60,519 nt of DNA from Chlorobiaceae bacterium (GTDB lineage: Bacteria; Bacteroidota; Chlorobiia; Chlorobiales; Chlorobiaceae), in NCBI GenBank assembly GCA_013335405.1, contig JAAXVR010000011.1, forward strand, positions 1-60,519, written 5' to 3'. The position numbers were made by a program, and so were the translations under genes. Under the pieces are notes generated by a model, which worked only from the letters and a program-made list of their open reading frames with translations, was not told the DNA's origin and searched no databases. Positions 1-60,519 of this stretch are shown here, piece after piece (position 1 is the first letter of the stretch; every line of letters starts with the position of its first letter).

Positions 1-127
1 TTTGGTCACTTTTAATATCGCCGTTTCTCAAGTTTTTTTCAGACCTTCTTTATTTTTTTTACCGGACACTATTGGTTGCAAATTGCTAAATTTCATTACA
101 CATAAAAAGATTCTGATGTGAATTACG
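1..127. repeat. 127-bp direct repeat, copy A
   Basis: This sequence is repeated exactly at 2197-2323. The two copies diverge immediately after the shared ATTACG, at 127 and 2323. Copy A begins at the window edge, so the true repeat may be longer. The pair brackets about 2.07 kb holding the first RAYT element and a broken DUF1828 gene. It looks like the trace of a duplication, or of an insertion mediated by recombination. Confidence 0.9.
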
Positions 128-138
128 AAAGAGGAATA

Positions 139-1275
139 GGGGACGCAGTGCAATAGCGTAGAAGATTGTATTTGGCCGTGCAGTGAGAAAACAAATGATG
201 TGTGCTGGCAGCTTTTGTAAAGCAAAAGACAAGAAAGCCAAATACCACGAGGAGCGAGACTTGACACACCGGGAACGCTGCATCATGTAATGGTGCGGGG
301 AATTGAACATGGTAGTATCGTTCGCGACGATAGCGACAGAGTGGAATTTCTTCGCCGTATGGGTTTGCTGGCGAAAACATCGGGTACAAGCATCTACGCA
401 TTTGCTCTGATGACGAACCATGCACATATCCTGCTCAAAAGCGGATCCATCGGATTGTCTCTCTACATGCGCAGGCTGTTGTCGGGATATGCGCAATATT
501 TCAACAGACGACATAAACGCGTAGGCCATCTATTTCAGAACCGGTACAAATCGGTTATCTGCGAAGAAGAGGCATACTTCGATAAACTGGTGGCTTACAT
601 CCATCTCAATCCGTTGCGGGCTGGACTTGTTGCCTCATTGCGAGAGCTGGCCTTGTATCCCTGGAGCGGTCATGCTGCAATCATGAAAAAGGTATGCTGC
701 GACTGGGTGGAGAGGGAATATGTGCTGCACTGTTTCGGAAGCAGGGAAGGAGCGGCAAGAGAAGCGTATCTGGCGTTTCTTGAAGAAGAAATGGGTATCG
801 ATCGTGAAAAGGAATTTTCCGGAGGCGGATTACTTCGCTCGCATGGCGGGTGGGAGCAGGTACAATCCATGCGTAAAAAAGGTACCAAAGTGCTCAGCGA
901 CGAGCGGATTATCGGTAGTGATGCGTTTGTTCGGGACGTGTTGAAAGAAGCGGAAGAGCGCATGGCGCTGCCGTTATCGGCAGACGAACGTTCGATGTTG
1001 ATTAACGAGGATATTGAACAGGAATGCCGTAAAGCGGGTATAACGGAGGCATTTCTGCGATCCGGAAGCAGGAGCGGGATGTTGGCGTCGATAAGAAAAG
1101 GGCTTGCGCTGAAGTTTGTCTATGATTATGGTTTATCGATGGCCGAAACCGGAAGGCGGTTGGGAGTGACGATGAATGCGGTGGGTTATATGGTGAGAAA
1201 CAGGTGAATCGTTGCTCGCACGAGCCTGAAGCGGAAATCCGTGATAGCCGATTGCTTCTATTGCACTACGTCCCC
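139..1275 (+). mobile_element. RAYT element 1 bounded by 18-bp inverted repeats
   Basis: The left end at 139-156 reads ggggacgcagtgcaatag. The right end at 1258-1275 is its reverse complement with 17 of 18 bases matching. The only gene between them is a RAYT-family transposase. Just outside the right end, the minus-strand DUF1828 gene loses its homology right after the codons for GIPNR. The element therefore appears to have landed in, or rearranged, that gene. No target-site duplication is evident. The boundaries are inferred from the inverted repeat and the homology break. Confidence 0.6.
290..1207 (+). CDS. REP-associated tyrosine transposase (RAYT, Y1_Tnp domain), start codon damaged
   Basis: This is a member of the IS200/IS605-like Y1 transposase superfamily, RAYT/TnpA_REP branch. 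These are single-strand DNA nucleases that act on REP-like hairpins. The HUH-type metal-binding motif is seen as ALMTNHAHILLKS, and the family motif GHLFQNRYKS and the YIHLNPLRAGLV block follow. The C-terminal part carries the SDERIIGSD segment shared with the second copy at 5480. The best family start would be at 242, where the reading frame gives IPRGARLDTPGTLHHV but the codon is ATA instead of ATG. The first in-frame ATG is at 290 and would remove about 16 conserved residues. An in-frame stop at 218 rules out an earlier start. The gene may therefore be poorly expressed or inactive. It lies inside a pair of inverted repeats. Confidence 0.85.
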   Translation: MVRGIEHGSIVRDDSDRVEFLRRMGLLAKTSGTSIYAFALMTNHAHILLKSGSIGLSLYMRRLLSGYAQYFNRRHKRVGHLFQNRYKSVICEEEAYFDKLVAYIHLNPLRAGLVASLRELALYPWSGHAAIMKKVCCDWVEREYVLHCFGSREGAAREAYLAFLEEEMGIDREKEFSGGGLLRSHGGWEQVQSMRKKGTKVLSDERIIGSDAFVRDVLKEAEERMALPLSADERSMLINEDIEQECRKAGITEAFLRSGSRSGMLASIRKGLALKFVYDYGLSMAETGRRLGVTMNAVGYMVRNR

Positions 1276-1867
1276 GAAATGCTCCTCGATTAGGAATACC
1301 GAAAAGAAAGACCGGAGCTTCTTTTCCTTCTATTCTGTAATCTATCGGGTAATCCGATGCATTATCAATTTCTTCGTAGAGATAATCCTGCCTGATCTTC
1401 TCGGTGGGAACAAATCTGAAAAGAGATTCCCTCAGATCATCGTAAAACGTTGATTCAACCCTTGACCTTTTTAAAAAACTCAGGTCAAAAATACTCGTGA
1501 TGGCCTGGCCCAGGCGAAATATATCGGCAGCAAGATTTTCAGGCGACGTATCGATACATAGAGATCCTTGCCGCTCTTCAACAGAGGTTTCTGACTTGAT
1601 CTTTTCAAAAAGCAGACCTCTCGTGCCTTCACGCAACTTATCGATATCATGTTCATAGCTCAAATGCATGAGAGTATGGCCCATATCTGAAAGACGCAGG
1701 ATTCCGCCTGGCAATATTTTTATGTACAGCTGATACTGATCTCCATCAGGAAACGTAAACGGAGTATCCACAGCCAGAATGTCAGGCGTTTTTTCCCTGA
1801 CGTGCACCTCGCTGCACATCGCATTGCAAAGTGTTTTCTGCAGGAATGTAACATCGATAGTCATCAT
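1133..1867 (-). CDS. DUF1828 domain protein, C-terminally truncated
   Basis: The N-terminal half has the DUF1828 pattern (FPDGDQYQLYIKILPGGILRLSDMG). It continues into the start of the DUF1829-like part (EAPVFLFGIPNR). Homology then stops abruptly near nucleotide 1287. The remaining 50 or so codons read first through the inverted-repeat end of RAYT element 1 and then antisense through the 3' end of the transposase gene. I infer that the normal C-terminus was lost when the RAYT element arrived. The function of DUF1828 proteins is unknown to me. The start ATGATG overlaps a TGA that ends a 26-residue open stretch upstream, so the gene was once probably translationally coupled to another gene that is now gone. 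It is best read as a gene remnant. Confidence 0.6.
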   Translation of the reverse strand: MMTIDVTFLQKTLCNAMCSEVHVREKTPDILAVDTPFTFPDGDQYQLYIKILPGGILRLSDMGHTLMHLSYEHDIDKLREGTRGLLFEKIKSETSVEERQGSLCIDTSPENLAADIFRLGQAITSIFDLSFLKRSRVESTFYDDLRESLFRFVPTEKIRQDYLYEEIDNASDYPIDYRIEGKEAPVFLFGIPNRGAFRGRSAIEAIGYHGFPLQARASNDSPVSHHITHRIHRHSQPPSGFGHR

Positions 1868-2196
1868 TCAAACAAATCAATCTGGTTTGGATCAATAGTA
1901 TCAGAGGTCAATCCTTCAATATGGCAATCCCTGAAAAGGAAATTTCAAAAAGAGTAGGAAGAATAACACCGGCTCAAGAGCAGAAAAAGCTGAAGCCGCC
2001 CCGAAGGACGGCTTCGTAACTCTTTCCACACATGGTAGATGAGCTTCTTTAAGATCGGCTTTAGCAGGCAAATAGTCAAGAAAATAATGAAGCGGGCGAG
2101 GAGTAGGGGTAAGTAGGCTGGGGGTGAAATTCCTCCGGCCTACTTACCCTCATTTTCGCTCATTTTCGTGCTTGTGAATAGGGCTGATATCAATCG
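1868..2196. other. Intergenic stretch with remnants
   Basis: No convincing complete gene is seen. On the minus strand, about 26 codons ending in DPNQIDLFE run into the ATGA overlap with the DUF1828 start. This suggests the tail of a lost upstream gene. On the plus strand a 32-codon open frame (1921-2019) begins MAIPEKEISKRVGRITPAQ, with no clear ribosome binding site. A hairpin lies at 1992-2015, with arms gaagccg and cggcttc. The rest shows no recognisable structure. Confidence 0.4.
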
Positions 2197-2323
2197 TTTG
2201 GTCACTTTTAATATCGCCGTTTCTCAAGTTTTTTTCAGACCTTCTTTATTTTTTTTACCGGACACTATTGGTTGCAAATTGCTAAATTTCATTACACATA
2301 AAAAGATTCTGATGTGAATTACG
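2197..2323. repeat. 127-bp direct repeat, copy B
   Basis: This is an exact copy of 1-127. It ends 124 bases before the start of the Ivy-like gene. Homologous recombination with copy A would delete 2196 bp, including RAYT element 1 and the DUF1828 remnant. Confidence 0.9.
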
Positions 2324-2447
2324 GGACGATATTCATTTCGAGTAGTTATTATTCTACCGTAATCTGTTTATTGCAGGCTTTTACAGAAAAAATGGATTCT
2401 ATAACTGCAATTATTATCGTAAATAAATCTTATTTCATGGAGCGAAC

Positions 2448-2867
2448 ATGAACCACAGAATATGGACGGTATCAGCAATGCTGATATGCTTTACTTTGGG
2501 CAATTCGTATCAGTGTCGTCAGGCAGTAGCTGCCGATGCACCGTATTTGTTCGATCTCGTAAAAAAGCCGACCTATAAAAAGGCATGGGAGGGGATGTTC
2601 AGGCATGAAAAGGGAGTCCCGGTATGGCTTGTCAGGGTAGAAGGACCTGCGACACCTGTTGAACAAGTGAAGGCGAACGGAGTTACTTACCAGCATACAA
2701 GTGTCTGCAAGGCACACGACTGCGCCAGCAATATGTTTCATGTTATTTTCTCTGCAGATGGCAGGAAAGCCTGGGGCCTTCTGCTCGTGAACGAAACAAA
2801 TGAACGTTTCTTTGGAGCCCCTGATGCCCGGATGCAGGTGCTGCTGAGGAACGTCTTGCAACAGTGA
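2448..2867 (+). CDS. ivy: Ivy-family C-type lysozyme inhibitor, periplasmic
   Basis: This is a 139-residue protein with an N-terminal signal peptide (about residues 1-29, hydrophobic core AMLICFTLGNS, cleavage near AVAADA). The inhibitory loop CKAHDC, characteristic of Ivy (CKPHDC in E. coli Ivy), is at about residues 88-93. Ivy proteins block C-type lysozyme in the periplasm, and some also restrain endogenous lytic transglycosylases. The length is close to the usual 125-155 residues. The start at 2448 is supported by an upstream atggag and by the signal peptide. It stands alone, flanked by repeats, so recent acquisition is plausible. Family assignment is by motif and overall layout. Confidence 0.8.
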   Translation: MNHRIWTVSAMLICFTLGNSYQCRQAVAADAPYLFDLVKKPTYKKAWEGMFRHEKGVPVWLVRVEGPATPVEQVKANGVTYQHTSVCKAHDCASNMFHVIFSADGRKAWGLLLVNETNERFFGAPDARMQVLLRNVLQQ

Positions 2868-2906
2868 AGGCGCGCTGACTATTTTTTTGGTTTTTCAGGA
2901 TTGCAT

Positions 2907-3200
2907 ATGATATCAGTTCTTTTTTCACCATCAGCTGTCGCCTTAAAGATCTTCACCGACAAGGAATGTCAGGAAGATTCAGTTGTTCGAAAATATCGAA
3001 TGAGTGCATGCAAGCTTGGGGACGTAGATGAAAAAGTAAAAAAGTATATTGTTTGTTATATTTTCAAAAGAGATTGTCTTTGGCCATCAGCATGCTTTAT
3101 GTATGATGCCGATAGGAGAACCTGGACGCAGTGCAATAGCGGCAGGGAAGTATTGAAGTCAGACTGGAGCGGAGGGGAGCTGTTCAATAAAATGGTTTGA
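2907..3200 (+). CDS. Uncertain small cysteine-rich ORF overlapping repeats
   Basis: This is an open frame of about 97 codons from an ATG at 2907; a TTG two codons upstream is also possible. It has several cysteines (KECQ, SACKL, IVCY, RDCLW, SACF, TQCNS) but no signal peptide and no family I recognise. Part of it is made of dispersed repeat sequence: cttggggacgta at 3015-3026, and a copy of the RAYT-linked repeat at 3124-3139. It may therefore be a chance ORF running through repeats. Low confidence that it is a real gene. Confidence 0.25.
   Translation: MISVLFSPSAVALKIFTDKECQEDSVVRKYRMSACKLGDVDEKVKKYIVCYIFKRDCLWPSACFMYDADRRTWTQCNSGREVLKSDWSGGELFNKMV
3124..3139 (+). repeat. RAYT-linked GGACG repeat
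   Basis: The sequence ggacgcagtgcaatag matches the left end of RAYT element 1 (139-156) exactly over 16 bases. It is one of at least seven copies in this window. Confidence 0.7.
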
Positions 3201-3279
3201 CCTGCATGGCCAATGGATGAAAACAGTTGCTTAAATGGAAGACATGATTGTCTTTGAAAAAGCTCTGGAAGCTGACGAT

Positions 3280-3954
3280 TTACGTTCGCAGACCGACAAG
3301 TAATTTTACGAGGTTACCGACAGCTGTATATGGTTTTGGATGAGTGTAAGCTGAGTTATACTGCCCCAGTTTTTCAGCACGCGAGAATGCTGACCTCAGA
3401 TGTTCAGAAGTTCTCTTAAAGGTTCCTTTGTTTCCTTTTTCGTATTCGGGGATATGCTTTTTCAGTCGCCGAAGAACTTCATGACGATCGATTTCCGTGC
3501 TAACATTTTCGAAATGAAGCAGTAACCAGAGTTCGAAACTGGGTATTGAAGGAACTGCATGGAATCGTATCAACTGTTTGTTGTCGTTCCTGAGTTTGCC
3601 GTCAAGCGATTCAGCAACTCTCAATGCATTTGAATAACTCTCGTGATCGTCGCGGTCAAACACGGCAAAGACTTTCTCGAAGGCGAGACGCTGGATGTTT
3701 CGGTGCCTGTCCCCCTCAAGAAAAAGCTGTTTCGCGTAGTGGACAACCTGAATTGGAGCTGTTCCAAGTTCGCTGGGACGTACCACGACGTTGGCGGTGT
3801 GCAGACGAAATGTGGAACGGATTTCCTCAAAGTAGTTTGATTCGGTTTTGCTTCCCTCCGACACAATCAATATTCGGTCATAGCTGGCTCGTCGTCCCTG
3901 CTTTCGTTCCAGCTGTCTTTTCTGCCGGATTTTAGGCGAATTATCACGTCCCAT
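3280..3954 (-). CDS. RloB-family (TOPRIM-like) protein, second gene of an AAA15/RloB pair
   Basis: This 224-residue protein has the RloB pattern. A basic N-terminus is followed by ILIVSEGSKTESNYF (about residues 28-42, with the TOPRIM-like glutamate). Next comes VFAVFDRDDH, the acidic DxD-type motif, near residue 95. The C-terminus carries THPKPYTAVGNLVKLL. RloB domains are thought to be TOPRIM-type nucleases. Those paired with an AAA15 ATPase occur in abortive-infection systems such as AbiL (AbiLi/AbiLii) and are analogous to the AriA/AriB pair of PARIS. It starts 5 bases after the stop of the ATPase gene, so the two form a tight operon. The nuclease role is inferred from the family; no target is known from the sequence. 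Confidence 0.8.
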   Translation of the reverse strand: MGRDNSPKIRQKRQLERKQGRRASYDRILIVSEGSKTESNYFEEIRSTFRLHTANVVVRPSELGTAPIQVVHYAKQLFLEGDRHRNIQRLAFEKVFAVFDRDDHESYSNALRVAESLDGKLRNDNKQLIRFHAVPSIPSFELWLLLHFENVSTEIDRHEVLRRLKKHIPEYEKGNKGTFKRTSEHLRSAFSRAEKLGQYNSAYTHPKPYTAVGNLVKLLVGLRT

Positions 3955-3959
3955 CAGTC

Positions 3960-5222
3960 TTACTCCCCTGAATGATGGGACAGAAAGGGAATGCCCCCAT
4001 ATCTACCACTCAAGTACCCTTTCCCCAAAGCCTCGTTTTTGCGGGGACTGAATTCCGCAACAGCTACCAATGTTGAGGCTTGGCTGGTATCTTTTTCAAC
4101 GAGCCATATCTGATCCCGTCGGAACAGATCCGGTGTGTCGAGCAGGGATGTGTCATGTGTCGTGAAAATCAGTTGCGCTCCCCGCTTGTTTATTTCAGGG
4201 CGATGGAAAAGCCTTACAAGCTCTCTTACCAGAAGGGTGTGCAGGCTGGTGTCCAGTTCATCGATAACCAGTGTAAGACCCTTGTCGAGAATATCGAGGA
4301 TTGGTGCGGCAAGGAATACCAGAATACGCGTACCATTGGACTCATCATCAAGATCGAAGACTGCTTGCCCTCGATCAGTGACATGGGTGAAACGCAATCT
4401 ACTTTCTTCGATTTCTTCATTTCGAACCTCAGTTTTTCCGGATGTCAGATCAAAATGCACCTCTTGTCCGGGCACTTTATCGGTAACGATTTCGATATCA
4501 GCAATACTGATGTCTGCTGTTTTGAGGAAGTCGCATATCCGTTTTTTACTTTCTGCATTTTTTATCAGCTGAATAGCAAACTGTCTGTTGAGTCTGGTTT
4601 GTTCATTGAAGATCACCAGATTTCGTGCAAACCAGTCGAAAACCGGACGTAAATCTTCACTATTGAGTTGTACTGCCATCGACAAAAACAAGGCATTCTG
4701 CCGGGTGGTTTTTTCCCAGAGGGTTTTCAGCCCTTTGAGTCCGGTTCCGTAATCGTAGACATCTCTATCCTCGTCTGGGTCGTAATGGCGATCAAACCAT
4801 TGTTGGGGTTTGAACGCTTTGTAAACCAGAAGATACTCGCTGACAATCCTTTTCGATGTCATGCTGAAACCATACTGATACCGTACATGATCCAGTACAA
4901 AAGTGACTTCGAATTCAGTAGGCTCCTTTTCTGATAAAAGGTCAAGCATGAACGGTTGTAGGGCGAATGTCTGTCCTGGTTGTATCATGGTGGCCGATTC
5001 GACTACAACCCCGCGCATGAACTGCAACGCTTTGATGAGATTGGATTTTCCACTGGCATTGGCACCATAGATTACGGCGCTTGGCAAAATCCGAGGTACT
5101 GCCTTGATCCCTGTGGTCAGAGTGTTGGTGTCGCTCAGCGAGTTGTCTTTAGCGGCCGCGAGACTGAGTACCTGCTCATCACGCAGGCTCCTGAAGTTCT
5201 TGACGCGAAATTCGATGAGCAT
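3960..5222 (-). CDS. AAA15-family ATPase (RloA/AbiLi-like), partner of RloB
   Basis: This is a 420-residue SMC/OLD-type ATPase. The N-terminal signature FRVKNFRSL is at residues 5-13. Walker A, GANASGKS, is at 53-60. A late Walker B region LTLVIDELDTSLHTLL and the H-motif LIFTTHDTSLLD follow. It lacks a C-terminal TOPRIM domain of its own; the RloB protein encoded directly downstream would supply one. The start MLIEFRVKNF is typical for the family. The pair lies between two RAYT elements, which supports horizontal gain. The likely role is the sensor/assembly part of an anti-phage system. That is inferred from family and pairing and has not been shown for this locus. Confidence 0.8.
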   Translation of the reverse strand: MLIEFRVKNFRSLRDEQVLSLAAAKDNSLSDTNTLTTGIKAVPRILPSAVIYGANASGKSNLIKALQFMRGVVVESATMIQPGQTFALQPFMLDLLSEKEPTEFEVTFVLDHVRYQYGFSMTSKRIVSEYLLVYKAFKPQQWFDRHYDPDEDRDVYDYGTGLKGLKTLWEKTTRQNALFLSMAVQLNSEDLRPVFDWFARNLVIFNEQTRLNRQFAIQLIKNAESKKRICDFLKTADISIADIEIVTDKVPGQEVHFDLTSGKTEVRNEEIEESRLRFTHVTDRGQAVFDLDDESNGTRILVFLAAPILDILDKGLTLVIDELDTSLHTLLVRELVRLFHRPEINKRGAQLIFTTHDTSLLDTPDLFRRDQIWLVEKDTSQASTLVAVAEFSPRKNEALGKGYLSGRYGGIPFLSHHSGE

Positions 5223-5399
5223 ATTATTGTGTCTTGTTTAAGAATAAACTTAATTTACGAAGAATATTTGCAATAATATAGAATATTTTTTATTGCTGAT
5301 GTTTTTTATACAGGAGTCTGGACGTATCGGGTGACATCTCTTTCAACCAAAGAGGCCAAAAAGGTTTTTTGGGTGCTGAAGCTGATTGCTGGGCGCTCA

Positions 5400-6486
5400 G
5401 GGACGTTCCTGAAATCATGAACTTGCAATGACCACATTGCAGCGTTAACTTTCTCCGATACAAACCAACCAGTAGAAGCATGCCGAGAGGTCCAAGACTC
5501 GATTCGCCTGGCACGTTGCATCATGTGATTATCCGGGGGATCGAAAAAAAAGAGATCGTTGCCGATGATAAAGATCGGGGAATATTCGTATCCAGAATGG
5601 GGTCGGTTGCCTTGAAAACGGGAACGAATATCTATGCCTGGGCGCTGATGACCAATCATGCGCATATCCTTCTCAAAAGCGGTCAACCGGGACTTTCCGC
5701 ATTCATGAGGAAGTTCCTTACCGGATACTCGATCAGCTACAATCGACGTCACGAAAGGCACGGTCATCTATTCCAGAACCGATACAAGTCAATCGTCTGT
5801 GAAGAGGATGCCTGTTTCCTTAAACTGGTAAGTTACATTCACCTCAATCCCTTGCGGGCGGGACTGGTGACGATGTTCGAAGAGCTGGAGCACTACCCCT
5901 GGAGCGGCCATGCAGCGGTCATGGGCAGGAAAGCGTATGAATGGCAGGATTCAGACTATGTGCTCGGCTGTTTCGGAGAACGGGTCGGCACGGCACGAAC
6001 GGCTTATCTGGAGTTCATGCAGCAAGAGGGTAAGCTTGGCCGACAGCCTGAACTGACCGGCGGAGGGCTGATTCGTTCGGCAGGAGGCTGGTCAGAGGTG
6101 TTGTCGATGAAGCGACGGGGTGAACGACAATTCAGCGATGAGAGAATACTCGGCAGTGGAGAGTTCGCTCAAGAGGTGATTGCTGAGGCTGATGCATCGG
6201 TGAGAGAAAAGGTTCCGCTGGCAAAGGGATGCCCGGAAGTTATCGAGCTGGTCGAGCGTTGCTGCCAAAGGTATGGCGTCAGTCGGCAGGCTCTGGAGAA
6301 CGGCTGTCGCCGAAAAGAGTTCTCCGAAATCAGGAAAGAGCTTGCGATGACGCTGGTATTCGAGATGGGTTTATCGTATGCCCGGACGTCTCCGCTGCTT
6401 GGGGTATCGGCATCTGCAGTGTGCCAGATTATCAAAACAGCTGCCGCTGCTGATTGCAAGTAACTTAATGATTTCAGGAACGTCCC
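5400..6486 (+). mobile_element. RAYT element 2 bounded by perfect 19-bp inverted repeats
   Basis: The left end at 5400-5418 reads gggacgttcctgaaatcat. The right end at 6468-6486 is its exact reverse complement. After a short gap on each side the inner sequences acttgcaat and attgcaagt pair as well, so the inverted repeat extends about ten more bases. The right arm reaches into the last codons of the transposase gene. This is the layout expected of a RAYT gene flanked by its target sequences. A partial copy of the left end and gene start recurs at 47347-47480. Confidence 0.7.
5480..6463 (+). CDS. REP-associated tyrosine transposase (RAYT), intact copy
   Basis: This is a 327-residue RAYT protein with the expected N-terminus MPRGPRLDSPGTLHHVIIRG. 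The HUH motif lies in ALMTNHAHILLKS, and SYNRRHERHGHLFQNRYKS and YIHLNPLRAGLV follow. A C-terminal region ending in a helix-turn-helix-like segment (SYARTSPLLGVSASAVCQII) completes it. It is clearly homologous to the copy at 290-1207 along its whole length but well diverged from it. It has a normal ATG start and no frame damage, so it could be active. The gene ends inside the right inverted repeat, so gene and target sequence overlap. RAYTs cut and rejoin single-stranded DNA at REP hairpins; whether it acts on the GGGACG repeats here is inference. Confidence 0.9.
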   Translation: MPRGPRLDSPGTLHHVIIRGIEKKEIVADDKDRGIFVSRMGSVALKTGTNIYAWALMTNHAHILLKSGQPGLSAFMRKFLTGYSISYNRRHERHGHLFQNRYKSIVCEEDACFLKLVSYIHLNPLRAGLVTMFEELEHYPWSGHAAVMGRKAYEWQDSDYVLGCFGERVGTARTAYLEFMQQEGKLGRQPELTGGGLIRSAGGWSEVLSMKRRGERQFSDERILGSGEFAQEVIAEADASVREKVPLAKGCPEVIELVERCCQRYGVSRQALENGCRRKEFSEIRKELAMTLVFEMGLSYARTSPLLGVSASAVCQIIKTAAAADCK

Positions 6487-6504
6487 GCAGTCTGGGAGTT
6501 CCTG
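6475..6504 (+). repeat. Hairpin at the right end of RAYT element 2
   Basis: The arms caggaac and gttcctg, together with inner tccc and ggga, form an 11-bp stem interrupted by a single bulge. It overlaps the right inverted repeat. It may be the REP-like structure recognised by the transposase or a weak transcription stop. No T-run follows, so an intrinsic terminator is unlikely. Confidence 0.5.
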
Positions 6505-6589
6505 ATAAAGCAGCGGCGTCTGTTTGTACCCCTGGTTAAAATTACAGATCTTACCGTAACGAAATCAATAATTCTGTGTGAGGGAGGAT

Positions 6590-6919
6590 ATGCACTGGTT
6601 ATACCTTATCATTGCCATCGTATGCGAAGTCACGGCAACTTCGGCACTGAAAGCAACGGAAGGATTTACCCGCGTTATTCCTTCCATAATCGTTATTGCG
6701 GGTTACTCCACATCTTTTTATTTCCTTTCCCTCACCCTCCGAACCTTTCCGATAGGGATTGTCTATGCCGTCTGGTCCGGTGTGGGCATCGTGCTGATAG
6801 CGATAGCGGGCTGGATTGTTTACCAGCAGAAACTCGATATGGCCGCCCTTGCCGGCATCGGGCTCATCATCGCAGGAGTGATCGTGATCAATGTGTTTTC
6901 GAAATCGGTAATGCATTGA
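6590..6919 (+). CDS. Small multidrug resistance (SMR/EmrE-like) efflux protein
   Basis: This protein of about 109 residues has four predicted membrane helices and belongs to the DMT/SMR family. The essential membrane glutamate is E13 in LIIAIVCEVTATSALK. The loop-2/helix-3 block GIVYAVWSGVGIVLIAIAGW is typical of EmrE/QacE rather than of the Gdx guanidinium exporters, which carry different residues there. It probably works as a homodimer exchanging protons for cationic drugs. The ATG at 6590 is preferred over the GTG at 6578 because gggaggat lies just ahead of it and EmrE proteins start MxxxYLxxAI. It stands alone directly after RAYT element 2. Confidence 0.88.
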   Translation: MHWLYLIIAIVCEVTATSALKATEGFTRVIPSIIVIAGYSTSFYFLSLTLRTFPIGIVYAVWSGVGIVLIAIAGWIVYQQKLDMAALAGIGLIIAGVIVINVFSKSVMH

Positions 6920-7201
6920 GGGGGTGAGGCAGGAAGAACATTGAGTAATGGGACGGATGAACGGACTGGATGACCGGAAAATAATTCTTCCGCATGGCAA
7001 CTGCAGCGAGCTGCTATCCTGGAAGAAGGCCGAGGTGATCTAAGACGTGACCTGGGCGTTTCCTACAAAAAGGGGATCGCGATATCGATAAGCGGTGAAT
7101 CGACCGGGGGAGAGTACGAAAAATGCGATGATATCTGGCGAAAGAGTTCAGGTTCAGGTAAATTGAATCGTTATTCAGATCAAGACAATTGCAATAATAT
7201 T

Positions 7202-7729
7202 ATGAGAGTATTCGTTTCTGTAACGGTCGCTTCAGTGCTCGCTTTCCTGTTCGTTTCCGGGAATGTATCGGCCGAATCGGCAAAAGAACATATAAAAATC
7301 GGCGAGAGCTTTTATGAAAAAGGGCTGTTCAGGGAGTCGCTGGCCGAGCTCGATCTTGCGGTTGCCGGTGACAGAAATTCACGGCACGCATGGTATGCCC
7401 ATGGAAAAACGCTCTACGAGCTTGGTGAGTACCGGGCTGCGATTGCGGATTTTTCCAGGGCACTTGAACTCAAAAAGAACTGCCATCGTTACCATTATCA
7501 GAGAGGGCGGTGTTACGTCGCACTGAAAGAGTATGAGAAGGCGGTTGCGGATTTCAGCGAAGCGATCGAGATAAAATCCGATTATGACAAGGCGTATTTC
7601 GCCCGTGGTCAGGTGGCATTCGAATTGAATGATACTGTCAAGGCATACGAAGATATGCGGTCGGCAGGGAAACTCGGCAACACCGAAGCATCCGTCTGGC
7701 TTGAAACTCACGGTGCTGAAAACCGGTGA
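7202..7729 (+). CDS. Secreted tetratricopeptide-repeat protein
   Basis: From the ATG at 7202 the product is about 175 residues. A signal peptide (VTVASVLAFLFVSGNVSAES) is followed by three to four TPR units. Repeat signatures include AWYAHGKTLYELGEYRAAIADFSRAL, HYQRGRCYVALKEYEKAVADFSEAI and AYFARGQVAFELNDTVKAYEDM. It is probably a periplasmic scaffold for protein-protein contacts; the partner is unknown. An upstream TTG at 7163 would add 13 residues ahead of the signal peptide and is less likely. There is no strong ribosome binding site, and no neighbour suggests a pathway. Confidence 0.75.
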   Translation: MRVFVSVTVASVLAFLFVSGNVSAESAKEHIKIGESFYEKGLFRESLAELDLAVAGDRNSRHAWYAHGKTLYELGEYRAAIADFSRALELKKNCHRYHYQRGRCYVALKEYEKAVADFSEAIEIKSDYDKAYFARGQVAFELNDTVKAYEDMRSAGKLGNTEASVWLETHGAENR

Positions 7730-7856
7730 TTGTTTCCGGAACGGCTTCCGGCTGATGATTTTCATGAATGTATATTGCTGTTGAATGATTGATTTGCCAT
7801 CTTTTTTCGTTGTATGTATACAAGGCGGTTTTTGAACCAGACAGCAGGAGGATGCC

Positions 7857-8165
7857 ATGACGACTGAAATCAAGGAATATCATATCCTTTTTTACGGCAG
7901 TCCCGAGGGATATCAGACAAATCGAGCCCAGATAGCGCTGTATGGACCGGCAGGTTCTGTTGCCGGATATATCAGGTTCAATGACCCCGGCATGGTGTTT
8001 GAAAATGACAGCCAGTCCGGTAATGTTATTATCATGCACCTGCCATCAGCAATGCTGCAAAGCGTAATCGATGTGCTTCGTAACGAAAAACCGATCTATA
8101 TCTATTTCGCGCAGGGCAGGGGATTCCTTTCGACATCGAAGGAGCCTGCAGGAGAAGGGGAGTAG
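7857..8165 (+). CDS. Conserved small protein of unknown function
   Basis: The product is 102 residues with no signal peptide or membrane segment. It starts from an ATG six bases after a consensus AGGAGG at 7846-7851, one of the best ribosome binding sites in the window. Its central block (RAQIALYGPAGSVAGYIRF, MHLPSAMLQSVIDVLRNEKPI, IYFAQGRGFLSTS) looks like that of a conserved family of short bacterial proteins without a named function. I do not recognise a fold. It lies between a TPR gene and the convergent RTX gene. Confidence 0.7.
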   Translation: MTTEIKEYHILFYGSPEGYQTNRAQIALYGPAGSVAGYIRFNDPGMVFENDSQSGNVIIMHLPSAMLQSVIDVLRNEKPIYIYFAQGRGFLSTSKEPAGEGE

Positions 8166-8189
8166 TATTGATTTCCTGATTTTGCGTTA

Positions 8190-8215
8190 TCCGGCCGCTC
8201 AGTGCGAAGGCCGGA
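8190..8215 (+). terminator. Possible hairpin stop after the 7857 gene
   Basis: The arms tccggcc and ggccgga (7 bp, 12-base loop) lie 24 bases after the stop codon. No T-run follows, so this is only a candidate transcription stop. Confidence 0.35.
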
Positions 8216-8315
8216 GGTTACTGAATCACAGCGGTTTCACGGGATAAAAACCTCAAACGGCATTTTTCTGGCGGGGTTCAGCCCATATGATCCGGTTGAC
8301 GATAACTTCCGCATC

Positions 8316-8366
8316 GTTGCACCTGACATCTTCAAACACCATGTGTTCAAAGGTTTCAGGTGCAAC
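8316..8366 (-). terminator. Long imperfect hairpin downstream of the RTX gene
   Basis: Two 24-base arms around a 3-base loop pair at about 20 of 24 positions. The outermost 11 bases are perfect (gttgcacctga and tcaggtgcaac). It lies about 39 bases beyond the stop of the minus-strand RTX gene, between convergent genes. It could stop or protect the RTX transcript, or be a palindromic repeat. There is no clear T-run on either side. Confidence 0.5.
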
Positions 8367-8404
8367 AATCGATGAAGCTTTACTTTTCGGTATCGATGCG
8401 GCAA

Positions 8405-11400
8405 TCAGAAAACGATTTTTTCAGCCGTCAGTATCTCGTCGTGGGTAAGTTCGTAATAATCAATATTGCTGTCCGTCACAAGGTATTTGTTCACCGTGAT
8501 GCTGCCGAGAGAAGTTGGACCCGAATTAAAAGATATCAAGCTCGAGTCGGCTTTCTTGTCGCTGTTGGAGTCGAAATAATCAATTTTATAGGTAATGTTT
8601 GCCTCGGCATTTTCGCCGGCGATAACGATAAGGTCTCCCTGGGCCGGGTTGAAGTCAAGGATCGTGTCGCTGCCGATGCCTTGTGTGTAAGGATCAGTAC
8701 CGATCGGGGCAAAAATGAACATGTCTGCGCCGCTGCCTCCCGTCATGGTGTCTCCGGATGTATCATACATCGAAACCAGCATGTCGTTTCCGTTTCCACC
8801 CGACAAATAATCGGCACCGCTGCCGTCCGCAAGGATATCGTCATCGTCGTTTCCGTAGAGGATATCGTTCCCGTATCCGCCTGAAAGCAGGTCACTGCCG
8901 TAACCTCCCAGAATGCTGTCATTTCCGTCATTGCCGTAAATGGAATCGTTTCCATTGTCACCTTTCATGGAATCGTTTCCGATTCCACCAAAAAGGGAAT
9001 CGTTCCCGTCGCTTCCGGAAAACAGGTCGTTGCCCTCTCCGCCATCGAGATAGTCATTTTCAGTTCCGCCATTGAGATAGTCTTTTCCTGATCCCCCGAT
9101 AAGCGTATCATTTCCTGCCTGTCCATACAGAGAATCATCGCCGGATCCTGCTTCGAGGCTGTCATTTCCTGCCCCTCCGTTGAGAGAATCATTTCCATCG
9201 TTTCCATACAGAAAATCAATGCCGTTGTCTCCCGACAGAGTGTCGTTGCCGATTCCTGCAGTCAGGGTGTCATTACCTTCTCCTCCGTAGAAGCGGTTGG
9301 TTCCGGACAGGTCATAAAGGGAATCATTGCCGTTACCGCCTGAGAGATAATCGCTTCCTTCGCCTCCATTCAGGGAGTCGTTTCCGTCGTCCCCGCTGAG
9401 CGTGTCGTTTCCGCTTCCCGCATCGATGATGTCGATACCAGAACCGCCATAGACGATATCGTTGCCTGCATCTGCCGTGATGGAGTCGTCGCCGGTATCC
9501 CCGTAAATGGAGTCGTTGCCCGCTCCCGCCGTGATGGTGTCGTTGCCGTCCCCTCCCGAATATTTGTTGTCTCCCAGGATATCGTAGAGGATATCGTTCC
9601 CGTATCCTCCGGAGAGATAATCCTTGCCGTCATTGCCAGAGAGAGAATCGTCTCCGTTGTCCCCGTAAAGAGAGTCGTTACCTGCGCCTGCAGTCAGTAA
9701 ATCGTTGCCGTCCCCACCGGAAAGCTTGTTGTTGCCAAGTGAGTCGATGAGGATGTCATTGGCACTCCCTCCGCCGAGATAATCGTTTCCGTCGCCTCCG
9801 TTCAGGGAGTCGTTTCCGTCGTCCCCGCTGAGCGTGTCGTTTCCGCTTCCCGCATCGATGATGTCGATCCCTGAACCGCCATAGACGATATCGTTGCCTG
9901 CATTTGCCGTGATGGAGTCGTCACCTCCATCCCCGTAAATGGAGTCGTTGCCCGCTCCCGCCGTGATGATGTCGTTGCCGTCCCCTCCCGAATACCTGTT
10001 GTCTCCCAGGATATCGTAGAGAATATCGTTCCCGTATCCTCCGGAGAGATAATCCTTGCCGTCATTGCCAGAGAGAGAGTCGTCTCCGTTGTCCCCGTAA
10101 AGAGAGTCGTTACCTGCGCCTGCAGTCAGTAAATCGTTGCCGTCTCCACCGGAAATCTTGTTGCTGCCCAGAGTGTCGGTGAGGATGTCCTCTCCTGCTC
10201 CGCCTCCCAGATAATCGTTGCCGTCACCTCCATTCAGGGAGTCGTTTCCGTCGTCCCCGTTGAGCGTGTCGTTTCCGCTTCCCGCATCGATGATATCAAT
10301 CCCTGAACCGCCATAGACGATATCGTTGCCTTCATCAGCCGTGATGGAGTCGTCGCCGGTATCCCCGTAAATGGAGTCGTTGCCTGCTCCCGCCGTGATG
10401 GTGTCGTTGCCGTCCCCTCCCGAATACTTGTTGTTTCCGGAAACATCGCAGAGAATGTCATTGCCGTTTCCGCCGTAAAGAGAATCGCTGCCTGTTCCTG
10501 CGGTCAGCGAATCGTTGCCGTCGCCACCGGAAAGCTTGTTGTCGCCCGCAGTGTCGTCGAGGATGTCATTGCCTCCGCCTCCACCCAGATAATCGTTGCC
10601 TGATCCGCCAGTTATAGAGTCGTCTCCATCGTCACCATTGAGGTAATCGTTTCCTGTTCCGCCAACGATCATATCAGATCCTGAACCTGCATACACACTA
10701 TTGTCGCCATCACCCGCCACTATGGAGTCATTCCCGGAATCCCCGCAGAGGGTGTCGTTTCCCGAACCTGCGGTCAGCAAATCGTTGCCGTCGCCACCGG
10801 AAAGCTTGTTATCCCCCTCAGTGTCTGTCATGAAGTCATCACCCTTTCCGCCATAAAGCTCATCGCCACCCTTTCCGCCATCGAGCGTATCGTTTCCGTC
10901 GTCGCCAGTGAGCCAGTCGCTTCCATCTCCGGCGATGAGAGAATCATTGCCTTCGCCTCCGGAAAGCCCGTCGTCTCCGGCTGTATCGGCAAGGATGTCG
11001 TCGCCGGTTCCGCCACCGAGATAATCGTTGCCGGTTCCTCCAGTGAGCGTATCGTTCCCTTCGTCTCCGCAAAGCCAGTTTTCGCCACTGCCGGCGATGA
11101 GAGAATCGTCGCCTTTTCCTCCGGAAAGCCCGTTGTCTCCGGAAGAATCGATGAGGATGTCATTGCCATCTCCCCCTGCGAGATAATCATTTCCATTTCC
11201 TCCGATGAGCGTATCGTTTCCCTCGTCACCCGAGAGGCAGTCGTCTCCATCGCCGGCGGTCAGAGAGTCGTCGCCTTCACCTCCGGAAAACCCGTTGTCA
11301 TCTGAAATATCGGAGAGGATATCATCTCCTGCTCCTCCGGAAAGATAATCGTTTCCGCTTCCGCCGATGATCGTGTCGTTGCCTTCGTCGCCCGAGAAGC

Positions 11401-13333
11401 AGTCGTCGGATTCACTGGCTGTCAGGGAGTCATTTCCTTCAGCGCTTACCAGCAGATTATTTTCAGCATTGTCGATGAGGATGTCGTTTCCGGTTCCTCC
11501 GGAAAGGTAGTCAATGCCGTTTCCGCTGGTCAGGGTGTCGTCTCCGTCATCGCCCGAGAGGCAGTCGTTGCCGTTGCCCGCCACAAGCGAATCGTTTCCT
11601 TTTCCTCCGGAAAACCCGTTGTCTCCCGACAGATCGGTCATGATATCATTACCGCTTCCGCCTCCCAGCCAGTCATTGCCGTTTCCACCGTCTATCGTGT
11701 CATCGCCGCCGTCACCGTAAACACCATCATCACCATCCCGGGCATAGATCACTTCTGCACTGTTCAAACCAGGTAACCAGTCCGAACTGTTCGTCCCGTA
11801 GATGATTTCACTGTTCAGGTAAAAATAATTGAGCCAGGTGGCAAGCTCGGCCGTATCCGCATTCTGATCGCCGTCCTCATTGAGAACGTAGTAATTGCCA
11901 TCTTCGTCATTGTAGACTATTTCAAATCCGAGATGGTAAATCCCGTCGGCGACGGTATTGATGAGATTTTCGCCGCGGAAGTCGATGGAAGAACCGTCAT
12001 TCTGCACAAGGTGATACCCTGTCTCCTCTCCGTCTTCATCGTCTCCATGGAGAGCCGTCCATGCCTCCAGGAGCGATACCGTAGCTCCCTGATAGGTATA
12101 GGTATGGTTGGGGTCCCTGATGTACTCATTGATGGTTATAATATCTTCAGGGTCGATAACTCCGTCTACTGCAACACCGGTATTCGTGATTGCCTCGGCG
12201 AGAATCTTGTTCATTTCGTTTGCCGCATCTGCACCGGTGTTGATATCGGCGGCCGAAGTCCAGGTCGAGAGTCCGGGATCGCTTTTTACTGCATCCGTCA
12301 GTCGGTCAAGTCCTGTGCCGGTTGTAGACTGGTCGACGTAAAAATACTGGACCCAGCTTGCCAGTCTGGTCAGGCTTGCGTTTTTGGTTCCGTCTTCATT
12401 GAGGATATATTCAGTGCCATTATAGACCTTGGTTTGAAAACCGAGATGATAAATCCCGTCGGCGACCGTATCGACCATATTTTTTCCGAACATCACAGTC
12501 CATGATCCGTCGTTCTGCACAAGGTGAAACCCGGTTTCTCCACCGGTTTCATCATCGCCGTGCAATGCGGTCCATTCTTCGAGGTGATTTTCCCGGATAT
12601 ACGTGTTGATTTTTTTAATGTCATCCGCAGTAATCGTTCCGTCAACGGCTACTCCGGTTTCAGTGATCGCTTCGACGATGATCTCGTTCATCCGGTTGGC
12701 CATATCGGCGGCTGTGGCTATTTCCGTATCGGTGATTTTCTTGTCGAGCCCCTCGTCAGCCATGATGAGGTTTGTAATCCTGTCGAAACCGGTACCCGTC
12801 GTCGAATGGTCGGTATAAAACTGGGTCATCCATTCGGAAAGCTGCTGCAGGGAAGCGTTCGGGTCTCCGTCCTCATTGAGGATGTAGTCGCCATCGATTT
12901 CAAAACCCAAATGGTAGATGCCGTCGGCGACAGTGTTGACGAGGTTGTCCCCCCTGTATTGCGCTGTCGCGCCGTCGTTCTGAACGAGATGGTATCCTGT
13001 TTCAAGGCAGTTTTCGTCATCGCCGTGAAGCATTGTCCATTCATCGAGGTAGGTATCCCTGATATAGGTGTTGATGGCAATGATTTCATCAACGGTAAAG
13101 ACTGCGTCAGCTCCGGAGTTTGTGTAAGCAATGGCTTCAAGAAGTATCTCGTTCATCCTTGCTGCTGCCCTGGCGCCGGACTCGATATCGACGGGCGAAA
13201 TGCTGCCTGCAAGTCCGGGGTCGGTCCGGACGGCATCGACCAACTGCGATAACCCTGTTCCGGTAACGACAGGTAAAACAGGTGTCGGAATAAGTTGCGG
13301 TTCCGGTGCGGGCGTAATGGTGGCAGGTACCAT
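8405..13333 (-). CDS. Giant RTX (hemolysin-type calcium-binding repeat) protein with triplicated N-terminal module
   Basis: The product is 1642 residues. An N-terminal proline-rich stub (PATITPAPEPQLIPTP) is followed by three copies of a module of about 155 residues (roughly residues 25-515). Each module carries EWTxLHGDDE, ETGxHLVQNDG and NTVADGIYHLGF. About 1000 residues of RTX nonapeptides (GGxGxDxLx pattern) follow, then a C-terminal tail of about 110 residues without repeats, ending DEILTAEKIVF. RTX proteins bind calcium outside the cell and leave through a type I exporter using a C-terminal signal. No Sec signal peptide is present, in agreement with this. No exporter gene is in the window. 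The function of the N-terminal module is unknown to me; adhesin or S-layer-like roles are possible. The start has no strong ribosome binding site. Confidence 0.88.
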   Translation of the reverse strand: MVPATITPAPEPQLIPTPVLPVVTGTGLSQLVDAVRTDPGLAGSISPVDIESGARAAARMNEILLEAIAYTNSGADAVFTVDEIIAINTYIRDTYLDEWTMLHGDDENCLETGYHLVQNDGATAQYRGDNLVNTVADGIYHLGFEIDGDYILNEDGDPNASLQQLSEWMTQFYTDHSTTGTGFDRITNLIMADEGLDKKITDTEIATAADMANRMNEIIVEAITETGVAVDGTITADDIKKINTYIRENHLEEWTALHGDDETGGETGFHLVQNDGSWTVMFGKNMVDTVADGIYHLGFQTKVYNGTEYILNEDGTKNASLTRLASWVQYFYVDQSTTGTGLDRLTDAVKSDPGLSTWTSAADINTGADAANEMNKILAEAITNTGVAVDGVIDPEDIITINEYIRDPNHTYTYQGATVSLLEAWTALHGDDEDGEETGYHLVQNDGSSIDFRGENLINTVADGIYHLGFEIVYNDEDGNYYVLNEDGDQNADTAELATWLNYFYLNSEIIYGTNSSDWLPGLNSAEVIYARDGDDGVYGDGGDDTIDGGNGNDWLGGGSGNDIMTDLSGDNGFSGGKGNDSLVAGNGNDCLSGDDGDDTLTSGNGIDYLSGGTGNDILIDNAENNLLVSAEGNDSLTASESDDCFSGDEGNDTIIGGSGNDYLSGGAGDDILSDISDDNGFSGGEGDDSLTAGDGDDCLSGDEGNDTLIGGNGNDYLAGGDGNDILIDSSGDNGLSGGKGDDSLIAGSGENWLCGDEGNDTLTGGTGNDYLGGGTGDDILADTAGDDGLSGGEGNDSLIAGDGSDWLTGDDGNDTLDGGKGGDELYGGKGDDFMTDTEGDNKLSGGDGNDLLTAGSGNDTLCGDSGNDSIVAGDGDNSVYAGSGSDMIVGGTGNDYLNGDDGDDSITGGSGNDYLGGGGGNDILDDTAGDNKLSGGDGNDSLTAGTGSDSLYGGNGNDILCDVSGNNKYSGGDGNDTITAGAGNDSIYGDTGDDSITADEGNDIVYGGSGIDIIDAGSGNDTLNGDDGNDSLNGGDGNDYLGGGAGEDILTDTLGSNKISGGDGNDLLTAGAGNDSLYGDNGDDSLSGNDGKDYLSGGYGNDILYDILGDNRYSGGDGNDIITAGAGNDSIYGDGGDDSITANAGNDIVYGGSGIDIIDAGSGNDTLSGDDGNDSLNGGDGNDYLGGGSANDILIDSLGNNKLSGGDGNDLLTAGAGNDSLYGDNGDDSLSGNDGKDYLSGGYGNDILYDILGDNKYSGGDGNDTITAGAGNDSIYGDTGDDSITADAGNDIVYGGSGIDIIDAGSGNDTLSGDDGNDSLNGGEGSDYLSGGNGNDSLYDLSGTNRFYGGEGNDTLTAGIGNDTLSGDNGIDFLYGNDGNDSLNGGAGNDSLEAGSGDDSLYGQAGNDTLIGGSGKDYLNGGTENDYLDGGEGNDLFSGSDGNDSLFGGIGNDSMKGDNGNDSIYGNDGNDSILGGYGSDLLSGGYGNDILYGNDDDDILADGSGADYLSGGNGNDMLVSMYDTSGDTMTGGSGADMFIFAPIGTDPYTQGIGSDTILDFNPAQGDLIVIAGENAEANITYKIDYFDSNSDKKADSSLISFNSGPTSLGSITVNKYLVTDSNIDYYELTHDEILTAEKIVF
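9362..10440 (-). repeat. 432-bp tandem amplification inside the RTX gene
   Basis: Near-identical sequence recurs at a spacing of 432 bp (for example at 9370, 9802 and 10234). This gives about two and a half copies. One unit equals 144 residues, or sixteen nonapeptides. The copies differ at few bases, so the duplications are recent relative to the other, more diverged nonapeptides in the gene. Confidence 0.8.
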
Positions 13334-13700
13334 GGCTGTTTATGTTTTATGCATTCGGGGGTAGGGATTGCAAGGGATCGGGAAAACGCGACTACCTGAA
13401 ACCTTAACAATTGAAAAATATAAAAAATAGTTTTTCAGGCAATGACGCTTGTGTAAAAGTCTTGAAAATAGTTGAACTGAAAGACTCACGCCTTGCGCAA
13501 AATGGCTGCTTCGGTTGTTTCTGCGGAATCAGGCCAAAGCGTGCTGTTTCGGTGATGTTAGCGTGCTGAAAGGGCAGGAGGTTCCGATATGCTGAGGGAC
13601 TCGGGAATGCAATAACCGGATGCGGTCCGAACTGGTATCAGCGCACGACACTTGCCGGATATCGAACCGGGAAGGGTCGTGCGCTGCAGTACCGGGGCCA
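13334..13700. other. Region between the RTX gene and the SecB-like gene
   Basis: These 367 bases lie upstream of the RTX gene (minus strand). They include an AT-rich patch near 13410-13435 that could hold its promoter. No gene or clear regulatory motif is visible. Confidence 0.4.
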
Positions 13701-14153
13701 TCAGTTCAACGGCTCTATTGGCAGGATGACGTTTTCCTTGATCATTTCCTCGATGTTGTTGGCAGGAATGAAAAAGCGGTTCATCGGGGTGCTGTCGGTC
13801 CGTTCATGGAGGATGCCCCTTGTCGTGCTGGCGGTAAGCGAGGCGAGATGTCCGGCAAAAACCCTGGGAAGAACGAATTCTCCGCTCTCCATGTTTGCGA
13901 AGAGATTCCATGAATCCGGATCGATAGCGAAAATACAGCTTGTTTCGATCGTAATGAAGGGTGATTCTTCCTGAAGGAATTCGTTCTTGAAAAGAACTTT
14001 CAGAAGATGCTGTTTGGGGTCCAGACCGAAATTCAGACCGACATTGAGTTTGACGGGCTTGTCTTCCGTGAATCCCGCAGGTTCGATTTCGATATTTTCG
14101 GTAATGATTTTTACAAGGGCGTAATTGACCCTTCTGTCTGCATTTTCAGGCAT
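13701..14153 (-). CDS. SecB-like protein of unknown role
   Basis: This is a 150-residue soluble protein. The overall plan recalls SecB-fold proteins: alternating beta-rich segments (VKLNVGLNFGLD, HLLKVLFKNEF, ESPFITIETSCIF), then a helical ending LASLTASTTRGILHERT with a conserved-looking Arg-Gly, and a final PANNIEEMIKENVI. SecB keeps exported proteins unfolded. Diverged SecB-like proteins also act as chaperones for toxin-antitoxin systems. Neither role is shown here. It is encoded upstream of the RTX gene on the same strand with a 367-bp gap, so a shared transcript is uncertain. The assignment rests on a weak pattern and could be wrong. Confidence 0.5.
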   Translation of the reverse strand: MPENADRRVNYALVKIITENIEIEPAGFTEDKPVKLNVGLNFGLDPKQHLLKVLFKNEFLQEESPFITIETSCIFAIDPDSWNLFANMESGEFVLPRVFAGHLASLTASTTRGILHERTDSTPMNRFFIPANNIEEMIKENVILPIEPLN

Positions 14154-14383
14154 ATCTGACTTCGGTAAAAAGTTGGTGAGATAAAAAAACGATTGTGAAT
14201 TCCGGTGCTTTACGTGCGAAAAATATGCAAATTATTTAAAAGACGTTTTTTTTATTTTGTTTTCTTTTTCGTTGGCGCCTGGCTGTTTCTGCATCAGGGC
14301 TGAATCGACCACCCGCATGCGGATGTTCCGTTCGGCTGTTTTCACTCTCTGCTTCTGGTTCCTTAACCCTGTTCCGGCTGTTT

Positions 14384-15994
14384 ATGTCTGAAATCGATCT
14401 TCCCTGTCTTTTCGAAAGCAATATCCTTCTTTCAGGCAAGGCTTATTACGGCACGGGAGGGAGGGCAATGGCGGTCGCATATCCCGATTGCCTTTCCGCC
14501 CTGGCTGATCTTCTCCTCTGGAACAGGGAAAAAAACTATCCTCTGGCGCTTATGGGAGGGGGGACAAACATTCTGTTTTCAGATGAGCCGTTTCCCGGAA
14601 TCGTCATTTCATTCGAAAGGATGCGGAGAATGTTCTGGATTTCGAAAACAGATCTTTTCTGTGAAGCGGGGGTAGAGAATACAAGGATTGCCGAAGAGCT
14701 CCTGTTGCGGGGCAAAAGCGGGGGAGAGTGGCTGTTCAGGCTGCCCGGGCAGATAGGCTCGACAGTCAGGATGAACGCCCGTTGCTTCGGCGGCGAAATT
14801 TCTTCAATCACGGCGGGAATTGCGACCCTTCATGCCGACGGACGTCTTCTCTGGCACCTGCCCGAAGAGGTTTTTACAGGCTACAAGCAGACATCTCTCA
14901 TGGATTCTCCTGAAATTGTCGCCGGTGTCGTTCTCCACTTTCCCCTGACCCGTCCTTTCCATGAAATAGAGAATGAGATGCGGCAGTATGAGCGGGAACG
15001 TGAAGAAAAACACCATTTTGATTATCCGAGCTGCGGTTCCGTATTCAAAAACAACTATGCTGCAGGCCGTTCGAGCGGGAAGATTTTCGACGAACTCGGT
15101 TTCAGGGGAGCAAAGGAAGGGGGGGCTGAAGTCAGCATGCACCACGCAAATTTCATTTTCAATCGCAGGGGAGCAACAGCCGGGGACATTCTCAGGCTTG
15201 CGGGAAGAATGAGACGTTCGGCCGGAGAAAAGGCCGGAGTTCTGCTCGATCTTGAAGTGCAGTGCATCGGCCGTTTCGAGCGCGGGCTCCTCGACGTCTG
15301 TGGAGTTCCTTATGTCGATGACCAGCATGATCCTTCAATGGGGTTCGCCGGGCTCTGGGGGAAGCAGGAAAAGGAGTGCAGGGATTCTTCGACCTTTCCT
15401 TTCACCCTTCTTGAAGGGCCTCTTTCGGGATATTTCGGAAAGGAGAGGGAATATCCGCCAGGAGTGATTGTGAGGGTCGATCAGCTCGTCTCCCTTGAAG
15501 AAGCGAAACATTCACCCCATGCACCGTTGCTCCGGTGGAAGACCTTCGAGGGTGATGGTACGGCTTTTTCTGTGTTGCCGCCTGATTCGGCTTCTGACGG
15601 CGGATTCACAGACGGGTTGTGGCAATTCAGCGTATCCGAACTGTTTCTCGGCTGCGGTAACAGGCAGAACGGCTACCTCGAGTTTGAAATGACACCAGGC
15701 TCCGACTGGGTTGCGCTTCGTTTCAGTGGACCGAGGGAGCGGGAAGAAGGGTTCAAGAAGCTCTCTCTGGTTCCCTGGGAAAACGATGTTCTCCGGTTCG
15801 TCGAAGACGGGTCGTTCGGCATGGAATTTTCCTATGCTCTGCTCGAGCCGTTCATCGCTGAAAATGTCATTGCGCTCCAGTGCTGCGGGTCGACCGGCAG
15901 GGGAGAGTACGGACTTTTTCCCTGGTGGCCCGACAAGAAGGAACCGGCGGATTTCCATCAGCCGGATTCGTTTTTCAGGATCAGACTCGCATGA
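14384..15994 (+). CDS. MurB-like FAD oxidoreductase fused to an extra C-terminal domain
   Basis: Residues 1-300 or so match UDP-N-acetylenolpyruvoylglucosamine reductase (MurB). The FAD-site motif GGGTNILFSDE is present, as is RLPGQIGSTVRMNARCFGGE (catalytic Arg region). The catalytic serine motif YPSCGSVFKN and the ending AEVSMHHANFIFNRRGAT are also seen. MurB reduces UDP-GlcNAc-enolpyruvate to UDP-MurNAc in the cytoplasm. Here about 235 further residues follow, beginning after QCIGRFERG. They look like a beta-sandwich resembling DOMON/CBM9-type folds, with tryptophans and aromatic residues. This extension is not part of normal MurB. The gene stands away from a division/cell-wall cluster, so it may be a second, specialised MurB. 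It converges with flxA. The symbol is left blank because the true role is uncertain. Confidence 0.75.
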   Translation: MSEIDLPCLFESNILLSGKAYYGTGGRAMAVAYPDCLSALADLLLWNREKNYPLALMGGGTNILFSDEPFPGIVISFERMRRMFWISKTDLFCEAGVENTRIAEELLLRGKSGGEWLFRLPGQIGSTVRMNARCFGGEISSITAGIATLHADGRLLWHLPEEVFTGYKQTSLMDSPEIVAGVVLHFPLTRPFHEIENEMRQYEREREEKHHFDYPSCGSVFKNNYAAGRSSGKIFDELGFRGAKEGGAEVSMHHANFIFNRRGATAGDILRLAGRMRRSAGEKAGVLLDLEVQCIGRFERGLLDVCGVPYVDDQHDPSMGFAGLWGKQEKECRDSSTFPFTLLEGPLSGYFGKEREYPPGVIVRVDQLVSLEEAKHSPHAPLLRWKTFEGDGTAFSVLPPDSASDGGFTDGLWQFSVSELFLGCGNRQNGYLEFEMTPGSDWVALRFSGPREREEGFKKLSLVPWENDVLRFVEDGSFGMEFSYALLEPFIAENVIALQCCGSTGRGEYGLFPWWPDKKEPADFHQPDSFFRIRLA

Positions 15995-16022
15995 GGGATG
16001 ATTTCCTCATGGATGCAGCAGT

Positions 16023-16889
16023 TCAGAGATCTGCGGCAGGCATTCTCGAGACTTCTTCTGCGGTGAATACCGGACCCTCCTTGCAGACGTAAACGGAGCC
16101 GACATTACAGCGGCCGCATTTGCCGACACCGCATTTCATCCGGTTTTCCAGTGTGGTATAGACGTTGCTTTCCTCAAATCCGAGCTTCCCGAGGGCGGTC
16201 AGCGTGAATTTGATCATGATCGGCGGTCCGCAAAGAACGGCAATGCAGTTCTCCGGAGACGGCGCAGCCTGTTCGAGTACGGTCGGTACGAACCCCACCC
16301 TGTGCTTCCAGTCCGGGGTTTCCCCTCCCGGATCGACGGTCAGCACCAGGTTGACATCATCGCGTTTTTCCCACTCTTCCAGTTCGTGCTTGTAGACAAG
16401 ATCGGCCACGGTGCGGGCTCCGTAGACAATAGTGACTTTTCCGAACTTGTCGCGCCGGTCGAGGCATGACCAGATGACGCTTCGGGTTGGCGGCAGGGCG
16501 ATGCCTCCGGCAATGAAGAGAAGATTTTTCCCGTAGAATTCTTCAACAGGAAAACGATTGCCATATGGGCCGCGAAAAGTGATGAGATCACCTGTGTCTG
16601 CATTCGCCAGTGCCGAAGTCACCCTGCCGGATTGCCGGAAAGTGCATTCGACATAATCCGTGCGTGTTTCGGGACTCGCCACGCAGAAAGTGCTCTCGCC
16701 TTCGCCGTAGATTCCGTAAAGCCCGAACATCCCTGTTCTGTAATTTTCCCTGAACAGTTCGTGGTCGTCCGGGTTCTGGAATTCCAGCCTCAATGTCTTG
16801 ACGCCGGGAGCTTCGTCGTGACTCGCCACGATTTTCATGACCGCAGGCTTGTAGATGTTGTGATGGGCGTGATGGGTGTGTTCTTTCAC
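16023..16889 (-). CDS. flxA: FlxA: FAD/NAD(P)H-binding subunit of the Flx-Hdr complex
   Basis: This ferredoxin:NADP+ reductase-type subunit is 288 residues long. An FAD-binding beta-barrel comes first (GMFGLYGIYGEGESTFCVAS). The nucleotide-binding fold follows (NLLFIAGGIALPPTRSVI, IVYGARTVADLVYKHEL, CIAVLCGPPIMIKFT). A C-terminal [2Fe-2S]-type cysteine cluster is CGVGKCGRCNVGSVYVC. It should take electrons from NADH and pass them to FlxB. The start is set at the GTG at 16889, which overlaps the flxB stop as GTGA. The longer frame beginning at 16976 would lie inside flxB. The last gene of the cluster, it converges with the murB-like gene. NADH rather than NADPH as donor is taken from the known family. 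Confidence 0.88.
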   Translation of the reverse strand: MKEHTHHAHHNIYKPAVMKIVASHDEAPGVKTLRLEFQNPDDHELFRENYRTGMFGLYGIYGEGESTFCVASPETRTDYVECTFRQSGRVTSALANADTGDLITFRGPYGNRFPVEEFYGKNLLFIAGGIALPPTRSVIWSCLDRRDKFGKVTIVYGARTVADLVYKHELEEWEKRDDVNLVLTVDPGGETPDWKHRVGFVPTVLEQAAPSPENCIAVLCGPPIMIKFTLTALGKLGFEESNVYTTLENRMKCGVGKCGRCNVGSVYVCKEGPVFTAEEVSRMPAADL

Positions 16890-17899
16890 GGAAGTAATTT
16901 TGAAATCTCTTGTAATGTTTCGGTAATTCCCATGTCGACCGGGCACTGGCGCGTGCATCTGCCGCAACCTGAACATTTGTTCAGGTTGAATTTTCCGGGA
17001 TAATAGTTGAACTTGTGCATGATACGCTGACGCCAGCGGGCGGATTGCGTAGAACGGGGGTTGTGCCCGGATGTATGCATGGTGAAAAGGGGGAAGGAGC
17101 AGCTGTCCCAGTTTTTTCTTCTGATGCCGCTGTACGTGTCCCCCTCATCCTGGATGTCGAAACAGTGGCAGGTGGGGCAGAGGTAGGTGCATGATCCGCA
17201 ACCGATGCACCGGACCGAGATTTCCTTCCAGAACCTGCTTTCGAAATTGTCCGGATTGTCGAGCCATTCCACGCAGGCTTCGAGATTGAATTTCGGTTTG
17301 ACGTCAGCAGTGGGGAGCGTTTTGTCGTCACCCTCCTGCAGGAGATCGGATATTCCGGCGAATGCGTCTCTTCCTCGGTCGGTGATATCCTCGACCAGCC
17401 ATCCCTTTCCGCTTTCAAGGGGGCGCAGCAGGATGTCCGAACCCATGGCGCTGTCAGGGGCCAGGTTCAGTGAGGTGCACATGCAGAATTCATCGGCCTT
17501 CACACATGCTATGGAAACAATGACCGAATCGTTCCGGCGCTGGAACCAGTATTCATCCTTGTAATCCCAGCCGAAAAGCGGATCGTCGATGGCAACACCC
17601 GATGCGTCACATGGCCGAACACCGAAAACGATCCTTTTTCCGGAAGGCGGCAGGAATTCATCGGTATCGATCGCTTTTTTTCTTATGGAATATTTGAGCA
17701 TCGGTTCGGTCCGGGGGAAAAAAAGTTCTTTGACCGAACAGTCGGGAAGCACGATATCCAGCTCCAGTTCCGAAGCTTTTTCGACAGGCCGGTAAGCTGA
17801 AACATTCGTTTTCCGGACCGGCCCGATAACCATATTTCCTGATGTCTTCCATCGTTCGATACAATTGTCGAGTTTATCGGCGAAAAGAATTTTTGGCAT
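16886..17899 (-). CDS. flxB: FlxB: 4Fe-4S dicluster subunit of the Flx-Hdr complex
   Basis: This 337-residue protein resembles sulfhydrogenase/HdrF-type beta subunits. An N-terminal domain contains FGVRPCDASGV. Two ferredoxin-type cysteine sets follow: CIGCGSCTYLCPTCHCFD at about residues 233-250, and CSGCGRCTRQCP near the C-terminus. It relays electrons between FlxA and FlxC/FlxD. The stop overlaps the GTG of flxA by four bases, and the start lies 12 bases after the flxC stop. All the expected cysteines are present. The assignment is firm because all neighbours fit the same complex. Confidence 0.88.
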   Translation of the reverse strand: MPKILFADKLDNCIERWKTSGNMVIGPVRKTNVSAYRPVEKASELELDIVLPDCSVKELFFPRTEPMLKYSIRKKAIDTDEFLPPSGKRIVFGVRPCDASGVAIDDPLFGWDYKDEYWFQRRNDSVIVSIACVKADEFCMCTSLNLAPDSAMGSDILLRPLESGKGWLVEDITDRGRDAFAGISDLLQEGDDKTLPTADVKPKFNLEACVEWLDNPDNFESRFWKEISVRCIGCGSCTYLCPTCHCFDIQDEGDTYSGIRRKNWDSCSFPLFTMHTSGHNPRSTQSARWRQRIMHKFNYYPGKFNLNKCSGCGRCTRQCPVDMGITETLQEISKLLP

Positions 17900-17911
17900 A
17901 CGAGTTGTTAC

Positions 17912-18742
17912 TTAAAGAATGAAAGTCTCGGTATCGTCTTTTTTGAAACTGGCGAGCAGAGGCTCCTGGGTTATGCTCAGACCGGCGAAATGATCGAACG
18001 ACTCCAGGGTTTCAACGGCCATCCTTCGATTGATGAGGCGTAAAGGAATGTTTACCGGGCAAGCCCTGTCGCAGTTACCGCACTCCACGCACCTTCCCGC
18101 AAGGTGGAATGCACGGATGATGTTCCATTCGAAATTACCGAGCGTATGAGGAGATGTGTTGATCCATTGCGGCTGGTTGCAGTCGACGATACATCTCCTG
18201 CAATAACACATCGGGCAGGCCTGCCGGCATGCGTAACACTTGATGCATTTCGAGAATTCATCCTGCCAGAAGGAAAAGCGCTCCACGGCGTTCATCTTTT
18301 CCAGCTTTTCGATGACGGTATCGGATTCCGAAACCGACGGGTTTTCGCTGAGAGTGATGATATACTCGGAAAAATCAGCAACATTGCTGCCCTCGAGAGG
18401 CCTGATCTCGCCCTGTTGAGGCTCGAATCCCATGATGAGAATCTGGTCAGGGTTGAGCTGGTTTTCGGCGGCAAGGATGTTTATCGAACGTATTCCTTCC
18501 GGTCTCAGGAAAACGGCAACACGTTTTTCATCACTCAGGAGGCCTTCGGCGACAAGGTAACCGGTCAGGTTAGCGATACAGAGAGTGTCGAGAACGAGGC
18601 CGTCCGCCTGTTCGGGTGAACTGGCGAATAGTGGCCTGCGACGGTCCTGCGTGGTCCCGCTGCCGTAACCGACGACGAGTTTTACTTCGCCGCTGGAAAG
18701 CAGTTCCTTTGCCCTTTCTCTGTATTGTGCCTCTATACTCAT
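17912..18742 (-). CDS. flxC: FlxC: 4Fe-4S protein of the Flx-Hdr complex
   Basis: This 276-residue iron-sulfur protein carries CIKCYACRQACPMCYCRRC at about residues 167-185. A second set, CVECGNCDRACP, is near residue 220. The N-terminal domain contains LVVGYGSGTTQDRRRPLF, a CoF420-hydrogenase/HdrC-like pattern found in FlxC proteins. It sits 13 bases after the flxD stop. Its role is electron transfer between FlxB and the FlxD-HdrA branch. The cysteine spacing appears complete. Confidence 0.86.
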   Translation of the reverse strand: MSIEAQYRERAKELLSSGEVKLVVGYGSGTTQDRRRPLFASSPEQADGLVLDTLCIANLTGYLVAEGLLSDEKRVAVFLRPEGIRSINILAAENQLNPDQILIMGFEPQQGEIRPLEGSNVADFSEYIITLSENPSVSESDTVIEKLEKMNAVERFSFWQDEFSKCIKCYACRQACPMCYCRRCIVDCNQPQWINTSPHTLGNFEWNIIRAFHLAGRCVECGNCDRACPVNIPLRLINRRMAVETLESFDHFAGLSITQEPLLASFKKDDTETFIL

Positions 18743-18755
18743 GGAATATTGTCAG

Positions 18756-19205
18756 TTAAAGTGATACCTGGGATTGTGTCTCTTCCACAAGCCCGTGGTA
18801 TTGGACAAATGGACCGAGTGCGCGAATATCTTCCGTAATTGCATTGATGAGCTCAGCGAACTTCACGCCTTCCGCTGCGCTGATCCAGGAGTATTTCACC
18901 CTTTCGGCCGGTATGCCGGTGAACTCGAGAAGGGAACGGAAAACCATCCATCTTCGGCGGGCATGGTAGTTGCCATGAGTGAAATGACAATCGCCGGGAT
19001 GGCATCCGCTGATAAGGATGCCGTCGGCTCCTTTCTGCAATGCCTTGAGTATGAACATGGGGCTGATCCTTCCGGTGCAGGGAAGCCGGATCAGGCGTAC
19101 GTTCGGAGCGTATTTCAGGCGGCTGGTGCCGGCAAGGTCAGCACCGGCATAGGTGCAGTAAGTACAGACAAAAGCAACTATTTTCGGTTCGAATTGTTCG
19201 CTCAT
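18756..19205 (-). CDS. flxD: FlxD/MvhD: [2Fe-2S] electron-transfer subunit
   Basis: This is a 149-residue protein of the MvhD/FrhD 'hydrogenase iron-sulfur' family. Its five cysteines are at CTYCTYAGADLAG, RLPCTGRISP and SGCHPGDCHF. In methanogens MvhD links the hydrogenase to HdrA. In bacteria FlxD links the NADH-oxidising FlxABC module to HdrA. It lies directly after hdrA with a 48-bp gap on the same strand. Short length and motif order match the family. Confidence 0.9.
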   Translation of the reverse strand: MSEQFEPKIVAFVCTYCTYAGADLAGTSRLKYAPNVRLIRLPCTGRISPMFILKALQKGADGILISGCHPGDCHFTHGNYHARRRWMVFRSLLEFTGIPAERVKYSWISAAEGVKFAELINAITEDIRALGPFVQYHGLVEETQSQVSL

Positions 19206-19253
19206 CAGCTTGTTTCGTAGTGATTTTCTGTAGGTTAAGCGGCAGACGGGTTT

Positions 19254-21227
19254 CTATGAGAGGCCCATCACTTCCGCAAAAATCTGTTTTTCCGTAAAGC
19301 CGGCAAGATCGATGCTGTTCGAGCGGCAGAAGGTTACACAGGTGCCGCAGCCCTGGCAGAGCCCGGGATTGACCGATGCGACCTGTTTGACCAGCCTGCC
19401 CGAACGGTCGAGGATATCTTTTTTCTCGATGGCGTTATAGGGACAGGCAAGCACGCATCCCCAGCAGCCCGCACAGGTTGCCTCGTTGCAGCTGGCAATG
19501 ACAGGTTCGCGTTCGAGTTTGTCTTTGCTGAAGAGTGCGAGCACTTTACTGGCCGATGCCGAAGCCTGGGAGACCGAGTCCGGTATATCTTTCGGAGACT
19601 GGCATGCTCCAGCCAGGAAAATTCCTGCGGTCGATGATTCCACAGGGCGCAGCTTGAGATGCGCTTCATTGTAGAAACCATATTCGTCATAACCTATGCC
19701 GATGGTTTTGGCGAACTCCTTGGCTCCGGGCTGAGGCACCATGGCTGTCGCGAGTACGACCATGTCTGCAGCAATTTCCACCGGCCGGCCGAGAAGGGTG
19801 TCTACACCTCGTACCATGAGTTTGCCATTTTCCTCCCATACCTTGCTGACCCTTCCGCGAAGGTAGGATGCCTCGTCCTCCTCGATAGCCCTGCGGGTGA
19901 ACTCGTCATATCCCTTTCCGGCAGCGCGGATGTCCATGTAGAAAATGCTGGTTTTTCCGCCGTGTACCTTGTGGGTATAGAGCATGGCATGTTTCGCGGT
20001 ATACATGCAGCATATTTTCGAACAGTACCTGACCCCTTTCGACGGATCGCGAGATCCCGCGCACTGGATGAAGACGATGTGTTGGGGTTCCTTCTGGTCT
20101 GAAGGACGCCGGATTTTACCGGCCGTGGGTCCGCTCGCCGATGCGAGCCGCTCGAACTGCAGCCCGGTGATGACATCCGCATATTTGCCGTAACCGTATT
20201 CCCCGTACATTGCGGTGTCCTGTACCTGAAAACCGGTTGCGACGACAATGGCGCCGATTTCGAGGTCCAGATACTGATCCTCGAAAGTGAAATCAATGGC
20301 ATCGAACTTGCATGCTTTTACGCAGAGCTTGCATTTGCCGTTTTTAAAATATATACAGTTCGCCTTGTCAATAACCGGATTGTTCGGGACCGATTGTGCA
20401 AAAGGAGTGAAAATGGCGGTGCGTTTGCCGAGACCGCAGTCAAATTCGCTCGGGATCTTCTTGACCGGGCACTTCGTATAGCAGTCGCCGCAGCCCGTGC
20501 ATGCCTGGGTGTCGACAAAACGGGATTTCATGCGGATACGGACTTTGAAGTTCCCGATGTAGCCATCGACGCTTTCAACCTCGGAATAGGTGAGAAGGCG
20601 GATATTGGGATGTTGTGCAGCTTCGACCATCCTCGGCGTCATGATGCACTGTGAACAATCGAGGGTAGGGAAGGTTTCGGAAAGCTGAGCCATATGGCCG
20701 CCAAGCGAGGGTTCACGCTCGACAAGCACGACTTCCTGTCCTGCATTGGCGATATCGAGTGCTGCCTGGATGCCCGCAATGCCTCCGCCGATAACCAGTG
20801 CCCGACGGGTGACAGGTACTTCTATGGGATGAAGCGTGTTGTTGAGTTTGACTTTTTCAACTATCGATCGGGTAATGTCGATAGCTTTTTCGGTAGCCAT
20901 GTCACTGTCGGTGTGAACCCAGGAGCAATGTTCACGGATATTCGCTATTTCGCACAGGTAAGGGTTGAGGCCAGCCTCGGCGCATGCTTTTCTGAACGTC
21001 GCTTCATGCATTCTCGGAGAGCAGGCGGCTACCACGACACCGGTCAGATTGTTCTCACGGATGGCTCTTTTCACGGATTCCTGACCGGGATCGGAACAGA
21101 AATACTTGTATTCCACGGAAACGGCAACGCCCGGGTGGTCTTCAAGAGCGGCAACAAGCCTGGACGTATCGACCTTGCCGGCGATATTTTCTCCGCAGTG
21201 GCATATGAATACTCCTATTTTCGCCAT
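19254..21227 (-). CDS. hdrA: HdrA: flavin-based electron-bifurcating subunit
   Basis: The product is about 657 residues. The N-terminal insert carries FICHCGENIAG. The Rossmann-type FAD site is LVIGGGIAGIQAALDIANAG. Ferredoxin cysteines follow at CTGCGDCYTKCP and KCKLCVKACKF. The HdrA-specific stretch YCSKICCMYTAKHAML is present. Two C-terminal 4Fe-4S sets close the protein (CAGCWGCVLACP and CQGCGTCVTFCRS). HdrA carries the FAD that splits electrons between ferredoxin and HdrBC. The start is placed at the ATG at 21227 (MAKIGVFICHCG). The longer frame from 21302 would add 25 residues not expected in HdrA. The gene is separated from hdrCB by 213 bases, which could hold an internal promoter. Confidence 0.92.
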   Translation of the reverse strand: MAKIGVFICHCGENIAGKVDTSRLVAALEDHPGVAVSVEYKYFCSDPGQESVKRAIRENNLTGVVVAACSPRMHEATFRKACAEAGLNPYLCEIANIREHCSWVHTDSDMATEKAIDITRSIVEKVKLNNTLHPIEVPVTRRALVIGGGIAGIQAALDIANAGQEVVLVEREPSLGGHMAQLSETFPTLDCSQCIMTPRMVEAAQHPNIRLLTYSEVESVDGYIGNFKVRIRMKSRFVDTQACTGCGDCYTKCPVKKIPSEFDCGLGKRTAIFTPFAQSVPNNPVIDKANCIYFKNGKCKLCVKACKFDAIDFTFEDQYLDLEIGAIVVATGFQVQDTAMYGEYGYGKYADVITGLQFERLASASGPTAGKIRRPSDQKEPQHIVFIQCAGSRDPSKGVRYCSKICCMYTAKHAMLYTHKVHGGKTSIFYMDIRAAGKGYDEFTRRAIEEDEASYLRGRVSKVWEENGKLMVRGVDTLLGRPVEIAADMVVLATAMVPQPGAKEFAKTIGIGYDEYGFYNEAHLKLRPVESSTAGIFLAGACQSPKDIPDSVSQASASASKVLALFSKDKLEREPVIASCNEATCAGCWGCVLACPYNAIEKKDILDRSGRLVKQVASVNPGLCQGCGTCVTFCRSNSIDLAGFTEKQIFAEVMGLS

Positions 21228-21440
21228 AGTGACTATGTTTTTATATGAAGCCGCAATAATGACCGGTATCAGTACCTGACAGCGGGCGGCAACGATCCAC
21301 ATTTCCTGTTCAAACGTGCAAGGATCCCCTGGGTATCATGCAATTTCGGGTCACCATCCGGTAATGACCGTCAAATACAGATATCCTGAAGGACAAAAGG
21401 CTCAAAACATGAAGAAGTCCGGCATCATACCGTCAACCGG
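21228..21440. other. Gap inside the hdr-flx cluster
   Basis: These 213 bases separate hdrCB from hdrA. No gene or clear hairpin was found. An internal promoter or processing site is possible, since the other genes of the cluster are packed within 0-48 bases. Confidence 0.35.
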
Positions 21441-22949
21441 CTACAGCTTTGAGACCATGTCAAGTGCAGGAACAAAATGTTTGCCAACAGCAACTTCAGC
21501 GGGATCGGCGCCGCATGCTATGGCGACAAGTTCTGAAATATAGTAAACCGGCATCGGTTTAACATCCCCGAACCGTTTTCTCATGTTTTCCTGGCGCATG
21601 TCGAGGTTTGCATGGCACAGGGGACAGGCAACGACGAATGCATCAGCTCCGTTCAGTGAGGCGTTTTTTGCAATTTCGTGAGTGAGTTCTTCGACAAGGG
21701 GTTGCTGTGCCAGGGTCAGCCCGGCACCGCAGCACTCTGTTTTGAAGGCCCATTCGACAGGATTTGCGCCGAGGGCGGCGACAAGCGATTCCATTTTGCG
21801 GGGGTTTTCCTGGTCGTCAAACCCCATAGCTTCCATCGGGCGAACGAGAAGGCACCCGTAATAGCATGCAAGATTGAGCTTTTCAAGCGGTTTTTTCACC
21901 CTTTTCGAGAGTTCTTCAGGATCGAGGGACTCAAGAAGCTGGGAAACCCCGATGAATTCCGCCCGGCAGGTAGGTTCAATGCCGGTAATAGAGCGGATTT
22001 CAGCACGAAGTTCCGGAGATTCCTTAAGCGACAGGCGGGTCGTCACCTGCCTGTTCTGACAGGCTGCGCAGGGAGCGAGCACGTAATCAAAACCCTGGTC
22101 GTCTGCAAGTGCCTGGTTCCTTGCGGGAAGAAGAATGGCCAGCTTGTGGTTCGTGGCATGTGCGGATGTAGCACCGCAACAGTTCCAATCCTTGATGTCC
22201 TGCAGGTTGATGTCGAGAAGGCTGCACATTTTCCTTACGGAAACATCGTATTCCATTGCGGTCCCGCTCAGAGAACAGCCGGGGTAGTAGCCGATGGTCA
22301 TGCCCGGCCTGATTGAGAACGGAGCCCGGGGCGCGAATTCCTTTTTGACCGGGCGCCTTTTAGGAGCCGGGTGGTGCGAGTGTTTCAGTGCCGCTTCGAA
22401 AATTTTTTCTATCTGGTCTTTTGCCTTTACAGAGGCTTTCCCTCCGATATTGTGCATCGGGTTGATTTTGCCCTGCATGATCATTTTGACGCCGGAGCCC
22501 GCATCCTGCATGAAAGTCTTCGTCCGCAGCTTGTAGCTGTTGACCAGCGAAAGTTCCTGCAGCCGTCCGTATTTGCGGACATTGTTCAGGAATGAGGTAT
22601 GAAATGCGGCGACAAGTTTTTTCGAGCGGTCTTCGGAAACGATATCTTTTTCAATGGCGATCGATCTGAGGGTATCCATCGTTCCGGCAATGTCCATGTT
22701 CTGGGGGCAGCGTGCGGTGCAGGTCTGGCACCCGACGCAATACCAGAGCGAATCGCTTCTCATCGCCTCTTCGATGGCGCCTGCCTGGACAAGACGCATA
22801 ATCCTTGCGGGAGGGTTGTCCATGAATGCCCCCGCAGGACATCCCGCAGTGCATTTACCGCACTGGTAGCAGCAATGGTAGTTGTTGCCCGTGGACTCTT
22901 CGAGCTGATGCCTGAGCGAGTCCTTTCCTGTTAGATCGATTGTAGACAC
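21441..22949 (-). CDS. HdrC-HdrB fusion: heterodisulfide reductase-type catalytic subunit
   Basis: This 502-residue protein joins two subunits that are separate in methanogens. The HdrC part (about residues 1-190) has CYQCGKCTAGCP and CVGCQTCTARCP, for two [4Fe-4S] clusters. The HdrB part carries two CCG-type domains: YYPGCSLSG, then NCCGATSAH, then PCAACQNR; and ACYYGCLLVRP, then ECCGAGLTL, then CPLCHANLD. In HdrB these bind non-cubane clusters that cleave disulfides. In bacteria the substrate is not CoM-S-S-CoB; DsrC or another thiol protein has been proposed. As first gene of the operon, it is read divergently from the aminotransferase gene. Confidence 0.9.
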   Translation of the reverse strand: MSTIDLTGKDSLRHQLEESTGNNYHCCYQCGKCTAGCPAGAFMDNPPARIMRLVQAGAIEEAMRSDSLWYCVGCQTCTARCPQNMDIAGTMDTLRSIAIEKDIVSEDRSKKLVAAFHTSFLNNVRKYGRLQELSLVNSYKLRTKTFMQDAGSGVKMIMQGKINPMHNIGGKASVKAKDQIEKIFEAALKHSHHPAPKRRPVKKEFAPRAPFSIRPGMTIGYYPGCSLSGTAMEYDVSVRKMCSLLDINLQDIKDWNCCGATSAHATNHKLAILLPARNQALADDQGFDYVLAPCAACQNRQVTTRLSLKESPELRAEIRSITGIEPTCRAEFIGVSQLLESLDPEELSKRVKKPLEKLNLACYYGCLLVRPMEAMGFDDQENPRKMESLVAALGANPVEWAFKTECCGAGLTLAQQPLVEELTHEIAKNASLNGADAFVVACPLCHANLDMRQENMRKRFGDVKPMPVYYISELVAIACGADPAEVAVGKHFVPALDMVSKL

Positions 22950-23363
22950 GTATTAACTCTGGTGGTATAGGTTACAACATGCGGGGAGTGAAATGGCAAA
23001 ACATATCATGTTAAATAAAAATACAATAATGTCAAATTATCATCTGCATTTTGTTTGATGACAACTGGTGATCATTTCGCATCGAAGCTTCGATGTTCCG
23101 GCTGTTACACTCGACACGGTGCGGCTCCTTCTCTTATGTATGCGAAACACACTGAACCTAAAACAACGATTTCTTCGAAACAGTTCAGCATGAACAGGCC
23201 GATACGGGAAGGTTTATTGTTGCAGTACTCTTTGGGGGGCAGGCAGGACGCCCCGGATAAACAGGAAAGGAAATTTTTGGAGGTTCATTGATATGATGCA
23301 CTTTTTGCTTATGATAGCAGGATATTTATTCTGTTCAACGCGACTACCTCCGGTACCCGAATC
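22950..23363. promoter_or_regulatory. Divergent intergenic region with a perfect 16-bp palindrome
   Basis: These 414 bases separate the divergent hdrCB and aminotransferase genes, so promoters for both should lie here. A perfect 16-bp palindrome, catcgaagcttcgatg, is at 23080-23095, about 130 bases ahead of hdrCB. It has the size of a dimeric repressor site. The hdrCB-proximal part (22980-23050) is AT-rich. No gene is visible. Confidence 0.45.
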
Positions 23364-24575
23364 ATGTTCGATGAAATAGAGTTTGAAAAAATCAAGAGAC
23401 TTCCGAAGTATGTCTTTGCTGCCGTAAATGAATTGAAAATGGCTGAACGGCGGGCTGGAGAGGATGTCATCGATTTTTCGATGGGAAACCCCGATGGTCC
23501 TACGCCGCAGCATATCGTCGACAAACTGATCGAAAGCATCAACAAGCCCAGAACACACGGCTACTCCGTTTCGAAAGGCATCTACAAGCTTCGTGGTGCA
23601 GTAGGCAACTGGTATAAAAGAAAGTACAATGTCGATCTCGATCTCGACAGGGAGGTCGTGGCAACGATGGGTTCCAAGGAAGGGTATGTCCACCTTGTAC
23701 AGGCGATCACGAATCCGGGTGACCTGGCCATGGTCCCGGATCCCTGTTATCCCATACATTCCCAGGCATTCATCCTTGCGGGCGGCAATGTCCATCGCCT
23801 GAAACTCGAAATGAACGATGATTTCACGCTTGACGAGAAAGCTTTTTTTCTGAATATCGAGAAAGCGCTGCGTGAATCTTCGCCGAAACCGAAGTACCTG
23901 GTCGTGAATTTTCCGAACAATCCAACGACCGCGACCGTCGATCTCTCTTTTTACGAGAAGCTGGTCGATATAGCCAGGCAGGAAAGGTTTTACATCATCA
24001 GCGATATAGCCTACGCCGAGATTACCTTCGACGGCTACATCACTCCATCCATTCTTCAGGTACCGGGGGCGAAAGATGTCGCAGTGGAGAGCTACACGCT
24101 TTCAAAAACCTACAACATGGCAGGATGGCGTGTCGGCTTCATGGTAGGAAACGCAAAGCTTATCGGGGCTCTTGAAAAAATCAAGAGCTGGCTCGACTAC
24201 GGGACCTTCACTCCGATACAGGTTGCATCGACCATTGCTCTCAACGATGACCAGAGCTGTATCAGCCAGATAACCGAAACATACCGCAGGCGCCGTGACG
24301 TCATGGTTCGCAGCTTCAGCAATGCCGGCTGGCCGCTGGTTTCTCCCCGGGCCAGCATGTTTGTCTGGGCCCGTATTCCTGAACAGTTCCTGCATATGGG
24401 AAGCCTCGAGTTCAGCAAGAAGCTGCTGACCGAAGGGAAGGTTGCCGTGAGCCCGGGAATCGGATTCGGTGCTTACGGGGATGAATATGTGCGTATCGCC
24501 ATGATTGAAAACGAGGAGCGTATCCGACAGGCAGCACGGAATATCAGGAAATTTCTCCGGGGCCAGGAAGGCTGA
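23364..24575 (+). CDS. Class I/II PLP aminotransferase, AlaC-like
   Basis: This is a 403-residue fold-type I aminotransferase. The substrate region is FSMGNPDGPTP, and NFPNNPTTA follows. The PLP-binding lysine is in SYTLSKTYNMAGWRVGF, and the cofactor phosphate/carboxylate arginine is in EYVRIAMIENEERIR. The pattern is closest to the AlaC/YfdZ branch (glutamate-pyruvate transaminase). Related branches include aspartate and LL-diaminopimelate aminotransferases, so the substrate is inferred only. It is cytoplasmic. The start at 23364 gives MFDEIEFEKIKRLPKYVF, the usual N-terminus. It converges with nnr, with 11 bases between the stops. Confidence 0.85.
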   Translation: MFDEIEFEKIKRLPKYVFAAVNELKMAERRAGEDVIDFSMGNPDGPTPQHIVDKLIESINKPRTHGYSVSKGIYKLRGAVGNWYKRKYNVDLDLDREVVATMGSKEGYVHLVQAITNPGDLAMVPDPCYPIHSQAFILAGGNVHRLKLEMNDDFTLDEKAFFLNIEKALRESSPKPKYLVVNFPNNPTTATVDLSFYEKLVDIARQERFYIISDIAYAEITFDGYITPSILQVPGAKDVAVESYTLSKTYNMAGWRVGFMVGNAKLIGALEKIKSWLDYGTFTPIQVASTIALNDDQSCISQITETYRRRRDVMVRSFSNAGWPLVSPRASMFVWARIPEQFLHMGSLEFSKKLLTEGKVAVSPGIGFGAYGDEYVRIAMIENEERIRQAARNIRKFLRGQEG

Positions 24576-24586
24576 TCTGCCGGAGT

Positions 24587-26167
24587 TCAGCCGTGCAACT
24601 CGAAAACCTCATGAATGGCGGCATGGATGGAGTCGATAACCATGCCCGAAGAAACCAGGCTTGAAACGTCGTCGGCCAGATCACCCGCTCTTCCGTGAAA
24701 CCATGCCGCCGCCGCCCCCGCATCGCGGAGGTCGGCCCCTTTCGCGGCAATCGCGGCAATCATTCCTGACAGGACATCACCCGAGCCGGCAGCTGCAAGC
24801 GCTTCTGTCCCGCTCGTGCAGAGAAGCACCGACCCTTCAGCAGAGGCCAGTACTGTCGGATTTCCCTTCAGCAGCAAGCTCACGCTGTACCTGAGGGCAA
24901 CGTCGCGTGCGGTCTCGATCGGGTTGGCCGCTATTGCATCTGAGGAAAGGCCGCACAGCCTGCTCAACTCGCCGTAATGAGGCGTGAGAAGCACGTCGCT
25001 GTATTGTTCGGTCGCAAGGGGCAATCCTCTTCCGGAAAGGGAATGGAGTGCATCGGCGTCAATGATGAGTTTTTTCCCCGCGATCTCTTCCGAAGAGAGC
25101 AGGGCATCGGTGAACCTGACAGTTTCAGCATCACGGCCGAGGCCGCAGCCGATAACGATCGCATCGGCCCAGAGGGCTTTTTCGATGACCGTTTCAAGTT
25201 TCCTTCCGATGACGATCGCTTCAGGCACCGATGCATGCATGGCATCCGAAAGTTCTGTCGGAATCGACACGCAGACATACCCCGCGCCTGTTTTCACTGC
25301 AGCTTTTGCCGAGAGAATCGCCGCGCCGAGCATCGAGGAATTCTCTGTGCGTGAACCGGCCACGATCAGTACCTTGCCGTTTGTATGCTTGGCGCTCGAA
25401 GGCTCCCTCAGGATGAACCGGGATGCAGCGAATTCAGCGTCGACGAGAAGACAGCCTGCCGGTTCGACCAAAAAGCGGGGGATGGAGATTTCCGCAATCT
25501 CCGTTTCCCCGCAGCTTCGGGGTCCGTCGTTGAGGAAGAAGCCGGTTTTCAGGAACGCCATGGTTACCGTCACATCGGCAATTACGCAAGGTATGGCCGA
25601 AAACCCGCTGGTGGCATCGAGACCGGATGGAATATCGACAGCGACCGTCATTGCCTGTGAGCGTTCACGGATGTTGTTGAGAAGCTCGATGCCATGGGAA
25701 AGGGGCCCGGAGAGTTGTTCTTTGTCGGACGACAGGCGGAACCCGGTACCCGTCATGGCGTCTACGAGAACATCATACGTTGTCTCTGCGACGAACGGAA
25801 GCGCTTCGTCATGGCTGCGGAAAATGCGGAGGTTCTCCTGCAGGCTTCCATAAGCCAGAAGCATGCCGAATCCTTCGCTGTTGATGCCACTGAGCGATTC
25901 TTCAGGGTAGAGCAGCACCAGATCGACCGATGCACCGATGTTGAGCAGGTGGCGGGTGATGACAAACCCGTCGCCGCCGTTGTTGCCCTTGCCGCAGACA
26001 ACGAGAAAAACGGTTCCATCAAGATCCCTGCGGTCGAGGGTCTTGCAGATAACTCTCACACATTCTCTCCCGGCAAGTTCCATCAGTCTTGCTTCGCCGA
26101 TGCGGAGGCTTTCGATTGCCGCCTTGTCGGCGTTCTGCATTTCAGTGGCGGTCAGGACCGGCTGCAT
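24587..26167 (-). CDS. nnr: Bifunctional NAD(P)H-hydrate epimerase / ADP-dependent dehydratase
   Basis: This 526-residue protein repairs damaged (hydrated) NADH and NADPH. The N-terminal epimerase domain (YjeF_N, about residues 1-215) includes MQNADKAAIES, VVCGKGNNGGDGFVITRHL and VAVDIPSGLDATSG. The C-terminal kinase-fold dehydratase (about 225-526) includes KVLIVAGSRTENSSMLGAAILS, VIGCGLGRD, LIIDADAL, LTPHYGEL, LLKGNPTVLAS and AAAGSGDVLSGMIAA. Both catalytic regions look intact. It lies 29 bases after purL on the same strand, so it is probably the last gene of secA-purL-nnr. Confidence 0.93.
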   Translation of the reverse strand: MQPVLTATEMQNADKAAIESLRIGEARLMELAGRECVRVICKTLDRRDLDGTVFLVVCGKGNNGGDGFVITRHLLNIGASVDLVLLYPEESLSGINSEGFGMLLAYGSLQENLRIFRSHDEALPFVAETTYDVLVDAMTGTGFRLSSDKEQLSGPLSHGIELLNNIRERSQAMTVAVDIPSGLDATSGFSAIPCVIADVTVTMAFLKTGFFLNDGPRSCGETEIAEISIPRFLVEPAGCLLVDAEFAASRFILREPSSAKHTNGKVLIVAGSRTENSSMLGAAILSAKAAVKTGAGYVCVSIPTELSDAMHASVPEAIVIGRKLETVIEKALWADAIVIGCGLGRDAETVRFTDALLSSEEIAGKKLIIDADALHSLSGRGLPLATEQYSDVLLTPHYGELSRLCGLSSDAIAANPIETARDVALRYSVSLLLKGNPTVLASAEGSVLLCTSGTEALAAAGSGDVLSGMIAAIAAKGADLRDAGAAAAWFHGRAGDLADDVSSLVSSGMVIDSIHAAIHEVFELHG

Positions 26168-26196
26168 GATGGCGTCTCCTTTTCTCTGGTGGAAAA

Positions 26197-28488
26197 TCAG
26201 AGCTGGTCAAGGTGCAAAGCGCGTTCGAGGGCATGGTAATAGGCCGAGGCGAGCTTTTCGACCGGAAGGTTTATAATTTCCGTACCGTTCACCGCTATTT
26301 CGGCATTCCCTTCGACAACCTTTCCGATGACCCGGATAGGTATGCCATGTCTGTTTGCTTCCTCGATGACCTCTCTGGCATGTTCAGGCGCAATGCTCAG
26401 GATCACGCGTCCCTGGGCTTCGGAATAAAGCAGTTCCTGAATCAGCGCCGGACCTTTTCCTGCGGATTCGAGATCGATGCTGAATCCCAGAAGAGGGTTT
26501 TCCGAAGCCATGACCGCTTTTTCTGCAAGGGCAGTGAACATACCGCCGTCTGAAATATCATGGGCGGAATGCACAAGCTTTCGCGAAGCAAGGGAAATCA
26601 GCAGTTCCTGGAGGTTTTTTTCATGTTCGAGATCAATTGCAGGAGCGTTGCGGCCGGGAGTGCCGTACTGCATGACAAGGTATTCCGAACCGTCGAGGTT
26701 CAGTTCGGGGTCACCGAGCAGGATAATGGCGTCGCCGGGGTTGCGGAAGGTCGAAACGACAAGGTTTCCGATGTCATCGAGCAAACCGATCATGCCAATC
26801 GTCGGGGTAGGGTAGATCGCTGTCCGTACACCGCCGATCGAAGATTCGTTGTAAAAACTCACGTTGCCGCCGGTCACGGGGGTGTTGAATACCCTGCAGG
26901 CTTCTCCCATGCCTTCGACGGATGCTTTGAACTGATAATAAACTTCGGGCTTGTAAGGGTTTCCGAAATTAAGGCAATTGGTTATGGCCAGCGGTCTGGC
27001 GCCGGTGCAGGCGATGTTTCTCGCACATTCGGCAACGGCTATACGGCCTCCGGCTGAAGGGTTCAGGTAAACGTAACGGGCATTGCAGTCCGTTTTCATG
27101 GCAAGCCCTTTCGTGGTACCCTTGATCCTGATGACGGCAGCGTCGGTCTGGCCGGTGGGCGTGACGGTATTGGTCTGCACCATGGAGTCGTATTGGCGGT
27201 AGACCCACTGTTTGCTTGCGATGTTCGGGCGTGAAAGCAGTTCGAGGCTGATGGCTGTGAAATCGACGGTTTCGTCTGCGGCAAGCCTGGCTTCCGGAGT
27301 TTCAGGTTTTTTTTCGACGGCTTCACGGATGTAGACCGGGGCTCCTCCTCCAAGCACGAGCGAGGTTGCGGGAATTTCAGCGACAATCCCGCCATGGTGT
27401 CTGACACGGAGGAGGTTGTCGCTTGTCACGCAGCCGATGACTTTTGCCTGGACATCCCATTTGCGGTAGATGTCCATGATGTTCTGCTCCCTTCCTTTTT
27501 CCGCTACGATGAGCATCCTTTCCTGTGATTCGGAGAGCATGATTTCATAGGCACTCATCCCTTTTTCCCGGATCGGGACGAGGTCGAGATCGATCTCGAT
27601 GCCTCCGGAACCGGTTTTTTCAATGCCCCTGGCGCTCATTTCAGAAGTTGAACTGGTGATGCCGGCAGCACCCATATCCTGCAGTCCGACTACATAGCCC
27701 GATGCAACGGCTTCGAGGGTTGCTTCGAGCAGGAGTTTTTCCGCGAAAGGATCGCCGACCTGTACGCTCGGCCTCTTGTCTTCGCTTGCTTCGCTGAGGT
27801 CCTCGGAAGCGAAGGTCGCGCCATGGATACCGTCCCTTCCAGTCGAGGATCCGACGATAAGCACGGGATTCCCTTCACCAAGCGCGGTAGCGCTGACTGT
27901 TTTTCCATGCTCCACGACACCTACCGACATTGCGTTGACAAGGGGATTGCCGGTATAGCCTTCTTCAAAATAGATTTCACCACCAACAGTAGGAACCCCG
28001 AACGAGTTCCCGTAATCCCCGATGCCGCGGACTACGCCGTCGACAAGGTAACGGACGCGGGGATCCCTGGGGGAGCCGAACCTCAGCGAATTGAGCGATG
28101 CTACCGGACGGGCGCCCATGGTGAAAATATCGCGATGGATGCCGCCGACTCCCGTCGCAGCACCCTGGTAGGGCTCGACAGCGGAGGGATGGTTGTGGGA
28201 TTCGATCTTGAAGGCGACGGCAAGATTGTCGCCGATATCGACAAGACCCGCATTTTCCTCGCCGGCGCCTGTCAGCACGGCCTTGCCTTCCCGTGGAAGG
28301 GTTTTGAGCACCGCAATGGAATTCTTGTAGCTGCAGTGTTCCGACCACATGACGGAGAAAATCCCGAGTTCGGTGATGGTCGGCACCCGTCCGAGGATGG
28401 ATTGTATTTTCCCGTACTCTTCCGCGTTCAGGCCATGTTCTTCGGCGATGGCCGGGGTTACTTCAATACTGGAATGGTTCATTGGCAT
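26197..28488 (-). CDS. purL: Phosphoribosylformylglycinamidine synthase, PurL subunit
   Basis: The product is about 763 residues, the small bacterial PurL type that works with PurQ and PurS. It converts FGAR to FGAM in purine synthesis. Typical features are [13 protein letters not shown] near the N-terminus, followed by [42 protein letters not shown] comes next, and a second PurM-like half contains [17 protein letters not shown] and [16 protein letters not shown]. The start is placed at the ATG at 28488 (MPMNHSS), 20 bases after the secA stop; the ATG at 28482 is equally possible. The longer frame to 28566 would run into secA and is rejected. Confidence 0.94.
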
Positions 28489-28508
28489 TATATGGGTATT
28501 ACCGGAAA

Positions 28509-31592
<3,084 letters not shown>

Positions 31593-31833
31593 GTACGTTA
31601 TTTGTGCGATCTGTAAATAAATAAAGAAGGATCATGCAGCGGATATTCGCGGGTTTCCGGCGAAATCCATGGCAGCCATTCGAACCTTAAGGTAGAGAAT
31701 TAGCTCTTGAGAAAAAAGCCGGACAACCGGAAAAAATAGGGCCTGCAGCAAGCCTCAATTCTTGCTCGCCGTCGCCCCAGGCACTCTCGTTCCCGAGAGC
31801 CATAACATATAAAGAGCAATAGCGATGGAGTCC
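31593..31833. other. Gap between ogg and secA
   Basis: These 241 bases should carry the secA promoter. A short palindrome, ctctcgttcccgagag, lies near 31785. No gene or RNA was recognised. Confidence 0.35.
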
Positions 31834-32766
31834 TCAGAACCAGCGGAGTTTTTTCACTTCCTTTCTCCAGCAATGGAAGAGCAGGTGTCCGGCATATCCG
31901 GCAAGCGCCGGATTGAATATTGTCCTCGCTTCGGCATCGAGCGTCAGGTAGGTTGATGGTGTCAGAGGACGCAGTGCGGCAGTGCTGCCGAACCATTCGG
32001 CAAGGTACTGTCTGACGTGCGTGTCGACCGGAAAGGCATCGAACCGTCCAAGACCGAAAAGAGCTATGCAGTCCGCGATTTTGAGGCCGATCCCGTTGAG
32101 TTCGCAAAGCCGCCTTCTCACTTCCTCCAGCGGGATATTGTCATCCCGCAGTGCATTGAAGTCGACATTACCCTCAGCGACAGCCCTCGATGCGAGAATG
32201 ATGTTCCGGGCCCTTGTGCGATTGTTGTTGGTGCAGATGCTCAGTTCGAGCGGATCACATCCGGCAAGGAGCACCGGGGAAGGGAAGCCGTACAGTGTCA
32301 AGGGTCGGTCGCGGTACATGATATCGTATCTTTTGCCGTAGGTGCGCGCAAGGAGCGAGACCTGGTTTCTTATGATACGCATTCCGATGCCCTGGGCGCA
32401 CATGAAGGTTATCATGGCCTCAAACGGGTCCTGCCTCAGTATCCGCAACGAGAAATACTTCTGAAGCTGCTCCCATACGCAGGGATACCTGAAGGTGAAT
32501 TTTTCAGGGAAAGCATTCCGGACATCCACATCGAACGAGAAATAATCAGGGAAAAACTCTTCCGGGGGCATTTCTCCCATCCATGATGACGCACAGATTA
32601 TTTCAATCTCTTCAGTTGATTCTGTCGAAATCAATACAGGTGTATCGCAAAGTATTCCTGCGCTGATATTGCGATTATCATAGAGATAATTCCACATAAA
32701 AGACTGTCCGCTATACAGCGTATCTGTCAACGATAATCGCACAGCATTAATTTTTATGTTATGCAT
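31834..32766 (-). CDS. ogg: 8-oxoguanine DNA glycosylase, OGG1 type
   Basis: This is an HhH-GPD glycosylase/lyase of about 310 residues that removes 8-oxoguanine from DNA. The N-terminal OGG_N signature is LYSGQSFMWNY. The helix-hairpin-helix LNGIGLKIADCIALFGLGRFDAFPVDTHV holds the catalytic Lys (GLK) and the Asp of PVDTHV. The insert FMCAQGIGMRIIRNQVSLLA is the family's base-pocket helix. The ATG at 32766 (MHNIKINAVRLSL) fits the family better than the ATG ten codons upstream. Neither has a good ribosome binding site. Upstream is an unusual G/T-rich region. Confidence 0.85.
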   Translation of the reverse strand: MHNIKINAVRLSLTDTLYSGQSFMWNYLYDNRNISAGILCDTPVLISTESTEEIEIICASSWMGEMPPEEFFPDYFSFDVDVRNAFPEKFTFRYPCVWEQLQKYFSLRILRQDPFEAMITFMCAQGIGMRIIRNQVSLLARTYGKRYDIMYRDRPLTLYGFPSPVLLAGCDPLELSICTNNNRTRARNIILASRAVAEGNVDFNALRDDNIPLEEVRRRLCELNGIGLKIADCIALFGLGRFDAFPVDTHVRQYLAEWFGSTAALRPLTPSTYLTLDAEARTIFNPALAGYAGHLLFHCWRKEVKKLRWF

Positions 32767-33237
32767 GAAATTATTCAGAAAATTTAATAAAAACAACCGA
32801 AACAGACGGAGCTTGTCTTAATAAAATGTCTTTTCCTGGATACATTATAACCTTATAATAAAAGAAGTTATATTGATTTATATAAAGTATTTATATGTAC
32901 GGGATCTTTTAATAAAATTGCATTATAATATGTTTGTATGTTTTTGGTTTGGTTCTTTTAATTCGTTTATTGTTTGGTGTTGTGTTGGTTATAATGTGAT
33001 CCGTTTTGTTTAGGATACACTTGGATATGTGCTTGTGTTGTTTATAAAAATCTTATTATTGTGTTTATTTGTTGTTGTTATTATTTGTTTTAATTATGGA
33101 AAGATTGGGTGGTTGTTTTGGTGTGAATCGCCCGGCAGGGCGGGGTGCCTGGTTCAGGAGGAGGAAAATGCGGCGCCCCGTGAAGATGACGCGATGAAAA
33201 AGTAAAAGGTTGATCTGTCAGGTTTTCCGAAGTTCGT
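32767..33237. other. Intergenic region with a strong G/T-rich strand bias
   Basis: From about 32930 to 33125 the plus strand is almost free of C (roughly 5%) and is built of T and G runs such as gttgtgttggttataatgtg. It is followed by a GC-rich patch, cgcccggcagggcgg, near 33130. The first 100 bases, beside ogg, are simply AT-rich. No open frame or RNA gene was found. Confidence 0.6.
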
Positions 33238-33939
33238 TCAGGGTGAAACCTGTGAAAAAAAATGTTTCAGGGATGATTGCGGGTGTTCATTTCCCTGTAT
33301 CATTTCAAAGGTGAGGTTGTGTGCTTCAGGAGAGAACAGGGAAATGACGGCTATTTCTGCGACATCACTTCTCCGTATGACTCCTGTTTCGATACGGTCG
33401 CCGGTATCGAAAATCAATTCATGGCTGAACGGGGGTCCGTCAAGAAGTCCTCCCGGCCTGATGATTGTATAGGAATATCCTGATTCGGAAAAGAGTTTTC
33501 GCACTGCGTCTTCAGCTTCGAGCTTCATCGACAGTACTCTGCCATGCCTGTTGAGGGGGTGGTCCGGCCTCGTGACGGCAAGCGAACTTACCAGGACGAA
33601 TTTTCTGATGTTCAGCTCCCTTGCAACTGAAGCAAGCCTTACAACTCCGTCACGGTCGATCGCCGATGGCGGCGGCCCTCCGGCATCCCTGACGTTTCCG
33701 CCGACAGCCGAGATGACGGCATCCGCCCCTTCGAGGGCCAGTCTTGTATCGGCTTCGTTTTCAATCGAGCCGATCCTGATGCTGTCGGTGATTTCCGGTC
33801 CGAACATTTCGAGAGCTTTTTCGCGGGAACGGACGAAGAGATGATAGCTTATGCGGTGCCGCTGCAGGCTGTCGACAATCCATTTTCCGGTACGGCCGGT
33901 TGCTCCGGCAACAAGGACGGTGCCCTTAAACGTTTTCAT
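33238..33939 (-). CDS. Atypical short-chain dehydrogenase-like NAD(P)-binding protein
   Basis: This 233-residue Rossmann protein has an N-terminal cofactor motif VLVAGATGRTGKWIVDSL (GxxGxxG). It also has ADAVISAVGGN, FVLVSSLAVTRPDHPLN and SYTIIRPGGLLDGPP. The absence of a clear YxxxK catalytic pair places it with atypical SDRs of the NmrA/SDR5 kind. Such proteins reduce small molecules or act as redox sensors, and the substrate cannot be predicted. It follows the CPBP-like membrane protein gene at a 72-bp distance on the same strand. The C-terminus FSQVSP is complete. Confidence 0.8.
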   Translation of the reverse strand: MKTFKGTVLVAGATGRTGKWIVDSLQRHRISYHLFVRSREKALEMFGPEITDSIRIGSIENEADTRLALEGADAVISAVGGNVRDAGGPPPSAIDRDGVVRLASVARELNIRKFVLVSSLAVTRPDHPLNRHGRVLSMKLEAEDAVRKLFSESGYSYTIIRPGGLLDGPPFSHELIFDTGDRIETGVIRRSDVAEIAVISLFSPEAHNLTFEMIQGNEHPQSSLKHFFSQVSP

Positions 33940-34011
33940 GGAAAGCTGCGGGATGAGTTATTGCCATAATAGAATACCATAACCCATCCCGTTGTTCTGA
34001 ACGTTCGCCGT

Positions 34012-34590
34012 TCAGTTGAACAGTGAAAATTTAACGCTCCAGGCCATGGTCAGATCGACAAGGGCGTGCAGAAAGATGACGGTTCTGATATCACGGTACC
34101 AGAAAAAGTTCAACGCCCAGCTGCCGGCGATGAGCAGCTGAACAGGCATGAAAAACGGCTTGTAGGGGCTTGTCTGGACGACATGTTCAGGCAGTATCGG
34201 AAGCCAGAAAAGTCCATGAATGAAGCCGCTGTAGATCATGAAACAGATAAATCCCGCGGAAAAGAGCAGCCATGGGTTTTGTGTGACCTTGCCGGCCAGA
34301 AAGTTGCCGAGCTGAAAAAAAGCGTAGAAAAAGAATGTTTCTGCAACGCCGTTACCGATACTGAAGACAATGAGCGTAGGGATATTCAGCGGACGTCCCC
34401 CGTCGGTAGTGGAATGGGAATAGACCCAGGCGTTGATTGCGACGATGACGAGCGAACAGATCAGGAGGATTTTTCTGCGGCTGTCGAATTCCCTGCTGAA
34501 GGAGAGAATATCCTCCCTGAAAAATACGAAGCCAATAATGAACGCAATTGCCCAGTAGGCATAAATCATCATCGGTACCGAGAGTTCCAT
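34012..34590 (-). CDS. Multi-spanning membrane protein, CPBP-like with degenerate motif
   Basis: The product is 192 residues with about six predicted membrane helices. The arrangement NGVAETFFFYAFFQLG, then FMIYSGFIHGLF, then VIFLHALVDLTMAW recalls the CPBP (Rce1-like) intramembrane protease family. The first motif lacks the usual EExxxR; it has a single Glu followed by Thr and no Arg. Proteolytic activity is therefore doubtful. It lies 19 bases after lipA on the same strand and probably shares its transcript. Alternative: an unrelated small transport or lipid-metabolism membrane protein. Confidence 0.55.
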   Translation of the reverse strand: MELSVPMMIYAYWAIAFIIGFVFFREDILSFSREFDSRRKILLICSLVIVAINAWVYSHSTTDGGRPLNIPTLIVFSIGNGVAETFFFYAFFQLGNFLAGKVTQNPWLLFSAGFICFMIYSGFIHGLFWLPILPEHVVQTSPYKPFFMPVQLLIAGSWALNFFWYRDIRTVIFLHALVDLTMAWSVKFSLFN

Positions 34591-34609
34591 GAGTGCTGAA
34601 GGTTAAAGG

Positions 34610-35485
34610 TTATTGAAAAGATGAATGGCCGGTTGACAACGCTTCCGCATGATAGGAACTTCTGACGAACGGTCCGGACTGTACGTTCCTGAATCCGGCT
34701 GTTTCCGCAAGAACCCGGTATGCGGTGAACTCCTCCGGCGTGACGTACCGGACGACCGGTAGATGGTCGGCAGAAGGCTGCAGGTACTGGCCGATGGTAA
34801 TCATATCGCAACCGTGACGATGAAGGTCGTCGATAGCCGATGCGATTTCTTCCGGGGTTTCACCCATACCGACCATGATCCCGGATTTGGTCACGAGCCC
34901 GTGAGTTTTTTTTGCCCTTTCGATGATCCTCAGTGAATTCCGGTAGTTTGCCTCGGGCCGTACTTTCCCGTAAAGCGACGGCACGGTTTCAATGTTGTGG
35001 TTGAGCACGTCCGGCATTTCCCGCATGACAAGATCGAGGGATGCCTCTTCATTATTGAAATCCGGGATCAGGCATTCAATGGTAACCCCCGGAACGAGAG
35101 CCCTTGTCGCACGGATGGTTTCAACCCAGTGGCCCGAGCCTCCGTCAACGAGATCGTCCCTGGTCACGCTTGTCAGGACGGTGTGTTTCAGCAGCATCGA
35201 TTGAACTGCGGCGGCTATGTTTTCAGGCTCGTCGGGGTCAGGTACATGAGGCCTGGAATTCTTGTCCACGGCACAGAATCTGCAGCTTCTCGTGCAGGAG
35301 TTTCCCAGCAGGAGGAAGGTTGCTGTACCGCGGGACCAGCACTCCTGCAAGTTCGGGCACAACGCCGAGCGGCAGACGGTATGCAGGCTGTGGCGGTTGA
35401 GAAGTTGCCTCGTTGCCGCGAACGATGCGCCGGATGCCATTCTGATTTTCAGCCATTCGGGTTTTTTCAGGGGACGGGGTTCCAT
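34610..35485 (-). CDS. lipA: Lipoyl synthase
   Basis: This is a radical-SAM enzyme of about 291 residues that inserts two sulfurs into protein-bound octanoyl chains. The auxiliary cluster cysteines are [12 protein letters not shown]. The radical-SAM cluster is CTRSCRFC, and the C-terminal RSSYHAE motif holds the conserved serine. Internal motifs [16 protein letters not shown] and [12 protein letters not shown] are also typical. The start is set at the ATG at 35485 ([14 protein letters not shown]). The longer frame adds residues not seen in LipA. It is the first gene of a lipA-membrane protein-SDR run. Confidence 0.95.
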
Positions 35486-35542
35486 AAAGGGACGCAACTT
35501 CAGAAGGTTCCGGATTATAAGCCTGTAATATAAAGCTTGCAT

Positions 35543-35896
35543 TGTAATTTCTGCTCACCATACAGGTACGGCAATCATTATGCCGGGATGAATGCTGAAA
35601 AAGCATGGTATTTCAACGCATGGTGCCCGGCAAGGCTGCGGTTTTCCTGCACTCATGATCGCGGACAGCCGCTTCGTCCGGTTTTTGGAATACATCGGTC
35701 TGACAGTTTCGGAAGGAAATGAATTTTCGACGGAAATATCTTTGCGGAAACAAGTTGTCTGATGTATAACTTTCAGGGAAAGGTCTTTCTCAAGACGTCA
35801 GGAAGTTCCTCTTGCCTTGCGTTTATAACAGTAATCCGTGAAACCCTGCAACCCGGTTTACGGATGGGCTTCAGCAACCGGAAAATACCTCCAGAT
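35543..35896. other. Divergent region between lipA and the cupin gene
   Basis: These roughly 350 bases lie between divergent genes and should contain both promoters. The plus-strand reading frame is open upstream of the cupin start (from 35762) but is not protein-like. No palindrome or RNA element was recognised. Confidence 0.35.
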
Positions 35897-36373
35897 ATGA
35901 AAAATGCGCTACGCGGGCTCTTTTATGCTTCTGTTTTGCTTTCCATGCAATGCGGCGTGCTGCATGCTGAGCAATACAGCAATGTCGAGGTCAGGAAAAT
36001 CCTTGTATCGACGAAAACAAGCGATGGCCGACCCATACAATATCTGAAGACCTCAAGTCCTGAAGTCACGGCGCTCGAGGTCACGTTTCCACCGGGAGGT
36101 TCGACCGGCTGGCACCAGCATCCTGTTCCGGTCTATGCCTATGTTCTGGACGGGTCGCTCACGGTGAATATGGAAAACGGCCAGTCGTTTGTTTTTAACA
36201 GGGGGGACGCGATCTTCGAAGTCATGAATACGCTGCACAACGGCACCAACCTCGGTTCCGTGCCGGTAAGGCTCGTTGTTTTCTATACGGGCGCCGTCGG
36301 GGTGCCCAACGTGATACGGCAGGAGCAGACCCTGCCCCAGCCCCGAAAAGAGCCTGCACAAACCGGAGAGTGA
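35897..36373 (+). CDS. Secreted cupin-domain protein
   Basis: The product is about 158 residues. An N-terminal signal peptide (MKNALRGLFYASVLLSMQCG, cleavage near LHAEQ) is followed by one cupin barrel. The metal-binding motifs are STGWHQHPVPVYAYVLDGSLTV (two His and a Tyr/Glu position) and the later LHNGTNLG. The start at 35897 is chosen because it puts the signal peptide at the N-terminus; the open frame extends upstream to 35762. It ends three bases before the YhaO-like gene, so the two may be co-transcribed. A periplasmic cupin beside a cytoplasmic nuclease pair suggests coincidence rather than a shared role. Confidence 0.72.
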   Translation: MKNALRGLFYASVLLSMQCGVLHAEQYSNVEVRKILVSTKTSDGRPIQYLKTSSPEVTALEVTFPPGGSTGWHQHPVPVYAYVLDGSLTVNMENGQSFVFNRGDAIFEVMNTLHNGTNLGSVPVRLVVFYTGAVGVPNVIRQEQTLPQPRKEPAQTGE

Positions 36374-36376
36374 ACG

Positions 36377-37636
36377 ATGTTCAGGTTTCTTCACGCGGCC
36401 GACATCCACCTCGACAGCCCGCTGAAAGGGCTCGAGCAATATCCTGATGCTCCCGTGGAGCAGATCCGTCTTGCGGCACGCCGTGCTTTCGACAATCTCG
36501 TAGAGACGGCAATCGATGAAAAAGCCGATTTTCTCCTGCTGGCCGGGGATCTCTATGATGGCGACTGGAAAGACTTCAATACCGGCATCTTTTTTATCAA
36601 TCGCATGGGGCGGCTGCGCGATGCAGGTATTCCGGTTTTCATGGTTTCCGGCAATCACGATGCGGCGAGCCAGATCACCCGGTCGCTGAAACTGCCCGAT
36701 AATGTCACCCTTTTTCCGCACCGGAATGCCGAAACACGGAACATCGAACACCTCGGCGTCGCCGTTCACGGTCGGAGTTTTTCTTCCCGTTCGGTCATGG
36801 ACGACCTTGTCGGGAGCTATCCCCAGGGCGATCCCGGGCTTTTCAATATAGGACTTCTCCATACCAGCCTGAACGGACGTCCGGGCCATGAGCCCTATGC
36901 GCCCTGCACGCTCGACGCGCTCCGCTCGAAAGGGTACCGCTACTGGGCGCTCGGCCATGTTCATCAGCGTGAAGTGATCTGCAGTGACCCGTGGGTTGTT
37001 TTTTCCGGCAATATCCAGGGACGCCATATCAGGGAAACCGGTCCAAAAGGGTGCACGCTGGTAACGGCGGATGAAGGGCGCGTCATCGCCGTGGAAGAGC
37101 GCGAACTCGATGTGCTCCGCTGGGTGCTCTGCCGTGTCGATCCTCTGCGGTGCGACACGACGGACGCTCTTCTGGACCATGTCCGCGAGACCATCGAAGC
37201 CGAAAGGGCAAAAGCCGGAGGGAGACCGCTTGCCTTGAGGCTGATTGTGGAAGGGATAACGTCCCTGCATAACCGGCTTCACGACAATCAGCTTCAGTGG
37301 AGCGAGGAGGTTCGGGCTGTTGCGGCAAACCTCGGCGACGTATGGCTTGAGAAGATTGTGCTGAAGACCCGGAAGCATTCGCAGTCGCAGGAGTGGGGTT
37401 CAGACGACTCTCCGCTTCATGCGCTGATGCAGTCGGTCGAAAATTTTCAGCTTGAGCAGTCCACCCTCGCCGGGCTTGTTCCGGAATTCGAGAGACTGCG
37501 CAGCAGGCTCCCGCCCGAACTGCTCGCCGAACATGACCCGTTCCGTCCGGACGAAGATGAGCTTGTCCTTCTGCGCGACGAGGTGAAGGAGCTGCTCGCG
37601 GCAAAGATAGCCGGGGGAGGGAGTCATGAAAATTAA
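36377..37636 (+). CDS. yhaO: YhaO/SbcD-like metallophosphoesterase (DNA repair nuclease subunit)
   Basis: This 419-residue calcineurin-type phosphoesterase carries the metal-site motifs FLHAADIHLDSPL (DxH), LLLAGDLYDG (GDxxD) and VSGNHD (GNHD). GLLHTSLNG and YWALGHVHQRE (GHxH) complete the set. The C-terminal part (about residues 300-419) is specific to the YhaO branch. With the YhaN-like ATPase encoded next to it, it should form a Mre11-Rad50/SbcCD-like complex acting on DNA ends. Its 3' end overlaps the next gene by 11 bases, indicating coupled translation. Confidence 0.87.
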   Translation: MFRFLHAADIHLDSPLKGLEQYPDAPVEQIRLAARRAFDNLVETAIDEKADFLLLAGDLYDGDWKDFNTGIFFINRMGRLRDAGIPVFMVSGNHDAASQITRSLKLPDNVTLFPHRNAETRNIEHLGVAVHGRSFSSRSVMDDLVGSYPQGDPGLFNIGLLHTSLNGRPGHEPYAPCTLDALRSKGYRYWALGHVHQREVICSDPWVVFSGNIQGRHIRETGPKGCTLVTADEGRVIAVEERELDVLRWVLCRVDPLRCDTTDALLDHVRETIEAERAKAGGRPLALRLIVEGITSLHNRLHDNQLQWSEEVRAVAANLGDVWLEKIVLKTRKHSQSQEWGSDDSPLHALMQSVENFQLEQSTLAGLVPEFERLRSRLPPELLAEHDPFRPDEDELVLLRDEVKELLAAKIAGGGSHEN

Positions 37637-40600
37637 ACGCCTCGAACTGAAAGCGTTCGGTCCTTTTACCGGACGGGTGCTGGATTTCTCCTCCGCTCAA
37701 CCCGGCCTCCATATTGTCTACGGTCCCAACGAGGCAGGGAAAAGCAGCGCCATGAGGGCGCTTCAGGCTCTCTTTTTCGGTTTTCCCCTGCGAACCGCGG
37801 ATAATTTCCTCCACCAGAACCCGCAGCTTCTCGTCGGGGGATGCCTGCTTGGCGAGGATGGCGGGGAATTCACCTTTTTCCGTCGTAAACGGAACGTGAA
37901 AGACCTGTTCGATCAGCACGACGATCCGCTTGATCCGTCTGCCCTGGAGCCCTGGCTGCACAACATCGAAAAAGAGCTGTTTCTCGCACTCTACGGCATC
38001 GATCACGAAACGCTGGTGATGGGAGGGCAGGGTATTCTCGACCAGCAGGGCGAGGTTGGCAAGGCGCTTTTCTCAGCCGCAGCCGGGCTTGCCTCCCTGA
38101 AACCGCTCATCGATGCGCTCGAAGAGGAAGCGGACAGCCTTTTCAGGCCCCAGGCATCGAGCCGGTTGATCAACGAGGCATTGTCGCATCACAGGGAGCT
38201 GCAGCGGCAATCGAAAGAGTCCATGCTTTCCGGCCGTGAATGGGATGAGCAGCGACAGGAGCTTGAAGAGGCATTGAAAAAACTGAAGAAAAGGCAGGTT
38301 GAAAAGCGGGAGCTGGAGACCGAAAAGTATCGCCTCGAACGCCTGCAGCACACCATTCCCGATCTTTCGGACCGCAGGAGCCTGCTGCGCAGACTGGCCG
38401 ATCTGGGCGATGTTACCCTGCTTCCCGAAGGTTTCGGCGAGCGCCGCGCCGCCCTCGAACAACGGGAAAGAGAGGCACGCATCCATCATGAACAGGTAAT
38501 GGCAAGGCTTCGTGACCTCCGGGAAAAAATGGTCGGGCTTTCGCTGAACCGGGCACTGCTCGATGAAGCAACAGTGATCGACGAGCTTTACCAGCGGCTC
38601 GGCGAATACCGGAAAGGGAAGAGTGACCGTCCCCAGCGGGAGGGCCAGCGTATCGGGGCCAGAACCGCGGCGGCGGCCCTTCTCCGGCAGATCAGGCCGG
38701 ATCTCTCCATCGACGATATCGAACGCCTTCGTCCCGGGCTCTCGACGCGCAGAAGGGTGCAGGACCTTGCCAATCAGTACAAGGCATTTCTGCAGGGAAC
38801 CCGAATTGCGCAGGATGAGCTGCAGAAAATTGAAAAAGCCCTCGAGAGGCTTCAGGGTGAACGGCAAAACCTGCCGGCCAACGATGGTCCCGGTGAACGT
38901 TCAAAGGCATTGGCTATAGCGGAAAGAACCGGGGATATCGATGCTGCTGTCCGGGCTCTTGGCCAGGATCTGATCCTCGCCGGACAGGAATGCCATGCGG
39001 CACTGGAGCGTCTTGGGCTGTGGAAAGGCCCGCTGGAGCTTGCGCTTCGTCTTCCGTTGCCATTACCGCAAACCCTTCAGTATTTCGATGAAGAGTTCCG
39101 TGAGCTCGGTGATCGGAAAAGGCAGATCCGCAGGGAGAGGGAAGGACTTGAGAAGCAACTGCTCGAAGCGGATGAGCAGTTGCGCCGGCTTGCATTCAGT
39201 GCTGATGTTCCAAGCGAAGAGGAGTTGACCGGGCAGCGGAGCCGCCGTGAAGAGGGGTGGCAGCTGCTGCGCCGCCAGTGGATCGGAGATGAGGATGTCA
39301 CGGAAGAGAGTCGGAACTATGACCCGGACCATCCGCTCCCTGAGGCCTATGAACTCATGGTGGTCCGGGCCGACCGGACGGCCGACCGGCTTTACCGGGA
39401 AGCGGAGCTTGTCGAGAAGCATGCGTCGTTCAAAGCCGAGGCGGAAACAATCGCGAAAAGGCTGGAAGGACTCCGGGAACAGGAAGAGGGCCTTGAAAAA
39501 TCCCTTGCAGAACTGCAGCAGCGCTGGCAGGAACAATGGGAGCCATGCGGCATCACGCCCCTTTCTCCGCGCGAAATGCTCGCATGGACCGCCTTCTTTG
39601 AACAATTGCGGGTTCAGGTAAGGGAGTATGAAAAAATCCGGCGTGAACTCGAGGAGAAGCGTGCGCTGCGCAGGGAGCTGAGGGAAAACCTCGTGAAGGC
39701 TATTGCCGCCGAAGCGGAAGGTGAAACTTTCCCGGGTGAAGAGCTGCAGGGGCCGCTCGACTATGTCCGGGAGCTTCAGGAGCGCGTTGAAAAGGTCCGG
39801 AAGGATCGCGAAATACTTGACCAGAGGCTTCGTGACGGACGTAACGCCCTTGAAAATGCCCTGGAAAGAAGAACCCGGGCGGAGGAGGAACTGAAAGCGT
39901 GGCGGAAGGAGTGGAGTGATGCGTTGCAGCCACTCGGCCTCACCGCAAACGTGCTTCCGTCAGAAGCACAGGAATTCATGAATACTCTGCAGGAGTGTTT
40001 TGAAAAGCTCAAGGAGGCCGATGATTTCCGCAAGCGCATCGAGGGGATCGATCGGGACACGAAAGAGTTCGAAAGGGATCTCGAACAGCTGCTGCAGAAG
40101 ATTGCTCCGGATATTACCGGTGCGGAAGTGTTCCTGGCGGTTGCGGAGCTCAAGCGCCGCCTTTCCCGTTCGAGCGAGGAGCAGGCCGTCCTGCAGCGCG
40201 ATACCGAAGAGATCGACTCCCTTGAAAAGGTGCTCGTCGAGACGGAAAGCGAGCTGCGCAACTGCGGGGAAGAGCTTGCCGCAATGCGTCAGGTTGCCCG
40301 CTGTACGACGCGGGAGGAGCTGATCGAGGCCGAACAGCGCTCGGCGTCAGGTGCAAGGCTCAGGGAGAGGGTTCAGGAGCTCGAACAGAGCCTTTCCCGA
40401 ATTGCCGGCACCACATCCATCGCCGATCTCGAACTTCAGGCCGAAGCGGCCGATCCCGACGAACTTGCCGCCCGGATCGATGCCCTGAACGCCGAGATCC
40501 GCAACCTGGTCGATCCGGAGATAGAGCAGCTGACGGAAAGCATCGGCCGTAAAAGAAACGAGCTGGAGAGGATGGATGGCAGCGGAAAGGCGGCTGAACT

Positions 40601-41156
40601 GGCCGAAGCCCTGCAGAACTCCCTGGCGAAAATCCGCCGACTCACGGAGCGTTATATCCGCATCAAGCTTGCTGAAAAGATGCTCCGTGACGAAACCGAA
40701 CGGTACCGTCAGGAAAACGAGACCCCGGTGCTTAAGCTTGCTTCCCGCTATTTCAGGGAGCTGACCATGGGCTCTTTCGAGGGGTTGCGTACCGACAGCG
40801 ACGACCACGGCAAGCTGGTTCTTGCCGGCGTTCGGCCGAACGGAAGCTGGCTGCAGGCCGAGGCGATGAGCTCCGGCACCCGCGACCAGCTCTACCTCGC
40901 CCTGCGGCTCGCCACGCTTGAATGGCGCACCCGGACGGGAGAACCCATGCCCTTCATCGTGGACGATATCCTGATCAACTTCGATGACCTGCGTTCGCGG
41001 GCTACCCTGAAAGCGCTGAGTGAACTGGGTGAAAAGAACCAGGTGATCCTTTTCACGCACCACAAGCAGATCGTGAAGACGGCAGGGGAGCCGGAGTTTG
41101 CGGGGAAGGTGCTTATCCACGAGCTCAATGAGAAGCAGGGCCGCCTTGCAATGTGA
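37626..41156 (+). CDS. yhaN: YhaN/SbcC-like SMC-family ATPase
   Basis: This is a 1176-residue Rad50/SMC-type ATPase. The N-terminal Walker A is IVYGPNEAGKSSAMRALQ. Long coiled-coil arms rich in Glu, Arg, Lys and Leu occupy about residues 180-1000. The C-terminal ABC signature is AMSSGTRDQLYLALRLA, followed by Walker B FIVDDILINFDD and the H-loop VILFTHH. It pairs with the YhaO-like nuclease encoded just upstream. The usual zinc-hook CxxC is not evident in the middle of the coil, as expected for YhaN rather than true SbcC. The roles inferred are processing of blocked DNA ends and defence against foreign DNA. Confidence 0.87.
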   Translation: MKIKRLELKAFGPFTGRVLDFSSAQPGLHIVYGPNEAGKSSAMRALQALFFGFPLRTADNFLHQNPQLLVGGCLLGEDGGEFTFFRRKRNVKDLFDQHDDPLDPSALEPWLHNIEKELFLALYGIDHETLVMGGQGILDQQGEVGKALFSAAAGLASLKPLIDALEEEADSLFRPQASSRLINEALSHHRELQRQSKESMLSGREWDEQRQELEEALKKLKKRQVEKRELETEKYRLERLQHTIPDLSDRRSLLRRLADLGDVTLLPEGFGERRAALEQREREARIHHEQVMARLRDLREKMVGLSLNRALLDEATVIDELYQRLGEYRKGKSDRPQREGQRIGARTAAAALLRQIRPDLSIDDIERLRPGLSTRRRVQDLANQYKAFLQGTRIAQDELQKIEKALERLQGERQNLPANDGPGERSKALAIAERTGDIDAAVRALGQDLILAGQECHAALERLGLWKGPLELALRLPLPLPQTLQYFDEEFRELGDRKRQIRREREGLEKQLLEADEQLRRLAFSADVPSEEELTGQRSRREEGWQLLRRQWIGDEDVTEESRNYDPDHPLPEAYELMVVRADRTADRLYREAELVEKHASFKAEAETIAKRLEGLREQEEGLEKSLAELQQRWQEQWEPCGITPLSPREMLAWTAFFEQLRVQVREYEKIRRELEEKRALRRELRENLVKAIAAEAEGETFPGEELQGPLDYVRELQERVEKVRKDREILDQRLRDGRNALENALERRTRAEEELKAWRKEWSDALQPLGLTANVLPSEAQEFMNTLQECFEKLKEADDFRKRIEGIDRDTKEFERDLEQLLQKIAPDITGAEVFLAVAELKRRLSRSSEEQAVLQRDTEEIDSLEKVLVETESELRNCGEELAAMRQVARCTTREELIEAEQRSASGARLRERVQELEQSLSRIAGTTSIADLELQAEAADPDELAARIDALNAEIRNLVDPEIEQLTESIGRKRNELERMDGSGKAAELAEALQNSLAKIRRLTERYIRIKLAEKMLRDETERYRQENETPVLKLASRYFRELTMGSFEGLRTDSDDHGKLVLAGVRPNGSWLQAEAMSSGTRDQLYLALRLATLEWRTRTGEPMPFIVDDILINFDDLRSRATLKALSELGEKNQVILFTHHKQIVKTAGEPEFAGKVLIHELNEKQGRLAM

Positions 41157-41210
41157 TCCGGGAAAATGCTTTTTTAAACCGCAGATCGTGAATAAGCAAA
41201 AGACCGGGGA

Positions 41211-41670
41211 GTGTCATCCTGAATGAAACGCAGTGTCATGAAGGATCCATTATCGACGGAAACAGGTTATGGATTCTTCACCCGGCTTCGCCGGCTTCAG
41301 AATGACACCGGGAACATTCGAATTAATGCTTTCGGGATTGCTCAGGCAAGAAAAGTCTTACAAGGAAATTTAAGGCCAGTGTATGTCATCATGAATGAAA
41401 CGCAGTGAAATGAAGGATCCATGATCGATGAAACATGTGGATTCTTCACCCGGCTTCGTCGGCTTCAGAATGACACCGAACGTAACCTTATTAATCCTTT
41501 CAGGATTTCTCAGACAAGAAATGTCTACAAGGTAGCTGAAGGCCAGGGGATTGTCATCCTGAATGAAACGCAGTGAAATGAAGGATCCATGATCGATGAA
41601 ACATATGGGTTTTTCAACCGGCTTCGTCGGCTTCAGAATGACACCGAACGCATTCGAATTATCAATTGAC
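41211..41670. repeat. About 2.6 tandem copies of a 170-bp unit with palindromic core
   Basis: Cores begin near 41211, 41381 and 41551. Each runs from gtcatcctgaatgaaacg, through a GAAGGATCCA segment and a GGATTCTTCACCCGGCTTC segment, to cttcagaatgacacc. The two ends are inverted repeats of each other (about 12 of 13 bases), so each core of roughly 95 bases can fold as a hairpin. The spacers between cores are also related (caggcaagaaaagtct and cagacaagaaatgtct). The array lies right after yhaN. A shorter relative with the same ends is at 49820 and again at 50052. Confidence 0.8.
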
Positions 41671-41685
41671 AGATGGATGTAATCA

Positions 41686-42177
41686 ATGCCTGAAAGAACA
41701 CGAATAAAGCAACTCCTGATCGCTGCGGCATTGCTGCTGGCAGGATACGGATATACACAGATAGGCATACAGCAAACCGTTGTGCCCGTCAAACCCCCGA
41801 CCGCCGTCGAGAGCCGGAATCAGAACCGCCGGAGTGCGGAGAGTTCCGATGAGATCATTGCGAAGGCATTTGCAAATCGGCAGAGCAACCTGCAGGTTTC
41901 GGGAGAAGGGGTTGTGATCAAACTGCTGCCCGACGACAACCATGGCAGCAGGCATCAGAAGTTCCTCCTGAAGCTGTCGAACGCTCAGACCCTGCTGGTA
42001 GCGCACAATATCGATCTCGCACCGAGGGTGAGCGGCATCAGGGAAGGCGATACGGTAAGGTTCAGCGGAGAGTACGAATGGAGCCTGAAAGGAGGGACCC
42101 TGCACTGGACGCACCACGACCCCGCCGGATCGCATCCCGGAGGAAGGATAGAGCTTCGTGGCAGAAAGTATCAGTGA
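41686..42177 (+). CDS. DUF3465 (OB-fold-like) protein with N-terminal anchor
   Basis: The product is 163 residues. An N-terminal hydrophobic segment, LLIAAALLLAGYGYTQIGI, acts as signal or anchor. The DUF3465 domain follows (about residues 55-163), with GEGVVIKLLPDDNHGSRHQKF, LLVAHNIDLAPRV, GDTVRFSGEYEWS and LHWTHHDPAG. The histidine-rich motifs suggest metal or nucleic-acid binding, but no function is established that I know of. It is likely periplasmic or membrane-tethered. It lies directly downstream of the 170-bp repeat array and appears to be a single-gene unit. Confidence 0.85.
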   Translation: MPERTRIKQLLIAAALLLAGYGYTQIGIQQTVVPVKPPTAVESRNQNRRSAESSDEIIAKAFANRQSNLQVSGEGVVIKLLPDDNHGSRHQKFLLKLSNAQTLLVAHNIDLAPRVSGIREGDTVRFSGEYEWSLKGGTLHWTHHDPAGSHPGGRIELRGRKYQ

Positions 42178-42179
42178 AA

Positions 42180-42262
42180 GGTACCCCTCTTTATTTGTTG
42201 CGAAGCCTGTTGCTGCGTCGTTCGGTGCTCGAAGTTTGAATTAGTTCGAGCTCTTTCTTACA
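42180..42262. repeat. Decayed half of the 143-bp palindromic element
   Basis: The sequence ggtacccctctttatttgttgcg followed by ctgcgtcgttcggtgctcgaa aligns with the left half of the element at 44919-45061. The right half is not evident. Confidence 0.5.
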
Positions 42263-42341
42263 CTCATACTGAGGGATATTTTAGTTTCATGCATCGACAT
42301 TAAAATCGCCGATACGGACAATTGAACGTAATGGATCAAGC

Positions 42342-42581
42342 ATGAGCCCGACTGTTTTTATTGAAAAAGGATTTCGTTTTCTCTTTTTTTCCCGAGAGGA
42401 GACTCGAATTCATGTTCATGTTCAATGCCCGCGGGGCGAAGCGAAATTCTGGCTTGAACCTCATCTCGAAATTGCCAATAATCAGGGATTATCAGAGCGT
42501 GAACTCCGAATAATTGAAGACATCATCAAGGAGCATATCAATGAAATCACAAGCGCCAGGCATCGACACTTCTCCGCTTGA
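42342..42581 (+). CDS. DUF4160 protein (putative toxin-like partner of DUF2442)
   Basis: This 79-residue protein has the DUF4160 pattern. A conserved core has FLFFSREETRIHVHVQCPRGEAKFWLEP, and the C-terminal helix LSERELRIIEDIIKEHINEI follows. DUF4160 genes are very often followed by DUF2442 genes in bacterial genomes, in an arrangement that resembles toxin-antitoxin modules. Activity is not established to my knowledge. Its last 41 bases overlap the start of the DUF2442 gene, a strong sign of translational coupling. It lies in a repeat-rich accessory stretch. Confidence 0.85.
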   Translation: MSPTVFIEKGFRFLFFSREETRIHVHVQCPRGEAKFWLEPHLEIANNQGLSERELRIIEDIIKEHINEITSARHRHFSA

Positions 42582-42822
42582 GGTCACAAACATTTCACCT
42601 CATGGGATCTGGCTGCTTGCTTCCGGTGAAGAATTGTTCTTGTCATTCGAGGAATTCCCCTGGTTCAAGGATGCGAGCGTATCGGCTGTTCTGCATGTAG
42701 AGTGTCCACTGCCTGGACATTTCTACTGGCCGGATATGGATGTTGATCTTTCCCTTGAGTCCATCAGGCATCCCGAGCGTTATCCCCTTGTATCAAAACA
42801 ACGCGGCGCACAAACGCATTGA
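42541..42822 (+). CDS. DUF2442 protein (putative antitoxin-like partner)
   Basis: The product is about 93 residues from the ATG at 42541. It has DUF2442 features: PLEVTNISPHGIWLLASGEELFLSFEEFPWFKDA, then WPDMDVDLSLESIRHPERYP near the C-terminus. The open frame extends to 42514, but the internal ATG gives the usual N-terminus. It overlaps the preceding DUF4160 gene by 41 bases. The pairing is conserved in many genomes. The small size, overlap and accessory location fit a two-gene stress or defence module, but that role is inference. Confidence 0.85.
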   Translation: MKSQAPGIDTSPLEVTNISPHGIWLLASGEELFLSFEEFPWFKDASVSAVLHVECPLPGHFYWPDMDVDLSLESIRHPERYPLVSKQRGAQTH

Positions 42823-42898
42823 TACATGCCATCAGACTCCGGATGTGCTTCATAACTGCCGCAATGCTGAGTGCTGCAAAGTCATGCGATAGCCCCCT

Positions 42899-43384
42899 AT
42901 GCATATGAACGACGAATTCACCATCCGCAGAGCAACCGCCGGCGACTCGGAGGAGGTGGCCGTGATGGTTGGCGAGCTGCTGGCGGAAATCATGGATGCC
43001 ATCGGCGAGCAGGCATTCCATTTCGATCTTGCCGAAACGGCATCCAGGCTCACGGATTTCCTTGACCGTGAGAACTATTTCGTATTCATGGCCCTCAGCG
43101 GAAGCAGGCATCCCGCCGGGTTCATCGCCCTTTACGAAAGTTATGCGCTCTACGCCGAGGGCGCTTTCGGCACGATACCCGAACTCTACGTCCGCCCGGA
43201 GTCCCGCTCGAACGGACTCGGTATTCGTCTCACAGCCGAAGCAAAATCGTTCGGTGTCTCTCGGGGCTGGAAACGGCTCGAGGTCACGACCCCTCCCTTG
43301 CCGCAGTTCGAGAGAACGCTTGCGTTCTATGAGCGCGAAGGTTTTTCCATAACCGGAGGCAGAAAATTGAAGATCGGGCTGTAA
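42899..43384 (+). CDS. GNAT-family N-acetyltransferase
   Basis: This 161-residue acetyltransferase has the acetyl-CoA binding segment PELYVRPESRSNGLGIRLTAEAKSFG, corresponding to the family's RxxGxG/A loop (here RSNGLG). The final beta strands are KRLEVTTPPL and AFYEREGFSITG. The acceptor substrate cannot be predicted. No ribosome binding site of note was seen. It sits between the DUF4160/DUF2442 pair and an SDR gene, all on the plus strand, with gaps of about 80 bases. Confidence 0.85.
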   Translation: MHMNDEFTIRRATAGDSEEVAVMVGELLAEIMDAIGEQAFHFDLAETASRLTDFLDRENYFVFMALSGSRHPAGFIALYESYALYAEGAFGTIPELYVRPESRSNGLGIRLTAEAKSFGVSRGWKRLEVTTPPLPQFERTLAFYEREGFSITGGRKLKIGL

Positions 43385-43468
43385 ATATGCTGTAACCTTC
43401 ATATCTTTCTTCAAGCATGCGCAGGCCGTTTCTTATGTGCTTTGACAACGATAAACGGATAATGCACA

Positions 43469-44197
43469 ATGACAATACTTGTTGCGGGAGCAACCGGCGC
43501 AACCGGTCGACTGCTGGTGGAGCATCTTCTCAATCGTGGACATATCGTCAAGGTAGTCATACGCTCTCCTGAAAAGCTGCCTGCAATCATGAAAAATCAT
43601 GATCGCCTGAGCGTGATTCATGCCGGTATCCTCGATTCTGGAGAAGCTGATATGGCCCGGCTCGTGAAGGATTGTGATGCCGTTGCATCATGTCTGGGTC
43701 ATACGCTCAACCTGAAAGGTATTTACGGTCAACCCCGCGGACTTGTCGCTGATGCCGTTCGTCTCTTGTGCAATGGCATTCAATCAAACAAACCGGACAG
43801 ACCGGTCAGGTTTGTTCTGATGAACACGACAGCCAACAGCAACCGGGATCTGCAGGAGCAGCTCTCGGCAATCGAAAGGGGAGTCATTGGACTAGTCCGG
43901 TTGCTGCTGCCCCCGCAGACCGACAACGAAAAGGCAGCAGAACATTTACGAGTCAGCGTCGGTCATGGTGACAGGTTCATCGAGTGGGTTGTTGTTCGTC
44001 CTGATACCTTGATAAATGATAAAAATGTTTCGGAATATGAGGTTTATGCGTCGCCGACAAGGAGCCCGATCTTCAATGCGGGCAAAACGAGCCGTATCAA
44101 TGTCGCTCATTTCATGGCTGATCTGATCACCGATGAAAACAACTGGAACAGATGGAAGGGGCAGATGCCCGTGATCTACAATACAACTGACAGGTAA
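43469..44197 (+). CDS. NAD(P)H-binding atypical SDR (NmrA-like)
   Basis: The product is 242 residues. The N-terminal Rossmann motif is ILVAGATGATGRLLVEHLLNRGH. CDAVASCLGHTLN, RFVLMNTTANSNRDL and WVVVRPDTLIND follow. It belongs to the same broad family as the protein at 33238-33939 but is not a close copy. The substrate is unknown. The next gene (methyltransferase) begins 32 bases after its stop, so they may form a unit. Confidence 0.82.
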   Translation: MTILVAGATGATGRLLVEHLLNRGHIVKVVIRSPEKLPAIMKNHDRLSVIHAGILDSGEADMARLVKDCDAVASCLGHTLNLKGIYGQPRGLVADAVRLLCNGIQSNKPDRPVRFVLMNTTANSNRDLQEQLSAIERGVIGLVRLLLPPQTDNEKAAEHLRVSVGHGDRFIEWVVVRPDTLINDKNVSEYEVYASPTRSPIFNAGKTSRINVAHFMADLITDENNWNRWKGQMPVIYNTTDR

Positions 44198-44229
44198 TGG
44201 TAAGAAGATATTTACGTCATTCTTAAACA

Positions 44230-44802
44230 ATGGAAAACGCTGCAATGAAAAACATCAATATGCTTGTATGTCCCGTTGCATTGTCAGGCTCGCTCGATAA
44301 CCGCATCAGGAAATGGCTGCAGAACCCCCGGAAGATCCTGGGCCCGTATGTCAAGGAAGGCATGACGGTTCTGGATGTAGGGTGCGGCCCGGGATTTTTC
44401 ACGATCGAAATGGCAATGATGGTCGGCAAATCTGGACGGGTCATCGCTGCCGACATGCAGGAAGGGATGCTTCGGAAAGTGAAAGAAAAGATTGCAGGAA
44501 CAGAGCTCGAAAAGCGGATTCTGCTGCACAAGTGCGAAGAGCAGAGGATTGGCGTGACGCTGCCAGTCGATTTTGTTCTTCTATTCTACATGGTTCACGA
44601 AGTCCCCGACAAGGAACATTTCTTCAAAGAGCTGCAATCCATACTGAAACCGAAAGGACAAATTCTGATCGTTGAACCTCCGGTTCATGTCTCCAAATCC
44701 GCGTTTAATGAAACTCTCAGAATAGCCGCAGATTCCGGATTGGTCGTTGTTGAAAGGCCGAAGGTATTTTTCAGCAGGGGAGTGGTGTTGAAGAAGGGGT
44801 GA
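44230..44802 (+). CDS. Class I SAM-dependent methyltransferase
   Basis: This 190-residue protein has the SAM-binding motif I VLDVGCGPGFFTIEMA at residues 48-63. The acidic end of strand 2 is in RVIAADMQEGML. The motif IV region VDFVLLFYMVHEVPDKEHFF is typical of the UbiE/Methyltransf_11 group. The acceptor is unknown. It follows the SDR gene closely on the same strand. The ATG at 44230 and the internal ATG at 44245 are both possible starts. Confidence 0.83.
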   Translation: MENAAMKNINMLVCPVALSGSLDNRIRKWLQNPRKILGPYVKEGMTVLDVGCGPGFFTIEMAMMVGKSGRVIAADMQEGMLRKVKEKIAGTELEKRILLHKCEEQRIGVTLPVDFVLLFYMVHEVPDKEHFFKELQSILKPKGQILIVEPPVHVSKSAFNETLRIAADSGLVVVERPKVFFSRGVVLKKG

Positions 44803-44918
44803 TGTGAGAGATTCAAAAAGTTCTCAAACTTTGGAGGATCTCCCGGTTCCCGTGCAGGAGGCTTTCGTACATGCTAGGCGAAAGGATCGTGAATCGGTGC
44901 CAACCTGAGCCTGCATAA

Positions 44919-45061
44919 GGGTACCTCTATAAAGTTATTGCGCACCCAAATTGCTGCGTTGGTCGCTGCTCGAAATCCTCATGTACTGTGGTGTACACTC
45001 CGGTTTCTCCGCTCCGTCCGCCTTGCACTTTGATCGCTCATCACACTTTATAGAGATGCCC
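44919..45061. mobile_element. MITE-like 143-bp element with terminal inverted repeats
   Basis: The left end gggtacctctataaagt and the right end actttatagagatgccc are inverted repeats matching at 15 of 17 bases. Nothing between them codes. A decayed half-copy lies at 42180-42262. Size and layout fit a miniature inverted-repeat element. No transposase with matching ends is in the window. Confidence 0.65.
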
Positions 45062-45212
45062 ATGAGTACAAGCGTCGCTTTCAAACCCATGGAATGGAAG
45101 GCCTGCGCGACCTACCTCCCAGAGATACGGGACGTTGATCCGTAAGTTAAATAACTGTTTTGATTAAAATATTGTTAAAAAAGAGTTGGGAATTGAAAAG
45201 CACGGGATATCC

Positions 45213-45229
45213 GGGATGTAGTTCAATAG
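45213..45229 (+). repeat. RAYT-linked GGGATG repeat
   Basis: The sequence gggatgtagttcaatag is a variant of the RAYT element 1 end (consensus gggacgtagttcaatag). It lies at the edge of the segment shared with the PIN-gene region. Confidence 0.65.
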
Positions 45230-45384
45230 TGTCAACACGGAAAGGAGACATACACCAGCAAGTCAAACAAACAGGAAACATGCATTTATAGAAGGGTTTG
45301 CGAGCTTTATCCAACTTTCCATGACGAGTTTCGACTGTTTCATAATTGTCAATCCAATGCGGGGCCAAGAGAGTTGACATACCG

Positions 45385-45545
45385 TCAGGCGGGTAAGAAT
45401 TTCTTCAGGAAGTTGTCGGAATTGTATACCGGAATACCATTCCATTCGACAAGATCGAGCAGATGAGCATCACCGGAGATGATAGCCTCTGCCCGGGCAG
45501 TACTGGCGGTTTCAAGGATCCTGTTGTTATCCAGGCTGTCAACAG
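45385..45545 (-). pseudogene. C-terminal fragment of a PIN-domain toxin
   Basis: About 53 codons are open and close to the C-terminus of the intact PIN protein at 46544-46951, shifted by 1159 bases. Shared parts include NRILETASTARAEAIISGDA and DLVEWNG, then NFLKKF before the stop. The N-terminal two thirds are missing; the fragment abuts the stop of the VapC-like gene. The downstream non-coding sequence is duplicated too, so a block of some 260 bases was copied and later partly replaced by another toxin-antitoxin pair. Confidence 0.8.
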
Positions 45546-46001
45546 TCAATCTTTAAGCGAAGCAAGCGGGATGATTTCGAGGAACTGATCGGATTGGATG
45601 CCTGTGTCATTGGTGACGAAAAAGTCGCATCCGGATCGCAGAGCTGTCGCGTAATGCAGGGCATCGATGAATTTCATTCCTCTTGTCGCGCGTAATTGGG
45701 CCGCAAGATCAAACGTTTCCCCGTCATGAGGCTGAATGGAGAGGAACCCTTCGGTTCTGAAAAATTCCCTGATACTTGCAACCAACTCAGGGTTTCCGGT
45801 TCGATAAGGTTTTACGAGAGTTTCAGCAATTGCAGCATCGCCAGTAACACCTATGATCGTTCCGGAATCGACAGCTTTGATCAGAGGGCTGACCAGCGGG
45901 AAAAATTCGGGATTACGGTCAAGGAAGTAGATAAACACATTGGTATCGATGTACACCCGGTGACCATTCATTCTTTCGAGTGAGGAGTTTACCTTTCCCA
46001 T
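45546..46001 (-). CDS. VapC-like PIN-domain ribonuclease toxin
   Basis: This 151-residue PIN protein has the four acidic positions of the fold: YIDTNVFIYFLD (first Asp), GDAAIAETLVKP (Glu), GMKFIDALHYATAL (Asp) and FFVTNDTGI (Asp). VapC toxins cut RNA, often tRNA or rRNA. Its start overlaps the end of the AbrB-type antitoxin gene by 13 bases, the usual antitoxin-first arrangement. The active-site residues look complete, so it should be functional. Confidence 0.87.
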   Translation of the reverse strand: MGKVNSSLERMNGHRVYIDTNVFIYFLDRNPEFFPLVSPLIKAVDSGTIIGVTGDAAIAETLVKPYRTGNPELVASIREFFRTEGFLSIQPHDGETFDLAAQLRATRGMKFIDALHYATALRSGCDFFVTNDTGIQSDQFLEIIPLASLKD

Positions 46002-46243
46002 GAATCCCGGTCCTTTTTCAATTCCATCTCGATTTCCTCAGCAGTATCCCCCCAGACTCCTCTGGCTATGCCAGCATAATCGAGTGCCGATCTTTTTTTC
46101 CCTTTTCTGCCGACAGGAACTAACGTCACTATACCGGCAGAAGACGAAATCTCAAGGATATCGTCCGGCTTGATGCCGGCTTGTTCGGCTATCCGGAGCG
46201 GGATGGTGATCTGGTTTTTTTTTCTGACCCTGATTTTTGACAT
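45989..46243 (-). CDS. AbrB/MazE-type antitoxin, partner of the VapC-like toxin
   Basis: The product is about 84 residues. The N-terminal SpoVT-AbrB DNA-binding domain (SKIRVRKKNQITIPLRIAEQAG, KPDDILEIS) is followed by a C-terminal toxin-binding tail (EEIEMELKKDRDSWER). The GTG at 46249 would add two residues; the ATG at 46243 is preferred. Such antitoxins normally repress their own promoter through the AbrB domain. It overlaps the toxin gene by 13 bases. Confidence 0.85.
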   Translation of the reverse strand: MSKIRVRKKNQITIPLRIAEQAGIKPDDILEISSSAGIVTLVPVGRKGKKRSALDYAGIARGVWGDTAEEIEMELKKDRDSWER

Positions 46244-46249
46244 TGTCAC

Positions 46250-46543
46250 TTTTTTCGGTTAGAAATTCTTACTCAAGTATAATATTCTTACCAGCTGTTT
46301 GCAAAATCCTTCCCCTCCGAAACATACCCCAAGTTATTCAATGGTTAAGGAGCGGTATGCAGGGCTGCTTCCCGGGATTATGGTTTTCATCAGGGGGGAC
46401 TTGGGGACGTACCTCAACAAATCAAAAAGATACGAAGCATTGATTGATAGAAGGGTTTGCGAGCATTATCCTGCTCTGGATGACGAGTTTCGACTGTTTC
46501 ATAATTGTCAATCCAATACCGAGGCAAGAAAGTTGACAGACAG
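46250..46543. other. Repeat-containing gap between two toxin-antitoxin pairs
   Basis: This holds the repeat cttggggacgta at 46400-46411, shared with 3015 and, with one change, 48371. It also holds the flank of the PIN gene that is duplicated at about 45285-45384. Beyond these it should contain the promoter of the AbrB/VapC pair. No gene was recognised. Confidence 0.5.
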
Positions 46544-46951
46544 TCAGGCGGGAAAGAATTTCTTCAGGAAGTTTTCGGGGTTGTATACCGGATTACCATT
46601 CCATTCGACAAGATCGAGTAGATGAGCATCACCGGAGATGATAGCCTCTGCCCGGGCGGTACTGGCGGTCTCAAGGATTCTGTTGTCATCCGGGTCGGCG
46701 GTCATGACGGAAATTCTGCTTTCCGGTCTCACCACAGAAAAAGTCTCACGGAACAATCGGATTATACCGTAACCCTGCTCTTCGGTCAAGCCGAATTTGG
46801 GTCTGAGAAGAACCTTTTCGATTTCTTTCAACAGTTCCGGCGAGGTGAAGTTTGTCAATTTTCCGGAAGAGCAGAACCCCAGGACATCCCTTGGTTTACC
46901 GCCGAACAGTATGCCTGATATGAGTACATTCGTATCACAAACCACCCTCAT
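46544..46951 (-). CDS. PIN-domain toxin (COG1569-type), paired with an RHH antitoxin
   Basis: The product is about 135 residues from the ATG at 46951 (MRVVCDTNVLISGILFGG). PIN-fold acidic residues are in VCDTNVLIS, SPELLKEIEKVL, DPDDNRILETA and IISGDAHLLDL. This is the 'putative toxin of a TA system' branch rather than classical VapC. The ATG overlaps the antitoxin stop as ATGA. The longer frame from 46981 would run into the antitoxin gene. A C-terminal copy of this gene survives at 45385-45545. Confidence 0.87.
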   Translation of the reverse strand: MRVVCDTNVLISGILFGGKPRDVLGFCSSGKLTNFTSPELLKEIEKVLLRPKFGLTEEQGYGIIRLFRETFSVVRPESRISVMTADPDDNRILETASTARAEAIISGDAHLLDLVEWNGNPVYNPENFLKKFFPA

Positions 46952-47196
46952 GAGCGGCCATTTATCGTGCGGACCGCACATATTTCATCTTCGACATCCC
47001 TCTGCGTCAACTGTTTTTCCGCAGTAAGCCGGTCTCCGAGCTGGAACAGTTCTTCCCATTGACGCTGCCGCTGGATGTAGAGCCTTACAGCTTCACGCAG
47101 GAGTTCCGAACGGCTTCGGTGCTCCTTTTTTGCTGTTATGTCGATTTCTTTCAGCAGCGAATCCTGAAAAGAGATGTTAACCGTGACGTTGCTCAT
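46948..47196 (-). CDS. Ribbon-helix-helix antitoxin
   Basis: This 82-residue protein has an N-terminal RHH fold (NVTVNISFQDSLLKEIDITA, then RSRSELLREAVRLYI) for DNA binding. The C-terminal tail QWEELFQLGDRLTAEKQLTQ probably contacts the toxin. It overlaps the PIN gene by four bases (ATGA). It is expected to repress the pair's promoter, which would lie within 47197-47260. Confidence 0.87.
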   Translation of the reverse strand: MSNVTVNISFQDSLLKEIDITAKKEHRSRSELLREAVRLYIQRQRQWEELFQLGDRLTAEKQLTQRDVEDEICAVRTINGRS

Positions 47197-47311
47197 TGGC
47201 TGATTATCGTTTTAACCTGAATATACAAACTTTGTATAGGGTAACCGATATTTCAGTGCGAAGGTTCCATTTCGAGGTAAAACTTGATTGAACAGAACGC
47301 AGTGAGATACT

Positions 47312-47327
47312 GGACGTTGTTCAATAG
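47312..47327 (+). repeat. RAYT-linked GGACG repeat
   Basis: The sequence ggacgttgttcaatag is a copy of the dispersed repeat found at the ends of RAYT element 1. It lies just ahead of a decayed RAYT gene start. Confidence 0.65.
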
Positions 47328-47346
47328 CGGCAACAGGGAGGGGGCA

Positions 47347-47480
47347 GGATGTTCCTGAAATCATGAACTTGCAATGACCATAATGCAGCATCAACTTTCT
47401 ACAATACAAACCAAACAGTAGAGGCATGCCGAGAGGTCCGTCCATGGCTCGAATCGCCGGACACGTTGCATCATGTTACA
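47347..47480 (+). pseudogene. Decayed 5' end of a RAYT element
   Basis: From ggatgttcctgaaatcatg through cagtagaggc to atgccgagaggtcc, this closely follows the left end and gene start of RAYT element 2 (5401-5500). After four codons (MPRG) small insertions and deletions break the frame. The stretch cacgttgcatcatg and a trailing taatcc still align. The rest of the transposase gene is missing here; another fragment is at 48478-48590. Confidence 0.75.
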
Positions 47481-47690
47481 GTAATCCAGCACTACAGTAC
47501 ACATCTTACATCTCCCGTCCCTCAGAACCCGTAACTCAGAACTGAAATAACTTGCCGTGCTTTTGCTGTAAAAGTATATTTCATTTTTGCAAAACGAGTT
47601 ATTCTGAACAACGTTTTTTCATACTGCGCAACAGACAATGAAAAACATGGGGAAAAGCAGTGAATACAGCGTTTATCCGGGAGGTTGGAT

Positions 47691-48356
47691 GTGAATGATC
47701 CGGAACCGCTCATTCCAAAACATGGCGGTTATCGCAGGCTGAAAAGCTTTCAGGTGTCGCAGCTCGTCTATGACGTAACGGTGCGTTTCTGCAACCAGTA
47801 CGTCGAAAAACGCAGCCGCACGCATGACCAGATGGTTCAGGCTGCCCGGAGCGGTGTGCAGAATATCGCTGAGGGATCGGAGGCTTCCGCGACGTCGAAG
47901 AAAACCGAACTCAAGCTTACACAGGTTGCCCGGGCAAGCCTCGAAGAGCTGAGGCTTGACTTCGAGGATTTTCTGCGGCATCGCGGGCTTGCAATGCTGG
48001 ACGCGCAGCATCCGGCGCTCAGGCGTTTCAGGGCGCTGCAGCCGAAAACCCTGCATGAGGTGCAGGCGTGGGTTGCCGAAGAGAGACGAATGGTCACGGA
48101 CGAACAGGGACTTTCACGGACTCATACAGACAGGCTGGAAACCGTTTGTTCGTCCGTTCCTGTCCGTGGATATCAGTGTTCGACTATTCTGAGTTCAGCC
48201 TGTCTGGCCGCAAATGCCGCGCTATCGCTCCTGAACCTGGCATGTTACCTGCTTGACCGGCAAGTGGCGAAGCTTGCTGCGGATTTTGAAAACGAGGGCG
48301 GCTTTACCGAGAGATTGTACCGGGTGCGAACCGGCAGAAGAAACCGGCAACGATAG
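47691..48356 (+). CDS. Four-helix-bundle protein with suffix domain (S23/IVP-like)
   Basis: The product is about 221 residues. The core YRRLKSFQVSQLVYDVTVRFC, followed by DQMVQAARSGVQNIAEGSEAS, belongs to the four-helix-bundle family related to proteins encoded in 23S rRNA intervening sequences. The 'suffix' version has the extra N-terminal IPKHGGYR and a C-terminal helix pair (ACLAANAALSLLNLACYLLDRQ). The function is unknown. The GTG at 47691 is chosen because gggagg lies at 47679-47684; a TTG at 47685 is also possible. Decayed pieces of a RAYT transposase lie on both sides, so the gene may have been inserted into, or carried along with, such an element. Confidence 0.8.
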   Translation: MNDPEPLIPKHGGYRRLKSFQVSQLVYDVTVRFCNQYVEKRSRTHDQMVQAARSGVQNIAEGSEASATSKKTELKLTQVARASLEELRLDFEDFLRHRGLAMLDAQHPALRRFRALQPKTLHEVQAWVAEERRMVTDEQGLSRTHTDRLETVCSSVPVRGYQCSTILSSACLAANAALSLLNLACYLLDRQVAKLAADFENEGGFTERLYRVRTGRRNRQR

Positions 48357-48477
48357 CGAAGGAAAGGGGACTTGGGGATGTAGAGCAAAAAAATCAAAAA
48401 GATATGCAGCATTACTTTATAGAAAGGTTTGCTGTCCTGACAACAGATTCAGTTGGTGTTCAAGAACCGGTAACGGA

Positions 48478-48590
48478 GCGATGCGATGCCGGGAGGAGTG
48501 ACCGTTCGGCGATGAGAGGATATCTGCGAGCTGCGAGGATGTTGAAGAGGTGCTTCAGGTGGCTGGGGAGGCCAAAAGGAGATGGTGGCG
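48478..48590 (+). pseudogene. Internal fragment of a RAYT transposase gene
   Basis: The stretch translates in part as FGDERISASCEDVEEVLQVA, matching the FSDERILGS...EVIAEA block of the intact copy (about residues 215-240). Upstream of it, cgatgccgggaggagtgac aligns with the codons for MKRRGER after a frame shift. No longer open frame remains. Confidence 0.6.
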
Positions 48591-48650
48591 TCGAGGTTGC
48601 GTCAGAAAGATACCCGCGAGACGCCCGAACTGATGTTTGCTGAAATGGGC

Positions 48651-48833
48651 TTATTGGCGGCAGGCCTTCAGGTCGACAGTCGGAACCGGTAGAACTTCGG
48701 GATCAGGAGAGAGCCTGGTCGGAAGTTTTTCCATGTACGGGGTTTTTCCCATGCTGATGCCGGGGATGCCGTGACTCGGCATGTCGAGAAGTTGAGCCGA
48801 CGAGACGAAGCGCCAGGAGCATCGTTGCTGGAG
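48651..48833 (-). other. Open 60-codon stretch in frame after the hpnG stop
   Basis: Directly after the TAA of hpnG the same frame stays open for 60 codons, ending at the TAA at 48651. The predicted segment contains MPSHGIPGISMGKTPYMEK and PDPEVLPVP and looks protein-like. It may be a small separate gene starting at an internal ATG, or the remains of a longer gene. I do not recognise it. Confidence 0.3.
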
Positions 48834-49475
48834 TTATGCGATATACGGTCTGATCGTTTTCAAGGTATCGAGCGCGATGCGGCTGCCGTGTATGAGCCGG
48901 AAAAAGTCTGGTGACTCGAGGGGGTGGAGCGCCAAGTGCCGAAGTGCCCTGAAGAGATCGAAGCCGCCCTCTGCATCGACCGCGGCAAGGAGAAACCTCG
49001 GCACATTCATGGTGCAGTCGTCACAGACCGATCGTATGACCATGAGGGGCAAGTTCGCTTCTGCTGCGGCCTCAGCGATACCGTGGCTTTCCATATCGAC
49101 AATGTCACAACCTGTTTTCCGGTGCGTCAGAGCCTTGGCGGAGCTGCTCGATACCGGAACGTCGGAACCATAAATTTTACCGAATATTGCCTGGGGAATC
49201 TTCACCGACAAGGCCTGCCCCCACGCTTCGTCACATAGCCATGTACCGTTTGACGAACGCACCTGCGTGCCGATGACAACATCTCCCAGATGGAACGACG
49301 AGTTCAGCGAACCGGCAATTCCGAAACTCAGCAACCGGGTCGCTTCAGAATTGGCCAGGCTTCGCGCGAGCTCCTTTGCCCTTTGTGGTCTGGCCGATGA
49401 GCAGGCGACAATCGAGCAGGGGATCCTGCGGGCGATCTTCTCTTCAGACGCTAAGCCACAGAGAATACCAAGCAT
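48834..49475 (-). CDS. hpnG: Hopanoid-associated phosphorylase / adenosylhopane nucleosidase HpnG
   Basis: This is a 213-residue member of the nucleoside phosphorylase superfamily. Features are MLGILCGLASEEKIARRI at the N-terminus, LLSFGIAGSLNSSFHLGDVVIG, DIVDMESHGIAEAA (the catalytic Glu/Met region) and LMVIRSVCDDC. The start and overall length match HpnG, which releases adenine from adenosylhopane on the way to extended hopanoids. No other hopanoid gene (squalene-hopene cyclase, HpnH) is in the window, so the gene stands alone among repeats. MTA/SAH nucleosidase is the alternative but is less likely given the N-terminus. Confidence 0.82.
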   Translation of the reverse strand: MLGILCGLASEEKIARRIPCSIVACSSARPQRAKELARSLANSEATRLLSFGIAGSLNSSFHLGDVVIGTQVRSSNGTWLCDEAWGQALSVKIPQAIFGKIYGSDVPVSSSSAKALTHRKTGCDIVDMESHGIAEAAAEANLPLMVIRSVCDDCTMNVPRFLLAAVDAEGGFDLFRALRHLALHPLESPDFFRLIHGSRIALDTLKTIRPYIA

Positions 49476-49555
49476 GGGCTGATGGCGTTGGTTAAGGAAT
49501 AATTGTTACGAAGCATTCAACTGGATTGTAAAGCAATGCAAAGGCCGAAAGTCTC

Positions 49556-49645
49556 TTAACGGCACAGTTCCTTGACCAGCATGTTGCCATCAGCCCCCTT
49601 CAGAACGCCGATGATCTGCCCGGTGGTGAATCGAATTGTCTTCAT
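49556..49645 (-). pseudogene. IS3-family transposase OrfA stub
   Basis: This is a 29-codon frame, MKTIRFTTGQIIGVLKGADG then NMLVKELCR and a stop. It matches the N-terminal helix-turn-helix of IS3-group OrfA (typical form RFTEEQIIGVLKE...ELCRKHGIS). It ends before the recognition helix is complete. No OrfB or inverted repeats were found nearby, so it is only a fragment. Confidence 0.65.
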
Positions 49646-49703
49646 GTCGTGTAATCTCCCTGGTTCAGTTTAGGATTCAATGACCTTAAATCCAAGTGAT
49701 ACA

Positions 49704-49934
49704 GGCAAGGAGGTCCGGGACGTGGTTCAATAGCAGCAATAGCAGGAGACAAAGATGGCGGTCAACGTCGATCGTATTGTTCCGGGGACAATGAATCACA
49801 AATCAATTTCGAGTTGAGGGTTGTCATTCTGCAATGGAGCGGAGCGGAATGATGAATCCATTGTCTTACATAAAAACAACTTCCGGATTCTTCACTCTGT
49901 TCAGAATGACAATAAGACGAAGTTTGTTCAAAAA
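49704..49934. repeat. 231-bp perfect tandem duplication, unit 1
   Basis: This unit is identical to 49935-50165 base for base by direct reading. It contains a RAYT-linked repeat (gggacgtggttcaatag at 49717-49733). It also contains a palindromic element running from gttgtcattctgcaatgg to cactctgttcagaatgacaa, whose ends are inverted repeats like those of the 170-bp array at 41211. Perfect identity implies a very recent event. Confidence 0.93.
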
Positions 49935-50165
49935 GGCAAGGAGGTCCGGGACGTGGTTCAATAGCAGCAATAGCAGGAGACAAAGATGGCGGTCAACGTC
50001 GATCGTATTGTTCCGGGGACAATGAATCACAAATCAATTTCGAGTTGAGGGTTGTCATTCTGCAATGGAGCGGAGCGGAATGATGAATCCATTGTCTTAC
50101 ATAAAAACAACTTCCGGATTCTTCACTCTGTTCAGAATGACAATAAGACGAAGTTTGTTCAAAAA
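49935..50165. repeat. 231-bp perfect tandem duplication, unit 2
   Basis: This is the second copy of the unit at 49704-49934, ending 74 bases before the recC start. It carries the same RAYT-linked repeat (49948-49964) and palindromic element. Any promoter for recCBD must lie in the short AT-rich stretch after it or inside the unit. Confidence 0.93.
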
Positions 50166-50239
50166 GAACACTGATACTTTTTATCGCAGAAGTAATAAGT
50201 AAATTTATACAATAGCTGAACACAATCCTGTCATGATCC

Positions 50240-53200
50240 ATGTCGCTTAACCTCTACACCAGCAACCGGATGGAAATTCTGGTTGACGCTCTTGCCGGGG
50301 CGCTTGGCAGGCCGCCGGCGTTGGTGTTCGAGCGCGAGGTGATCGTGGTGCAGAGCCGGGGAATGCAGCGGTGGCTCTCCATGGAGCTGGCGAAGCGGTT
50401 CGGGGTATGGGCGAACGGGCACTATCCATTTCCCAACGCGATGGTGAAGGAGCTGTTCGAACAGTTCTTTTCCGAAAAGCCCGACACCTCTCTTTTCAAG
50501 CCCGATGTGATGAGCTGGAGGATCATGCGGCTCCTGCCGGAGATGCTCCGGAGCGAGCCGTTCGGCACGCTGCGGCGGTACCTCTCGGACGACAGCGACG
50601 GGCTCAAGCTCTTTCAGCTCTCGGAAAAGATTGCCGATACCTTCGACCAGTACACCCTCTACCGCCCGGAAATGCTCTCAGCATGGGAAGTGGGCAGGGA
50701 AGAACCGCCAGGCGGGGAGTGGCAGCCCTTTCTCTGGCGCAGGCTTTCGAAAGAGGGTGGCATGCACCGCGGCACGCTGAAGGAGCGCTTCTGCCGGGAA
50801 CTCGATGCGGCATTGCCGGGGGCAGGGCAATTTCCTGAACGGATTACGCTGTTCGGTATCTCTTACTTGCCGAACTTCCATCTCGACATGCTTTCGGCTG
50901 TTGCCAGGGTGACCGAAGTGAACCTCTTTCTCCTCAGCCCGACCGGCGAATACTGGGGGGATATCCTCTCCAGAAAGGCGATCGCCGCGCTGCCAGAAGA
51001 GGAGCGTGCCCTGCGCACCGAGGGAAACCCGCTGCTCGCTTCGCTCGGCAGGATCGGCCGGGATTTTTCCGACATGATCATCGACCTCGCCGACAGCGCA
51101 TACCATCAGGAGGACTGTTACGATGATCCCGGCGACGATTGCCTGCTCCATGCCCTGCAGTCCGACATCCTGAACCTTACGGGTACCGGAGAGGAAGGGG
51201 AGATGCGCATACTCGACCCGGAAGACCGTTCGCTCCGGGTCAATTCCTGCCACAGTGCGCTGCGGGAGGTCGAAGTGCTCTACGACAATATTCTCGCCAT
51301 GCTCGAGGAGGTTCCCGGCCTCACGCCGCGCGACATCGTGGTGATGACCCCGGATATCGAAACATATTCGCCTTACATCTCGGCCGTTTTCGGCGCCGGG
51401 GCCGGCGGGGCGTTCCTGCCATACACCATTGCCGACCGCAAAACGATGCACGAAGGGGAAATCACTTCAGCGCTGCTGAAGCTGCTCGCCCTTCCGGGCA
51501 GCCGCCTTGCCGCGTCGGAACTCTACGACCTGCTTGCTTCGCCCCCCGTGAGCCGCCGATTTTCGTTGGAAAGCGAAGAGCTCGATCTTGTCCGGGAGTG
51601 GATCGAAAGGACCGGCATCCGCTGGGGAATGGACGAGCACGACCGCACGGCGAGGAACCTTCCCTCCTACCGGGAAAACTCCTGGAAAGCCGGGCTCGAC
51701 CGGCTGCTGCTCGGTTATGCCATGCCGGACGACGGCATGCTGTTCAACGGCATTCTCCCATTTGACGATCTTGCCGGATCCAGCGCCGAAACCCTTGGCA
51801 AATTCGCCGACTTCGTCGCGGAGGTCGAGAACTTCGTCAAAAGCATGGAAGTGCCCCGAACCCTCGAAGAGTGGCGCACCCGGTTCCAGGCGATGCTCGA
51901 CACCTTCATCCTTCCCGACGGCAGCTCCGAGCGGGAGTTTGCGTCAATTGCAGCGCTTGCAGGAGAGCTTCAGGAGGTTGCATCGAAAGCCGGATACGTG
52001 GAAAAAGTTTCTCCCGCCGTCATCATATCCTGGCTCAGGGCCCGGCTCGAAAAGCAGGAACAGGGGCTCGGCTTCATGACCGGTGGCGTCACCTTCTGCG
52101 CCATGCTGCCCATGCGGAGCATCCCGTTCCGGGTTGTGGCGATGATCGGCATGAACGACGGCGCCTTTCCCCGCCAGAGCCGCGCTCCGGGATTCGACCT
52201 CATCGCGCGCGAACCGCGAAGGGGCGACCGTTCGTCGCGGAACGAAGACCGATACCTCTTTCTCGAATCGATCCTTTCGGCCCGCGACGTGCTCTACATC
52301 AGCTATGTCGGCCAGAGCATCAGGGACAACAGCGAAGTGCCGCCCTCGGTGCTGGTGAGCGAACTGCTCGATGCCGTCCGACGGGGGTTCTGCCTGCCCG
52401 GATGCAGGATTGAAGCGCATGACCTGGTGGTGCGCCACCGGCTGCAGGCTTTCAACCGGGAGTACTTTACGGAAGGTATCGGGCTTTTCAGCTATTCGAA
52501 AGAGAATTATGATGCGGTTTCAGAACATGAAGGTCCCGAAAGGTCATCGCTTCCCTTCATGAGCGCCCCGCTCGATGAGCCGTCCGATGAATGGAAAATC
52601 GTTTCGCTGCAGCATCTTCTGCGGTTTTACGACAATCCGGCGGCCTTTTTTCTCGATCAGCGGCTCGGCATCCGGATGGAAAGCGCGGTTGAGCCGCTCG
52701 ATGACCGCGAACCGTTCGGTCTCGAAGGGCTCGAACTGTATGGAATCAGGCAGGAACTGCTCGATGTGGCGCTGCAGGACGGGGAGCCGCAGGAGCAGCT
52801 TCCGCTCTGGAGGAGCCGGGGGATGCTTCCGCCCGCGCGGCACGGGGAACTGCTTTTCGGGAGGGTCGTCGGCGAAGTGCGTGAGTTTGCCTCAACCGTC
52901 AGGGCACGGGCAGGCGCTTCCGGCCCCCTTGCGCCGCTCGATATTGACCTGCAGATCGGCGGGTTCCGCCTTGTCGGCCAGCTCTCGAAGGTCTGGCTGC
53001 AGGGCCTGCTGCACTATCGTTGCGCCAAACTGAAAATGAAGGACCGAATGAGGGCCTGGATCGAACATCTCGCGCTCAATGCGGCCGGGCAGCCGGGATA
53101 CCCGAAAGAGACAAGCCTCGTCATGACTGACTGCGAGGTCCGGTTCGCTCCGGTTGATTATGCTCCACTGCATCTGGAGCATCTGCTGAACCGCTACTGG

Positions 53201-53446
53201 CAGGGGCTTTCCATGCCGCTGCGTTTTTTCCCGCGCTCTTCGATGGCCTTTGCCGAAAAGGAGGAAATCGAAGTCGCCCGCAAAGAGTGGCGGGACGATA
53301 CCTTCAACAATCTTCCGGGAGAAGGATCCGATCCGGCAATCCGGCGCTGCTTCGGTTCGGGCGACCCCTTCGACGTGGAGTTCCGCACCATCGCCATCGA
53401 ACTGCTGAAGCCGATGATCAGGGCGGCAGGGGATGGGACGGTATGA
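50240..53446 (+). CDS. recC: Exodeoxyribonuclease V, gamma subunit (RecC)
   Basis: This 1068-residue RecC helps split DNA strands and recognises the regulatory Chi-type sequence in RecBCD. The N-terminus SLNLYTSNRMEILVDALAG and the block VIVVQSRGMQRWLSMELAKRFGVWAN are diagnostic. VTFCAMLPMRSIPFRVVAMIGMNDGAFPR and DRYLFLESILSARDVLYISYVGQS are also typical. The helicase-like folds are inactive in this family. The start ATG at 50240 gives the canonical N-terminus. The stop overlaps the recB start as ATGA. This is the first gene of a recC-recB-recD operon. Confidence 0.95.
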   Translation: MSLNLYTSNRMEILVDALAGALGRPPALVFEREVIVVQSRGMQRWLSMELAKRFGVWANGHYPFPNAMVKELFEQFFSEKPDTSLFKPDVMSWRIMRLLPEMLRSEPFGTLRRYLSDDSDGLKLFQLSEKIADTFDQYTLYRPEMLSAWEVGREEPPGGEWQPFLWRRLSKEGGMHRGTLKERFCRELDAALPGAGQFPERITLFGISYLPNFHLDMLSAVARVTEVNLFLLSPTGEYWGDILSRKAIAALPEEERALRTEGNPLLASLGRIGRDFSDMIIDLADSAYHQEDCYDDPGDDCLLHALQSDILNLTGTGEEGEMRILDPEDRSLRVNSCHSALREVEVLYDNILAMLEEVPGLTPRDIVVMTPDIETYSPYISAVFGAGAGGAFLPYTIADRKTMHEGEITSALLKLLALPGSRLAASELYDLLASPPVSRRFSLESEELDLVREWIERTGIRWGMDEHDRTARNLPSYRENSWKAGLDRLLLGYAMPDDGMLFNGILPFDDLAGSSAETLGKFADFVAEVENFVKSMEVPRTLEEWRTRFQAMLDTFILPDGSSEREFASIAALAGELQEVASKAGYVEKVSPAVIISWLRARLEKQEQGLGFMTGGVTFCAMLPMRSIPFRVVAMIGMNDGAFPRQSRAPGFDLIAREPRRGDRSSRNEDRYLFLESILSARDVLYISYVGQSIRDNSEVPPSVLVSELLDAVRRGFCLPGCRIEAHDLVVRHRLQAFNREYFTEGIGLFSYSKENYDAVSEHEGPERSSLPFMSAPLDEPSDEWKIVSLQHLLRFYDNPAAFFLDQRLGIRMESAVEPLDDREPFGLEGLELYGIRQELLDVALQDGEPQEQLPLWRSRGMLPPARHGELLFGRVVGEVREFASTVRARAGASGPLAPLDIDLQIGGFRLVGQLSKVWLQGLLHYRCAKLKMKDRMRAWIEHLALNAAGQPGYPKETSLVMTDCEVRFAPVDYAPLHLEHLLNRYWQGLSMPLRFFPRSSMAFAEKEEIEVARKEWRDDTFNNLPGEGSDPAIRRCFGSGDPFDVEFRTIAIELLKPMIRAAGDGTV

Positions 53447-56400
53447 AAACACTGAACCATGCAGAGGTCGAGCTTTCCGGCTTCAACCTGATCGAGGCGA
53501 GCGCCGGGACGGGAAAGACATACGCCATCGCGTCGCTCTACCTGCGCCTGTTGCTTGAAAAAGAGCTGCTGCCCGAGCAGATCCTCGTGGTGACCTATAC
53601 CGAGGCTGCGACGCAGGAGCTTCGGGGAAGGATACGCAGCCGCATCCGCGAGGCGCTCGAAGTGATGGAAGGCCGGGCGACCGAGGACGCGTTCCTGCTG
53701 GTGCTCCGGGAAAAAGCTTCAAAGGAAGGACTGAAAAGGGTGCGCGACCTTCTCGAACGGGCGCTCTGCGCTTTTGATACGGCGTCGATCTTCACGATCC
53801 ACGGCTTCTGTCTTCGCGCGCTCCAGGATAACGCTTTCGAGAGCGGTTCGCTCTACGATTCCGAACTGGTGACCGACCAGACGGACCTGCTTCGCGAGAT
53901 CGTTGACGACTTCTGGCGGATGCATTTTTTCGGAGGCAGTGCGCCGCTTCTCGGCTATGCCCTCAGGAAACGCCTCGGCCCGGACAAGCTCATGTCGCTC
54001 CTTCGGGAGCTGCATGCCGGAACGGGGGTGGAAATCATCCCCGAATTCAGCGAGGAAGAGATTGCCGCGATCGAAGCGGACTGCATGGCCGCATACCGGG
54101 AAACCTGCTCGATATGGGGTGAACATCGGGATGCGATCATCGAACTTCTCTCCACGGACAAGGGCTTGAGCCGATCCGCGAAACATTACCGTCCAGACCT
54201 GCTGGGGCCCCTCTTTGCCGGCATGGATGCCTTCGCGGAGGGCGGCAATCCGTACGATCTGTTCGACGGGTTCGCGAAGCTCACGCAGCGTGGCATTTCT
54301 TCCGGCACCAAGGGCAAGGGAGCTACTCCCACACATCCGTTTTTCGACTCCTGCCAGCGACTTCAGGACGGGGTGGACCGACGGTTCCTCGCCCTGATAT
54401 CCGAGCTGGTGCATCATTACCGGAAAAGCCTGCCCGAGCGCAAGCGCACCGCGAATATCCGCTTTTTCGACGACCTTCTCGAAGACCTCTATCATGCGCT
54501 TCAGCCGGAAAAGGGCGGCGAGGCTCTCGCCGGGATCCTCCGGAACAGCTATCGCGCGGCACTGATCGACGAGTTCCAGGACACGGATCCCGTGCAGTAT
54601 GACATATTCAGGAAAATCTATGCCGGGTCCGGCTTGCCGCTTTTCCTGATAGGCGACCCGAAGCAGGCGATCTACAGCTTCCGGGGAGCGGATATCTTCG
54701 CCTACATGCGGGCGGCTAACGAGGTCGCAGCTGAAAAGCGCTTTACCCTGACGGAAAACTGGCGGTCCTCGCTGCTGCTTCTCGATGCGTTCAACACGCT
54801 GTTCGACAATGCGAAGCGGCCGTTTCTCTACGACGGCATCGCCTATCACCCTGTCGTTCCGGGCAGGAAGGAATTGAAGATGGCAGAGGCTTCCCGTGAT
54901 GATGACTTGCCGATGCAGCTCTGGTTCATGGATTCCGGCGACCGGAAGAACGGCGTGTTCAATGCCGACGATGCCGGCGCCTTCGCCGTAAAGGCCGTCA
55001 CTGGCGAAATCGCACGCATCCTGCGTGACGGGCTTGAGCTTCCCGGAGGCAGGCAATGTACTGCGGGAGACATCGCGGTTATCGTGCGAACTCACCGGCA
55101 GGCGGCCAGCATGCTCGAAGGGCTGCATGCCGCCGGTATCGCCGGGGTCATGCGGAGCAACAGGTGCGTTTTCTCGTCGCCGGAAGCCGGGGAGGTGCGG
55201 ATACTGCTCTCGGCCCTTGCCGATCCTTCAAGCGAAGGAAAGGTGCGGGCCGCGCTGGCGACCGACATGCTCGGCAGGACAGGCAACGAAATCGCTGCGT
55301 TAAGCGACGACGAGGAAGCATGGATAGCCTGCCTCAGGCAGTTCAGGTCCTGGCACGAACTCTGGCGTGAACGAGGTTTCATGGTCATGAGCCGGGAGCT
55401 TCTGGCGAAGGAAGGCGTTCGCGGCCGCCTGCTCGGGTATTCCGATGCTTCCGGAGAACGGCGGTTGACCAACCTGCTCCACTGTTTCGAACTGCTGCAT
55501 CGCGAAGAGCATGATCGTGGAACAGGCATGGAAGGCCTTGCCGCATGGTTCGGTGAACGCATGGCTGAAATGGAGGAGTCGGAAGAGCACCAGATCCGCC
55601 TCGAAACCGACGATGCCGCGGTGAAAATCGTAACGGTGCACGTCAGCAAAGGACTGGAATACCCTGTGGTGTTCTGTCCGTTCCTCTGGGGAAACGGCAG
55701 CAGGAAAGGTGACGTCGCGATGTTCCATGACGATGACGGCCGGCTGGTGAAAGATTTCGGTTCGGTCGGATACGATGACAATCTTTCACTCGCAGCAAGG
55801 GAATCTCTCGCCGAAAGCCTGAGGCTGCTCTATGTGGCCCTTACACGGGCGAAAAACCGCTGCTATCTCTTCAGCTGCAAGACCAGCGCCGGACGTTCAC
55901 CGGTCACCTATCTGCTCAATGCATCGGAAGAAACGAGGACGGCTGACAACCAGGCGTCGGCGCTTGAGGCCGAATCGTATTCCCTCGGCGCCGAAGCGAT
56001 GGCCAGGGGGCTTGAATCGATTGCCGAACATTCGGACGGCTCCATCGGGTACGGTTTGCTGAAACGAGAGAAGGTTTTCGAGGAGGCCGGTTTTTCCCTG
56101 CCCGGTCCGGAGAAGCATGAAGAGCTTGTACTGAAGCGTTTCGAAGGGAGCATCGACAAAACGTGGCGGGTGGCGAGCTTCACCTCGTTCAGCCGCCATG
56201 AAACGAAGAGCGCAGAACTTCCGGACCGCGACGAGTCAGGAAAAGTGGATGCGGAGCAACCTGTCGTTCCCTCCAATGTTGAGAAAAGCATCATCACTTT
56301 TCCGAAGGGGGCGCAGGCCGGAATCTTCCTGCACGGAATTTTTGAAGAGCTCGATTTTTCCAATCCTTCCGTGGAGAAAATCGGAGAGCTTGCCGGAACC

Positions 56401-57030
56401 GGGCTCGAACGGTACAACTTCGATAAAACCTGGCTGCCTTGCATCGTGAAAATGGTGCAGGATGTGCTTGAAACGCCTATCGATCCTCAGGATGCGACGT
56501 TCACGCTCGGTTCGCTTCGCACGAACAGCTGGATAACGGAACTGGAATTTTACTTTCCGCTCCGTTTCGTCACCTCCACCCGCCTTGCCGGAGTTCTCCG
56601 GGACCATGGAGTGCTTCCCGGCGGGACCGACCTCGCATCGCTTGCCTCCATACTGCAGTTCACCCCGGCGAAAGGCATGCTTATGGGGTTCATGGATATG
56701 GTTTTCGAACGGAACGGGCGCTACTACCTGCTCGACTGGAAATCGAACCATCTCGGCAACTCCATCGACGACTACGGACCGGAGGCCATGATGGCGGCCA
56801 TGCAACACAACCTCTATCCGCTGCAGTACCTGCTCTATACCGTGGCGCTCAACCGCTACCTTTCCACGAGGGTTGAAAACTACCGGTACGGCACCCATTT
56901 CGGGGGAGTGATCTATGTCTTCCTGCGTGGTGTTCAGCGGGAACGTGGCTGGAGCAGGGGATTTTACCGCGACCTTCCTCCAGAAGCGCTGATCGTAGAG
57001 CTCGCCAACCTGCTTATCGGGGAGGAATGA
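53443..57030 (+). CDS. recB: Exodeoxyribonuclease V, beta subunit (RecB), helicase-nuclease
   Basis: This is a 1195-residue UvrD-type helicase with a C-terminal nuclease. Walker A is LIEASAGTGKTYAIASLYLR. VVTYTEAATQELRGRIR, LIDEFQDTDPVQYDIFRKIY (DExx-box type) and GDPKQAIYSFRGADIFAYM follow. Helicase motifs continue with VTVHVSKGLEYPVVFCPF and LYVALTRAKNRCYLF. The nuclease has GFMDMVFERNGRYYLLDWKS, with the D...DxK metal-site motif. It is fully intact. The true start is the ATG at 53443, overlapping recC; the frame is open further upstream but lies inside recC. It overlaps recD by four bases. Confidence 0.95.
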   Translation: MKTLNHAEVELSGFNLIEASAGTGKTYAIASLYLRLLLEKELLPEQILVVTYTEAATQELRGRIRSRIREALEVMEGRATEDAFLLVLREKASKEGLKRVRDLLERALCAFDTASIFTIHGFCLRALQDNAFESGSLYDSELVTDQTDLLREIVDDFWRMHFFGGSAPLLGYALRKRLGPDKLMSLLRELHAGTGVEIIPEFSEEEIAAIEADCMAAYRETCSIWGEHRDAIIELLSTDKGLSRSAKHYRPDLLGPLFAGMDAFAEGGNPYDLFDGFAKLTQRGISSGTKGKGATPTHPFFDSCQRLQDGVDRRFLALISELVHHYRKSLPERKRTANIRFFDDLLEDLYHALQPEKGGEALAGILRNSYRAALIDEFQDTDPVQYDIFRKIYAGSGLPLFLIGDPKQAIYSFRGADIFAYMRAANEVAAEKRFTLTENWRSSLLLLDAFNTLFDNAKRPFLYDGIAYHPVVPGRKELKMAEASRDDDLPMQLWFMDSGDRKNGVFNADDAGAFAVKAVTGEIARILRDGLELPGGRQCTAGDIAVIVRTHRQAASMLEGLHAAGIAGVMRSNRCVFSSPEAGEVRILLSALADPSSEGKVRAALATDMLGRTGNEIAALSDDEEAWIACLRQFRSWHELWRERGFMVMSRELLAKEGVRGRLLGYSDASGERRLTNLLHCFELLHREEHDRGTGMEGLAAWFGERMAEMEESEEHQIRLETDDAAVKIVTVHVSKGLEYPVVFCPFLWGNGSRKGDVAMFHDDDGRLVKDFGSVGYDDNLSLAARESLAESLRLLYVALTRAKNRCYLFSCKTSAGRSPVTYLLNASEETRTADNQASALEAESYSLGAEAMARGLESIAEHSDGSIGYGLLKREKVFEEAGFSLPGPEKHEELVLKRFEGSIDKTWRVASFTSFSRHETKSAELPDRDESGKVDAEQPVVPSNVEKSIITFPKGAQAGIFLHGIFEELDFSNPSVEKIGELAGTGLERYNFDKTWLPCIVKMVQDVLETPIDPQDATFTLGSLRTNSWITELEFYFPLRFVTSTRLAGVLRDHGVLPGGTDLASLASILQFTPAKGMLMGFMDMVFERNGRYYLLDWKSNHLGNSIDDYGPEAMMAAMQHNLYPLQYLLYTVALNRYLSTRVENYRYGTHFGGVIYVFLRGVQRERGWSRGFYRDLPPEALIVELANLLIGEE

Positions 57031-58781
57031 GCATGGAATATCTGGAAAGGCCAATCGACCGACATTTTGCCGGGTTCGTCTGCAGGCAGGCGGGCAGCGG
57101 AGCGGATGAGGTGTTCCGTCTGATTGTTTCCATGGCAAGCGGTGCCGTGGGAAAGGGAAGCAGCTGCCTTGACCTCTCCGGTATTGCCGGACGTACCGTC
57201 ATTTACGGAAAGAAGGAATTTCTGTTGCCAGGTTTCGATGAACTGATGGCGCTTCTGAAAAGCTCATCCGTCGTGAGTTTTCAGGAAGGCGAATATCGTC
57301 CGTTGGTACTCGATGCCGCAGGCCGGCTTTATCTCTACCGCTACTGGCAATACGAAAATGAGCTTGCCGCCATGCTGCTCCAGAAAGCTTCGGAAGCTGA
57401 AAGATCTCTTGATGAAGCGCTTTTGCATGAAGCCCTTCTGCGGCTCTTTCCAGGTGAAGCCGATAGGGAGGAAGACCTCCAGAAAAAGGCTGCTGATGTT
57501 GCCCTTCACCGGCTTTTCTCGGTGATTTCCGGCGGGCCGGGGACCGGAAAGACCTCCACGGTTGTCCGTATTCTTGCGCTTCTTTTCGAGCAGCCGGGAG
57601 AGGGAAAACGGATCGCTCTCGTAGCCCCGACGGGAAAAGCTGCCGCCAGGCTGAAAGCATCCATCAGCGGCATGAGGAGCGCCCTCGATTGTACGGAAGA
57701 GATCAGGGCTGCCATCCCCTATGATGTCGCAACGATCCACGGGTTGCTCGGAACGATTCCCGGGTCCTCCCGCTTCCGCCATTCAGCGGAAAATCCCCTT
57801 CCGTTCGACACCGTCATTGTCGATGAAGCCTCCATGGTGGCACTGCCGCTGATGCATGCCCTCGTGACGGCGCTCAGGCCTCCGGCCCGGCTTGTGCTTC
57901 TCGGCGACAGGGAGCAGCTCGCCTCTGTCGAAGCAGGGGCCGTACTTGCGGATATCTGCAGGGCCGGGGAAGCGGGAACCGGTTCCCCTTTATCAGGAGC
58001 AATCGTGCAACTGGAAAAAAATTATCGTTTTCGCGACGGAAGCGGCATTGCCCAAATCACCCGGTCGATCATTGCCGGCAGGGAGGATGATGCGCTCAAT
58101 CTGCTGAAAAGCAATGTTCTGTCCGGTTTTTCATGGCAAAAAACACCTGCTCGCAAAGAACTTGTAGGATTCCTCTCCGGCAGGGTTATCGAAGGCTACC
58201 GGGAGTATCTCGATGCAGGATCTCCAGCTGAATCGCTTGAGCTGTTCGAGCGATTCAGGATATTGTGCGCCCTTCGAGAGGGCACATTCGGAGTGTCGGG
58301 CATCAACCGTATGGTCGAAAGCATTCTTGCCCGCGAAGGACTGATCGCACCGGTCGGCGACAACTATCGGGGCCGGCCGGTGCTTGTGACGGTCAACGAC
58401 TACTCCATGCGGCTTTTCAATGGCGACACCGGTATTCTTTTTCCCGATCCCGGCAACAGCGGGGCAATCAGGGCCTTCTTTCCTTCCTCGGACGGCGCAG
58501 CGCGGAGCATTCCTCCCGAACGCCTTCCGCAGCATGAAACTGCTTTTGCCATGACCGTGCACAAGAGCCAGGGTTCCGAATTCGACCGGGTGCTTTTCAT
58601 TCTTTCCCCCTTTGAACATGAAATTCTGACAAGGGAACTGCTTTATACGGGCTTGACAAGAGCGAGACGTTCAGTTGAGCTTGTCGCCGATGAAAACGTT
58701 TTTGCTGCTGCCGTCGGAAAAAGGGTTGAAAGGAGAACCGGGCTTCGGGAGAAACTCTTCGTTGGTTATAAAGGCAGCTGA
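57027..58781 (+). CDS. recD: Exodeoxyribonuclease V, alpha subunit (RecD), 5'-3' helicase
   Basis: This 584-residue SF1B helicase carries Walker A VISGGPGTGKTSTVVRILALL, motif Ia VAPTGKAAARL and Walker B VIVDEASMVALPLM. LVLLGDREQLASVEAGAVLAD, TVHKSQGSEFDRVLFI and LYTGLTRARRSVEL follow. RecD moves RecBCD along the 5'-ended strand. The ATG at 57027 overlaps the recB stop (ATGA); an ATG two codons later is equally possible. The C-terminus is complete, and no further gene follows on the strand for 546 bases. Confidence 0.94.
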   Translation: MSMEYLERPIDRHFAGFVCRQAGSGADEVFRLIVSMASGAVGKGSSCLDLSGIAGRTVIYGKKEFLLPGFDELMALLKSSSVVSFQEGEYRPLVLDAAGRLYLYRYWQYENELAAMLLQKASEAERSLDEALLHEALLRLFPGEADREEDLQKKAADVALHRLFSVISGGPGTGKTSTVVRILALLFEQPGEGKRIALVAPTGKAAARLKASISGMRSALDCTEEIRAAIPYDVATIHGLLGTIPGSSRFRHSAENPLPFDTVIVDEASMVALPLMHALVTALRPPARLVLLGDREQLASVEAGAVLADICRAGEAGTGSPLSGAIVQLEKNYRFRDGSGIAQITRSIIAGREDDALNLLKSNVLSGFSWQKTPARKELVGFLSGRVIEGYREYLDAGSPAESLELFERFRILCALREGTFGVSGINRMVESILAREGLIAPVGDNYRGRPVLVTVNDYSMRLFNGDTGILFPDPGNSGAIRAFFPSSDGAARSIPPERLPQHETAFAMTVHKSQGSEFDRVLFILSPFEHEILTRELLYTGLTRARRSVELVADENVFAAAVGKRVERRTGLREKLFVGYKGS

Positions 58782-59327
58782 CCGGAACAAATAACTGATG
58801 ATTGACTGTTGTACTGTCTGCCGGTTGATTCAGCTGTTTCAACGAATAGTATTTTGCGAGTCCGTTCCTCCCTGTTTATCTCTTTGAAATCAGGGTTATA
58901 AACTGTTTACATGCAGATAATTGAATATTATACGCTAAATTTATACTGAGTGTAGCATAACGAAACACTTTGCGTTAATAATACTTCATTGCCCCCAAGT
59001 CTTTATATTTTTTGATTCTATCGTATTGTTTCAATATGGAGCATTTTCCCTCATTATGATACGAAATGTGCTCGTATTACGGAAAGTGTAAAAAGGGTAA
59101 TAAAATGATCTTATCCTGATAACTTGCCGCAAATAAAAACATTATGAAACTTATCCGGACAGGGATGTCGTTGCTGGTATACTAATTGCTTATAAAACGG
59201 TAAGTGCCTTGCATTATCTCAATCTTTTCGAGCATAGGCAAAAATATGGTGACCTGTTGTTACGAACATATTTTTTAATCCTGTAAGGTTTAAAATCAGA
59301 TATCCGGAACCCCATTCATTCTGAATC
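58782..59327. promoter_or_regulatory. AT-rich region upstream of the giant adhesin gene
   Basis: These 546 bases have no gene. The sequence becomes strongly AT-rich from about 58910 to 59290. It is expected to hold the adhesin promoter and control sites. No clear hairpin terminator follows recD, and no palindrome stood out. Confidence 0.45.
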
Positions 59328-60519
59328 ATGAGCACCAATCATTCAACACCCCTTGCCACTGTATCGGATATATCCGGAAAAGTATGGGTCCGCTCCCAGG
59401 ACGGCTCTCTTCATCTTCTTCACAAGGGTGATACGGTGTATGAAGGTGAAGTGATCATAACCGAAGAGGGCAGCAATGTCAAGCTCAAGGCAATGAATGG
59501 GGCTACCCTTGATGTCATGCAGGGAAAAGAGCTTGCCCTGAGCGTTGATCTTTTTCAGGACAGGAATGCCGCCGGCGAAGAAGATTCTTCCTCTTCTGCT
59601 CCCCCTGCGCCGAAACCGCAGTCACCCGACAGGGCCACAAAGGAAAATGTTCAGCAATCTGAAGACGACAGTTCCGGTATTCACGGGTATATGCGGATTG
59701 GCCGTATTTCTGAAACAGTGGGAGATGCCCCGTATACCTTCCTTTCCTATACCGGCGGATACAGCAGCTCGCTTGATGGCCGTTCAACCGGCATGGACTC
59801 GTTCATGGAGGGGCGCGCCACGACAGACGAGCGGATACAGATGTCGATCTCTCCGATCACGTTTACATATGAACAGCAGGGTGTTGTTCAGAGGGAGTTC
59901 GACGGAGCCGAAGGGCCAGTATATTATTACGTTGCGGATACCGAACCGTTACTCTCCCCTGTTTCAAGTGAGGTAAACGAGGATGACCTTCCGGCCGGCA
60001 ATGACGAAGAGGCCCCCAAAGAATCTCTGGTTGTCGGCGGATCACTCGGAGTGGATACTGGCGGTGATTCGGTCGATACGTATTTTATCAATACCTCCAG
60101 CCTGCCATCTCTGACTTCAGAAGGAGAAGCAGTCGTTTACATTTTATCCCCTGACGGGCATACGATTACAGCTCAAACCACCTCGGGTGCACCGGTTTTC
60201 ACTATTACCATAAACAATCCCACCGATACCGGCGGCAACCAGTCCTATCAATTCACTCTGCAGGGTCCAGTTGATCATCCTGATGCAGATGGCCAGAATT
60301 CACAGGTTCTGAATTTTAACGTTGAAGTAGAGGATAGTACCGGTGATACGGCATCAGGCAGTTTTTCGGTAACGGTCGTTGACGACGTTCCATTGGCGAA
60401 GGCGGATTATGACAGCATCACGGAAGATGTTGTATCGATAACGGGCAATGTGGTGAACGGCGGCAGTCCCGCGACGGAGGATGATACGATCGGAGCGGAC
60501 AACGCACCAGTCAATCCGG
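59328..60519 (+). CDS. Large type I-secreted adhesin with LapA-like retention module (incomplete at window edge)
   Basis: The open frame runs from the ATG at 59328 to the window end, 397 codons without a stop. Residues 1-75 or so form a retention-module domain (ATVSDISGKVWVRSQDGSL, VYEGEVIITEEGSNVKLKA). This type holds LapA/BapA-like adhesins in the outer-membrane pore until a periplasmic protease frees them. A Ser/Pro-rich linker follows. Next comes a T1SS-143-type repeat (VNEDDLPAGN, LNFNVEVEDSTGDTASGSFS, VVDDVPLAKAD), which normally recurs many times in such proteins. The start of the next repeat is reached at the edge. It is expected to be thousands of residues long. The exporter and protease genes may lie beyond the window. 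Confidence 0.85.
   Translation, partial: MSTNHSTPLATVSDISGKVWVRSQDGSLHLLHKGDTVYEGEVIITEEGSNVKLKAMNGATLDVMQGKELALSVDLFQDRNAAGEEDSSSSAPPAPKPQSPDRATKENVQQSEDDSSGIHGYMRIGRISETVGDAPYTFLSYTGGYSSSLDGRSTGMDSFMEGRATTDERIQMSISPITFTYEQQGVVQREFDGAEGPVYYYVADTEPLLSPVSSEVNEDDLPAGNDEEAPKESLVVGGSLGVDTGGDSVDTYFINTSSLPSLTSEGEAVVYILSPDGHTITAQTTSGAPVFTITINNPTDTGGNQSYQFTLQGPVDHPDADGQNSQVLNFNVEVEDSTGDTASGSFSVTVVDDVPLAKADYDSITEDVVSITGNVVNGGSPATEDDTIGADNAPVNP

What the first reader, a model, noticed from the sequence alone, without database searches (positions are those of the whole stretch)
3280..5222. AAA15 ATPase + RloB pair: AbiL-like anti-phage candidate between two RAYT elements
Seen: two genes 5 bases apart, one with SMC/OLD-type ATPase motifs (GANASGKS, IDELDTSLHTLL) and one with RloB/TOPRIM-like motifs (VSEGSKTESNYF, FDRDDH). 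Known: this pairing occurs in the AbiL system and is analogous to AriA/AriB of PARIS. Inference: this is a mobile defence cassette in a green sulfur bacterium. It sits beside an Ivy gene and between RAYT elements, so it may represent a variable defence slot.
Basis: partly seen in the sequence, partly recalled or inferred. Interest (0 to 1): 0.7.

Follow-up and report, generated by a model that had tools for sequence, protein, structure and literature searches.

The report
AbiL-type anti-phage gene pair
Two neighbouring genes in a green sulfur bacterium encode an ATPase and its partner nuclease-like protein of the known AbiL anti-phage type, a mobile pair that has jumped between bacterial phyla; it is an intact new member of a known kind, not a new system.

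Summary
In detail: an ATPase gene (3960-5222, minus) and an rloB gene (3280-3954, minus) lie 5 bases apart with every motif named. Profile searches place them as AbiLi (PADLOC 2e-101, far ahead of PARIS AriA 2e-39) and AbiLii/RloB (Pfam 1e-38, PADLOC 1e-23). The RloB profile aligns with OLD-type TOPRIM domains in register at the Glu and DxD motifs, above all 40 shuffles. Across 392 phylum genomes, 68 of 75 rloB copies sit next to such an ATPase, and the two proteins co-diverge (r = 0.96). The pair is patchy, about 90% identical at three different chromosomal sites, absent from a close relative at one of them (154 bp versus about 2.5 kb), and its clade is nested inside Betaproteobacteria. Copies sit beside type I RM, PglX and AbiE genes, and in prophages. 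Where only one gene is broken it is rloB seven times of eight, as expected if RloB is the toxic effector. The two RAYTs look like bystanders. Most likely an AbiL abortive-infection system in which the ATPase holds and releases the nuclease. New member of a known kind; phage resistance was not tested.

The parts
3960..5222 (-). AbiLi-type SMC/OLD-like AAA ATPase (420 aa): Walker A GANASGKS, signature-like DDESNGTR, Walker B LVIDELD, His switch TTHDTS
   Evidence: Pfam AAA_21 3.2e-39, PADLOC AbiLi 2.1e-101; AF2 pLDDT 84, Foldseek Rad50/SMC/PtuA; motif residues invariant or nearly so in 113 pairs
3280..3954 (-). AbiLii/RloB (224 aa), TOPRIM-like putative nuclease effector: E33-G34, D100xD102, plus conserved E38, Y41, E141, W143, H147
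   Evidence: Pfam RloB 9.6e-39, PADLOC AbiLii 1.4e-23; AF2 pLDDT 83 with E33 just after strand 1 and DxD at the end of strand 3; hhalign to OLD TOPRIM E 3.4e-4 in register
3955..3959 (-). 5-base intergenic gap; a ribosome-binding-like AGGGGAG lies at the end of the ATPase gene
   Evidence: Sequence; in relatives the estimated junction is most often a 1-base stop/start overlap (43 of 123 full pairs)
2448..2867 (+). Ivy (lysozyme inhibitor) gene, neighbour, not part of the system
   Evidence: PF08816 4.7e-22; none in 75 relatives
5480..6463 (+). RAYT/IS200-like transposase gene, neighbour, not part of the system
   Evidence: PF01797 8.4e-9; inverted REP-like arms 5400-5429 and 6453-6486
290..1207 (+). 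second RAYT/IS200-like transposase gene, neighbour, not part of the system
   Evidence: PF01797 2.1e-9

Best explanation
A complete AbiL-type two-gene abortive-infection system. The SMC/OLD-like ATPase (AbiLi) acts as sensor and keeper; the TOPRIM-like RloB (AbiLii) is the toxic nuclease effector. In uninfected cells the ATPase holds RloB inactive; a phage protein or phage activity is sensed through the ATP-bound assembly, RloB is released or activated, and it cuts nucleic acid (tRNA by analogy with AriB, or DNA as in GajA), stopping growth before the phage matures. Shown here: family identity, tight pairing, co-inheritance, mobility, motif conservation, and preferential loss of RloB. Inferred: neutralisation, the trigger, the substrate and the phage phenotype.
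For: AbiLi and AbiLii profiles; the same profiles hit the Lactococcus proPhi7 pair annotated 'abortive phage resistance protein', its ATPase 30% identical end to end and its RloB matching our profile at E 4e-22. 68 of 75 rloB places are adjacent to the ATPase; Mantel r 0.956 over 113 pairs against 0.156 for the best of 999 permutations. RloB aligns with OLD TOPRIM in register, score 32 against 15.5 for the best of 40 shuffles. One-gene lesions hit rloB 7:1 (P 0.035, or 0.003 weighted by gene length). Neighbours elsewhere: hsdMSR, PglX plus DUF1016, AbiE, CHAT; prophage copies. The ATPase also pairs with HEPN RNases. Published: F. nucleatum AbiLii is toxic in E. coli (PMC3985639); a C. algidicarnis RloB-type toxin is listed as validated in neutralisation assays with its AAA partner (PMC10440598).
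Against: No phage assay exists for this pair and none was found for any Chlorobi copy. F. nucleatum AbiLi did not neutralise its AbiLii, and L. lactis AbiLii alone was not toxic in E. coli (PMC3985639). The RloB model has no significant PDB match, so TOPRIM rests on motifs and a modest profile match. Several Chlorobi copies (G024, G057, G010) sit among housekeeping-type genes, not defence genes, and the window itself shows no other defence gene next to the pair. The lesion asymmetry rests on eight cases, some in MAGs.
Confidence: 0.85

Rival explanations
1. A selfish toxin-antitoxin (addiction) pair: RloB toxin, ATPase antitoxin, kept by post-segregational killing rather than by phage defence.
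For: Toxicity and neutralisation are published for homologues (PMC10440598, PMC3985639); plasmid and prophage carriage; rloB is lost first.
Against: The founding member, L. lactis AbiL, was isolated as a phage-resistance determinant (Deng 1999, as cited in PMC10440598); several copies lie beside restriction and AbiE genes. The two roles are not exclusive.
Confidence: 0.08
2. An accessory factor of restriction-modification or DNA repair (restriction-linked ORF, Rad50-like ATPase with a TOPRIM nuclease) rather than a stand-alone abortive system.
For: RloB proteins were first noted in type I RM operons (PMC10440598); the G074 copy lies 200 bp from hsdM; the ATPase fold matches Rad50/SMC.
Against: No RM gene lies beside the pair in this window or in most copies read; the pair travels alone between sites and phyla.
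Confidence: 0.04
3. A decaying, non-functional remnant carried by chance.
For: Broken relatives are common: 22 of 75 genome loci lack an intact rloB; the G032 and G060 copies are broken.
Against: Both window genes are full length with all conserved residues.
Confidence: 0.03

Closest known systems
AbiL (AbiLi/AbiLii, Lactococcus lactis)
   Same: Two-gene order, ATPase first; AbiLi and AbiLii profile matches across both proteins; the Lactococcus prophage proPhi7 pair has the same layout
   Different: 30% (ATPase) and about 24% (RloB, profile alignment) identity to the Lactococcus prophage copy; chromosomal in a green sulfur bacterium; phage resistance untested
PARIS (AriA/AriB)
   Same: ABC/OLD-type ATPase with a separate TOPRIM effector; likely works in a similar way
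   Different: AriA model scores 134 bits against 337 for AbiLi; the partner is RloB and has no AriB match
AAA(D29)-TOPRIM_OLD(D44) toxin-antitoxin pair of Clostridium algidicarnis (PMC10440598)
   Same: RloB-type toxin paired with an AAA partner that neutralises it
   Different: Not aligned here (sequence not available to the tools); I saw no phage test reported for it
Gabija GajA / OLD nucleases, Septu PtuA
   Same: Same ATPase superfamily and, for OLD proteins, a TOPRIM domain in register with RloB
   Different: GajA/OLD carry ATPase and TOPRIM in one protein; PtuA pairs with an HNH nuclease

Membership tests
AbiL | ATPase matches the AbiLi profile better than other defence ATPases | tested here: met
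   AbiLi 337 bits, next AriA 134.5
AbiL | Partner matches AbiLii / RloB | tested here: met
   AbiLii 1.4e-23, RloB 9.6e-39
AbiL | Two-gene operon, ATPase upstream of RloB, same strand, touching genes | tested here: met
   5-base gap; 68 of 75 rloB places in the phylum
AbiL | Homology to a Lactococcus AbiL pair | tested here: met
   proPhi7: ATPase 30% over 98%, RloB hhalign E 4.1e-22; the original plasmid sequence itself was not compared
AbiL | Phage resistance by abortive infection | not testable with these tools
   Needs plaque and infection assays
PARIS | Partner is the AriB TOPRIM protein | tested here: not met
   No AriB match for the partner in PADLOC or Pfam
TOPRIM fold nuclease | Catalytic Glu after strand 1 and DxD after strand 3 in a beta-alpha fold | tested here: met
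   E33 and D100xD102 placed so in the model and aligned with OLD TOPRIM; in 113 pairs E33 in 103, D100 in all, D102 in 100 with Glu in 13
TOPRIM fold nuclease | Significant structural match to a solved TOPRIM | tested here: inconclusive
   No PDB match below E 0.1
Mobile defence cassette | Present or absent at the same site, and at different sites in relatives | tested here: met
   Empty site in G001, filled in G032; guaB/tRNA-Ser site, hsdM site and window site
RAYT-borne cassette | RAYT or REP ends flank the pair in other copies | tested here: not met
   None seen beside the pair in G032, G074, G025, G060

The most novel reading that the evidence does not exclude
AbiLi-type ATPases are general phage sensors whose nuclease partner is exchanged (RloB, HEPN RNase, an unknown ~150-aa protein), and in the window's branch RloB is a PARIS-like tRNase caged by an ATPase oligomer and freed by a phage trigger.
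Probability: 0.3. Interest if true: 0.5.

Novelty: new member of a known kind. Interest (0 to 1): 0.33.

Why it matters
AbiL was described in 1999, but no target, trigger or structure was found in the papers and PDB sequences searched here. The data give intact, highly conserved pairs, residues to mutate, a clean empty site and a decay pattern that points to RloB as the toxic partner. They also show AbiL moving from Betaproteobacteria into green sulfur bacteria. The exchangeable partners suggest one sensor ATPase serving several nuclease effectors.

Tried and rejected
PARIS membership: AriA weaker than AbiLi and no AriB. RAYT-driven composite element: the two RAYTs share only 67% over 536 bp and do not follow the pair. 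The 127-bp direct repeat (1-127 and 2197-2323) as an element boundary: the window starts at the contig start and the repeat has only these two copies, so a k-mer overlap of the assembly is the simplest reading. Foldseek on the RloB model gave nothing below E 0.1; phmmer against PDB gave nothing for either protein. My first count of absent rloB was wrong because stop-to-stop frames began upstream of the ATPase end; redone. Apparent intact-RloB/broken-ATPase cases in G310 and G051 are contig ends. Attachment site at tRNA-Ser: the pair lies beside the tRNA-Ser cluster in three genomes, but no integrase was seen and no repeat was tested. Rfam found nothing in window 1-9000; promoter and terminator scans were not above shuffles.

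Full report
Observation. The two ORFs exist as stated: ATPase 3960-5222 and rloB 3280-3954, both minus strand, 5 bases apart, with all motifs at the places given. Pfam gives AAA_21 (3.2e-39) and RloB (9.6e-39). Ivy and two IS200/RAYT-type transposase genes flank them.

Family. PADLOC gives AbiLi 337 bits for the ATPase, ahead of AriA 134 and all others, and AbiLii for the partner. A Lactococcus prophage pair (proPhi7), annotated by its depositors as abortive phage resistance proteins, has the same order; its ATPase is 30% identical over 98% and its second protein matches our RloB profile at E 4e-22, and PADLOC calls it AbiLi/AbiLii too. A Klebsiella prophage carries a pair 43% identical in the ATPase, annotated ATP-binding protein and RloB. 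NCBIfam has no matching model for either protein, and neither has a PDB relative by sequence.

Structure. AlphaFold2 gives pLDDT 84 for the ATPase, which Foldseek places with Rad50, SMC heads and PtuA. RloB (pLDDT 83) has E33 just after strand 1 and D100xD102 at the end of strand 3, the TOPRIM layout. Foldseek found no significant PDB match. A direct profile alignment of 18 RloB sequences with 13 OLD-type TOPRIM domains from relatives gave E 3.4e-4, score 32, with EG and DxD in register; 40 column-shuffled controls reached at most 15.5. A short AbiLii-like protein in G025 matches both AbiLii and the TOPRIM part of GajA. In 113 distinct pairs D100, W143 and Y41 are invariant, H147 is in 112, E33 in 103, and D102 is Asp or Glu; the Walker A lysine, Walker B Asp-Glu and His switch are invariant.

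Pairing. In 392 genomes of the phylum, 75 rloB places were found and 68 are adjacent to the ATPase; most of the rest are at contig ends or in rearranged or broken copies. Distances of the two proteins correlate at r = 0.956 (permutation maximum 0.156): they travel together. Some related ATPases have another partner: RiboL-PSP HEPN proteins in two viral contigs (L207, L208), a ~150-aa protein of unknown family in G035 and G052, and a short TOPRIM-like protein in G025. Partner promiscuity of this ATPase group is already described (PMC10440598).

Mobility. 38 of 150 relatives have the ATPase at E 1e-20. Copies 90-92% identical lie beside guaB and three tRNA-Ser genes in G032, G025 and G060, beside a complete type I RM set in G074, and in the window beside Ivy. 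G001, 84-86% identical to G032 around guaB, has 154 bp where G032 has about 2.5 kb with the pair: an empty site. Between G032 and G025 the AbiL genes are more alike (86.5%) than guaB (77.5%) or the neighbouring bchH-like gene (78%), which suggests that the pair was exchanged after the hosts parted. The window's right flank (SMR, TPR, 102-aa ORF) is kept in G030 and G008 without Ivy, AbiL or RAYT; Ivy is in none of 75 relatives. In an 85-row tree the window's four Chlorobi sequences are nested in Betaproteobacteria (98/94 with Cupriavidus), and two other Chlorobi groups fall elsewhere, one next to Geobacter: several arrivals from other phyla. MAG binning errors could affect single rows, hardly the whole pattern.

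Which partner costs. Downstream of an ATPase gene, 22 of 75 bacterial loci lack an intact rloB, against 6 of 76 viral or proviral loci (Fisher P 0.0007; the two sets differ in divergence, so this is only suggestive). In the phylum set, after dropping contig ends, single-gene lesions are 7 in rloB (G397, G359, G190, G032, G354, G010, G049) and 1 in the ATPase (G018). With gene length as weight P is 0.003. This fits RloB as the toxic partner. Literature agrees in part: F. nucleatum AbiLii is toxic in E. coli but was not neutralised by its AbiLi, and L. lactis AbiLii was not toxic (PMC3985639); a C. algidicarnis RloB-type toxin is reported as neutralised by its AAA partner (PMC10440598).

Mechanism. 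By analogy with PARIS, where AriA hexamers hold AriB until a phage trigger frees it to cut tRNA (PMC12409363), I infer an ATPase sensor and a caged or restrained TOPRIM nuclease. Substrate (tRNA or DNA) and trigger are unknown.

Verdict. It is a new, intact member of AbiL in a phylum where it has arrived repeatedly.

Noticed in passing
window 1-127 and 2197-2323: Exact 127-bp direct repeat with only these two copies in the genome; the window starts at the contig start, so this looks like a k=127 assembly-graph end, and the order of RAYT1 and the DUF1828 gene may be uncertain.
   Followed up: partly
window 1133-1867 (minus): DUF1828 protein with no DUF1829 match behind it, ending inside the 3' end of RAYT1: possibly truncated by that element.
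   Followed up: no
window 5400-5429, 6453-6486, 47347-47476: Inverted REP-like arms around RAYT2 and a third 130-bp copy (86%) of its 5' flank about 41 kb away, a REP-type element family.
   Followed up: no
window 2448-2867: Ivy-type lysozyme inhibitor gene found in none of 75 relatives, a separate acquisition in the same slot.
   Followed up: partly
L207 6396-7097, L208 7223-7951: AbiLi-type ATPase paired with a HEPN RiboL-PSP protein in place of RloB in viral contigs.
   Followed up: partly
L076 9080-9535, L261 2038-2478: AbiLi-type ATPase followed by a ~150-aa protein of no known family in Chlorobi G035 and G052: a candidate new effector.
   Followed up: partly
window 8405-13333 (minus): 1642-aa RTX-repeat protein with 39 calcium-binding repeat stretches.
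   Followed up: no
G000 (own assembly): guaB (IMP dehydrogenase) was not found in this 99.99%-complete assembly by DNA or protein search; gap, loss or a miss of the first look.
   Followed up: no
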